A model generated the notes under the pieces. The model saw only the letters and a list, made by a program, of their open reading frames with translations, ran no database searches and was not told the origin of the DNA. A DNA stretch of 64,000 nt, from the NCBI RefSeq assembly GCF_910592395.1, contig NC_088308.1, positions 20,537,501 through 20,601,500 on the forward strand, written 5' to 3'. Source of the stretch: Lineus longissimus. Lineage: Eukaryota > Nemertea > Pilidiophora > Heteronemertea > Lineidae. The translations under genes were made by a program, and so were the position numbers. Positions 1 through 64,000 of the stretch are shown here, piece after piece; positions within the stretch are counted from its first letter, which is position 1, and every line of letters begins with the position of its first letter.

Positions 1-3000
1 TCTTATAATCGTTTTTTTGGGGCGATCGGCATGGGTGGTTGTTATGGGACCCCATGGCAATCAACCCCAATTTAATGCACGGGAGAATTATGACTACATG
101 TATCAATAGCGCAAAAATGAAGATTTCCGCGCCAATACTATCTCAATTTATTAAGAAAATAAAGTTACACATTTGTTATCTTATCAAATTTTTAAAAAGA
201 TAACATTTCAAATCAAATGTACCAAACCCAGATGTGTAATATGGCGATTGTTAGTAATGGCCGGGAAAACCCGAACGCCGAAAAGTTGGTGGATGGTATC
301 ACAAGCAATGGGTAAGACCTAAATACGTTCAAGTTTCGGAAATGTTTTTGTAAAAATTGCCAAGTCACTATACTTAACCAGGAAGAAACAAAACGAACAA
401 TCCAAATTCATTCGTATATAAGTGACGCAATTATAAAAAAGGGAAAAAAATTGATCATTTCTGCTAATTTCATGACCAAGTAATTAAGAAAAATATCTAT
501 AAATAATTTTCGTCGAATTTTGGCTGAAACAGCTTTATAATGTTAGTTTCTTTTGAAGCTATTGTCATGTGATTCATCTCCAAGTGATCACGCGAACTTT
601 CCTGGTCTAAATTACTGCGCAATAACTTGGCATCGAACCGAGCTGAAGGAGAACATGTTCTTTGTGAAAGAGATATAGTGGAGGCTGTCAACAAAAGGTG
701 CATGCCCGCCAAAATTGCCGACCGGGTGCCAAGAAATCTGCGTCAATAGAGAAGGTCTAGGTCATTAAAGGAAATGTTTTAGATATTCTTGAGATATGTA
801 TTGTTCTTGAGGTATATATACACACCTTAAGATGTTTAATATTAGTACTTAATGATTTATTTCCGACACTGAAAAGAGTTGGAATATATAGGGCCCAAAC
901 CACTAACACCAGAGACAGCGGAGATGATGTATTTTAGCCCGCGGATACGATACTGAATGTAAAGGCCTGCTAACATTGGAGGAGATAAAGAAATTGAGCT
1001 ATGCAGGCCATGTGGCATGTCGAAAAATGAAGAATATAGAAATTTTTGGTCACTGTCATTTCGAATTTTGACCGATAGAATGGACATTCATGATGCGCAT
1101 GTTATTAAGGGATGTGGGTCATGTTTTGAATATTGTTTTGAAATCATGGATGCGTTGTTGATAAAAATAAGAGACGAAGGGAAAAGAGATCATAACACAT
1201 ATTTCATGATCAAAAATCATCTGGGTATTCAAGTCTTTTAGTTTCGTTCATTAAGAATTTGGGAAAGATGAAGACATCCAGTCGATCTTGAAAAGGAATC
1301 ATAATCTTCCTTTCTTCTCAGTTTTGAAAGGCGAACCAAAAATATATCGTTCGTACAGACGAAAAGAATGATTGGTGTGGCATATTTGCATTGTCTTCAT
1401 CTTGTGTTCGGATCACATGGGGCGTAAAGGCACATGGTTATGAGTCACTCCCGTACCGGTCTGTACGAGGCAAAGCAAAGCACAGGATCAGGATAGTGAA
1501 ACCGCATAGTAAAACGTTTCGGATCAATAACGTAAACGATAAGAGGAAATAGTCAATTCTTACCTCAGTTGTGGCCAAGCTGGGCTTTTATATCAATCCT
1601 AGATCCTGTTCCTAAAGAGTTCCACGAAAGACTACCGGGAAAATACAGGAAAGTTATCTTTACAACCATCAGTGGATCATTTTTGCCGATACTTGGACTT
1701 GGATCCGGTTAGTGGTTGGTAGTTCGTGGTATGCGCATGCACCACTCCTCACCGCCCACACACGCGCGGTTATGAATGGGCTCTTGACTAACAATCTTGG
1801 CACGTTTGAAAACGGCTAACTTCTGTGGCGCGAAAAACTTCTTGTGTCATATTGGGTTTTTTATTGCGAAAGAATGACTATGCAATTTAGCTGCTGTTGC
1901 AAGAGCCTGAGCGTGTCTTTATTAGATTAGGAAATTATTGCATTCATATTGCGTAGAAATAGTTATGAGTCATATATAAATTACGGAAAATTATATCAGG
2001 TATATACATGATGTGTAGTCGACTGCCATCTGCTCAGTTGTGTGAGTGGTTTCAGCAAGATTGCATATGTCGGTTTTATGAATCAATGGATGATAGCCAA
2101 TCAGATGAGCGGATTTAATGCGCATGCTTGAATACGATTTCCTGGAATTGAGTCAATGAACGCTCGATAGTATCGTACTACAAAGGCGCAATAATGAGGA
2201 AGGCACTTTATTATTGGCAACGAATGTATGTGACGCATGTGTTATTGGGTCAGATTTTCACCTGCTCTATTTCTGCTTGTTTCAATATGCAACAATGTGG
2301 CATTGAGCCAAGGAGTTTTTTTCGTCACGGCAAGGTGCCAAATATAACAAGCATGTATATGTATTAAAATACATATTTTATCATGCCAGACGTTATTGTA
2401 AAAAAACAGGTATTGAACATGCCAATGACACATCCACAGCAATTCTGTGCTCTGTGGTGAGTCTTGTCATTGATATTGACCAAATCATTTATAATAAAAA
2501 TTGAGTTAACCCTTGGCCGTACTCTATCCACATGCCCAGGCCGGCGGCAACGCGTTTCTTCCGCTTTGTCTAATAAGAATGTCCTGGTTGTACATGTATG
2601 TTGGCAATGTGGAAAAAGAAAGGAGCGATTTATCATTACACAATGCATCAAACCATCAACATTCCAACAAATTATGCAGGGACATCTGGTTGGTGCTGCG
2701 CCACATGTTTGATACATTCAAAACAGTATACAGATCCCAAACCGTCTGTCCAAACCTAAACGTCTTGGCGACTGACACCTTTTGATCGGACGTGATGACG
2801 TCATTTTCAGAGTAGCAAATCAAGTGTGGGAATAGTATTCTTGCTACAGAAGTATGAAAATGATAATTACCACCATCAGCAGTGTATAGGCCTAATGCTG
2901 CCACCACAGATCAGCATAAAAGATAGGGTGCGAGTTTTTGGTGATTTAGTAGTTCGTCTACCCGTGTTTGTGTGTAACATAGGTTAATCAATTTAATTTG

Positions 3001-6000
3001 CATAAAAAACTTATTTGCAACTACATGTAGGTGGTCGAACAGGTTGTATGATATTGATATAGAAATGGGGGATAAAAAACATAAAAAAGCATGCAGTCGC
3101 AATACCAATAGTGTAGGTAAAGAATTCGAATGCCGTGTTCAAACCCCACGGATATTTCGTTTTCTTTTTCGAGGATTAGTGTCAACTCAACAATGGTTTG
3201 GAATGTTCACCCCCACCATTCCAAGGATTCTGCACTCAACCGCTGTTTAATCATGACATTCATAAGCTAGGCGACATACGCGTGGGTTCATTTGACCCTC
3301 ATGATAAGGGACACTATTATGTAATTACAAATGGAGACGATTTCTGAAAAAATACCTGCATCTGTCTTCTTTTCATTGAGATTATTCTCTTAAGTGCGCT
3401 GTGACAATGTTACGAACAGGTGGGGCAGGTGAAAACGAAGGACACTAACTTGACGGAAAAAAACGACTGCACGGGCTTTGTACCACAGGGCAAATGCCTC
3501 TCCAGCTCAGCATTGGAGGTAAAATCTAGGTGACCGAATATTTCTTGAATTGGTCGTCAATCAAGTAACAAGGCCATGATACAGTCATGTAGGCTTACGT
3601 CGCGTTACTTTGTAGGCCTAGTGTACATGATTCCAAGAATTGGTAAAGACTTAGGAACTTAAGAAATATAAAAAATCGTTTTCGTCTTTTCAAAGAGTGG
3701 CCAAACAGATTTCACAGTCAGTGCCATAAAAACTACCACAGTAGTAAAACATCACTCTGAAATACATGTTCATGTATGTAGATGTATTTTTACTAATTAA
3801 GTGTGGAGAAAGACCTGAACGATGGGAGTTATCGTCCATAATCTAAGGCCGTCACCACGGCTACAGTTTTTACCACGAGTTGAAATTAAAGCATCCACTA
3901 ACCGTTCGAAAATGCATCAAATTGAGGTAATCGACATTGTATATGGTTACAAGTAACTTGGTGTCATAACGTCGTGGGCCCCGTTGCTCATCATTCGGCG
4001 TTAGCAGTAAAGCTGGCGTTCGTCTCTAATACCAGTTGCGCAACTGGGCTCGCCTTGTATAAGTACATGTATCAACATTGGAATAGGCGGAGAGTTCTGT
4101 TTGAACTGACTTGAGCTGTTTTCAATAATGTTGGTAAATTTGCATTATATCTTTCAACATGATGTCTATTGAGAAGCATGTCATGATGTATGTAGACTGC
4201 ATCTTAGGTGTCTCCAATCCAATATAAACAGAGCGCGTGGGCGGAGGCCTGCCAGTTTCGCACCACAAGAATGTAATCTGTGCCAAATAACGGCGTGTTA
4301 TTTTAGAAGTGTTTTGAAGACTTTTGAGGTACTTGAAGAATCCTTTGTTGGAGAACGTGACAGTCATTCCGATGTGATAGTGAGGACAATATACTCCGCA
4401 GAACTTTGGCTATACGAATATGAACTCATCCCGGGTAGCTTGCTGCAGCTTTTTTACAGCAGGTCCCGTTTACGCATTCGGTGTGGACAGAATATAAAGC
4501 ATTCCCACAACACCACAAAAACGTTCGATGAGAGTAAACACTCTGCAGCAAGCATATCAATTCCTCAGCAAGCCGAGCAACATCAACGTGTTTGAACCTT
4601 TTTTCAAATTGAAAAGTTTGTGTCGTGGAGATGACAAATTTTTAACATGATGATAGTAATACCACCAATGTCCGGTTTGTGAGCAAAACGAATTTTCTTA
4701 CCAACCGTTCCTATTTTTTTCCAACCGGGGATTTAAAAATGCTAAAAATCTCACTGGTTCTAGATCATACACTTTCGGACGTTGCCCCCTCGACGAATCG
4801 CGAGATCCGGTCGGCCACAAATATGGCTTCGATAACAACTGGGAGAGGAAGTTTCAGTCATGAAAAGCACATTACAAGCCTTCATTTAGATATCCGGAGC
4901 GAATTGAAGTCTTTATCTTGTAATTCAAGGTTGTTACACGTGATACCTGGCTGCAGTAATTAGCGGCGGTGGACTGGAGGATCGTGAAGGGGAACTTGCA
5001 CCGATTTGCCTTCATGATTACGAAGAAGATGCACCATGATCATCAGTAGAAGCGAAGGCCGCCAAATTTTTTTATCATCCTCTAAAACTGATTGCGTTCC
5101 CATTCGATTAGACGGCCGTTTGCTTACACTTTTTGATGCACACCGCAGTGACCCCTATTATTTGACCACGGCAAGAAATTGTTACATGCAGACAGATGAC
5201 GTCATGACATCACCTAACAGTAGGCGTACCGGCAGCAGCGAGTGATTGTCATATATTTTGTCAATTTTCTCACCAGAAGATACTACATGTACATACGAGT
5301 AAGGTACGTTCTTTCTTATTCCACGCAGATTCTCCATGGCTTATCGACAAACGGCCGGCCTTTAGTAGGCATAATTGCCTTCCGTTATTGACCAGGACCC
5401 GAGATGTATACAGGAACACCAGGGTCACCAATCCCACAGAACATCAACTGTAAAAGGACTCTGAGATGAAAACAATGTATCAGCTGCACACAATCACTTT
5501 TTCCAAAATGAGTCTTCGACGAGAAGTTTTGTTACTGTACGTAAATTAAGATGGCAGCACTATAATTTCGTGGTTGAGCACGTGTTGGGAATTATGTTAC
5601 TCCGGTATGACAGGGACACCACACCCAATTAGTGTAGTAGTGTTGATTATAAACACAGGCCGGGTTTTAAAGGTCTGTCTCCCGAGCTATAAATCAAAAA
5701 GCAATCTGTTATTTATTGAATAATGCATGAAGGAGTTGAGCTAGCTAAAGAAAAAGGGGGAACTAGCGCTTTCAAACTGGGCTCAATTCGCCGCCCTCCC
5801 TCTCTGTCTGGACGTATCAGAATCGAAGCGTCGAATTTACCTTGAAGCGGTTGCTAGCACAACTTGTCGCTTAAAGGCATAGTTTCATTGCCCACCTTAA
5901 CTTGCCTATTCAGAAGGCGTGTCATGTTGCCATGGACGCTAGCACACATCTTGATACGTTGCTCTTTTGTTGACTGCCCATTTATTTGCAATAAGTTTAA

Positions 6001-6773
6001 AAAACTATACCAATACCAAATCCAATCTTGTTATTCAATAAATTTAATCTCAATAAAAATTGTAATGATTTTTATCAGTTTCATTTGTTTTCATTACCAT
6101 TTGGGTAATATAAATCAAAGCTATGCAGTGCACTATTTTCTCATAGCGCGCATGGACAAATGATATATGTGAAGTGGTGTGACGTGGAAACTAGCAACGC
6201 CTGACATGCCTGACACAAACTTTCGGATTATGGCATTCTCTGGCTGATTTATCCCTATTTTTGTAAGTAACTTTTGAAACGTCTTTTTTTCGATTTGTAT
6301 CTAGGTTCAATATGGCTTTTGCTGTTAAGTTTTTTTACCTTTCTTCTGCACTAAATTGATATATATATATAGCTATCTGAGCATGCTTTAATAGGCCTAC
6401 TGCTCTGGGCACACCACTTTAACGACCTGCTGTGCGCTCTCTGCGCTAATGAACCCCTAAACCTGTCGTGGCCCTCATGTCCGGTACGGGGTGCGGGATT
6501 AATGTATGTGGCGCTTTAGTGTGTCCCCAACAGAACACAGTGTGTGTTATAAATAGATAAGGGGTTTCAACAGAAGTAGAGCCCTTAAGTTAAAAAACGG
6601 TGTCATCCCATTTCGCCAGTTTTCCACTTCGCCAGTTTCCCACTTCGCCATTTTCCCATTTCGCTATATTTTCTTTCATTTTTCTTGGCATTTAAAAGAG
6701 TATTTTGTAAACTGCAGGAGGTCCTCAGTCATGATAATCTAAATGGACTATCTCAACTTTTCCTCTTTTGCAG
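1..6773. other. 5' intergenic stretch, no supportable gene
   Basis: I find no exon with a plausible acceptor, donor and recognisable family sequence on either strand. The open frames here (up to about 117 codons, around 2.4-2.7 kb) overlap on both strands and show no domain, signal peptide or membrane pattern, so they look like chance. Untranslated 5' exons and the promoter of the exchanger gene may lie here, but I cannot place them. A short tandem repeat at the right end is listed separately. Confidence 0.6.
6611..6672. repeat. Short tandem repeat, about 16-17 bp unit, four copies
   Basis: Four diverging copies of a unit resembling tttcgccagttttccac follow each other, and the last is decayed to ttcgctatattttc. 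The array ends about 100 bp before the acceptor of the first coding exon of the exchanger gene. It is a local minisatellite; I see no evidence of function. Confidence 0.75.
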
Positions 6774-6801
6774 GTTTAAAGAGTGAGCGCAAACTGCCAA
6801 T

Positions 6802-9800
6802 ATGAATAATTGTGACATAATAGTGAGCAATTACTCTTGTAGCCATCTGGGGACTTTCTTGCCCTTGATCAATGAATACACGTGGGCCAAGGAGGTGCGT
6901 GCCGCTCTCTATCTACTTGGATTACTATGGTGCTTCTTCGGTGTGGCGATAGTCGCTGACGTCTTCATGTGTGCCATTGAAAAAATCACGAGTAAGACAA
7001 CGACACTTAAAATGGCATCGCCAGAATCTTCGTCAGGATTTGAGGAAATCGAGATTAAAGTATGGAATAACACTGTAGCAAATTTAACACTGATGGCACT
7101 AGGATCAAGTGCGCCGGAAATCTTGATGTCCATATTTGAAGTCATCATGAATGACTTCAAAGCGGGCGATTTAGGACCGGGTACAATTGTCGGTTCTGCT
7201 GCATTTAACTTGTTGGTTATAGTCGGGGTGTGTATAATCAGTATACCATCGCCAGAAATCCGCAGTATCAAACAAATCAAAGTATTCGGAGTCACCGCAT
7301 TCTTCTCTGTTTTTGCGTACGTTTGGTTGATCATCGTCTTGTTAGTCAGTTCTCCTGATTACGTCGAACTCTGGGAGGCTATCGTAACACTACTGTTCTT
7401 CCCAGTTCTGGTCATAATTGCGTACATGGTTGACAAGGACTACTGCGCCAAGAAGAAAGACGAGGAAGGCAGCATGATGATGACAGAAAAGAGACGTAAG
7501 TATAATTATCACCACATTGAAGTCGATTCAAAAGTTTGCTTTGTTTTCCTTCATTAAAGTCTTCTGGTTTTCTTTTCAGAAATGACCTCCTATATATTTG
7601 TTGCAAGATGACATGTGTTAAGTCCTGCAAATTTTACAACTTCAGAGGCAATCTTTCACATTCCAATCACATGCGGAGATCCATGATGACGTCATAACAC
7701 ATGCTGGGATATTTTAAACCAGATTAAAAAAAATATTGTCCCTTCATGTTCTTGACAATCGCATAGAAAATATGCTGTTGAACGCACTAATCTGTCAAGC
7801 AGAAAGAAGCTCACAATTATTTGATATTGGATTATAGTCCAGTCAATTTAACCTAAATTTTACAAAGACCACCAGCATGGTCTATTAGTGCAACAGTTAT
7901 AAAACCACTTGTATCTTTCTGAGCTTGGTCCACTTATGAACTTTTCTAAAAAGGTTTTTGGAGTGGAACATCTTTAATATCTTGGGTGACAACTTTGCTT
8001 AGGTGTGTGTATCCTTATGAATTATGTTATTATAAAACCGTTCAATTACCAGTAACCATTGAATTAGCGTAATGTGCAGCCTGACATGTATTATATGAAG
8101 TATATGCTGTTATGAGCACTGCACAAAAATGTAAATGGTGTGAAATGTACGTATTCATAATACTTCTGTGCCCAAAGCAGTTTGTCAAAGGATATTAATA
8201 ATCATACGGTATTGAAGAAATAAACCTATTTTAAGGAGCACAGGTACATGTACATGCACAAAGCTTTAAGTACACTGTTGATGAAGTCAGTATTTGTCTC
8301 TCAGTTCGGGTCGTAGACAGGTCATCACGCTTTCGTCTTGGGAAAACAAATGAGAAAACAACTCAGAATAAAAACTTGAAAACCAACACAAAATCAGAAC
8401 ACAGCGCGAAATCAGTTTTGGTACATCCGGTCACAATGACAACAGCAAAGACGTTGATGGGCTCGTTACCATGTTACCGTCATTATCGGATCAGAAATTA
8501 TTGTGCGGTTCTTCAGTTATTGATTTTTGAAAATTTTGCATTTTAAAAGTGAACTTCAGCTGTTACCATGGTTGCCAAATGCTTTTATATTATCTAAATT
8601 GATATACCATGGCCCGCAATATATACCCACCGGAAATTTTTGTGGTTGGTGAAAATGAGGGGAGAAATTTTAAAGTGTGTTGATAATGATTATGAAAATG
8701 TGTCTGTGGGTTAACCCAGTCATCCTTGGTCACAGGGATGACGGATTTTCTGCAGTGATCATGCAGATGGGTAATTTTTGTTGCATGCAATAATTATTGC
8801 AGGTTGCCTCACTAGTAGATATTGCCTGTTTCGAAGATGCTTTCAAAGCCAGCTTTCTCATTCCTTCCAGATTGCAGTCCTCTTTCTGTACAACACTGGG
8901 TATCTGACCAGAAGTTTACCATCCAGGGCCTGAAATGATAAGGACTGGTGCTTCCTGTGGCTTTTAGTCAAGCTTGCTTATTGCTTTCAGATTCCAACGA
9001 GGGATTGCAATCAATCTCTTCAGGAAAGGTTGCACCCATGAATGGGCCCACGGATGATCTAGTCATAGGGGCTGATCAAAATTATGGTACAGTAGTCTTA
9101 CTGTCACAGTGTGGAAAGAGTGTTACCACAAAGGTCTACGTGTTAGTTTTGTGCAGCTGTCAACATGAACTCTACCCCCCCTCCCTCCCTTGGTCAGCGG
9201 TTGACGCCGATTCGTCAATATTTCTATAACATACATGCAACAACAAATGTCGTGCCTTTCATTCCCATCAGAGCAGAAATTATTGAAATCATGGCCACCA
9301 CATTTTAAGGCCAAGGGTGGAATATGTGTCGAGTGTCTGTTCGGGGGGGGGGGGGGGAGGTAAATAGTTCTTGTTGACCGCTGCATTTTATAGTGGTTTT
9401 ACTTTGCTTGATAGGATAAAAGCAAAACAAATGATGTGGTTATATGACAAATAACCAATACATGAAAGGTTCTTCAAGATTTTTTGATATTTTTGTAATC
9501 CAGGGGTATCATGCAAAGGGGTTTGAATGTATTTTTTATCACTGAATATTGCGTATTTTAGTAAAAAACCTGAAAATGATGGATCAAAAACGATCAGATT
9601 CGTGAAAATAGAAGTTTGTAGTAGTTGTATTTTGTGGGTTTTTTGCTGTCTCATGCACTTTTTGTCACCTCCCATGTGTTACATACATTCAACACAGAAT
9701 CTACCCAGTCACGAACTGTTGAGTAAACACCATAATCTATCACACTTCAGTCTTCAGTTTAAGATGTTAGCAGACTTATGGTGCTTTATTCTAATTGTTA

Positions 9801-12800
9801 GGTTAGATACATGTACACGTGTTGTAAAAATCAAACCTTTTTCCTAATAGTTTTTCATTGTTCCCCCTGACTCAGTGTTTCAGTGTTCCTCCTGACTGCC
9901 ACTCGACATGCATTTCTATAAAATATTCAGTGTTCCTCCTAACTGTGGCTGATAAATCATAGAGTTGTTTCAATGCTCCTCCTGACTGAAGCTGAGCATT
10001 TCCATTGTGACCATCCAGACCAAAATGGGTAGTCGAGAACACTTTAGAGGACATAATTCCAAACTTGGACCATAAAACATTCCATCGGACCATAATCTTC
10101 GTGGTTAATGGGTTTTTCTATTAGAAAAAGTTAGCCCACCAGACCAAATATATCCTACCACCGGACCATTTTAGTTAACTATAGCCCCAACAAATCTGAA
10201 TTTAGCACCTGATCAAAAGAAATTTTAGTGGAGAACTTTGCCTCCCTCCCTAACGATTGGTGAGGTCCTACTATGGAATGGATATTCCTGTGTGTGATCG
10301 ACCACAACGCCTTGTAATCGACTGTACAAGTGTATATCGATGTTCTCACGGGGACATTTCACAAAGTGTGGTTGATCAATAAGCTTTTTAAAAGCCCTAT
10401 ACTAGCCGTTTGTTAAATATTGTAAATTTGTATTTGAATATGGACTGAACAAAATTAAATGACAACATTGCCGTTGTTTAGAAAGATCCATTTTTTAGCA
10501 AATTTGCATTCATGATATTGATAAATTGCATTACGATACGGCAGTGTGTGTGTTCACTACATTTCTGTTTTCCTGAGCCACCAGTGAACATTACCCGTTT
10601 AATACATGGGTCTCCATAATATAATCCTGTCACCAATACAATATTGACTATTGCCAACAATAGAAATAACTGAGGTGATTAGTCTATATTTATGCATTAT
10701 GATAGACTTGTAGTTGGGATACATGTAATCTTTGATAACTTCGTGTATGGAATTCATTTATGTTAGACATTCATTGAAATATTTCATTGTAGCATTTTAC
10801 TCCATGTGGCGAGCAAGGTCTCTGGGTTGATTTTTAGGACAAATTTATTGATTTGGCTTTTCATTGCTTTGCTCCTAAAATCAGTAAGTCTTCATGTTGG
10901 CCCCAAAGTGATATGCCTACACAAACTTTCAACTTTCCATCACTGATGGCCAGTCTCTTTAAAAGTCAACATAATAAACGTGACATTTTCTCAGGATTTT
11001 GCAATCAATGGACGACTATGGCTGCCGCTACACGTTGCTAGTTGCCACAAGGGTAGGCATGGTTTTGTCAAGTGATGTAAGCAAAAAGACGAATTCGATT
11101 GCAACTGTGGCTGTAATCCTGAGCTGTGTCACTCATCGGATATTGGCGACCTTTGTAAATTGTACATCAAAGATCAGTCTTTGACAGCTGACAAAAGCTC
11201 TCTCTCTTGCCAGTTGCAGGATTGAGATGGTTTTGACATTATTGACTTGTGTACTCATCTCCATGATCAATGTCACCTCTACCTAACAGTATCTCATATA
11301 CAACGCTAATTAGCCTGATCTTTGTTTTACAAGCATGACTGATTACCCATTGGTTTGATTTGTTTTGGGACAGCAATTATATCAAAATGATAATTGTGCT
11401 AATTGCCCCTTCAGATTGCAATACGCAACCAGTCTAGCTCTATGTCACAATGTCAGGGGAACAAGGGGCCATTTGGTGATGGTAATTAGGTTACAGATGT
11501 GACCACAATTGATAGTTTGGTCAGGTTATCAGGCCAGGCACTTTGGAGACAACATCAGACAGGTCCAGAGTGAGGCCATGATATTGTAAACCCCTATATT
11601 TTTGCGATCCTAATATTTTCACCGATTTTTGACTGGGGGAAACGTGAACAATGGACATGGAGATAGTGCCCTGAGATTGTCAAATGTAACATACTGTGAC
11701 GTTGTTGCTGTGAATACGTATCAACCGTATTTGGTAACTAACCAAGTTTATGTATGCTATTGTTTGTTGACTTCAAAGTTGATGGCGTTATTGGCAGTTA
11801 CAGGGAGAAAGTAGGCATAAATAATGATATATTTCTACTTGCTCTACATGTTCGTCATGACACTAATTACCTGCTCTATTATTTACACTCTTCATCAAGT
11901 CATTACAAATTGACTTTGTGAGTTTCCATGGGGTCCGCCTGTATAACAGGATTTTCTCATTTGCGTAAAAGTGGCATATACTGTGGAAAACAGTGTTCTT
12001 AGGTACAGACGAATGAAAGAATGAATATTTGATCAATCAATAATTTCATAATGTTTTATCAATCACGCTAAGCATTATGCCTAATGACCAGCGAGGCTCG
12101 AATGCTTGGTTGGCATGATGTAGTGGTCTTTCGCTTCGAATCATTTTACATTCTTTCCAGATGATACAAAAATGCATTATTCCTACCTCTCTTCAGAGTC
12201 CTGCAAAATGTTTTAAAGAACCCTTTTTGTCACTGCTCCTTCAGTGTTTCTTTATTTCGTATCTTACAGCCGGTGCAAGTGGCACTATTGGTCTGTCCGG
12301 TGGTAAGGTCGATGCCGATACCATCAGATTGATCCTGAAGAGCATCGGAAAACATCCGGACCTCTCTGAAGAAGATGCAGCCAAACTTGCAGCAGCCATC
12401 GCGAGTGAGCATGAGTCCCACAGCCGCCTCTGGTACAGGATTCAAGCCACGAGGAGCATCACTGGCTCGAATAAGCTCACACCAGCATTGAACGAATTAT
12501 TGACAGAGGTAAAAAGAGCGCTGTTTTGAAGTTAACTTCATCATCCTCATCATCATCAAGGCATGATGAGCAGGCTCTCCTGCATGGGTCTTTGCCTGAA
12601 AAACATTTTGGGTTCACAGGGAGTCGATCTCAGATCTCTTGAACTGAAATCCAACACGCTATATACCACTAAGCCATAAGGAATATCGCAAACCTCATAA
12701 AATGTTTGCTCTGTTGCTACATATAACTCTATAGTACCCTTGTTGACAAGAAGCGAGGAAAAGTTTTTGGAAACAACGTTCCTAACCATCATACCTTTAA

Positions 12801-15800
12801 TTTTGAGGGGCCGCTACATTGGCTTCGTAATTGACTTAAAATGGGATATCATCCCATTCTTAGCACCAATTCTTCAAGTTTTAACACAGTCTTCGGTAAT
12901 CTCGTTTGTACTTGAGCTTATTCCTGCCTATTATATTGTCAGCATTGCCACTTATATAAGAGCATGAACTCTGATAAAGACACTAGACCTACTTGATATC
13001 TTAGACTTGGGATTTAGGTCAAGTGTCCCTCCAGCATGTCCAATGGACTAATTACAATGATGTAATAAAAAAGAATTCTGTTGGCTCGAATGTTATCTGG
13101 AAAAAAATTAGGTATCGGAGGGTGGAGCACGGAGGAGGGAGGGGGCAAGACCCTCTAAGCACATTGCTCTTCTTGTGCAAGGTCAGTGGCTATTTAAGGG
13201 ACCACCCTTGTGGTTGTTCTACCAGTACTGCTATAATTATAACTGCTTACACAGTTTGTACAGGTTGTATATTTTGTGGTACGGCTATCCAGAAATACAA
13301 TTAGCTTTGCTCAGAAATTCTTTCTTGGCTAGGTAGGCTCTATGATTTAGAACCACTACTTGCCCTTGCCTTGACCCAAAAGCTCTGTTAAAAATAACCC
13401 TACATGTACTCGATTAGTTGATAAAAGTACTTGGGTCAACGAATCGTAGTCCATCATCAGACTCAAATAACATCATCGATCTCTGAAACAATTGGGCATC
13501 TTTTGGTTGGTCAGCTTTGATTAAGCAGCATGTCAAGAATGCTTGATATGAAAACATATCCAGCATTTCCAGTAGCCATGGACCTGGGTAAATTTGCAGA
13601 AAGGATGCACAAATATAAGAATATTGATTTCTCTTCCAGCTTTTGTACTTTTTATAGTGTTGACCTAATGGATGAGGGTTGATTTTAGAAGCATCTTTAT
13701 TATGTACTAACTCATTTTAATACTGGTACTGTAAACTACGAAATCTTTCGTCAGAGTTTGATCTTTTGGTTCACCATATTCTCCCTCTGTTTTCAAGCTA
13801 TACGAGAAAGCAAAGGAACGACAAGACACGGCAGCATCACGTGTCTCCATGGCTTCTATGTCCTCGATGGAGGTCGACGACCTTAGCCACGGCGGCGTCC
13901 GCTCAGTCATTGAGTTTGCTGCCACGTCGGTGGCAGTAATGGAGAAAGATGGCCACGTTAGGCTTACAATCCACAGATATGGACGCACAAATAACCGAGT
14001 TATAGTCAAGTGAGTTAATGATGAAATGTTTAAAGTACAGGTATGTTTTTCTTGCTCTGCTGGCTGAAAGTGCCCTCATCAATCTTCTGCAGCCTCTTAC
14101 ATTATGTCAGCAGAGCGCCAGGCCCTCGGGCCTTTTGTTAAGGAAGAAAATACATGTATGTTACTGATCTGGCTCTGACCTTTGTCCATACCGTGTGGTA
14201 TGCCTGAAAGTTGTTGGGAAATAGTCAGCAGAAATGATCTTTTTCATGGATTTTAACTCCAACATGTCCATGACGAGATTGCCGTCTATATCGTTCAAAG
14301 CTTCTATTGGCATTCGCAATCAAACTGCTGGTTGCCATTCAATGGCTTCGCCTAGCACGAATCTAGTGCTCAACTTGATCATGCAAAAAAAACTCCGACT
14401 AATTTATCATCCACCAACAACAAAATGCCAGCTATGTATGATCATTGGTGTCATCATCCAAGTCTGCTTTACTGATCTGATTCTGTCATTCTGTTTTGTG
14501 GACTTACAACTGACAACCCAAGGTCAAATTGTTCAGCTTGTTTGCTTTGTCGATGAAATGATAACCATGATTTGATGGGAAAGTGCTCTTTATCTAACCC
14601 ATCATGGTGGTTTTCTTTCTTCATTTCATAAAGTTGTTTTCTGTCCATTGTCTATTCAAACTGGTGAAGATTATGGTATTTTTTTCAGATTTGAGACGAT
14701 TGATGGCACAGCAGAATCTAACTCTGATTACGTCCCGAAAAAGGAACTGCTTGTTTTTGAGAAAGAAGAGGTCGAGAAGAAAATAGACATTGAGATCATT
14801 GATGACAATGAATGGGAACCCGATGAGATGTTCTTTGCCAAGATCGCTGTCGATACAACCTCGGCAGACAGCAATAATATGGTGATTGGCCGACGATCTG
14901 TGTGTCAGGTGACCATTATTGACGATGACAGTAAGTTGAATCAATTTGAAACAAGATTCCTTGAAAAAATCTTTAAATCATCCTTCTTCATTTGTTTTTT
15001 GCCTAGTTTCCTATTGTAACCCATCGCCCATTCCTTATCTAGTTCTTTTCTATGATATTTGCCTGTTCTTATGTAAAACTGTCTATTCATCTGTTCCTTT
15101 TAGCAAAATAGTTCTCATATTTTGTCACATTTTCGATAAAATCAATTTTGAGGAGTCAACGTGTAAATGTTCGTGTTTACTTTATGATTGGCAATCTAAT
15201 GTGGATCAACCAAAGAAATAATCGCCTTGAGTGATTTGTTTTTGTTAGAACGCCTCATGAGGCCTAACTTCATATTTGACTAGAGGTTGATCTTGATTAT
15301 ATCGTACAACCTTTAAGATTTGATAGAATTTTTTAGTCAAAAGCTGAAAATCCTTTGGCTGTGGTGGAGCTACACCACCAGTTGAAAAAAAACACCTCCA
15401 GTATTTCTGTATCCCACGCAGGTATTGGCAATCGGCTGTTGTATAGACAGAATCTATTTTCCGCTGCACCGTAGAAAGATATACGCATCGTTGTTTACTT
15501 GCGGACATCTCAACTCGTTCGGTACTCTTGGAACTCGATTTATTGAGGGGAGCATCTCAAACTGACAAATAGCTGAGATGCTACTCATGGAAGTAAATTT
15601 TGGAGGACCATCTCAGAATCAGCATCAACATAGAAATTGGAATCTAATTTTCTAAAGGGACCATCTCAGAAGCAATGTTGGGGAGAAAAACTGGCATGGA
15701 ACTGAATCCCATGAAAACTGGGATCCTATGTAGTCCCCAAAGGGAGTACATAGGATAAAGCTCTTTGCTTTTTGAGACGCTGTAATCGTTCACACTCCAA

Positions 15801-18800
15801 GGCGCACTGGAAGTGTATGTAACTGGTAGCCTGGGAACCCGCTTATGATATATATAATGACCATCACGGAAGGCAATGATCAAGATGCCTTACTAAATGT
15901 AACTGAGTATGAAGAGCCTGATTTTAGCTTCAACCGTTGCAAATGGGTCAAATTCGCAAGGGGTTGTTTTTACTGATAATATAAAACTCTCATAGTATTT
16001 TATCATCATACAAAGTAAGCCTGAAAAGTGGTTTAGACTATGCAGTTTTGGGAGATAGCAAATTTTTTTCGATGTTGGGCCGACCCATGTTATCAGTAGC
16101 AGTATTGGTACATCACCTTTGGCAGCTACCAGCCTATAATCAACGACTGTAAACGATATTCTGCCGCGCAGCATGGTTGTGCAGAACCTGGCAGCTCATC
16201 CTTCAGATTCTACCCATGCTACAATGAATTGGTTTCCACCCGGCTAGAACCACGCAGGAATGTCTTATCATTACCGATAGTTAGTTTGCTATTAACTATC
16301 TTTAGTATACCTGAGCCCCGGACCTGAACGGGCCTGGGTTATTTTCCAACCTGGTATACTTTAACTGCGGGCCACGCCTTAAATTTTTCTTTAACGCTTT
16401 TCACTTAATATTCTTTTGACAAACTATAGTACCAGGTAGGTTGCAGAATGGTACATAGCGCAGTATTATCTGCAAATGTTTGCATCATGTGTTTTGCTAG
16501 AAGTCGCACTTGTTAAGTCAATATTTAACATTGTTTTTGTCATTTTTGTTTGAAATTTTCACAAGATCGATTTCATGGAGGGCACCCATTATACCAGTAC
16601 AGCTCAACAGCTGGTATGACTGGGTCATGTTTTGTTCAGTAAAGAATACAGTCCTGGTGCAAGCGTGAACATACGGTATTCTGGAGATAGGATAGACCTA
16701 ATCTCCGGAGAGGCCATCAATGTCGTCATCACTCATTCCATGAGTGAGTGTAAACATTTTACTGAAATATACCTTGTGGACTATGAAAGATATGGATGAA
16801 AGCAAAGATAAGACGAATATGTTTTTGATAGAAAGCAATTTTATGCACAAAATATAATTTTAGCGTTACATATTGGGCAGTGAACCACCAACACTAGCAC
16901 ATAGTGAAATTCTTGTCTTGGTCGTAATGTGTTCTGATTGGACATGTAAAAAGTTTGTCTCATGTGGTGTGTCATTGGAAGGTCTGTTGAAGTATATTTT
17001 TGTTGTGTTTCACACACTTCTAAGTTTGTTAAGACCTCACAGATGGCTTGATGTGTGTTGACATACTTGGCATGAAGGCCATTGGCGATTGTTACATAGA
17101 TAGAATGAACTGTTCAGGCCTTCTAGGTAAAGTTTATACTAGTACTACAGGGTGGCTCAGAATTATTTCCCCTTGCACAATAGAATTCTATTGTGTATCC
17201 ATTGCGTGAGGGAAAATAATTCTGGGCCATCCTGTAGAAGACATGCATTTGGGGGGAAATCTACTCACCTTTGAGGCCATAATGTTGTTTGAGTGTAATT
17301 TGACCATGAAGCCATTATGTGACCTTTACATGACAGAAAAAGTCTTGCCTTTTAAACATGAAGGAAGGTGGTTGTGAATAATAAGACTCATATTATTGCA
17401 AGTGGAAATTCCAGAATGATTTTAAGTGAATGCATTGCAATTGCAAACAGCAATGTTTGTTGCAGATAGCTGCACAACAATTGCATATGTCATGGAACAA
17501 ACGTCTGGCGAGAAGGCAGAAGTGCGTTTTATGTTTTAAAATTCTTTAAATGTGACCACAGGGAAATATATTAAATTGACAGAACTTTCATTATTCATGA
17601 AACTTCAGTGAAATAAGTGATATCAGGCATTTGACTATTCAACCATTTCCACCTCCGACACGTACGTGCTGGAAAAGTGAATGCGCAATTGATCGATCTT
17701 TTTGAGTAAATGGTTTCAGAAGAGGCACCAAGCAGCATGCATTAAAAAGTTTACAATTTAAACCTCGAACTGAATCCAGAATATTACAAACAGCCATGTA
17801 CATAATATCTGGCCTGATGGTAATATTCAGAACCGGTCCTACATCAGTGAAACTACAGTAAATGATGTGGTAATGTCTCTGGAACATATAGTTTTGTTTG
17901 TATAATATTTATGTTGAATAATTAAGATTTTGTCTCTTCCCCCAGAACCTGGCATCCTTGAGTTCACCAAACCAAGTTACCTGTTCAAAGAGAGCTCTGG
18001 GAAGGCGTTGATCCCTATTCAGAGAACGATGGGCGCCGATGGGCGAATCGCGGTCAAATGGGCGACAGAGGACATGACGGCCCTGAACGGGCGCGACTTC
18101 ATCGGGGGTGAAGGGGAGATAGTGTTTGAGCATGGGGAGGTCACCAAGATGTTGGAGATACCAATTAATGATGACCAGGTAAGAATTACAGTTCAGGTCA
18201 AAGGTAGCATCAATTTATTTTGTGAGTTACAGTATGCACAAAAATTAACCTAAAATGAATTAAGTCATGAACAAGTTAATATCGTCATGGTAAGTTGTTT
18301 GGCATTAGAATGATTTCTCTATCTGTTGTTTTTCCTTGCCTGTAGCATATTTCCTCTTAGAATTTTCAACCTAGGAGAATAAAAGGGTTTTGTTGCGGGA
18401 CAGAATACTCATGAAGTGTCCTTTTGCAGGAAGCAGAAAAAGATGAGAACTTCAGGATCATTTTATCTGAGCCAACAAAGGGTGCTGAGTTGGGTCGGCT
18501 GAAGAGGACGGTGGTGACAATTGTGAATGATGACGGTAAGTGGAGGTTTTTGGTGGAAGGAAATGATACCGAACTGGAGGTACTGATCGTCTCACCGAAC
18601 ACCTTAAGTGATACCAGTCAAAGTAGAGTCTCTGGTTGAGTTTTTTTTTTGGCAAAATGACAGCTCCCCGCGATTGGTGTTTGATAAGACAACCCATATA
18701 TCCAGTTCGGTATCAATTCCTTAATAATCAGAAGGTGACATCTTAATTTCTGTCTGTCGAATACCCAACTGTCTCTCGGTGTCGCAGACGATCATACACT

Positions 18801-20938
18801 ACACAATGCCGTAGTGCAATTATCATGAATGCAACTTTGCTGAAACTAGGTATTGTATGTCTACACAATGGCAATGTTGAAATCTATATTCGGGACGCAT
18901 TTACGCCATTGGAAATTTTAAAATTCAGTTACAAATTTCAAACTTTAAATGAAGGAGTTGGCCTTTAAAGCTGTTGAACTAAGGTGTCTGCATGGTTCTT
19001 TCTTGGAGATCTAAAAATATCCCATATCATGTTGGATAACACAAGTACGCACGCCAGTTGCTAACATTAATTGAATGAATAATTGACACTAATTGAATAA
19101 ATTATCAACCTTTTATAACTTATATCTGCTTGTAGCTTTACACAGGTCTGGGTCGTCATGGAAATCTTTACCCCTTGCCTTCATCTATTGAATTTCATAT
19201 TGATTTTACTGGCACATTCAAGAGCTTTTAATAAATCTTGCAAATCCACGAGGCCTTGGGTATTGTGTATTGTCTGATTGTTAAAGGCCTGCTCCGCTTG
19301 TTCAAAAATTTGGAAATCGAACTCGAATTTGATTTTTTTCTTCTAATTGTGTGGAGGTATTGAATTATGAACCTAATAAAGCATCATTGGATATTTTATG
19401 ACGTGCTCCATGCAGCTGCTAGCTCAGGACATGTTGCTTGGAGGTAACAGATTCAGGGGTGGCTTTCAGGTTATGCGCTCCATGTGTTTTTCCGGAAAGA
19501 AGGCTTCAAATCGACCCTGCGGCGATGTCGGCCCAGGCGGTCCTATTCAGCCCGCTCTTCTTGCACTCCTGCTAAGCCCATTGGACCTTGTTGCTATTCG
19601 TAAAAATTATCATGCCTGATTTAAAACGAAATTTGACTAACTTCTCTCTTCTCAGAATTCAATGGTATTGTTAGTCGGCTTGTCAACACAACCAACATGA
19701 ACCTGGACGCGATGAAGGTGGACCACACCACATGGGTAGAGCAGTTTCAGAATGCAATGAATGTGAACGGAGGTGACATCGAGACGGCATCGGGACTTGA
19801 CTATTTCTTGCACTTTGTGACATTTGCGTGGAAGGTACGTTAACAATTACATCATGTTTTAGAAATGATTATGACTCTTCCCATAGGGCTGAAAGAGGAT
19901 GACCTCTTGAACATTGTACCAGTTGAACATGTTGAACAACGACAAGATTTGTGTCCTTGAAAGACAAAGTCAATCTCCTTGATAGATACATGTAGGGCAT
20001 CCTGCTTACAGAACACTCGCTAGAGAGGTTCAGTCTATGGAGAAGGTATTTACTCCTTTAACCCCTGCATCTTTGAATTGTTAATCAACACATTTTCCTT
20101 TTCAATTTCAGATTATCTTTGCCTTAATCCCTCCGCCTTCCATCTGGGGTGGCTGGCTCTGTTTCTTCATCTCCCTCATCTTCATCGGTATTCTCACCAT
20201 CCTCATCGGCGACTTGGCCAGAATCTTTGGTTGTCTCGTCGGGCTTGAGGACGCCGTCACAGCCATAACGTTTGTCGCGATGGGTACAAGCCTTCCAGAT
20301 CTATTCGCCAGTAAAAATGCTGCAACTCAGGAAAAATATGCTGACAACTCGATAGGGAACGTCACCGGAAGTAACTCGGTGAATGTGTTCCTTGGTTTGG
20401 GTATCCCTTGGGTTATCGCTGCTGCTTACTGGACTGCTCAGGTAAGGACAGACGCAACTTCTTTTTCTGTATTCTCTTATTGTAGCCACTAGTATAGTCA
20501 GAAGAGGATGCAGGGGAAGGGGCAAAGTGGCGGGCCACTTATTTGTGAATTGTTTCGATATTGGCCGAAACAATCACTTGGGCGACCTTCTCTTTCCAAC
20601 AAACTTTGGTCAGAAATTTGAGGTTTTTCTGAAAGCTTGGTGAGAAACTCCCTCGATTCTTCACCACACCAATATACTCTTCAATGTCTTTTCAGGGCAA
20701 GACCTTCTACGTGCCGGCAGGTTCCGTTGCCTTCACCGTAGTCCTCTACACCATCTGCAGTCTTCTGTGTATCGGCCTCATACTGCTCCGGCGCTATCTT
20801 ACAGTGTTTGGAAAGGGAGAACTCGGAGGAAACAATGTTATGAAATGGGTGTCTTTTGCCTTTCTAGTCACACTGTGGGTCCTGTATGTCTTACTTTCTG
20901 CCTTTAACTCATATAAAATCATCAATGTCAATTTATAA
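6802..20938 (+). CDS. NCX: Na+/Ca2+ exchanger, SLC8/NCX family (9 coding exons)
   Basis: Plasma-membrane antiporter exchanging Na+ for Ca2+. Exons: 6802-7495, 12270-12508, 13798-14009, 14689-14930, 17946-18178, 18430-18535, 19656-19834, 20112-20441 and 20696-20938. Phases match at every junction and give 825 aa. Alpha-1 (about residues 96-140) contains ALGSSAPEIL and GSAAFN; alpha-2 (about 685-737) contains AMGTSLPDLFASK and GNVTGSNSVNVF. The cytosolic loop carries YRIQATR, then Calx-beta 1 (about 347-462, with DGTAESNSDY, IIDDNEWEPDE and a closing DDD) and Calx-beta 2 (about 464-576). The start is the first ATG after the acceptor at 6772-6773; an in-frame TGA at 6784 rules out extension within this exon. 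Oddities: no cleavable signal peptide, and no basic/aromatic XIP-like segment after the fifth helix (DKDYCAKKKDEE instead). A small alternative exon in the 4.8-kb first intron cannot be excluded. The family call is very secure. Confidence 0.97.
7496..12269 (+). other. First coding intron of the exchanger gene
   Basis: The donor GTAAGT begins at 7496 and the acceptor ends at 12269; the split codon joins in frame across them. I see no second coding exon inside. The contents are AT-rich unique sequence, a run of 15 G at 9343-9357 and a decayed repeat near 9.9 kb. The open frames in it have no family features. Confidence 0.75.
9876..10005. repeat. Degenerate local repeat with core gttcctcctgactg
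   Basis: The core gttcctcctgactg recurs with changes three times at roughly 50-60 bp spacing (near 9891, 9932 and 9976), each followed by a diverged spacer. The whole lies in the first coding intron of the exchanger gene and looks like an old, decaying minisatellite. Confidence 0.5.
12535..12690 (-). repeat. tRNA-derived SINE-like element
   Basis: Read on the minus strand, TGGCTTAGTGG (12676-12666) matches the RNA polymerase III A-box consensus. GATCGACTCCC (12629-12619) is a decayed B box at roughly tRNA spacing. The body continues through gagcctgctcatcatgcc and ends in a GAT-rich microsatellite tail (gatgatgatgaggatgatg), as SINEs often do. It lies in the second coding intron of the exchanger gene, right after that exon's donor. 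The acceptor-stem pairing of a working tRNA is not evident. The ends are approximate. Confidence 0.6.
14931..17945 (+). other. Exchanger intron between the two Calx-beta domains
   Basis: A 3-kb intron with donor GTAAGT at 14931 and acceptor cccag ending at 17945. The split AAA codon restores DDD-K-PGILEF, the usual linker between Calx-beta 1 and 2. No coding exon is visible inside. It contains the TA-flanked inverted-repeat element at 17148-17234, plus short repeated phrases (gaccatctcaga and similar) around 15.5-15.7 kb. Confidence 0.7.
17148..17234. mobile_element. Small inverted-repeat element flanked by TA (MITE-like)
   Basis: The left end cagggtggctcagaattatt is mirrored by the right end aataattctgggccatcctg as an imperfect terminal inverted repeat of about 26 bp. 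The two ends are directly flanked by TA (17146-17147 and 17235-17236). A TA duplication is typical of Tc1/mariner-type insertions, so an internally deleted 87-bp mariner-type MITE is the best reading. The loop contains a second small palindrome (caatagaattctattg). Confidence 0.6.
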
Positions 20939-21263
20939 GTGTTTTTTTCATTGTAGATGAAGATGACATACACTTTGAGCGTTTAACTGGAAACTCATTT
21001 AGAATAATGGCCTGGTCATGCTTTAACTCGCAAGGTACATGTATCATCGATGTAACTTTCTATTTGTCAACCACTTTGCTACGTGACGTTCCATGGCGTG
21101 CCATGGTTCGCTACAGCTTTGTAAGGCGTCATTTGTGGCAATGATGTAACGTAATGCATTTTGTAAAGTATCATAGCACATTGCATCATGAAGTCATCGG
21201 ACCAATATTTCGGTCCATTTTTAAGCATGGATTATGTTAAGTTACACATGTTATTATAACAAA

Positions 21264-21269
21264 AATAAA
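21264..21269 (+). promoter_or_regulatory. Candidate poly(A) signal of the exchanger gene
   Basis: AATAAA lies about 330 bp after the exchanger stop codon in an AT-rich stretch. It is the first canonical hexamer I noticed downstream. Placement is by motif only. Confidence 0.4.
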
Positions 21270-21791
21270 GAATTTGCAAAAATGTATGTGTCTCAATCAT
21301 ACATTTCATTAGTATGGAAATACATTATTTGTCTTGATGAAAATACAATAATTGCATTTTTACGGAATTTTCTACAGAATACATGTGTTACCAAGAACTT
21401 TTAGTCATTATTAAGTTTTGATATTACCTATTTATTTATTATTTGCATGACATTGTATTAACTGTATAGTCACCATTGTTTATTCAGTCCTTGCATACTG
21501 TAAAATGCCATATTTTCGTGGGCGACGCGAATTTTGTGAATAACCTAAATTTGCAACAACAACAACAACAACAATTCAATCGAAAAAGCGAAAGAAATTT
21601 CATGATCTGCCAAATCAAAGTAAAGATCATGAATTTTGTTTACGGTGACAAAAATATACTGATTGAGAAATTATGGTGGTTTACAGTAACTGCTCACAAT
21701 TTTTTTTGTTGAATGTTTTGTATCCTGTGATAATCATCAAATAGCCTGCTTGGTTTTTCTTATTCAAAGTTTAAGAGCTAAATGACCATCT

Positions 21792-21955
21792 ACAGTAGAA
21801 CCTCTCTATTAGAGACACCCTTTGGACTGACAAATATCATCCTTAATTGAGTGGTGTCCAGATTACAGAGGTCAAATTCAATAGAAGTGACCAATTTTTG
21901 GACCAGATATGTCCTTAATAGAGAGAGTCCCTAATAAAGAGGTGTCCACTTAAGA
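21792..21955. repeat. Interspersed repeat with diverged inverted phrases
   Basis: The segment opens with acagtagaacctctctatta and contains several variants of gtccttaatagagagg and gaggtgtcc in both senses, so it can fold into a long imperfect hairpin. Repeats of this phrase type are widespread in marine invertebrate genomes as I remember them, but I cannot search for copies here. The right end is indistinct, suggesting truncation or decay. Confidence 0.5.
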
Positions 21956-24185
21956 AGGTTGTGATGTATATGTTAACAGCCTTGATTCTGTTACATTTTG
22001 TCAGACTTAAGTGTGGTTCTATTTTCTTTTTATATCAGTTATTTTTAACAGTGTGATGCTACACACGTAAGTTACAATTTAGTTGTGTTTTTTTTAGTAA
22101 TCGGTGATAAAACAGTGTTCTCAAGTGGAAAACTGATAAATTTATTTTATCTTAAAATGAAGCTGGAAGCTGGGTTTTCCTCTATTTATCTACTGCTGTA
22201 TTTAACTATGCACAAAATGAATTATTTTTATAAAAATTCAGAGGGAACTGTCAAACTACTCAAGTTTTACCACGCTAAGACTGTTTCTGAGTATTAGAGA
22301 AAAACTGGGATTATTCAAAATGTTGAATTAGGATAGACAATGGATTTGTGACTCCAACATGGCCGATTGTTTTGACATCATGTTCGAGATTCGGCCTTTG
22401 TATCGATTTTATATAACCTATGGAAGCGCTCTTAACTCATTTTGGATGCAATACTGTAAGTGTAAACCATGATTTTTTTGCAAGCGCTGTATTTCCACGA
22501 AATTTCAGAGTATGCTTTATCAATCAAGGTTCATAGACTTCATTTAAAACAGTGCTAAAAAGATCAATTGGGTGACTTTGCTAAATTCTGATAAAGCGAT
22601 TGCTCGGTGATAAGATGGACCTGGATTACAGGTTGTGAGATGTGCACATTGTAAAGGCACTCTAGACCTATGTCTGGTCTCTGTACTGCAGTCACCTGCA
22701 CATTCAAAGAGACATTTCAACTTAATCAATTGAAAATATAAATGTAAGATAGTAATGGGGGTACTGAGCCTATGTCCCTTTAGTCTTCTCCTTTTGTGGC
22801 GCAATCTACATGGAAGCTTATAGGATGAATCACTTTTAGCCTTGGTGTGGGTCGATATTGTTATTAGCGTACAGTGTTTGATCAGCCATGGCATAAACAT
22901 AATGAGTCCATCTAATTGTGTAATGGCCTGAAGTACATTTCCTTGCCGACAATATCCGTTTTGCAGCCAATATTTACCAAGTTACTGGTCTTAAAAGGGA
23001 ACTATAGGTACAGCATAGAGGGTCAAATTGGTGCTCTCTAGGTGACTGCGTTACGCTTGGTCATTTTAGGCAAGGTGAAAGTACTGATAGGCACAGGCCG
23101 AGCATCCAATCGAAGACCTTCCGATCACATCGCGGAAGCTGTTCCATGCTCTCCAATGTACTTCCTGATGTACTGTAAGATACAGGAGACACCTCTTGGC
23201 ACCTTTGACTTACTCTGGACAGCCTTATTCCTGCCTTTAGTCTCCCTTTAAAATGTTAGAATCACTTTGCATGTATGAATATTGTAATATTTTAGCATAA
23301 AAAAGGGCGATGAATTTAAGTTGGACTGTTTTTACACAAATCCGTTTGAGGTTTGTGCCGCAGCTTTATCTGTAATTGCATGATTGCATGATTGTACATT
23401 TCAATAATAAGTAAGTGATTTTTACAGTAATAATTATTGCATGCCAGACAATTTTCTATATCATGCATGCGTTTATGCATGAGCAATTTCAAGTTTGTAG
23501 TTACAGGGAAAAATCTTCGTCATTTGACAAATTAGCATTGTTTTTAGATCCCAAGACCATCCACCATCGTGTGTCTCTTCTAGCTACCCAAGAAAACTTC
23601 TTCTTTTTGTGGTAAAAGATATACCAATGTACCTTTGTATGAACAATTTGTACAACTGTTATGTTGAAAGTAAAATACTTAAAAATCAATTGCTGATAAA
23701 AGCTGTGATTAGTAAACATTAAGAGGACCCACAGAAGCCAAACACGCTATTCATGAGAGACCCATTTGTATGGTTTTGCTAAGGCGCTGCCATCTAACCT
23801 AGAAACGTTGTTGGCATGGCCCTACCCTCCTGCATCGTCTCGTGATTTATTGTATGATACACCTTATTTGTTGTCAGAACTTCAGGATATATTCAGCTAA
23901 GGGACACTTTATATGCATAGATCTATGTCCCTATTGATCAGAAGGTGACATCTCAAAATATAGCTTGATGGGCATGACAGTCAAAGAGTTAAAGGTCTTG
24001 TGATTCTCCAAAGTCACAATGTTCTTTTCTAAAATAGTTTCTTTACCAAATACAGTGAATGTTACTTTATATTTGTATCCATACAATGTAACATAATCTT
24101 GGAATAAACATTTGGTAGTCAGATGAACAAATCACTATGTTAATTATGTCTTTCATCTTGACCGTCAACATTTTTACATTTTGTG

Positions 24186-27100
24186 CTACGGTTGTGACTG
24201 TCTCGTCCCTCTCAACAGTTCCCACAACACGGTATTGTAGCTAGGCTTGATTCTAACTGGTTGTGGTTGTCTTATCACTCTCATCACCACCTTAAAAAAG
24301 TAGTGGTAGAGCAGTCTGGCCCGATTTAGTCTGATTGCGACTATTCCCACTCTCTTCCAGTCTTGGCAACAGGTCGGAGAAGCCATGTTGGATTCTGTCA
24401 GGTTGTGACTGTCTCGTGCCACCTGCCGTTTTGACATCACGGTAGAGGTGCCTGGCTGGATTTGGTTTGTAAGCAGATGTCTCATCTCGCTCACCGGCTT
24501 GGCAACATGATAGTGCGGCCAGGTGTGATTTGGACTGATTGTGACTGTCTCATCTCATTCACCGTCTCAACAAAACAGTGCCGTCTCATCTTCTCTCTCA
24601 TCGTATTTGCAACACGGTGGAGCTGCAGTCATTCCCGATTCGGTGTGGCTGTGACTCTCTGTCTCTCTCCGTTTCTGAACACGATTGAGCAGTCAGGTCA
24701 ACTTTGGTCTCTATAAGATGTCTCATCTCGCTCAATGTATTGCCAAGACGGTGGTTCGTCCAATCCCGAGAAGGTCTGGTTGTGGACGATTCATCCTTCT
24801 CACCGTTTTGGCAACACGTTGGAGCAGCTGGGACTAATTCAGTCTTGTTGAAAGAGATAGGACCGTCACCGCCAGACAGAACGAGACCTGACTGCCCCAC
24901 GCCTTTCCAACACGGTGAGAGAGATGGGACAGTCACAAGCAGACCGAATCCGGCCTTGTTGGCTCACCGTCTTGCCAACACAGTGAAAGCACGAAATAAG
25001 TGACAAGCCCATCTACATGTGGCTGCTGCTTCACCGTTTATCCAACACGCTGAGAGAGATGAGACAGTTACACCTGGTTGCCTAACCGTCCTGCCGACCA
25101 CGGTGAGCGTTATCAGACAGATGCAACCAGCAGACCAAATCGGTCCCGACAACCTCTCCATGCTGTCTACACGGCGGAAGAGATGAGACAGTCACAACCA
25201 GACCGAATTAGACCTGCTGCTCCAGCGTTTTGTCAAGACTGTAGAAAATAAGACACTCTCAACCAGATCGAATCGGGTCTCGCTGCTCCTAGATATTGCC
25301 AAGACGGTGAGGCCTGTCTGGGTCTGGTTGCATGCTCCACCGTCATGGTATTAGAAGTTGAGAGTGTTGCGACGTCCTCATTCAGAGCGAGTCGGCCTGG
25401 CTGCTCCATTGTGTTGCCGAACCATTGAGAGAAATGAGACAGTCACAGCCAGCCCAAATCGGGCCTTGCTGCATCACATGCTCCACTGCTTTGCTAAGCA
25501 GTTGAGGGTATTGAGACATCCTCTTATATATAGATGACTCGTTGGGACTCTCTTGTCCCTCTTAACCTTTCGGCAACACGGATGAGCAGTCAGGCCCGAT
25601 TCGGCCTCTATTCGGATGCCTCATTTCGCTTACTTGTTGCCAACGCGGTTGTGCGGCCGAGCCCGATGGAACTGCTTGCGGACTATTCATCCCTCTCGTC
25701 ACTGTTTAACAAAACGTTGCGTTGGGGTAGCCAAGCCCATATCTCAGCCGTGGTATTACTGTCACGTCTTTCTCATCATGATGGCAACACGATCAAATAG
25801 CAGCAAGGGCCAATTCGGTAAGGTTGTAGCTGTCCCAACTCTCTCGCCATGTTAGCAGCGTGATGGTGTTGGCAACATGATGGAGCAGCCAGTCCGAATC
25901 GATCTGTATACATGAGGATGTCTCATCACTCTTAAATCTTAGCAAGACGGTCGAGCATGCAAAAAGGCCGATTCGGCCTGGTTGTGACTGTCTCATTTCT
26001 CTCACAGGCTTGGCAACACGGTGTAGGAGCCAGGGCGATTCGGTCTGAATGAGGATGTATCATCGCTCTGAACTGCTTAGCAAGACGATGGAGCATGCAG
26101 CAAGGCTCGATTCGGCCTGGTTGTGACTGTCTTCTTGCTCTTACCGTCTAAAGCAGCACGGTTCTGTCTGGTAAATGTCTTTTTTATCTCTCTAACCATG
26201 TAGACAGGTCCGGGGTAGTTATGTCCGATTCGGTCTGACTGTAACTGTCTCATGACGCTCACCGTGTTTACAAGACGGTCGGGGAGCCGAGTGTGACAAT
26301 CTCATCTCTCACAGCGTGTCAAAGACGCGTTCAAGTAGCAGCAAGATGGGCGTGTTACTCATCGCATGCTGTCACTACGCGGTTAAGACGGCGGGCGGCC
26401 AAATCCCATTCTGTCTGTGTGCGGATGTCTTATTTATCCCATCGTGTTTAGAAGACGGTGGAACATCCTATCCCTCTCAACAAGACCGAATTAGTCTACA
26501 GGGTGGAGCAACATTCAGACCCGATTCGATCTTGCCGTGCTCACCATGTTAGCAACTATGGTGCGATTCGATCTGGTTGTGGCTCCCCCATCTCTCACCT
26601 TGTTTGGAAGATGATGGAGTGTAAGGTCAGATTTCGTCAGATTGTCATCGTTTCGATCCGGTCACCATTATGCAACATCCACAGCCAGAGTGAATGGGAT
26701 TTGGCTGCCCCACCGTATTACCAACATTGTTACAGCATGCATGCACGAGTTGGCTGTTGCTTCACCGTGTCTCCGACAAGGAGAGCGCGATAGGTGGTAC
26801 CTGGCTGCCCTACCGTCTTGCCAACACGCGGAGGGCGAGCGTGATGAGACAGTCACAGCCAGCCCGAATCGGACCTCGCTGCACCACCATGTTGCCAAGC
26901 GAGATGAGATCGAATCGGGCCAGACTGCTCTACCATGTCTTATCTATGCCACTCTGTTGGTATAATGGTGAGCCAACCAGGCCGGTTTCGGTCGGTACGT
27001 TGTGCCTGTCCCATCTCTCTCACCGCAACGGCGACACAGTCCCATTGGGGCAGGATTCACTCCTGATTCGATCTGGCCGGGCTCTGACTGTTTCATCACG

Positions 27101-27230
27101 CTCAACGTTTTGGTAAAATGATGGGTTGGCCATTGTCTGATTCGGGTTCACCTTTCTCGCCATGTCTATAAGACGCGGTGGAGCCGCCAGGTCCGATTAG
27201 GTCTTGTTCTGACTGTCTGTCTGTCTTGTT
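24186..27230. repeat. Diverged repeat array with units in both orientations
   Basis: About 3 kb is built of recurring phrases: ggttgtgactgtctcatc, cgattcggcctggttgtgac, and accgtcttgccaacacggtg with its partly palindromic neighbours. To about 24.7 kb the phrase reads tgactgtctcat. From about 24.9 to 25.5 kb it appears as its complement (atgagacagtcacaaccaga). From about 25.6 to 26.3 kb it returns to the first sense, and around 26.85 kb it is inverted again. Spacing is irregular (roughly 80-120 bp) and copies are strongly diverged. The open frames inside follow from the repeat and are not called as genes. Confidence 0.75.
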
Positions 27231-27402
27231 CATTTGCTGAACGCCACGTCCCCGATGTGGGTCTCACCCATTGGCACACCCACTGTCCCATTGTTGTGCC
27301 GTCACTTGTCTCTTGGTTGTCCAATGGTTGTCTCCGAGAAGAGTTTCATGGATATGGATGGGGACATTATAAAACAAGTCGGGAACTGTCTGGCAATCTG
27401 CG

Positions 27403-28160
27403 TGTCCGAGGAGGTTCCTTCATGCTGGAGGAGACTTCACTCTCAGCTGTCTGTGTTTCTCAATCGTCTACTGGGGCAATGTCCATGTACGAGGAGGTTC
27501 CTGCACGGGAGGAGACTCCTTCACTCTCTTCTGTCTGTCTTTCTCAATGGTGGCAATATTCATGTCCAAGGAGGTTCCTTTATGCTGGAGGCGACTTCGT
27601 CACCTTCTGCTGTCTGTCTTTCTCAATGGTGGCAATACTCATGTCCGAGGAGGTTCCTTTATGCCGGAGGCGACTCCTTCACTCTCTGCTGTCTGGCTTT
27701 CTCAATGGTGGCAATATTCATGTCCGAGGAGGTTCCTTTATGCCGGAGGAGACACCTTCACTCTCTGCTGTCTGTCTTTCTCGATGGTGGCAATATTCAT
27801 GTCCGAGGAGGTTCCTTTATGCCGGAGGAGACACCTTCACTCTCTGCTGTCTGTCTTTCTCGATGGTGGCAATATTCATGTCCGAGGAGGTTCCTTTATG
27901 CCGGAGGAGACACCTTCACTCTCTGCTGTCTGTCTTTCTCGATGGTGGCAATATTCATGTCCGAGGAGGTTCCTTTATGCCGGAGCAGACACCTTCACTC
28001 TCTGCTGTCTGTCTTTCTCGATGGTGGCAATATTCATGTCCGAGGAGGTTCCTTTATGCCGGAGGAGACACCTTCACTCTCTGCTGTCTGTCTTTCTCAA
28101 TCGTCTGCTGGCAATATTCACGTCCGAGGAGGTTCCTTTTTACTGGAGGCGACTTTGCTG
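27403..28160. repeat. 79-bp minisatellite, about 10 copies
   Basis: The phrase tgtccgaggaggttccttta starts at 27563 (one mismatch), 27642, 27721, 27800, 27879, 27958 and 28037, exactly 79 bp apart. Diverged copies lie before (27403, 27486) and after (about 28120). The central copies are almost identical, so the array expanded recently. Since 79 leaves a remainder of 1 on division by 3 and the unit has no stop in any + frame, three long overlapping open frames (up to 412 codons) run through it. They share the same repeated peptide in rotating frames and are artefacts. Confidence 0.9.
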
Positions 28161-29444
28161 TGGATACAGGTGGAGACGGTCTTTCACCAATTCATCGCCG
28201 ATTGCATAGGACAGCTTTTCTTGTTGAAGAGAGGAGCTGTAATGATATCAAGAGCCTTATTCCTCAAGTCTTCGAGACTGGCCTTCTACCTGTCAGGTGC
28301 TCGTCTCCAAAGAGACACGAGCATGTTGGAGTCAAATGTCTCCACCATTTGCAGTGCAAAACGAGGACCAACACAAATTTGTTGTCAATTCAAAACTGAC
28401 AGAGACAACGTCTCGACAGAGGTCTCACTACGTTGGTGGAGACTAGAGCAGAGGGGTAGCCTCAGATGTTAACATTAGGAACTGATTTAAAGGCATTCAT
28501 CATCTATTTAGATTTTATTAAGCATTTCTTGTATATACATTCATATACATCATAAATAATACATAGATACAGTTAAAGAAACTTGCTTACATCCAATGTA
28601 ACACATCATCAGCTGCATAGCTGTAGTTGGTATGCCAATTCGTAATGTGTTGTACCTGGAGGTAATAGCAAGTACTAGTTCCAACCCATTAGGTAGAAGC
28701 AGGTAAAGTGACTTAAAGTCAAAACAGACCCCCGTAGGTGACAAATCATGATGTCACACATCAATACATCAAGTTATCTGCCTGATATATTGTCGACATA
28801 TTGATGCGTGGCATCATTTTATTTGTGAATTGTCAACCTAAAATAAAGGAATTCAGTCTGCTAAAACATTCAAAGCACATTAGGCATAAAGTTTATACCA
28901 ATAATATTATCCTTATCAGCAAGTCAAGCAGTTTTGGAGTTCCATACCTTAGTGAGTAAAATCATGAGGACAGCCAGTGAAGAGCAAAGAGGCCTAATCT
29001 GGATTAACATGGAAGTCTCATCCATGGGCTGGTTTTCAAGCATCAGTACTCTGCCTTAAGTTGGGAAGCTGAGTGCACAGGATTATCCAACATGTAAAGC
29101 CCCAAAACATTACACACTTCTTAATCTTCTAAATTCCACCAAAACTTATACAGTAAGTTAATGCATTTGCATTTGCATGCATTTTCAAATGTCATGATCA
29201 TAGTTTCCAACCACCAAATGAACATGGTTGTTCAGAGGTCTGAAAATGAGCACACTAGCACTCCTTAGCGAACAGAATAGTTTTTTTCCAATACCGAAAT
29301 GTCAATAACACATTTTTTCAAAGTTCTACTTGCAGCAGGCAGTATGATTGCATGACCCAACTAGTCAGCACATTTATAGGGCCCACCAATACCGCATATG
29401 AATGAGTAATAACTGTCCTTGTCCAAAGGTTCCACTTTGAGGCA
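28161..29444. other. Gap between minisatellite and dynactin stop codon
   Basis: Unique AT-rich sequence that probably includes the dynactin subunit 4 3' untranslated region. Minus-strand AATAAA hexamers lie at 28823-28818 and 28519-28514, about 620 and 930 bp past the stop. Either could be the poly(A) signal. No coding gene seen. Confidence 0.55.
28818..28823 (-). promoter_or_regulatory. Candidate poly(A) signal of the dynactin p62 gene
   Basis: AATAAA on the minus strand, about 620 bp downstream of the stop codon at 29445. A second hexamer at 28519-28514 is an alternative. Motif only. Confidence 0.35.
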
Positions 29445-32400
29445 TTAGGCATGTGTGATCGGACCGAAGTTAAGTAGTACTGGGTGTTCCATCCAGACGA
29501 CCTCGGGTTCTGGTGCCTCTCCTTCCTTGGTATGGAGGGCGTTTGTCATGTTGTGGTGTGTGTAGCGAATGATGAACGAACCCTGAAATGAAAATGATAA
29601 GCGTGGTAGAGTTTCCTACAGAACTTTGCAGGGAATTTTGGAACGAGCATAGAAACGGGCAGGGTGCTGAGGCCTCCTATTTTGGCCTGGAAGAAACACT
29701 AGGTGAGAACAGGGGAAATTCAACCAAGACAGGTTAAGAGAAAGTGCTGCCATCTCTTGATTTTGGGGCCAACTAAGCTAGTTATCATTTATCATGTTCA
29801 TTTTACAAGTTACCAAACCACATGGATGAAAGGACTAATAAAGAAGTACCTAGCCATTTCTGCCATAGCTAACTCTCATAAACATCCTACCCTTTTTAAT
29901 ATTCTAAAATTTCCGTCCCAATGCGTTTTTTAAGCTCACCTTGACATCTCCTGTTGGCTTCTGTGGAGTGACTGTTGTGTAGAATCCAATCTTGTTTGCC
30001 TTTCGGAACACAATAACACTGTAGAGAAAGAAGACAATTGGCTTGTAGAGAGAGATAAAGCAAATTCGGAGATCAGACAACTCCCCATCACTAACATGTA
30101 AAATGGCTGAAATTACTTAGCAGCATGACACTATAAAAAAATATTATGTACTATTCAAAATTGTTCTAGACTTTTAAAGGGTTTGTATCAATAATGTTTG
30201 TATTTCATGGTCAGTAAGACAAATCAAAGGGTCAACTACATGGGCGAAAGAACAAAAAACAACAGCAGGGGATGCACTGTTACCAGAGATGATTTACAAA
30301 CTCATGTAAAAAAGTCAAAATTAGTATCAAGTTAAGAGTAACCAAGTGACGGTGTTGCCCTTGTGGTCATTATGAGAAATCAAACCCCACTGCCAATATG
30401 AGTAAGGGGAATATAGAAAACTACACAGACCCCAATCCGAGGGAGTCCTGTGCATCAATAAAGTTACCATATCCCAAAGATATCACATCAGTTGTTGGCA
30501 TCTACATGTAGGCAAGCTATTCAAACTGCAGGTTACAATGATAGATCTTATAGGTTATGTATGAGCAGTTTTAGAAAAGATAAAGTCAGAGGAAAGTAGT
30601 TGAAATTTGATACCAGTACAGCACCTTAGTTGAGGGGAAGGCAATTCCCCTCCAAGGGTCACCAAGAACATTTTTTCCTTCTCTGTGAATCTTCAAATTA
30701 ACGTTTGATATATCCCCTCAGGATTGGCACTTTGTTTCAGCTGTTTTTCCCCCTCAGTTTTGGAGGGGGCTATTATGAGCAACCTAACGGTTCCAACATA
30801 TTTGATTTGAGAACCAATCTACAGAGGATATGAAAAGACACAATTTGATCTATTTTCAAGTCCCAACATTCACAGATAAAAAGAAGAAAAATAGGTTAAC
30901 AACTATGGTTAAGAAAAAGGAGAAATGTTAAAAGAATTGAACAGTATCATTTTCTTGTTCTGTGACGACATGACCGTATGATGTGCAATAAAACAGATGG
31001 ATGTGAACTGTCAAGGTTGAATTAACTGTTGCCAGCAGACATTTCAGCAGACACATGACCAGACTAGATGCTCTAGTGACCTTCACCAACTCCAGAATGC
31101 GGAACCATATCAATAAAATATCCGACTTGCTCCCATTTTCGACAATATTCTTTGTTCTTTTCCCGCATATATATGTACATGTGTTAGATATGTCTCCCTT
31201 CATCAGATCAGCTTAACTAGATTTTGCACCCATCTAAATTTGACGTCACTTATTTACAATTTCCAACACTCATTTCAACATGAAGCATTGCTTGGACCAA
31301 ATCAATGATCATGTCAGCACAGAACATACATGTATGATCAAGTATAGATAAGTTTAATCCATACTTGGTATTATAAACAGGTAAGCTAATTGTAAAACCA
31401 TTCATAGGCTGATGGAAAAATCTCTGCATGTATCACACCAAACCGACCAGGAAGTGCCACGATGACAGTTCTGGCTAACACAAATCTCAAAACTGCCCCA
31501 AAGGGCAGGAGAAGACCTCTTGAAATATGCGTGAAGTATGATGCTACATCCATATCCAGTTATGGTACATCCCTCTCTGCGCAGAATTTTACTGATAATG
31601 TTCCATGACATTACATGATATTTCGTATTGAGAGGTGAACAAAACTGGGCTTAAACTGCAGCTGTTCGAGAAATCACCATCAGCCTCGTCACAGAGTAGG
31701 GGTTATGACGTCCAACTAAGTCAGTTTCCCCATATTTCAAAGGAATAACAGGTCTGCCGTACTTGAGCCTCAATCTCTTATCATATTTTCATGAGTGGCA
31801 TTGCCAAGGAAGTAAAATGCCAAGATGAGCACTTTTATACCAATGCTTCAAAGTGGCAATCCTGCAGGGCATATTGAACCTCCTCGTAAAGTGGGGAAAC
31901 TGATTAGCAGGTGTATGCAAGGTTCCAGGTAAAGATCTAGCAGCCTCACCCATCAGGATCCTTCATCTCTGGTCTACAGACAAACAAGTGCAAACATTAA
32001 GTAACAGACTGTTGCAAGGCTCGGTTTCACTCATAAATGACATGCCAACATTCTTATGAGAGAGAAATGCATTCAGTTTAACTTTACATGCTGTGCAAAA
32101 GGAATGACACTTAAATCAAGGAAATGCATTATATCATGCACACAGGAACAATTAAATAGATACTCAAAACTCGTATCTGATTTGTTTTGCAAAGAGTAGA
32201 AAAACAAATCCTAGCGTCAAAGTTGTCATCAAATCTCAAAAATGAATTCAAATTGTGGGAGAGTGCCAATGAAGTGCGAAGAAGGTACAGACCAATACCA
32301 TGCTTTCAGGCACAGAATCTGTTACTCTGAATGTCAAAATGCTGATAACTTACTCGGGGTTGTCTTTGAATTGTTGCTGGCTGGTCAACCCGTCATCAAA

Positions 32401-35400
32401 TTCTGCTGTGTCATCCCTGGCTGCCAGCTGCAGCTCAATCAATGGTACTTTCATCTGAAAAATAATAACTACCTGTCTGAATTCTAAAGGGCATACGTGT
32501 ATTTGCATGGTTATATCTGGTGTGAGTGGACACACTTTTTCTTCCATGCCACAATGGCTGATGACCTCGGTCTACCATGGTTTGGCTTTTTGTTGGTATT
32601 TCTCTACCCTTAGGTAGACTGCGTGTCAGGGCTCTTGGGTTCTACCTGTCGCCGCTAGATTCTTGCCTGCCAAGGCAAACATTCACATCTCCCCACCTCC
32701 TGACGCAACTACATCAGACTATCACTCGAGACAAAGTTATCCTGCAGATGTCACAGTGTGCTCTTGCCATTATCTTGGACAACATTGAGTAAGACTTACG
32801 ATGGCAGTGTCTAAGTAATCATTCGCATTTTCTCTTGGCCTGACAAACACTTGGCTTATATAGTCAGCAGGGTTGAACATACTCAGAATCACACGACTTT
32901 CCTGAAATATTGAACGGAACAAGTAAGAATTTCACCCCAGCAGCCATCGTAAACATAACAAGTAATCAACTATTAACTACATTACATTCAGGCAATGATA
33001 GAAGAGATTGACAAAGATGGTATAAATAATGGTGCGCCTCGATCTAGCAACATGAGAATTTAAGGAAATAGAGTAAGTTGCAGCATTTGTTCTTTCATCA
33101 TCCAGTTGCAGCCTGTGACATTCGAAGGCCTCAGGGAAGCGGACACAACATGGTCGCCAAAATATCTAACAGCAAACCAGAATTGGGGCCTTTTGTGCCT
33201 ACCTTTAAGTACTGGAGTTTCGGTAGAGCCAAGATCTTGACTTCAGGAACAAAGTACCTGTAAGAAAGAGGACAGTTGTTTTCAGGGAAATCACATTTTT
33301 CCTATGCTTACCTCTTCGTGCTCACCTTCTGAAGGGAACAATGCAGTAGCTGTACTGTAGCTTTATGTGTACATGGTGCGGCCAGTGCCCTCCATCTTAG
33401 ATCAGGTTTTAGTTTCTGAGTTTCCATCTCCCAGTAGTTGCCATTGCCTGGGTGACCACGCAGTTGATTTCAGTGTTTTCTCTCCACTAGATGCCCCCCC
33501 CCCTCATCCAACAACTACTTACAGTGCTACTAGCTGAATCTTGAACCGAATGGATGCAGGACTGAACTCAGGTTTGCTGAGATTGTGCTCACACTCCTGA
33601 AAGGTAACAAAGATACCATAACATGCATAAGATACCGTACATAATTGTCTTTTTTTATGAAGAGATTGCAAATGGAATTTTAACACTTGAAATCAAACTT
33701 TGGAACCAAATTAAAGATCTAATTCTCATCTTCTTGCAATTTTGAATTACAAGACAAATCAAGTAACTGTAGCTGGCCCAACACAGATTATCAGGGTCTG
33801 TCAGGTCATTTCTTGTTGATCTCTGGCCCGGATGTTGGCAACTAAGTTTTACCTACCCTACATCTCTGTGACCTCTTGATCAGGAGATGTTTATGAATCG
33901 GATACAGATCCTTCACATCTTCAGGTTGAAATTCTGTGGACGACAGTCGCTGTTTCATAGTTGTGACTGGAATATGAAATTCTTGATTTGAAGAAACAAA
34001 CGATGCTAACATTTATTGTGATTATGTGAAATAAAGATTCATCCGAGTGAGGCAATTGCTGAGAAATTATAATGAAAAAAGAATACCAAAAATCTGTGAT
34101 ATTCATCTTTGAAGCAGAGCTTCATGTGACTTTAATGAATCACTTTTCATGTCATATTATTGAGGTTCCTTGAGAATAGGAGAAACACCCCCCCCCCCAA
34201 GACATCTACCCCTTTATACATCATTGCTAGTGATTTACACCATCTGAATAACAACATCCTCTCTCCAGACAGCACATGCTGCAATAATAACCTCGAAAAT
34301 AAATCTGAAAGGAAAAGAAATTCCTGATCGCGGCTGAAGCAGACAGTGCAGCCAAAAACAACTCTGAGGGTGGCGAAATGTACAATGCTACCAAAGCACA
34401 GGACCAACTCCTCACGCACCTTAACAGCTTCTCTGAATGATATTATGTAAATCTGCCCCAAAAGCTAGGGATTAGGGATCAGAGGGACCGCAGTGTAGCC
34501 CTTGGATTTATGTGCGACTGAATATTGGTGAAAATTCAAACAAAACATATTGTATTCTGACAGAATTGAAAAATAACCGAAAGCAGTGATGGTGCACTTT
34601 AAGGTTGCGTATCCATAGGCTGTTCGAGTGAGCCACTTATCCACGTTACATGTTTGCCTTAAGTTCAAAGGGAACAGGCTATGGATAAGCAGCCAGAGGT
34701 TTAATGAGATTTGTTCGACTTCTATGGGTTGTGCATTATGTAGTTTGACAGCAGGCCACTTAAAGCTGAAACAAAATCGAAAGCTTCATACTATTTTAAG
34801 ATGGCGTGATCAGTATGTATGAAGTGCAACTGCAGGTTCAAAGATTCTATGAGCATGCACAAAAACCTGTTCCTTCAAAAAACTTAAAAATCCATTCTTT
34901 TTCTTTGTATGTAGTCAACTTTGAAATTCAATGAAAAGGTACATGTATTGTCTTTTCAGCTAAATCAGCAGTCTGTAGTTTTTAAAAGCTTTGCAAGGTT
35001 TCATAGGGTATGGCAAAACTCGCAATCATTCTTGATGATGAGAACAGATTTTTGGACACACACCTGAAAAGAAATCCGCAATTAGTTGTACTTAGTAATT
35101 AGTCCGTACTGTAAGCGTATGAGGTTTACTATGAAGCTGTAACAAAGGTACACCATTGATGTAGTACGGTGAACTCACGAAACAAAACCTCCAGTCAACA
35201 GAGGAGCAAGTTAATCATATTGTTGTGATACCCAAGTGTACGAATAAACTGTGTGCTGTGAAATGTTTCAAAGGTAACAGTGGGCAAATCGCATCATGAA
35301 CATCAAACGATTGCCAACATTTTACAGTTTAGGGTACTAACCAACTCCAGAGTTGACTTGAGATCAAGTACCCCTGTTCCATTCAAAAGAGGCCTCTGGA

Positions 35401-38400
35401 CGAGTACGCTAAATCTAATAACTAAACCATCGCCCTCCCCATTAGTCCCCTACCTGGAGCCGTTTAAAAGTTGAGATGGAACAGGGAGTGTGAGTTTTAC
35501 ACTATACAAGTAGATCCTAAAACCCTGTTTTAATGTCAGGTAAGAGTGCATAGGGTAGATTAAAATTACCAGTTTTGTTACACCCAATACCAACTACTTA
35601 TACATGTATCCACACACCAAGCAATAGATGACAATTAATTATGGTTAACTTTTACTTTCTATATTACTTGTTTGTTTGTTGTATCATTAGTAACAATAGA
35701 CAACTTGATTTATTTACCAAAGTATGAATCAAGAGTTACCAATTCATTCTTATAGTAGCTCTTCACAAATACTTTATTCCTGCGGGTAGGTTGCTTTATC
35801 AGAAGTGAGCACTCATTTCAGAGTTCTCTTCTTTCCTCTTCCTCCACAGTTTACCCAGTCCAAGTTAAGTTTCAGCTGTGAGAATGCCTAAGACATGATA
35901 AGAAGTCTTCATGCTGCATCAAATTCAATGTCATACAGAACAGAAGTCATGGATTTCAAGATAAAAAATCCTTTGTCTGTTAAAAATTATACCACAACTG
36001 AACCATTGGCAACAAGAGGGCATCTTTACATTATACATTTGCAGTGTGTCCCTAGTTGCGAAGTCTATTATTAAAAGTTGTACCAGCTTTACTCGCGACA
36101 AGTTAGAAATTTGTTTAGGCTGCACCCTATGCACCCATCTACAACCTACATACCTTGAGGTACTTGCATGTCAGGATGTCCTATATGCATGTAGAACAAG
36201 ACACAGGGTCAATAACATGCAGAAACAGAAAAGGTCCTAAGGGGGTAGCACACTACGGAATACTAATCTGCAATTATCAATCATCGATGAAGCTGAGGAA
36301 GTCGAGTTCCGTGAAGTAGTGCGCTACCCCCATTTATTGATCTTTCTGGCAATGAGCTTGGATAGAAATTACGGATGCTAATGATTTATATAATGGCAAC
36401 GTGAAATTGATGTCAAGTGATCTGAAAGTTGTTGCACCACTGTATTATTCGGAAGACAGACAGAAAAACTGCGCTAGCCAAATCAGTATGAATGTTGCTA
36501 AGACCAGTTACGATATAACATCGATGAAAGAACAGTGTGTAGCTATAATGTCAGTGATCTTGTTCATCACAGATTTCAAATTGCAGATGATTTTTTCTTC
36601 TGTGCATTTTAAACATGCCTAAGGCTAATATGACATGCAGTAGGCAGAAAGGCAACTCTGTCACCAAACAGTCAGAAAATATTGCAACAAAAAACAAAAG
36701 TATTCCATTTTTAGATTATTGCCAGTGATCATTAATCCCAACAGACATAATAGTGATACTGACTCCTGGGCTGACAATTTTCCTGTCATATTCAATTGCA
36801 CAACACTAAGTTCATAACTGAATTAGTGATTGGGAAGGGAAATGTGCTACTAGAAGTCTCATCAGGATGGATGCTTGAAAGGCCTTGGGAAATATTGGTA
36901 AGATTCGAACAGCATGAACGGTGAGGCCGGTTTTGTAAAATCTAATATGTACATGTATATACAATCTGATTGAGAATGTAAAACAATGCTTGCACAACCA
37001 TCATGGGCAGGCAGAGTGATAGGCAAAGAAATGGAGAGGGAGTTTGTTTTTTGGTTTATGTTCAAGGGAAGTTTTTCGGGGATTGGTTGTATAGAGTGAC
37101 CTACATGTACACACAGTTACACTGTTAGGGTTACGACCAAACTTTGATTTCAAGGCTAGAATAGAATGGGAAAGAAATAAATAAATTAGTTCGGAGGTTT
37201 TTTCATTAAATGTTTTTTCTTTTTAAAATTTGGGAGAGAGATCGTCATAAGTACATCAAAATACACAACTACATTGTAATAAGAAGGTAACATCAAGATG
37301 ATGTCCCTCCACAGATAAACAAGTGCAATATTTACCTCCAGCTAGTAAGAGCGGCTCCGTCAGGAATCTTTCATCCAACTCTTCCACCTCCTCAGATGCG
37401 ACTGATGGCGTCACCTCCGATACCTTGACTTCTTCACCTTCCTTCAGACTGGAAAAGACACGCTTGATAAAATTGCTTGACTGAAGTATTTGTAAAATGG
37501 AAGAAACCACTGGGATGGAGTCCAATAAAACTGAAGTCTCGGACCAACAGAAAAATGCTATGGATTATAAAACATGTTCAGACAGTATTAGGATTTGAGG
37601 CAGTTTTCTTTTCCAATTACACTTGTGCCAAGCAAAAACAACCACAGGACAAACACAATACAGCCACTCAATCACAAGCTTTATTTGGATTGATGTTCAG
37701 CATTATTTCAGAGTCTTTAAGCTAGTATTTTAAGTCACTTTAACCTCCATTTTGAACCTTAATTATCTTCAGATCGTGATAATACACAAGCCACCAATGA
37801 CCAATAGGTAAAGAAAATCATATGAACTCCGACACTGTTTACAACAAATTTGACATACCGATTAATAGCACGCCTGAAATTAGATAACTCCAAGGCTAAT
37901 TTTTTCTCTTTCAATAGCCAAAGTCGATAACTAGACTTGCTTTTTTGTATAAAAATTGAGTGCACTAGGGAAAGGCATTCCTCAAATGGAAGTCAAAGAC
38001 AACAGAAGAGGATCACTTGCTTCATAATTGATATTAGGACAACAGGTTTGATCCCAGAACATGAACGTTAAAGATTCGTCTGATATCAGTTTTCGTTTTG
38101 CTTGAAACATTCTGAAAACCGTGATATTCTGACTTGACCAGTATTTAGACTGTGAATTAGATTACCTATCAAAGGGCTTACCTTATTGATGCAATGCCAG
38201 CAGTGATACTAGCTCTCTTTCGGGCAGCAACCGATGTCAGACCGTACTTTTCCTATTTGAGAGTAACTTATATCATGTAACAATATGCATAGGAGATGAT
38301 GAGATGTTCCCCAAACAGAAAACTGCTTGGATCTATCAATGAGTTCTGGTAGTCTGTAGCTAAGATCTCTTTGTTTATACATGTACTTAGTTCGAAATAG

Positions 38401-41400
38401 CTAACTAGACTGTCTATACTAGTTGGCTGGACTAGCTACATTTCCGCCATCGGCAAGCTTGCAGCGATCCCACGGTACATATAGCAGGTAATTTTAAATC
38501 AGGACAGTGTCTGATCAATGACAATGCATTAAATTTTCTTCCTGTTGTATAGTACAAATGAATTTTTTGACACAAGCATAAGAAAACCCACGAACCAGTA
38601 CATGAAAAGATTCAGTCAGGAAATCTAGGCTAAACAAATACCAGTACACCAACAACCTTAATTATATGTATGCTACCTTTCCTAAAAACTGAAAAGTTTA
38701 ACTCTACCGGGAGGGTGGTGACAACATTTTTCTGGGATAATGGTCTCAAACGGACATAAGGACCACTGTGATGGGATGTACCAGTGATACTACATGTATC
38801 ATTAATTGAGTGGATTCCAGTGAGGAGGATATTATAAAAGCACTTGTGATTAGTGGTGAGTATTTGATCTAAGCGAGAAAAGGCTGACCAGTTCTGATTA
38901 GAAGGGGCCACCTTTTGCTTGTGAGGATATTAAGACGACGGTCAATTTCACAATGTTCTACTGGAAAACATCACAGGAGAAGTCCACAGATTCACTGATG
39001 CCATCAGAAAGGCATATTTACTCATTTCTTACAGGCTATAAATGTATTCTCTTATTAGTAAATGAGAGCACTGATTCTAGTAATGTGTCACAGTATCACC
39101 ATACATGTAAGCAGGTATTGAGTAAAGACTGTGCTGATAATCCAGAAGTCTTCAAAGACTGAACATTTTCTTCAAGGACTCCTCCTTTTCATTGAACAGG
39201 TATTGAGAGGTACTATAGAAAAGTAAGGTGGAACAGTTACAGTCCATGTACAATTAACTATACTCTTCGTATGCTTTAATTTTCACTGTTAGCTGTTTTC
39301 TCCACTGCATGGACTATATAACTCAGCTGTACCACTTTACTTTACTTGCCTACATTGTAGTACAGTACATGCATGGCATTTACATTATTGACGTACATCA
39401 CACAAACAGACAGGTTTTGAAGAAATCCAGGGACCAAATTATTAAAACCATAAAAAGGTCAAAGTGGTGTTAAAGAAACTTTAAAGGGATAAACTAATAA
39501 TACAGTCTTTGGAAATAAATACAAAATAAACTGGGAATATGACAGAATCTATTCCAGTTCTTTCAAACTAAAAGTAAGCAAGATCTGTTTCAGCAAATAT
39601 AGTGGAGTCAGTCCAACCCTATGCCTCAGATTTAATATAATCTAAAACAGAGATACTGTGCACCAGTGTCACCATTGCATTGGAGTACTCGAAAAGCAGA
39701 CTTTGGTTCTAGACAGAATGTAATACGTTACAATTACATCAAGAGTTGCTTTGGCCTGGGTCAGATTCATTGGGGCTATCTGATCCTGGGGGTAAAAGGT
39801 AAGAAGATTAGTATACTGTTATTTTTTGTATCTACATGCATTATAAAATGTTCAAATTTCAAGGCCACCACCCATTTTTAAGCAATGCTCAGCAGAGGGG
39901 ACAGTGATTCAAAATCTATTGCAGAATTGTCACTTTGCAAATGACACAGTACCTTGGTGGCTAATTTCAAAAGTCAAGCATCAGTAAAAAATGAAATACT
40001 AAGCCAGAATCATCAGTGGCATAAAACATGGCAAGCATTGGCAGCGCCTACATTAACAATTTGGAAGTTTTGGAGGTTTTTGATTATGAAACCCACCATC
40101 TAGGAGAGAAACGTACAGTACTCAAGTCATATTCATGGACGAAATGTTCAGAACTCAAGATGAACTCTTGTCTTCTTAAATCCTGAGCCAAACAGATAGG
40201 TGTTGGTATGTAATTATTACACTTGGGAAGAACAGACCTAACTTGGAGGAGGGGGGTGGGGTTATGTGTATGAACAACGACAGATGCTAAGGTTAAAACA
40301 GCTAAACAGTTACAGCATGCAAGTCTCGGCTGTTACGTCAAGCAAGGATCCTTGAACAGCGAGTTGGTGCCAAAATGAGCCATTTTGTCTGAATACCTGC
40401 GGATTCAACTACATACATGAACCTAGCCATGTCTGGAAGTATTCTCGCTATTACCCTTGCATGTCTAAGGACAGGTTTGCGAAAACCTACCCATGGCTTG
40501 TCGCCTGAATTGGCACCAACCCACCATTTGGGGATCCTTCATTGACTGGTTAACGTTAGTGTGGTGATGATTAGTAGGAAGGTATTATGGTGGGTATCAA
40601 GTATCCGATCAGGAGTAAATTGTAACCTGAAAATGTACACCACAGCACTTAGCAGACCCTATTCCCACCATCATCCAACAGTACTTATCATTACTGGTGA
40701 GTAACGTATCGTACTTCACCGGTAATTACAAGGAACAAACATGCTCTCAAGAACAGTTGCAGCAAAAGCATAACCGACCCCAAAGGAGAAGAAAGAGCAC
40801 AGTCTTATAAATGATGAAAAAGACACATTGTAATTCAAACTAGGTCATGTGAATTTTACAGTAGCCGACAAATCTTCTACATTTTTTACTGCCATGTCTG
40901 ATGAAGACAGTGTTTGGTCAAAATACCTGAAGGCACTTTCATGATCAATTCTTGGTGGAGACTGTCAAAAATAACCTTTAAACATTATCGAAAACCAAGC
41001 TGATAAACTTCCTAGTTAATGAAATTGTTAGCTATCAGAATGACAAATGTCTTTCTCACTGCATGGGGTGGTTTGGCTATATGCTAGCTTGTAACTTTTC
41101 TCATCAGCATGTCCGAACACTTACAGAAAAATGCATGTAACTACGCCTGCGGGTATATTTTCGCCTTTCTTTTTCCGCCTTCTCTTTCTGAGCTAACTGG
41201 CGATAGTACTCCAGGATTGAGGACAGCTGGAATGGAAACATACAATCATGAATATCAACAGTTCGAGGAACCCAAGACAAATAAGCTGGTGGGCCGATCA
41301 AAAGTGTCAGAATGCAAGCATTACCATTTTGCACCTTACAATACGAGCAAAAAATACTGTTCCTGGTCTTTACTGATTTAAAACTGACGAGTGGCTAACT

Positions 41401-44400
41401 ACAGTATAGTCAGTTCTACCTTCTTCTTCGCTGAATATTTCAATTAACTGAATTCTTCTACAAAAAATCGTATTTAATGTGACTGCTTGCGTAATCAAAA
41501 CAACCATAGATAAATGCCATTTAAAAACCATATCATTACCCGCTTGTTGTGAGGATTTTCCTGGTCAATCCATCCTCCGCTTGCTGAAGTAAAGACAACA
41601 TAATTCATGCAATCGCATTATTGAAATATAACCAAGAATAAACTAAGACTAGTCTATCTGCTGGGTAGCAAGATGCCCTTGCCAACACTTTTCTATAAAG
41701 AAAGTATCTGAAGTTATCGTTAATTGAATACACCCAGTATGCCTTAGCTAACACTTTTTAATCTTGTACTTTGGCATCAAGAGAAAGTGTCTGGAGGTAT
41801 CACAATTTGAATGCACCCAAGATGCTTTTTTATGTCGTACTGTGACATGAAGGGAGTGTATCTGGAATTTGGCTTTATCTTTGAATTTTTATGGGACAAA
41901 GTTGAAACCCTTACCAACAGTCTGATCTGCAAGTCCAACATCTCGTGATGTCCATCTGCAGAACCCACACGCCAGGTAGTAGACCTTCTTTGGCACTGTC
42001 TTGCTTGGGTCATCTGGGTTTGGTACTGGTACTGTGGTGGCACGGGTCGACAGAGTGTGCTGGCAGCTGGGGCAGTCAAAACAATTGCCACATCTAGAAA
42101 GAATTAGAAATGCTATAATCAAACTTTGACATACTAAGAATAAGATAAATGATAGCAAAAATGGTCAAGCAAACTTCACTTTAAAACAACTCTTTGTTTA
42201 AAACGTTTTAACTGCTCTAGATGTTCTAGATTACACGAGTGAAGATTTAGCCAAAACAGATGTTCATTGCCAAAACTCGAGTCCCATACCGTACCTATTT
42301 TTCTTCAACTTGGCTTCAGCTGATGGTAAACTTTCTAGGCAGTTAGGACAGTAATGGGAATCAACCTGAAAAAGGAAAATTATGTATGGATGTGTGATGA
42401 TAGGAGGATGGACTGGAGGTAGGCCAGGGTGTACCATGGCAAGAAAAAGTTGATGTGTTAGGATTCTCCACTCTAAGCATATTCGGCGGTTGCTCTGTAA
42501 GCATTCTTTGGCAAAATGCAGAACACCACTTTTCGTCCTAATAGTAATACCAACAGTATAGAGCCCAAATCTGTATGAAAAACATGTTTTTCGGAAATCT
42601 CTGGGCCTGTGGGACAGTTGCTCCTGCTCCCTCCCCAATCCATGCCCGACCAGATTCCCACAATTAACAACTAGAATTGTCAGTTGAGTCTGCAGGCAGA
42701 CTCTGGAGTCTCCGTCAACTGTGGGGTGCTTTGTTGAGGAAGTGGAGGAGGCAGTATGTTTTGGTTAAAAGTTTATTGGGAAAATAGATATATACATAAT
42801 ATACATAGTTGGAGATTAAAAGTCGGGTTACTGGTTTGTAGACCTTGGTATGAGAATTGTCTTCGCTGGCAAGGTTTGCATTGGGTTTATGTTGCTGCTG
42901 TGTTAACGCTGTGTTGGGATAGCAGCGATGGTGATGTTGTGGTAACTGTAGTAAGTGTGGACTGTGGAGAATTTGGTATCAGGTTAGCCTGGTACCACTG
43001 GCCACCGTCAGACGACGCTGTTGTGTTTGACCTATTTTGACTTTTGTATTGACGGGACGGACGTCTAAACACAACAGCGTCGTCTGACGGTGGCCAGTGG
43101 TACCAGGCTAGTATCAGGTGCGGTTGAGTGTTGACCGGAACTTGATCGTCTTATCAACGCCGTCGCCTCGCTCCAAGGCCCTGCCTGTATTGACCACTAT
43201 TGTTGCCGCGAAAATTTGTTTGTAGCAAGAATAACTTATAACAACAATTAATCATAAAAGATTTCAATTTATTTCTAAGCAAGTGTGTTCCTGTAATCGT
43301 TGCTCTTAAGTACGAATTTATCAATTGCGGCCATTTTCAGTCCATAACCACGGGCCACTTCCTGTCCAACATGGAAGCTATCGAAATTGGCAGGGAATAT
43401 GGTCGCAAAATACGTCTCGTTTGGAGAATGTGCAATGGCGGAAATCGAAATTGGCAGGGAATATGGTCGCATAATACGTCTCGTTTGGAGATTGTGTAAT
43501 GGCGGATCAAATTTTCACGACCCATCGCCAAACGGCTGTCTCGTCCCCTAAAATATGTCGTTATTGCTCGCTAAATAATTCTGAAAATTCGCACTGCACA
43601 CCTTTGATGTTTCGATAAACAACTCATTATACTATTTGATTTACTTAATGTCCAGTTTTCCCTAAACTTCGCGAACACGAATCTACCTGGGTTCTCCAAT
43701 CACTAATGATATACACAGTGCATTGCATACACCGTAGTCACCTGGAACGGGGTTATAAATTGGGGGAATTTGCCTAGCTAAACCAAGAGTCTCCTTTCAA
43801 CCCTACATACGTAGGTTGACGGAGACTAATAACAGTGGGCATATCCCCCCCCCCCTCCCCCACCGAGGTCGAGATTCGGGGATATGCAGCATGCTCCAAA
43901 AGCAACATTTTGATTTTGCCTCATCGAAATGAGATATTATAGACGCCCTTGACACCAGGCAGACCAGAGGAAGGCCCGCAATGACTTCCTCCACCTTCGC
44001 CTGCTGTAAAAGGGTCCAATTGCCATTATTGGCAAATATTCCTCATACCACAAGCCACTAAATCAAGTGTCAGTAATGGGTCAAAACATTGTAAAAGGAT
44101 TCTCAGGCAGGAGAGGGTAGGGAACAATAACATCCAAAGGTAGAGATAGGGAACTGGCGAAATTCAGGTCCTAGCTTTTGTGTACATTTGCAATCGATTT
44201 TGGGAGGGTCATCGAGAATATGGATAGGTCTTGTGGAAAATCAGGGGGGTTAAGAAATGAAATGAAAATTACTTCGTGACAAACACAATCTCCACATCGT
44301 AGTTTCAGACAATGTCGACAAAAATAGAGCTTGCAGATGGGGAATTTCGAACCACAAGAGCAAACATATGAGACACTGCACTGGGTCTCATAAGTCGCCA

Positions 44401-44401
44401 T
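29445..44401 (-). CDS. DCTN4: Dynactin subunit 4 (p62), 14 coding exons
   Basis: Pointed-end subunit of dynactin, the dynein activator on microtubules. Exons in transcript order: 44401-44273, 42365-42295, 42093-41915, 41583-41540, 41226-41125, 38252-38182, 37448-37336, 33966-33857, 33596-33523, 33257-33203, 32901-32800, 32454-32354, 30018-29940, 29582-29445. Every phase matches and the total is 455 aa, near the usual length of about 460. Diagnostic stretches: [92 protein letters not shown] and [11 protein letters not shown]. The paired cysteines in the first third and CRECEH later are the conserved zinc-binding-type clusters of the family. The start is ATG 44401 ([14 protein letters not shown]). 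No truncation or frameshift was seen. Confidence 0.98.
36241..36331. repeat. Inverted-repeat hairpin element in a dynactin intron
   Basis: The left arm gggggtagcacactacggaa is matched by the right arm ttccgtgaagtagtgcgctac plus ccccc, with a 5-base bulge and one mismatch. The 91-bp segment looks like a small MITE-type element, but I see no convincing target duplication, so the class is open. Confidence 0.5.
39221..39346. repeat. Diverged inverted repeat in a dynactin intron
   Basis: Left phrases aagtaaggtggaacag and cagtccatgta are mirrored on the right by gcatggact and ctgtaccactttactttact, forming an imperfect hairpin of about 126 bp. It may be an old MITE; the ends are approximate. Confidence 0.4.
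42976..43119. mobile_element. MITE: perfect 43-bp inverted repeats with 9-bp target duplication
   Basis: The element spans 42985-43110 (126 bp). Its arms 42985-43027 and 43068-43110 are perfect inverted repeats (tagcctggtaccactggcca at the left end), separated by a 40-bp loop. It is directly bordered on both sides by the identical 9-mer gtatcaggt (42976-42984 and 43111-43119), which reads as a target-site duplication. A 9-bp duplication suits Mutator-like or Merlin-like transposases better than mariner or piggyBac. There is no internal coding capacity. The perfect arms and flanks indicate a young insertion. It sits in the first coding intron of dynactin subunit 4. Confidence 0.85.
43380..43507. 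repeat. 64-bp tandem duplication
   Basis: The block beginning atcgaaattggcagggaata is present twice, 64 bp apart (43380 and 43444). There are a few substitutions, such as gcaaaatacg against gcataatacg. It lies in the first coding intron of the dynactin gene, within 1 kb of its start codon. Confidence 0.8.
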
Positions 44402-47400
44402 GTTGTTGCAGTTTCTGAATATAAACTCTAAAGGAGTACAGACAAAACGGGGCCCAAATGCGAGAGGCAAACGGCGGAAAGCGATGTCGCCGGATGTAAA
44501 GGCGAGATGGCGAATGGCAATTGATGAATGGAAATGGCGTGGTTGTCGTTCTCTAAGTCTAGGAATGATGTAACAGAATTCGAATCCGTACAAACGCAAA
44601 AAGGCCTTCTCATGTCAATACTGACAATGTGGGATTTTTATGGACATAATTCATATCATCCTGAGATAGGCCTACAGTTTTTTTTTGTACTCCTGGCCTC
44701 GAGTTCGTATTCTTTGAAACTGAAATATGGAGAGGCGGAGTACAGCTCGCCCAGATTTGGCTGCCCCGGCACCCATGCCCAGCCAAAGATATTTTTATTT
44801 CAAATGTTGCCACCACTTTATAATGTTATACTATCGGACCCCAATTGCACTGTCAATGCCCGGGTTGGGGGGGGGGGGGGGGTCACTCCAGAACGGAAGG
44901 AGGTTTGTGCAGCAGAATGTCACTCCAAGAGGGAGATTTGTGCAGCAGAATGTTGATTAAGCAATTGAATGGGGGGGGGGGGGGGCTAAAGATCTCCCGC
45001 GCGGGCATGCACGTTAGGAACAGCGGGGAAGCCCATGCAGATTTGAAACAACCCGGGCGTTAATTGTAATTGCAACACTGGCGCCGGGCAGATTCATACT
45101 TCTTTCTCGACAGAAAAGGGTGTGGATTGAAGCTGCTGACTGCCGTAAGGGCATCAAAAAGTTTCAATGGACAGGGGTGTGCATACCCATCGATACAGAC
45201 TAATTCATTTGTACCATATCGCAACTTAGCCACGGCGACAAGCAGCTGTTGCAGTACCAAAATATCGGTCAGAGTAGTACAAGTGTCCGATCATGCCTTT
45301 TAGGGTCCCCGTGTCCCTTATAATAAGGTTTCTAGTAGTTTGCTGATGATCACAAACCAGCAAACAAAAAATTGTTATTGCAGTTTTGCTCGGCAATATT
45401 TATCAAATTAGTGACAAGACATAATAATATTCTAATTGGGACGATCCATGATATGTATTGGAGACAGTCCGTCCTAATCATACATACCTGTACGGATGGG
45501 CGCGGCACAAGTTTTTGAATGCCAAATATCGAGAGGCGGAGTATATTGAAAACCAATGGCGCCAGGATCCCCGACTGCTCGCAAGACACAATTATACACC
45601 ATCCAGACCAGGAGTCGCGTCTTTTTTCCAGCGTTAAAATTGCTCATTGGCACGACGGATGCGGCAGAGTGAATGAACCTCTGGCAGGTTAATGGTAGAT
45701 TTTAAGAAATAAACACATTTTTCTTAACAACTATATTTAATAAGAACAAAACGCATGCCATATTAGCTCAGTCCGATATGATTTGTTATACACTATAAAT
45801 TGCGCTATAGGCCGTTGACCAAATCCAAAAAGCTGTCATTCATGGCAACATTTCGGGGCAAAGTAAAAATGCTGTTAACATGATGAATCAGGTGATAACA
45901 ATATTAATCATAAACTTTCCAGTGACAAATGTAGTCGCTCGTTAACTGGATGTACTGACTTCAGTCACGAGAATATCCATGGCATTAGGTGGCCGAACCT
46001 GCTTCCTTCAGTCCTGCCAGCTTAGGAAGCAACTGATGAACTAAAATTATTTCTTAGGAGCAACTATTTTTGCGGACCTTTTGTTTTATGTGAAGTATAG
46101 GCACGGTAATTATCTCGATAAGAGCATTAATCTGCCCCCCAAATGTTATTACGAATTAAAAATTAAAACTTAACTCATTTTTGGATGTGGCCCATGGTCT
46201 ATATTTGAATAGGCTTTTCTGAACTATCGTCACGAAAAGCAAATCAACTACAACACGAATATGACTGCCGGTGTAACATCAGTGGTTGTTCCCCATATTT
46301 CACTGTTTTCTTACAAGCTGGAGACACCATGATTTTTTCAATCGGGAGAAACACGTACAGACGTAACAGAGGAAAAAAGTCAGAAACGGAAACACACAAT
46401 AAAACACCGGGTTTGTAAAAGTCCCAACAATAACAGCATACATGTACATGTATATATGTAAACGATTTCTAAAATTTTAACCAAAAACGTAAAACGAACA
46501 TATCATGCACGCATGAGGAGTCTGAGCCTAAAGGCAGGCCACGCAAAAAGTCAAACCGTGGATTATAAAGAAAACTATACAGTAGGCCGCGTTTATGAGT
46601 TACTATACCCCCCCCCCCACCGAATTACTGTTCTTTTTAAAACAGAACATCAACAGACCTACATTTACCTTTTTTTAGGCAATATGGTGCAGATTTTTAA
46701 GTACAGATCTCAGGGATTTTATACCGACGGATTACGCAATATAATGACCCAGTAAGACTAATAAGATTCTGATTTCAGTATATACACTACTTCATGGCGA
46801 CCAATTTAAATGAGATATTGAAAATATAAATAAAGCATGCATTACAAAAAACAACAAAATGAACGTGGTCTAATTTCGGTAAACTCGCTGCAACATTGCA
46901 CTCGTAGACACCCGGATCAGTCCCGTCCTCATCCTACGCTCTCCCATGTAATGTGAGAGACGTTAAGGCCGCATCCGGAGTGTAAGTCTTTTGGGCCACT
47001 CATGTTTTAAAACGACTACGCGGGTCAACTTGAGCTAGCTAGCGGCTATAAAATAAATGGTATATATTGTACATTGCTCACACACATACTATATCGTAAT
47101 TATGCGATCATAAAATGAGGTTGTTACTTGACATTATGCTTTCAGTGCTGAATAAACGATGCAACGATACAGTACATTAATTACCGGTACAACTACATTG
47201 TATGTCAATGTACACATATTTCATACATTGCATTCATGCCCAAAAACCCGGTTACGTTTACGTTACTTACAAAATTTGAACATTATTTGGCATTGAGCCA
47301 TTTACTACATTCCTGGTTTTCAACCCCAATCTCGTGGAGTTTTCCAGTTGATGACAGAACTGATGCGGGAAAATAGGTTACCAGAACATCCCGGCGTTGG

Positions 47401-47540
47401 AGTGCCTTACCCTGCATGTTCCAACCTTTTTACTGTACTGCTTTAAGTATGCATATACCGAATCAAAAACCGGCTGAAAAAGTAATACAAGACATGATGA
47501 CCGCCAATGCTACATTTTGATAACCTTGGACACTGATTCT
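44402..47540. other. Region upstream of dynactin, 3' of the cGAS-like gene
   Basis: No coding gene is supportable. The dynactin promoter and 5' untranslated region must begin here. Two long G runs lie at 44867-44882 (16 G) and 44971-44985 (15 G), with the phrase tttgtgcagcagaatgt repeated between them. The plus-strand frames around 44.5-45.3 kb are produced partly by these runs and show no family features. The left part of 46.0-47.5 kb is probably 3' untranslated or intergenic. Confidence 0.55.
44867..44985 (+). repeat. Two long G homopolymer runs near the dynactin start
   Basis: 16 consecutive G at 44867-44882 and 15 at 44971-44985, about 470-580 bp upstream of the dynactin ATG. On the dynactin coding strand they read as C runs. 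Such runs can form quadruplex structures and are also prone to assembly or sequencing error. No function is claimed. Confidence 0.8.
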
Positions 47541-48479
47541 TCAGTCAGTTTTCAGATCATCTCGAAGCGGCTTCCAATCTTGACAGAACTGATACGGGAA
47601 GAAATACCAACCTGGAAACCTGAAGACGGCTTTTGCCCGCATGAGCCAGACCCCTCCGAGGTAGTGTTTCATGTCGACCGAATCAAATACCTGGTGCGAG
47701 AGGAGGACAACTGTGACGCCGACCAGCAAGATGTTTACCAAACATGCAGTGAGGAGCCACCCAAAGTTACTGACATCATTTTCGAACATCAGGAAACATG
47801 TCGTGGCAATGGTCAACGCGGTGGTCAGCGGTGACAGGACAGCTACCAACAAAGCACGAAGCCTGGAGAAGCCTGTCAGTCCTTCTTTACCAGAGATCTC
47901 TGGCAGAAATTCGTACAGCTCACCATCTGGAGCCCTCCATTTCCAGTTGAATGGGGGAAAGGTCAGGAAATGATCAAAAAGTAGGAGATTCTTGCCGTTG
48001 GCAAGGGAGAAGATGGCATTCAGGCTTATTGACGTGGCTACTATCAACGCTGGTAACAAGGGAATCATGACAAGTAGGGCTCCAAGGAAGGAAACGAATG
48101 GGCCCTTGTCAATGCAAGTCAACTTATTGGTCAAAGTTCCTTCTAGCGAAGCGACGTTCGTGCACCCTGGAATTGCACCAGAAAACAAGAATACGAAGAT
48201 TAGTAGGATACAGAGACTAAAGAAGACGCCTTTCATCAGAACTATGTGAGGATAGATCCTATGCAACGGATGGACCGTCCTCAAGCCTTTGCCCATGGCA
48301 AGAACTGTGATGCCCAACTCTAACTGGATGGCAAATATGAGAACAGAGTTTGGAAACAAGAAGCAACACATGACATCATCCGGATCCACAGAATAGCGAA
48401 GAATATTGGTGAAGTAGTAAACGACCGTCAACAGGTAGGACAGAAATGAGAAGAAAAGCAAAAATGGTAACAGCAGACT
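47541..48479 (-). other. C-terminal six-helix membrane domain of the fusion gene
   Basis: Six hydrophobic stretches at about residues 447-469, 484-508, 524-546, 574-602, 654-678 and 685-707. The loop between helices 3 and 4 contains two cysteines (PGCTN and LTCID) that could pair if it is extracellular or lumenal. The loop between helices 4 and 5 carries FNWKWRAPDGELYEFLPEIS. With an even number of helices, both termini, including the enzyme, would be cytosolic. I do not recognise the family. Confidence 0.75.
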
Positions 48480-51199
48480 TTGCTGGTCAAAATAGACTGC
48501 TTCAATCCGCTTCAACTCCTTCAGGATTCTGCGGCTCTCCAAGTATGATCTGTCAGCTTCTGCCATGACGTCATCACCGCTGACGAACGGGCTAGTCAGC
48601 CTGTGGCCTTGACCTCTAGCTTCCACTTCCCTGAGGATTTTAATGGTGTACTTCCCAAGGTCATACATATCCCATTCGGTGTTGTCTTTGCAAGCTTCTA
48701 GAGCAATGTCCAAGAAGGTCATCTTGATTGGATAGGAGGGAAGAATGCCATCACCGTATGGATCTTTGATGTCCACATTATCGCGAAGACACTGAAACAT
48801 AAAAATTGATACACAATACATACAATGTTAGCACAAACACGCAAATGAAGAATACGATTTTAACTTGATGATCTGAGGTAGTTCTTCTAACGTTACCTCT
48901 GTAAAGCCCACTACTTGCAGATCGTATGCAACCTTCAATTGGAATAGGATGTTACCCTGACACACTTAAAAGTACGGTTTTTGAAAAACCTCCAATTGTT
49001 TTTCACTTTAAATAACCTCTACAGGGTTCATGTATGTGTTGGTCAAACCACTAAATGTTTTCCAAAAGCTCAAAAGTCTTTTATTGTAAGGGTGTACTAT
49101 TGAAGTTTTACAATACGTACACACAGTTCGGAACAACTACTACACGTACATTACTTGGCACACCACCGTTTGCATCATCATAAATCAAAGGGGAGCATGT
49201 GATTGCCAGAGACTCCTAAGATCACGCTCAGACACAGTTGTTCCAAAATCGTTCTTACGCTACAGAGCAGTTCATAAATAGCCTACCTTTATAGCTCTGT
49301 AACAAGTAAGCTTGTGCATGTCGTCATGACAGACCCTCTTCATCAACTCCTGCTCGGTCTCAACATAGCATATTTTCCAGTAGTCATGAGCGCAGACGAA
49401 GTGACTTTTGAAGGTCAACCCCCATGGAAGATCTCTTGTCAGCGGAGTCAACTCTTCTGTCGTGAAGAGTTTTGATGGATCCGCCTTTATTCCAACGGTG
49501 AGGTCGATCTTGATGACTTTCTGCTGGACCGCATTCTTCTCCCAGAGCGCAATCTTTACTGCAGGACCAGCCTTCCCAAGGTAATGTTGGTAAGGCAGTT
49601 TTAGATTGATAATGGCTTTACAAACATCTTGTCTGAATCTCTCGTGGACTTCCTTGGGCACCAGCTCTACTTCTCCTTCATGGGCTCCTTCCCCGTCATC
49701 AACAGCAGACGGTAATGTTAGCTTGTAGAATGCCATACTCTCCTGATTCGCTGCTCTCGGTTTGGTTCTGAGAAGAGGCTTACGATATGCCTTGTAGTTA
49801 TCTAAGGTGATGAGATACTGGTAGTCAAACTCGTCACAACTGCTTACCTTCGTACCCTCCGCAACACTACCACACATGCTAAGCTTCCCACCTTTGAACA
49901 AGGGGTCGCCTTCCTCGTTTAGGTACTGGACCACATCCTGTATCAATGATGAAATCTCAGCAGAAGTGAGTTTGTCCGAGGCAAGTCTCTGGCGATCGCT
50001 CTCCCGCAGGTTGACTGCTTTGTCGTTGAGAACCCGTTGGTCGTTTTCTAGATAGAGCAGGTACGGGGTGAGATAGTACCTGGTCACGATCTCATCAAAG
50101 GCTATGAATTCACTGGGAAGCGGGGGCTTAGAAGTTAAGTCCTGAAAAGAAAATGTTCCTATAGTCCTACAACTATAAAATAGAAAGGGTCCAACGACTT
50201 TATGCGAGGATCTTCGAAGTGGCACAGTAATGACTTACAGAACCTTCTTCGATGAGCCAAAAAAACCCCATAGTTTATACCCTTATCTCGTCGATTTTTC
50301 TGATTATTCGAGGTGCTTATATTCACCACCTATCCAGTAGACGATACAGATAGCAAGGGGGGGGAGGGTCGGCAGAAGTGCTGCTATACCAGCTCCAGAC
50401 GTCTCCAAAAAGCGAATTTTTCACTGATGCCGATTGAAGACGAGGACGGAAGTGGTGTCCTGCCTCCCCCTCCTTTCTTTTCATACTAGTGGTATTAGCC
50501 TTCGTAAGGTTCAACATGTCTTACAGGTTGCCCTAGATGCAGAAGGAATAACCAGACACTGACAGGCAGATGAATAATGCTGATAAGGATAGCCCTCTAA
50601 CGTTTGCTTTGGAACAATAAATCTATACCTCATCAACGTCTTCCTGTTGATGTTCGCCATCTTGTTCTTCTGTAGACTGCACATGATCGTGAACTTCAAC
50701 ATCGTCGTCAATAGTTACATAAACATTCGAGCCTAGGAATGGCTCCTGAAATGCAGTCAGAAAATAATCTATGAATTGATCATCCTCTTACAGTACCGGT
50801 ATGTGCAAATCAATGCCACTGAGCAATTATAGATCATTTTCACAATCGTAGTTTTTGTTTTCAGATAATCTGAGTCATCTTTGCGGACATTAGCATCAAT
50901 ATGTTGCAGAATTGAAATACATTAATTCGAGCTTCCAATTTGTTGCACCAGATTGCCACATCATTACCGCCCCGGTGTTTTCATATGCCTCCTCGCTGCA
51001 AATATGGGTCACTCCTCATGCAGAACTTCCCTGCCAACAGTGTCAAGGGGTAAGCGTGAAGCGAGGGGCTCTTCCACTTTTCTGATTCATGGGATTTTTA
51101 AAGTGTCTATATCCTAACTTTATTCCTGGCCGAAGCCTCCCTTACCAATTCTTCTTCGCTGATATCTATAAGACTATCGTCATCGTCTAGGCCTGCCAT
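47541..51199 (-). CDS. cGAS/Mab-21-type nucleotidyltransferase fused to six-helix membrane domain
   Basis: Four coding exons: 51199-51146, 50745-50629, 50141-49287 and 48791-47541, all in phase 0 with good GT/AG sites, giving 758 aa. Residues 1-57 are an acidic linker (MAGLDDDDSLIDISEEEL and onward). Residues 58 to about 440 form a Mab-21/cGAS fold: GS at 148-149, catalytic E161 and D163 (DEFDYQYL), third acid D270 (KIDLTVGI), then the helical lobe with CYRAIKCLRD, LPSYPIKMTFLDIAL and the W382 region. No zinc-thumb insertion is evident. Residues about 447-707 hold six hydrophobic helices, followed by a tail rich in aromatic residues (FRFPGWYFFPY). Known cGAS-like enzymes make cyclic dinucleotides on sensing nucleic acid; other Mab-21 proteins have no known activity, so the product here is unknown. 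The fusion lies within one exon (47541-48791), so it is not a splice-model error. ATG 51199 is the first in its exon; that exon is open to its acceptor, so an extra 5' exon is possible. Confidence 0.9.
48492..50141 (-). other. Nucleotidyltransferase (Mab-21/cGAS) domain of the fusion gene
   Basis: Exon 50141-49287 carries the catalytic lobe, including the spine-helix-like TRYYLTPYLLYLEN, the GS motif, the ExD pair and the third aspartate. The start of the next exon (48791 to about 48492) carries the C-terminal helical lobe. The intron between them falls inside AIK|CLR, a continuous Mab-21 helix. This continuity supports the joined exon pair as one domain. Confidence 0.88.
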
Positions 51200-54100
51200 G
51201 CTTGCTAATAAGGTGTTGCCTGTAAGAGGAGGTAGGATTGTGAGTTCCCAGCATTATTTCAAAATCTACAAACTCATTCCATATTGGACATCTTGGAACA
51301 TGTATTTGCACATTTCATTATGGTCCCCGTTATAAACTGGAAGATGATATATACAGCGATTTAACAGGCAGTAAGTTTGGCTTAAGCTATACTCCGGACG
51401 CAGTGGACCGCCCTCGTCCCTCCCCATTTGGAAGTACTTGATGGGATGTCAAATGAACTGCCTCGGAAGACCAGGCCAAAGCATGAGGTAGGCCGAACAC
51501 CATTGCTCAGAAAAAAACACTCAGTGACGTTTTTTAGACACTGATAATGAATATTAAGGTAATCGTAATCCTCGACTGAAAGCAGACCTTTGATTTGTGT
51601 GAAAGGCCTCCTGGTGATGGGCGGATGGGCAAACATTACGCAATTCGATTTGGACAAACAAATGGTCTATACCAGCAGTATATATTCAGACCAATTTTTT
51701 GGAAACTTTTTGCTTTGGCTATCTATATATTTACATTCTTACCTGTTTATGAGTTATAGTGGCCAATATCCGCTGTAGGCTAATCAATGTGTCCCAATCA
51801 ATTCCGGCAAATATGAAATGGCTTCATCTCACATAGACAAGCCTACAGGCAATATATGCGAAGCTAATGTTCAGTTTCAGTCTCGACATTGATCTCGATG
51901 GATCGTTGGGATTCCCCGAATCAGTTACTAGCATCGGAAGCCTAATATCGTCTGCCACGCATGCGTCAGTTCCGTGAGTCAGAATAGCCCATAAAAATAT
52001 GATTTTTTACTATCCGGTTACGCACTGATAACTATTACCCAGATTAAAAAAAAAAAATTATTGCATTGGAGCCGATCCGTCTCGAAATGCATTACCTTTT
52101 TTTTCTTTAGCGGGCAGGGAAAATTCCCAAGATGGAGGCCCCTATAAAACTGCTAATCCGAGGGTCATCAAAGCAAGATAAATTGATCTGTCGAGCGAAG
52201 AATTGAGAGGCTTGCATTGATATATTTAGGCCCCAATTCAAAAAATACCGAATTTACATGAGAAAGAAATGGTTTAAGAATATACTGTAGAGACAGATGG
52301 AACAGTGTGTTTGAGTTTCAGGGCTAGGCCTACACAAGAAGTTTCCGCGACATACTTCCCGATTGGATATGTATGACTAGTAGGCCAACATGGAGAGCAA
52401 TCTTGCACCCTGAGTTTTTGATAGAATCTCGACCGAAAATTACCGCACAGTAATTTAGGATCGGCCGCCACGTAATTCGGGATCGGCCGCCACGTGTGTC
52501 GGTAGGCTCCTCCATACTTCTGAACATGTTGACCTTCCACAGACTGAACTGTATAGCTGACATGAAGGCGCCGCGCCATGACCCTCAAATGTATTGACAT
52601 TGCCAGACAACGCGCGTCATGGGCGGAGGCATCCTCGATCTGATGGCGTGATAACGAGTGACCTCTCTCGCCATCACCGGTGAAGGCATGGAAGGTGGAC
52701 TTGAAGTCCATCCTTCACCCGTAATGCCTGTGTCGATGGAAATCGGTTGACATATTGATGATATGGAGACAGTCAATATCGGCCAAATTAATACCTTTAC
52801 CTGAAACCTCTTCATCTTCCCGTAAAGTAACATATCAACATGGGGCTGCTAAAACAACAACTTGTTTCTTGTCCCTGCCTGCGCCTCGAATGTGGCCGCC
52901 GCCCCTATCAGACCATGCACAGCCCGTGCTAACAGCACTCGATCTGTTATATAAGTATGATTTTTGATTTGGTGTGGGGGATTTTCTTCATTCTGGTGTG
53001 TGTTGAATGCCATGGGGACTTTCTTCGTGGCACGGACTGGTATTTCCACTTGAAAAGTGTCGATTCTGTCGTCTACCATGATCCATGAAAGATAAAAAAT
53101 CATGAAAGGGTTTGGACGAGAAAAAATTGTATCTTTTTGCCCTTACTAAAAACTATGGAACCACACCGGCTAGCGCAGGATCGATGGGTAAAAATAGAGG
53201 ACCAGGTCGATAAGTCAGCGTGATTGGCAATAGTGGAGAATACGGTGTCATCAGGGATGACTTTTAAGTCTTATCATCGATTTTACGTATTTGATCGACT
53301 ATAGTATCCAATGCTTAGAAAATCGAGAGTCGTGCATTGATTTTAGCTGGAATTGATCCCATTTTTCATTCGAGTCCTACAGGTGGAGGCTCGGCACAAA
53401 ACAGGCGTGTTGTCCACTGGGACTACATGTATCTTGTTCTAGCTGCTGTCGAGTTTCAAAACTTCAACGTCAGTTACATCCATCATGATAAGTAATCGGC
53501 GTATGAAAATATAAAGTCCAATAATGTGCTGTAAAATGTTTGATCGTTCACTAATTCAACTAATATCAATATTATCACCCTATAAAACACAAGGTGTGCA
53601 TGTTAAACGATGAAGAGTATCTCCCCGGCCCGGAGAGCTCATCGATCATGTCCCTAGATAGACCGGCGCTGGTCCGCCCAGGCCTATTTTAATGGACTAC
53701 TCCTTAGACTGCTAAGAGTCTTGATATAGAACCCGCAGTGCTATTTCCCCCATCTTGTTCCGCTCTGTTATTTCACTACTGTTAGCTACAGTCATGTGAC
53801 TTCTCCTTTGTCCATAGCAAGATTCGTTGCTTTCAATTGATATGCTTTACAAACGTTTCAACCTGAATCCATATAGTATCGTGGGCTGTAAGCTAAGAAA
53901 GAAACTGTCACCAGACCGCCTTCGGGCTATAAAGAGCACCGGGTTTGCCGGTTATGGAAAGCTTCGCCAGGCAAATATACTCCATGTTGGTTTGGTGCAA
54001 ATAATGTCGATATTGAAATGTGGGTTGTCATGGTTGTAAAGATTATGAAGGTTTCAGGCAACCTACTGAGAACCTTATTCTACCCAGTAATTGAAACTTG

Positions 54101-57100
54101 GCATCACCATCGAGGCAGTACCAAATCAGTAAGCCGTCACACGACTTTGAGTGATTTCTCCCTTGAAGGAATACTGGTGTGCTCTAACATGCAGCTTCCG
54201 TGATGCGGAAGCTGAGTTGATGAGGTCAGTTCGTCTTAGAACGTATGCTGCAGAAGAGCAGTTCATTAGTTCACAGACAAGGGTTAGTTTTCTGTCACGC
54301 AAGCGATGTTGCGAAGTGTGTTGTTTGGTGTCGATCGATGAGACAAAATTGCTTTGAAATCCAATCGGTCAGTTTCCTCGTAACGTAGCTCATGTGGTCG
54401 TTGTCAAGGTGATACATATATTGTTGGTTGTAATATCTGACGTTGATGATCTTTATTGGTCATTTTAGGTTGTTGGGTGGCATTTGCTACCGCTGAGACT
54501 ATGGGGTGGAACGGATCAAACTTAGGCTGACAACCAAGTGCATGGGTGTCAGTTTGGTTTGCCTTCTCCAAAATCATCATACCCAGCGATGATTATATGT
54601 TGCACAGATTTTCAGAGCCGTGCGGGTGATACAACATTCGTGACACCCTTCCAATGGGAAAAGACGAGCTAAATTTGCTCCGTCGATCAAAAGAACGCTA
54701 GTAAACTGTGCTAGTCGATCACTGAGCAGCAGTCACCAATTGCGAGGCTTGGAGATTGCGATCATGACTTCCTGCCGTCAGAGCTCCCGTCATTGCGTCA
54801 TTATTTCCCTGCAAGCTTCAGTCACGTAGTTCGCTGCAAACAAAACCATGTCCAGGCTATCTTTAACTATACATCTCATTTCTTGAGCGACAGGTTATTT
54901 CAACTCTCTTTGCTTTAAATAATCAAAAGCACATTTTCCAGTGAAATGTGTTTTTTTTAATCCGATATCCCGTTCATCGGTGCGAAGCGTATACACCATC
55001 TTCTACGTTACATGGATTCACGCATACTTCAAAAAAGGTCATTTTGTACTGACTATAGCTTGAGATGCAATTAAGTTCCTTTTATCTCATCGATTTTCAT
55101 CAACATCTGAACATCTACCGAGTAAATATTGACAAGTTATTTCATAATTTGTTGATAACCATTGTAGATACATGAAGTATGGTTATTTCCGTATTGAATA
55201 TGTTTTTGTTATGTCACTGTGATTAAACGGTGTCGGGCACTGGCAGACGATGTTGTCAGCCGCCGCCTGAAGAATTCTGAGCAGACGACAGCAGCTAGCG
55301 AATAGAACTGTCTCATGATGGTAATCCATGATCGGGAGGTGTATGAGGTATTGTCGTGTTAAGATAAGGTATTGGTTTCTGCAGCAGCTAGACCGGGTGT
55401 GGTTCGCTCGGCGCTCTCTTTTTACGTTTGATATTTGATCAACTGGCTGAGGAGGATTACATTATTGTGTACACAGCGCATGGGAGTAGATGTCCGAGAT
55501 AGGTAACTTGGTGCGTTTTCTTTCTGAAAGATTCAAAAGTGGATTACAGCAGATAGAATTTTGAAATGCGGTGTGGGTGTGTTCGGCACCTAATAAAATA
55601 TTGGCGTTGTCGACATTAAATTAATCATGGAGTTCTCAATTGGTATCAAAATGCGGGGATGTGGCGTTTTGCAAGGCAGATACTGTGCTCTTTTCAAGGA
55701 ATAACGACTTGCAACTTTGCACCGCACTGGATTGGTATAAGAGACCCTTTAGATCGTTAAGGTAAAATGTAAAACATTAATGTAAGTTGTTGTGGAATCC
55801 ACTAATCGCGTGATCGTATATACAGTGATATTAGACGGGTTTCGCAACACTTAGGAAGAGCTACGAAATGTAGTTCATCGATGATCCCGCCCCGCTCCCC
55901 CTCGACAAAAAACTCCATGCCGTCTTTGTTTAGTTAGGTGGTACACATTTAACGTCTTCTTCGACAACAACCCAATACACCGACATAAATTCGTTCGTAT
56001 CATAGCTTCCTTTAAAGGGAAAATTGCTCATGTTCTATGTATTTCATACGAATGCTAAAATACTTGTATCACCACTTCAGTTGGACAGGTCAACTCTAAA
56101 GAAACCAAGTTTTCCTCATTTTTACAAAATACAATGTATATAACCCGAGTAACCGGCATGGGTATACCATGTGTGAACTCTTAAAACTTGCATTGCGATG
56201 ACATTAACAGAAGTCCATCACACCCACATGCCGCTGTCGTGTTGGTACGAAAGACACCATATATGACTTGACAGCTGGCGGCACGCGCCTGACCTTTACG
56301 GCAACGATGATTACATACAGTTATGATACAGAAATGGTGCCAGCGATGGAGGGCGATATCCAATATTATCCTCCGCATTCCAGTTCAAAAATATAATTTG
56401 ATACATTTCTTTTGCGTCTGTAGTTGTTTCAGTTCATATATCAGTTCATCTGATAATGATAACTACAGTGATACGGCGATTAGAAAAAAACACCAGTAAA
56501 TCGAGAGATATTATTTATTCTGCGTGCAACCGATACCTAGGCGTAAAATGATATCAAAAACCTTCTTCGATAATGATGATACTTTCTGCACATATTTCCA
56601 TGGCAACAAATTAAAGATATCAACGATAACTGATGTAACAGGTAATGAAAGTGGATTTACTAGTGTATTTATAAAAATGTCAACCGCTTGTCGCATAAGA
56701 ATGATTCTGCTTCTATAGATGGTCGACAAGGGTTGATAGTCCAGAAAAACAGAGCTCCAAAGGTCGCTCTAATGGATTGTATTACATGTATCTGTTTTTT
56801 CTTCTTTTTCTTATCTATCTGATTTCTTTTTGAATAAAAATATACAAAAAGAGATTCTGCTTCTCTGAAGGTCTAGAAACAAACAACAACAATAATGAGG
56901 CTGGTGATTTGAAATACTGTAATATTAGATACAAAAAACTCAAAAAGCGATTTTAGTCATTAAAATGTGCCATCACAAAGCCTCGTTGGTGGGAACCATC
57001 TGGTTTGTCCTGTTTTTCAGGAAGGGGTAACTCCACTCTCCCTCAATGGAACACCAATAGTAACCTGTCGTTTAGTTAGTTTACATCATATTATCTCACA

Positions 57101-60100
57101 TTTTTTTCACGCGCTTTGAAATAGCCAGTGTGATTTTTTGAGAAAACGTACATTGTAATAACTGAAACAATATCAAATTTCATTGGGTTACGATTTCAAA
57201 GAAAAGACTCCTTATCCACCCACGATTTTTCACTGAACATAATATTGAGTCATATGACATTTGCTAAACACAGCGTTGTAGACCAGTCAAGGCTGTCACT
57301 GTTTCCTGCAACCGAAAGGTTTTGACATTAAGGGCCGTTTGAACAAACAAGGACTTTTAGAATGAGAATCACCAAACGAACTTAACTTCGCACTAGTATG
57401 ATTCTCTCATTCACGCGGCAACGCTTTCACAATACCTTTGTCTGAATTACACCTGCTCTGTATTCCCCACCAAAGATCTTTGTAAATGACCAAGACGCAG
57501 CCTCCGCATTTCCTGCTTTGAGTGAATAATGGCTAAAAGGAAAAGGTTTCCAAGGAAGCGATTGTTTCCTTCTGCATTTGCTAAAGGTTGCATGAACACG
57601 ATATACTATTAGTCTTCTCTTTTCACCCTGGCGTACTTTGTATACATATTGGGTAAGTGGGAAACCAGACAAATATAGAAATACGTGAGCTATAAAGTGT
57701 GTGGGTGTTTGTTTCTTTTTATTTCATGACATGGAGAAAATCTTTTTTTTGTGTCATATGTCATGCCTTGATCTTGTTCCGGGCGTCATCGAACTGACGG
57801 AAATGTACGGAATGAATGGAAGATAATGGAAGATGATGAAACATGCCCAAAACTGTCGCAGGTATGTTTTAGGAACTTATTACGTTCCGCTATATTCCCT
57901 TCATTCCGATGAGGCCCTTCTTGTGTGTAGTAAAAAAGATTCGCCGAAAGCATGCTGGGATACATTTAAATGAGCCTACGCGACGTGTCGTGCAAGTTTC
58001 CAGAAAAGAGTGCATTGTGCAGTGTCATTAGTCTCAAATATAAGATGTGGTATCATAGTTGCGGTGTGTGTAGATGCCATGCAATCACAAGAGGTCAATC
58101 GAAACGAAAGAAAATTCTACATCTATGATGTCAGATCTATAAGGTTTGAGCACAAATATAAACATAATGTAATGTTGTTTACCAATGATCGCTCTTTAAG
58201 TCACCGTTTGCAGCACTCTAGTACATAAGTTACATTTTGACCATGTAACTTCCAGCTACATTTTAGAAACATTTGTTCTCAAAATCAGTAGCACCGTAAA
58301 GGAGCTTAATAAATAATACAGAACAATCTCTTAAGGGTGGATCTTTGATGATGTTGAAAACAAATGTCATCATTTGACCAGAAATAGCTCTTTAAGACGG
58401 CTACGCTATTTTATGATATCAGTTTGCGGATAGAAAATTGCTGCGTAGGTTCATTCATCGAGCAAAATTTATTCATCCTGCTAATGAAAGGTTAAAGACT
58501 AAAACGCGATGAATATCAATGTCATCGTCTTATCTACGTCATCATGACGTCAATGGACGGGAAAGTATCAAGCTTGCTCTTTGATACAGCAGACAAAATA
58601 TTTGAATGGTTTAACCACCTTAGTATCTGCATCTATTATTGATACAGTTTACCAGCTCCTGGAGTAAAATTATCGATACGTGAAATACCTATTGTACATA
58701 CAGAATGTATGAGCTCCTCGGGATCAATAGATTCATATAGTGCCGCCTACTACTGCAGCGCGTTTTGCGATATCACAGAAGAATACTAGTTGCCACTAGC
58801 CAAGTTCGTAGTCAAATATTATGAAGTGGAAGCGAAGGAATGGTCATCGTTGTGTGACATAAATGAGATGGCAGCCACATTTCGATCACAAGCTATAGGA
58901 AAAATATAGATATATGTTATGATTATCTCTGAAATTGATGAATTATTTTTCATTCTTTATTCGTCATCTTTCGTTCCGAAGGAGAGTTATTCTGAAACAT
59001 TGAAACTAAAAAATTTCCACTGATACTGTGCAAAACCCAGCTCCATCGTTTCCATCCGTTGCTAAAATTACTGTCATGTACTGTCAGCTGATTTTACACT
59101 GTATGGACTGTATATTTATACCGATGTTATGTTACATTCGCTAATCAGATACATGCACTTTAGTATTCCAGACCATTCCATTGACAACTGAAAAGAATAG
59201 AAAATCGAAAGGATTGAGAGAATGGCGATACTCATTGCTGTGACTTTGAAATCTGGCTTCATGTGTTACTCATGTAGACTATTGTTCTGTCTTTTCAGAT
59301 TGTAAGAAGTGTAGCCACCAACGTCAGAACTTAAACACACACATCCCAAGCAGTCACTAATCAATTCTTTTGGTCAAACGCATAAGCTGCCAAGAACAGA
59401 TGTGATGTCTTTCAGCGTACAGAAGGATGAGAACTTCGCTCACAGAAGTTGCATTAATTGTCACCACGAACTGACTTTGAGACTTCTTCACGGATACCCC
59501 GAATAAAAGCAATAATCTTTCTTGCAGCAACGGTCGGAATTATCACATCTCGTCAGATTTCCAGTTGTGCTTAATTGAGTCTTGACGCCGATGAATTAAT
59601 CTGGCAGTATAATGTAGTTTATCGTCAAACGTTTTGTTGGCACAGGCTGAAAACGTCTTAATCATGACAATTTACACGATGTCAACTGAATATTCACCCA
59701 TCTTGCAGCGCTTTCGTTGCTAAATGTCTTCTATCACATACCGGTACATTCATCCTGCAAACTACATACTTTGAGCTGGTCATCCACGTAGAAATCATTA
59801 CAGGACAAACGGTTCGTTATCTCTGAAGGCGCTTCATTACTCGCCTCGCTTCCTTCAACATATACTACCTCCAATCGACTGAACTGGCTGTCGCATGTCT
59901 AGGGTGGTGAGCGCAGGCAGTTCAAGAGGAACTCTTGGGTAATCGCTGATTAAGCACTGATTGAATTGGAAAGCAGATTGGCATAGGATTCGACGAGGAT
60001 ATTGATAGTTGAGATTCCACCTATTTGCACGTATCAACAGGTGTCCTGTGCAGTACTGTGCAAAAGTGCAAGGTACAGTGGGTAATCGGTGACGCTTCTT

Positions 60101-60858
60101 TGTCACTTAAATTATTAGTGGGTTGTTCCTTGTAACGGATGTTCTCAGTTGGATACAATCCTAAGGCGAGGAAACTACGATTCCCACTCGCATAACTTAA
60201 CGAGCCGTTTTGATCTGTGCAAATAAGGAGGCACATTGGTTTGTGTCAGTTATACGATTTAGCAAAAATCTTGAGGTGAAACAGATTCTATAGTGAAATT
60301 AACTATATGTTTTGAAGCTATATGTGTGTATGGGAGTACTATTGCGTCAGCTACTATATACGGCACAGTAAAAAGGAAAAAATTTATCGACCTTCGTGTA
60401 ACAGAACAGAATTTCTGTGAACGCATGCGATGCAAATACCTCCAATTGTTCGCCACAGGGAGACAATTTTTACAAGGGACCAGTGATTTCGTTGAACGGT
60501 TGAGAGAATTTATCTTCTCACCAACCTTTGCAATCTGACTAAACACATACGGCGTATAGCAATCGCCGCAAGCGATAACATCTTAGTTTGCGATCGATCG
60601 CTATTGCATTTGCTAGGAGAAGCACAACCGTGTATCTGGATTTTGTAGATTTGGACTTTATAGATTTCTAGTTTACAGATTTGGTGGGTGAGGTCGTGTC
60701 AAAAGCCTTCACAAGAGCGGATTACACAATATATATAATATAGGTACATAATCAAGTTCGAGAGCACATACATTTGTATATCGGAAGGTTGATCTAGATC
60801 ATATAACTTTAAAGGCAAAGTTAAGTTTTGAGAGAAAGAATACTGATACCCATTTCAG
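51200..60858. other. Long stretch without a supportable gene
   Basis: Positions 51200-51219 are the 5' untranslated part of the exon holding the start codon of the cGAS-like gene (acceptor CAG at 51222-51220). An upstream noncoding exon and promoter must exist but cannot be placed. Frames at 52.3-52.8 kb (145 codons, minus), 53.8-54.4 kb and 59.9-60.5 kb have no domain, signal peptide or splice logic that I can support. Acceptor-like sites near 59.3 kb could belong to an untranslated exon of the next gene. Confidence 0.5.
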
Positions 60859-60901
60859 GGAAGAACCCATTATTCTGATTGGCGTACGTTTGTTCTCAAA
60901 T

Positions 60902-61804
60902 ATGCCAAATAATCGTCACTGGAAGCGTCGCCAGGCCAGACTCCACGGTGCCCTACGCGGCTGGCCAAACAATTCAATGATAGTAACATTTAATATCGAA
61001 GGTCAGAATCGAACATTTAAGGCACTCATAGACCACATTCCGCAGGAAAAAGAACCCTACGATGCAGAAGGTGCCACTCTATACGTTGTAGCTGTGATAA
61101 TCATTTATGGGGTCAGTATAATACTGATGATTTTAGCAACTGTCCGGGGTCGTCGACAGCATAGATACCTTGACCAACAGATATCGTCGTACTTCAAAGA
61201 CGTTGAACGAATTAGGAAAAAGGCTATGGCAAATTCTGTTATCAACCAATCCATTAGTTTAGCAGCTTCACAGACTAGACTGGACTCCAGTACGAATCAG
61301 TTAGACTCATTACCATTGATTGTGGAGTCGTCTGAACCTTCCCCTGACGTGCGAGGTTCTCGCAATTTTTTCCCGAACGATTCCGCTAGTTCATGCAGCA
61401 CCCCAGCTCTGTCTCAGTGTGGACAATTCGACGTTGCTGGTGCACCAACGCGCTTTGAAAAAGGGATTCTGAGAAAATCATTTAATAGAGAGAATTCAGC
61501 GAGTGCTGAGAGTTCGCCAGCTTCATCTCGGAGTGTCAAGTTCCGGCACGATTATGGGGTTGAGAGAGGAGCTCTTCGGCATCAGCTGAAGTATCAGATC
61601 GACAGCTTAGGCGTCCTCAGGCCAAAACTAGCGGATTATATTGACGACGAGGATACTGTTAGTGCTCCCAATTCTCCTGGACTTGCAAGGGTTCAATTCA
61701 AACCATTGGGTCAACAGCTTGGTAGAAGGGGCCAGGCGCGTGTACACAAGATGCAACAAGAACATGAGGAGCAAAATAGATCTGAAACGGAGGATGAAAA
61801 CTGA
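60902..61804 (+). CDS. Single-pass membrane protein, KCNE-like
   Basis: A 300-aa frame from the first ATG in an exon whose acceptor (catttcag) ends at 60858. The frame is open back to that acceptor, so a longer N-terminus from an upstream exon is possible. N-terminal residues 1-57 are basic, with one N-glycosylation site (NRT, 36-38). A single hydrophobic helix spans about 59-81 (TLYVVAVIIIYGVSIILMIL), followed by VRGRRQ and then SSYFKDVERIRKKAM. The tail is long, rich in Ser and Pro, and probably cytosolic. The YG inside the helix, the basic stop-transfer and the KDxER...KAM segment resemble the potassium-channel beta subunit KCNE4 as I remember it. KCNE proteins bind voltage-gated K+ channels and alter gating. 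Length and tail exceed typical KCNE, so the family call is tentative; that it is a coding gene is likelier. Confidence 0.6.
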   Translation: MPNNRHWKRRQARLHGALRGWPNNSMIVTFNIEGQNRTFKALIDHIPQEKEPYDAEGATLYVVAVIIIYGVSIILMILATVRGRRQHRYLDQQISSYFKDVERIRKKAMANSVINQSISLAASQTRLDSSTNQLDSLPLIVESSEPSPDVRGSRNFFPNDSASSCSTPALSQCGQFDVAGAPTRFEKGILRKSFNRENSASAESSPASSRSVKFRHDYGVERGALRHQLKYQIDSLGVLRPKLADYIDDEDTVSAPNSPGLARVQFKPLGQQLGRRGQARVHKMQQEHEEQNRSETEDEN

Positions 61805-62310
61805 AACTGATTTACATGTAATGCCTTGTGTGTTGACCGGCAAGTAGCACAATATTGCAGTGTACACTTATATGACGTACACTAGCATGCTCTTCTGGTC
61901 CTCGTTCTCTCGAAATTGTTTTTTCCCGAAAAATCTTTGGAATGAATAGGTATGGAATAGTTTATGTGAAAGCTCCACTCCAGCATCTCCATCTAACGGT
62001 TGAAAAACCAATGGGGGGGGGGGATCATCAAAGGACTGTCAAAGTGCATGATAACGTACATGTATGCAAATATGGAGAGTTAGATCCCATCCCTTTAAAA
62101 GGTGGGGTCCGGTCATCCAATACTGAGACAGGGTCGAAACGGTCAGTCTGTTCATCAAAAGTGAGGGAGCGTCAAATGTCAGTGTCTGCATACGAAAATG
62201 TTGGTTCGTTAGCAGCTGTTTTATGTGAGGGATTATATACCATGTAAACCGTCCCATTTTTGTACGACTCAAATTATCAAAGTACCGTACTTACTGTTGT
62301 TTTAGTGGCT

Positions 62311-62316
62311 ATTAAA
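62311..62316 (+). promoter_or_regulatory. Candidate poly(A) signal of the KCNE-like gene
   Basis: ATTAAA about 500 bp past the stop codon at 61804, and about 300 bp before the next gene's start codon. Motif only. Confidence 0.35.
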
Positions 62317-62627
62317 GTTTTTGATGTTACAAACGATGCTCGTCGGTTTATCACATTTGTATATATAAGTTAAAAAACCAAGGCTACTTCAGGTAGGAAT
62401 CTAACCTATTGACATATTAATCGATTCTTGTATGGACAATTTATAAGCACTTAATGTGATCTGGTGCCATTTGGTAAGTAAATATGTATATGTATGATTC
62501 GAATTGGTATACATTATACTCGGAAGACATTTAAACAAATGAGGTCAGATATAAAAAAGAAACAATAGAAGTCTTGCTGAATGCCTCAATTCAAATTCGT
62601 AGTAATATAATACACGAGATATTAAGA

Positions 62628-64000
62628 ATGCTGCTTAAAAGGTGTTTCATTTTGCTTGCTTGCTCCGGGCAAGTTCTTTGCGGATTAAAGTCGCTGGGAT
62701 CGGACCTCAAGGATCGCCTGGTCGAGTGTCCATCATATCACTACTACGAGGCCATCTTCACGTCGTGTCAGCCTTGTGGGATACTGTGTGATATCAGCCA
62801 AGAGATATGCATTGATCGTGGCTGCACAGGTAAATCACTCACAATGTAATACAAAGAACTTCGTAAATGCTGGTTAAATCGAATTTTGATAATACTAGGT
62901 TTTGAGTCCGGGAAAAATTCAGTTTTATGAGAATATTGCAAAGGTAAAGGCGATTGATGTCGTTTTTCTTAATCAAATAGTGACTCAAGGAGTGACTAGA
63001 ATAGCTAAAAGGGAACGTGTATAGAAAAGTATATCTATTTGATCGGTAAAAGGAAAGGAGCGAGCATTGAAACGAGGCGAGTGTAAGAGGAGTAAGAAGA
63101 TGGGAACTTGTATGGAGAAACACCAAAAATAAATTCCTCTAGTCGATGGCCTTGAACTGTTAGAAGTGATATATGTACGGCTCCTCGAAATGTATTGGTG
63201 ACTTTGACACTATGGCCGCAATTTATGTTTCCGGGGTCCCCAAAAAATTGTTGCACCTTTTCTGACGACTTGCCATCATTAATGTGCCTGTCCCGCGACT
63301 CGTATTAACGTTCTCATCGCAGCTCATGACGACCCTTTTGGAAGTAACTACAATACTTTATAGGTTTTCTGCAGGAATACACAATAACACTGAGCTAGAT
63401 GTAAGTCGTTATTTCAGATTACTTGGAGCTTTTCGCTGAAGAACCAACGACTTCTCCTTCGACGCCGAAACCTGAACTCCTCTATGATATCAGCCCCAAC
63501 GACCCCGACTATAATGACTACACAGACGACTACGCGCCAGACGAGTCTCCAGCTGCCAATGATTGTATGTGCGTCTCAACCTTCAACGTGATATTGGTGT
63601 TGTCAATCTGCGCCAGCGCACCCCTTCTGATGGCCGTACTCGGCTTACAGATCTACGTCTTCTTCTGTCGGAGGAGAAAACGTCTCGCAAAGGTGAATAT
63701 GTACATGTATTGGGGTTTACCTGACATATGTGTTGCATCGCGATATTTGTTGAAATTGTATGATCATAGAAAGATTCGATTTAATAACAGCTACTTGGTA
63801 GTGGCTCTTCATCAATTCTGGTACAATATTTTCGACTCTACCAGCATATTATACCTTTTGATGCAAAAGCAACCAAAGTGATTTCATCGACTTAACCAAT
63901 GAAGCACGTCTAGCTGATAATTCCCCTTTCAGAAATTCAAGATGGAATGCAAAGCACTAAAGAATACTTCCAAAAGACGTAACGAACTGTGCTTTACCGT
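62628..64000 (+). CDS. TNF-receptor-like type I membrane protein, BCMA/Grindelwald-type module (3' partial)
   Basis: Exons 62628-62829, 63418-63692 and 63933 to the window edge; split codon and phases match. The start is ATG 62628 with a signal peptide (MLLKRCFILLACSGQVLCG). Six cysteines at 34, 47, 50, 54, 61 and 66 give C-x12-C-x2-C-x3-C-x6-C-x4-C. The first four match the BCMA/TACI spacing, and YYEAIFTSCQPC resembles the ligand-contact hairpin of that module. Drosophila Grindelwald has a similar CxxCxxxC core. Next come a Thr/Pro- and Asp/Tyr-rich stalk (69-116), a membrane helix at about 121-150 and basic CRRRKRLAK. The last visible exon reads KFKMECKALKNTSKRR and runs off the window, so any death domain or TRAF-binding site is not visible. 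Such receptors bind TNF-family ligands and signal through TRAFs. Confidence 0.7.

Follow-up and report, generated by a model that had tools for sequence, protein, structure and literature searches.

The question raised by this locus is whether an enzyme of the cGAS/Mab-21 type can be built into a membrane by its own polypeptide chain and, if so, whether it has kept what it would need to make a second messenger. Most of what is known of cGAS-like enzymes concerns soluble proteins that sense nucleic acid in the cytosol. The gene considered here lies on the minus strand of the window, that is, the whole stretch of 64,000 nucleotides that was analysed, which comes from the bootlace worm Lineus longissimus; the genome of this animal measures 391 Mb, in agreement with the published size (PMC8593623).

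Four exons, all in phase 0 and bordered by introns of the GT...AG type, encode 758 aa followed by a stop codon, and the model built from the DNA is that of NCBI LOC135491429 (P0001), annotated as uncharacterised, with complete identity across the 758 residues and with both the enzyme and the membrane domain within a single NCBI model. Exon 1 (51146..51199, minus strand, as are all the coordinates of this gene) carries the start codon and the acidic N-terminus, residues 1–18, ends at the donor GTAAGG and matches the NCBI model; exon 2 (50629..50745, GT/AG borders, phase 0) prolongs this acidic N-terminal extension through residues 19–57; and exon 3 (49287..50141), recognised by its Mab-21 and family-profile matches, encodes the nucleotidyltransferase core, residues 58–342, with GS148-149, E161, D163 and D270. 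In the gene model the remainder is exon 4 (47541..48791), whose first part (48498..48791) completes the helical lobe, residues 343–440, with the motifs YGDGIL.SYP.K and SYLE; whose middle (47697..48497) encodes a membrane domain of six helices, residues 441–707, predicted from hydropathy and loop charge; and whose end (47541..47696) encodes a predicted cytosolic tail, residues 708–758, and the stop codon. A preliminary description of this DNA had placed the end of the enzyme's lobe and the entire membrane domain in one uninterrupted exon, and this is what the model contains, exon 4 encoding residues 343–440 and all of the helices.

The same description had read an intact GS motif and three metal-binding acids, and in an alignment to human cGAS made with the family profile GS148-149, E161, D163 and D270 indeed fall on the GS, EFD and D of that enzyme, the paired acids aligning with those of cGAS, as had been supposed of a single site, within a predicted fold of the cGAS type. 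The proposed kinship was also recovered by profile search, with a six-member profile of the family as well as with Pfam. The Pfam Mab-21 domain (PF03281, gathering score 24.1) scores 18.5 bits with the whole protein and 22.6 bits with exon 3, the latter at E 1.2e-4 and both under the curated cut-off; it is matched at E <= 1 by all six family proteins scanned (best 1.9e-9), and is a precomputed domain in P0004, P0005 and P0006. Against the PDB the six-member profile lists cGAS in a match that spans profile positions 84–343 and enters the helical lobe, a VIA alignment to the cGAS-type fold takes in residues 81–440, and in the fold search the structures of MiD51 rank alongside cGAS among the best matches; exon 3 as a single sequence found only two tryptophan synthases there (E 0.13–0.14), cGAS being absent.

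C147, G148, S149, E161, D163, D270, E320, S361, Y362 and K365 are identical at the ten loci of the family described below, and K342 is kept at nine, the model of L014 having a gap there; E320, K342, S361 and Y362 we take, from the alignment to cGAS, to correspond to residues of its nucleotide pocket. The estimated pI of the enzyme parts is 5.3–6.9 in eight members and 8.2 and 8.5 in the other two and, unlike in cGAS, a zinc-ribbon-like pattern (one pattern was tried) occurs in none of the ten. Enzyme parts that are mostly slightly acidic, with little basic excess and without that pattern, speak against a DNA groove like that of cGAS, which would here be unexpected, and the trigger of the enzyme may be something other than DNA.

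About six membrane helices had been announced directly after the enzyme, and hydropathy places them at residues 448–466, 491–509, 531–549, 575–593, 653–671 and 688–706, with no recognised domain between the two parts. That they belong to no recognised family likewise stood up, in that the membrane exon has no Pfam match at E <= 1; the other Pfam matches of the whole family proteins are weak (E 0.06–0.56), a profile of seven membrane parts has no match at E <= 1 among the PDB sequences, and exon 4 alone has only chance matches there (E 1.5–1.8). Fold searches with the membrane part gave no trusted match. Under the predicted topology, P0001 has 22 lysines and arginines in 162 inner-loop residues versus 3 in 65 outer-loop residues; the inner-loop excess is clear in seven of the ten members, weak in L014, and lacking in P0004 and L013, in both of which five helices are called. 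Six helices after an enzyme that faces the cytosol would bring the C-terminus back to the cytosolic side.

Among the seven paralogs whose membrane parts can be aligned, the inner loops are the best conserved, with mean pairwise identities of 28% and 31%, the helices follow with 17–25%, and the outer loops come last with 11–13%; the predicted cytosolic tail, at 19% no better than the helices, departs from the trend of the inner loops. The top value of the membrane part, 31%, belongs to residues 601–650, within the loop that joins helices 4 and 5 (residues 601–659; 47841..48017), which is predicted to be cytosolic and bears the motif WKWxxPxG. As the pattern [WYF][KR]WxxP, this motif follows helix 4 in six of the ten members, and P0003 has the related TWKWEDKSG in its place. 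Comparison of the membrane parts by HHalign backs common descent for two groups (72%, E 3.4e-5) and gives no support to it for P0006/L016 or for L014; a single origin of all ten would go beyond what these alignments suggest. In P0006 and L016 only four helices are called, and a tail with cysteine follows them; the KWxxP loop and helices 5–6 are absent, and the predicted outer loops bear N-glycosylation sequons.

The arrangement of enzyme plus membrane domain is not confined to this locus; it occurs at no fewer than ten loci, spread over nine contigs (C1, C4, C5 twice, C6, C9, C10, C12, C13 and C20), six of them represented by known predicted proteins (P0001–P0006) and four (L013–L016) read from the DNA. 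Hydrophobic segments follow the enzyme in every one, the helices called being 6, 6, 6, 5, 6 and 4 in P0001–P0006 and 5, 11, 5 and 4 in L013–L016, where the eleven of L014 may include frame beyond the exon. According to the reading frames, an exon break after YR[AIC]IK lies at a common place in nine loci, while in L014 the enzyme frame stops earlier; the last exon frame of this locus, on C12, has up to 11 predicted membrane segments and may represent a different membrane domain.

Identity of the nine paralogs to P0001 is 32–58% in the enzyme core, 45–72% in the lobe end, the best-conserved stretch of the family, and 14–36% in the membrane part. A tree that took in the ten family members only has two supported groups, P0006 with L016 and P0004 with P0005, L013 and L015, the last on a long branch; the branching order among P0001, P0002, P0003 and L014 is not fixed by it. 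In all 15 comparisons, from five paralog pairs and the three regions (enzyme core, lobe end and membrane part), differences are most frequent at codon position 3, then 1, then 2, as in the membrane part of P0001 and P0002 (0.51, 0.37 and 0.67 at positions 1, 2 and 3), which argues that the membrane part too is a maintained coding sequence. Nine further loci of like arrangement, together with this codon order in the five pairs, make the fusion more than chance. As read from the sequences, then, the catalytic residues are intact, the enzyme is joined to a predicted membrane part at ten loci, and coding has been kept in both.

The place of this family among known systems can be judged by several properties. 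The Mab-21/cGLR superfamily has been defined by the Pfam domain PF03281 (PMC10732462), and cGLR enzymes by an active-site motif, h[QT]GS[X8-20][DE]h[DE]h[X50-90]h[DE]h, together with homology over both lobes and the fold; 87% of them are single-domain proteins, the others including fusions with TPR or ankyrin and multi-cGLR fusions, and the section that defines them names no membrane fusion (PMC9980059). The Lineus family has the homology across the nucleotidyltransferase core and the C-terminal helix bundle and, in its predicted models, the structural homology to cGLR/CD-NTase enzymes. The published motif is matched by none of the ten members, because the residue preceding GS is cysteine in all (CGS instead of Q or T) and because, in nine, the stretch before the third acid is also longer than 90 (91–132; 87 in the other). 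Thus, this is a family of relatives by the cGAS/Mab-21 fold and not of cGLRs in the strict sense, and it probably works as they do. With cGAS and the cGLRs it has in common the bilobal fold, the GS, the E-x-D and D acids, the SY motif of the helical lobe and the order of these elements; it differs from them in the predicted polytopic C-terminal membrane domain, the CGS and the mostly longer spacing.

In MiD49/MiD51 and the ITPRIP type a Mab-21 fold adjoins a membrane segment, as in the Lineus protein, but that segment is single and on the N-terminal side, whereas the Lineus proteins have four or more helices C-terminal of the enzyme; in P0001 the first hydropathy segment begins at about residues 441–448, and six come after the enzyme. 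One predicted or curated transmembrane segment is recorded for Itprip and Itpripl1/2 (PMC6550788). STING resembles the Lineus protein in having a multi-helix membrane part and in the signalling pathway to which the latter would belong; its helices precede the cytosolic domain, however, while those of Lineus come after it, and its ligand-binding domain (STING_LBD, PF15009) was not found at E <= 1 in the six family members scanned with Pfam. Membrane adenylyl cyclases carry, in a single chain, some six membrane helices and the synthesis of a nucleotide second messenger; their catalytic fold is unrelated to that of the Lineus enzyme, and the likeness is an analogy only.

One exon for the ligand-binding part of STING, the only STING match listed in the genome, lies at C11:2036599-2036703 (L020:555-725) and contains NGLAWSYFFGYL; over 35 matched positions it scores 27.4 bits versus a cut-off of 27, or 30.1 bits alone, and against the PDB the best 60 of its 75 matches are all STING. 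A receptor for a cyclic dinucleotide, if that is the product, therefore probably exists in this animal.

The reading that we prefer, and to which we give an even chance, is that LOC135491429 is a membrane-integral relative of cGAS: a cytosolic, regulated synthase of cyclic dinucleotides that feeds STING and is placed and adjusted by its membrane domain. The enzyme part would face the cytosol and, upon a change of ligand or of membrane state, would convert cytosolic NTPs into a cyclic dinucleotide acting on STING; the membrane domain would set it on one membrane (the ER, an endosome or the plasma membrane), its conserved cytosolic loops would pack on the helical lobe and tune the activity, and it would be in their rapidly diverging outer loops and helices that paralogs differ in location or sensing. 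Given mean pLDDT values of 49.6 for the full-length predicted model and 48.9 for that of exon 4, the packing of the loops stays conjecture. The membrane part may serve as tether, receptor, channel or transporter, a role that we infer from its sequence; its fast divergence, with two predicted cytosolic loops best kept, is easier to reconcile with an anchor or regulator than with a conserved channel or transporter. Against the preferred reading we count the CGS with its long spacing, the charge misfit of P0004 and L013 and the weak fit of L014, the poor conservation of the tail, the single STING exon, the little basic excess of the enzyme parts and the limited support for a common origin of the ten membrane parts.

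Conservation of the enzyme and of the inner loops, beside variability of the outer parts, is the pattern that a tethered, regulated synthase would give, and it would fit a receptor as well as an anchor. The receptor is a tentative reading that we judge rather doubtful: these would be transmembrane receptor cyclases, whose polytopic sensor reads the membrane, the lumen or the outside and whose cytosolic loops switch a STING-feeding synthase. Of a similar order, and still on the unlikely side, is a plain anchor: the enzyme domain of an active, cGAS-like synthase would itself sense the ligand, and the membrane part would do no more than hold the protein at a membrane. The far faster divergence of that part, the varying number of helices and the weakly kept tail would all agree with an anchor, yet one helix would be enough for it and nine members have four to six called, and it leaves two inner loops conserved above the helices.

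An active enzyme is what these readings share. Were the protein instead a scaffold of the MiD51 or ITPRIP kind, silent in catalysis, binding a nucleotide or a partner at the membrane and making no second messenger, the company of MiD51 beside cGAS in the fold search would be natural, and several membrane-associated Mab-21 relatives are not known as makers of a messenger; Itprip, with a Mab-21 fold and a predicted membrane segment, has been linked to IP3 receptors (PMC6550788). However, a silent protein would hardly be expected to keep GS and the three acids, and E320, S361, Y362 and K365 with them, in ten members of ten despite their deep divergence, which makes it improbable. We consider more improbable still a self-contained alarm, in which the membrane domain would be a pore or channel effector gated by the adjoining enzyme or its product. 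As for an artefact of annotation, with two separate genes or a spurious fusion, the junction of exons 3 and 4 is a predicted splice and would leave room for it, but the exon shared by the enzyme end and the membrane domain, the presence of both parts in all six database models (P0001–P0006) and the exon break common to nine loci make it scarcely credible.

Beyond this genome, six Lineus proteins are the only relatives among the matches listed by the protein database searches, which were word-based, scored 7996, 7989 and 3405 candidates (the third without cGAS itself) and are weak for distant relatives. Pattern matches in viral contigs (100) and in prokaryote contigs (48) yielded no confirmed relative, and exon 3 as a query found none in phages; of three of the six proteins compared with NCBIfam and PADLOC, the former gave one match far under its cut-off (E 0.077) and the latter nothing. 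No cGAS/Mab-21 enzyme fused to a polytopic membrane part was found among the matches listed from the titles and abstract beginnings of open-licence PMC articles.

If the enzyme is active, an alarm signal would be made at the membrane and not by a freely floating enzyme, and a membrane-built family with intact catalytic residues invites a test of whether membrane or transmembrane inputs drive cyclic-dinucleotide signalling. Should the receptor reading be true, sensing of the cGAS type would extend beyond cytosolic nucleic acid to signals that cross the membrane, and the paralogs would have diversified in their sensor part. As a filter built on h[QT]GS would miss all ten of these members with their complete acid triad, lists of the cGAS relatives of animals that were compiled by means of it may have gaps.

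Elsewhere in the window, a sodium/calcium exchanger gene occupies 6787–20489 on the plus strand, with Na_Ca_ex in two stretches, Na_Ca_ex_C and two Calx-beta exons. An island at 24–28 kb has a GC content of 0.50, the other 4-kb blocks having 0.38–0.44, and within it a 79-base tandem repeat of 9.6 copies extends over 27391–28153. Finally, an open frame of 350 aa at 60752–61801, with one hydrophobic stretch, a charged tail and no Pfam match at E <= 0.01, has by eye the look of what we presume to be a KCNE-type subunit.
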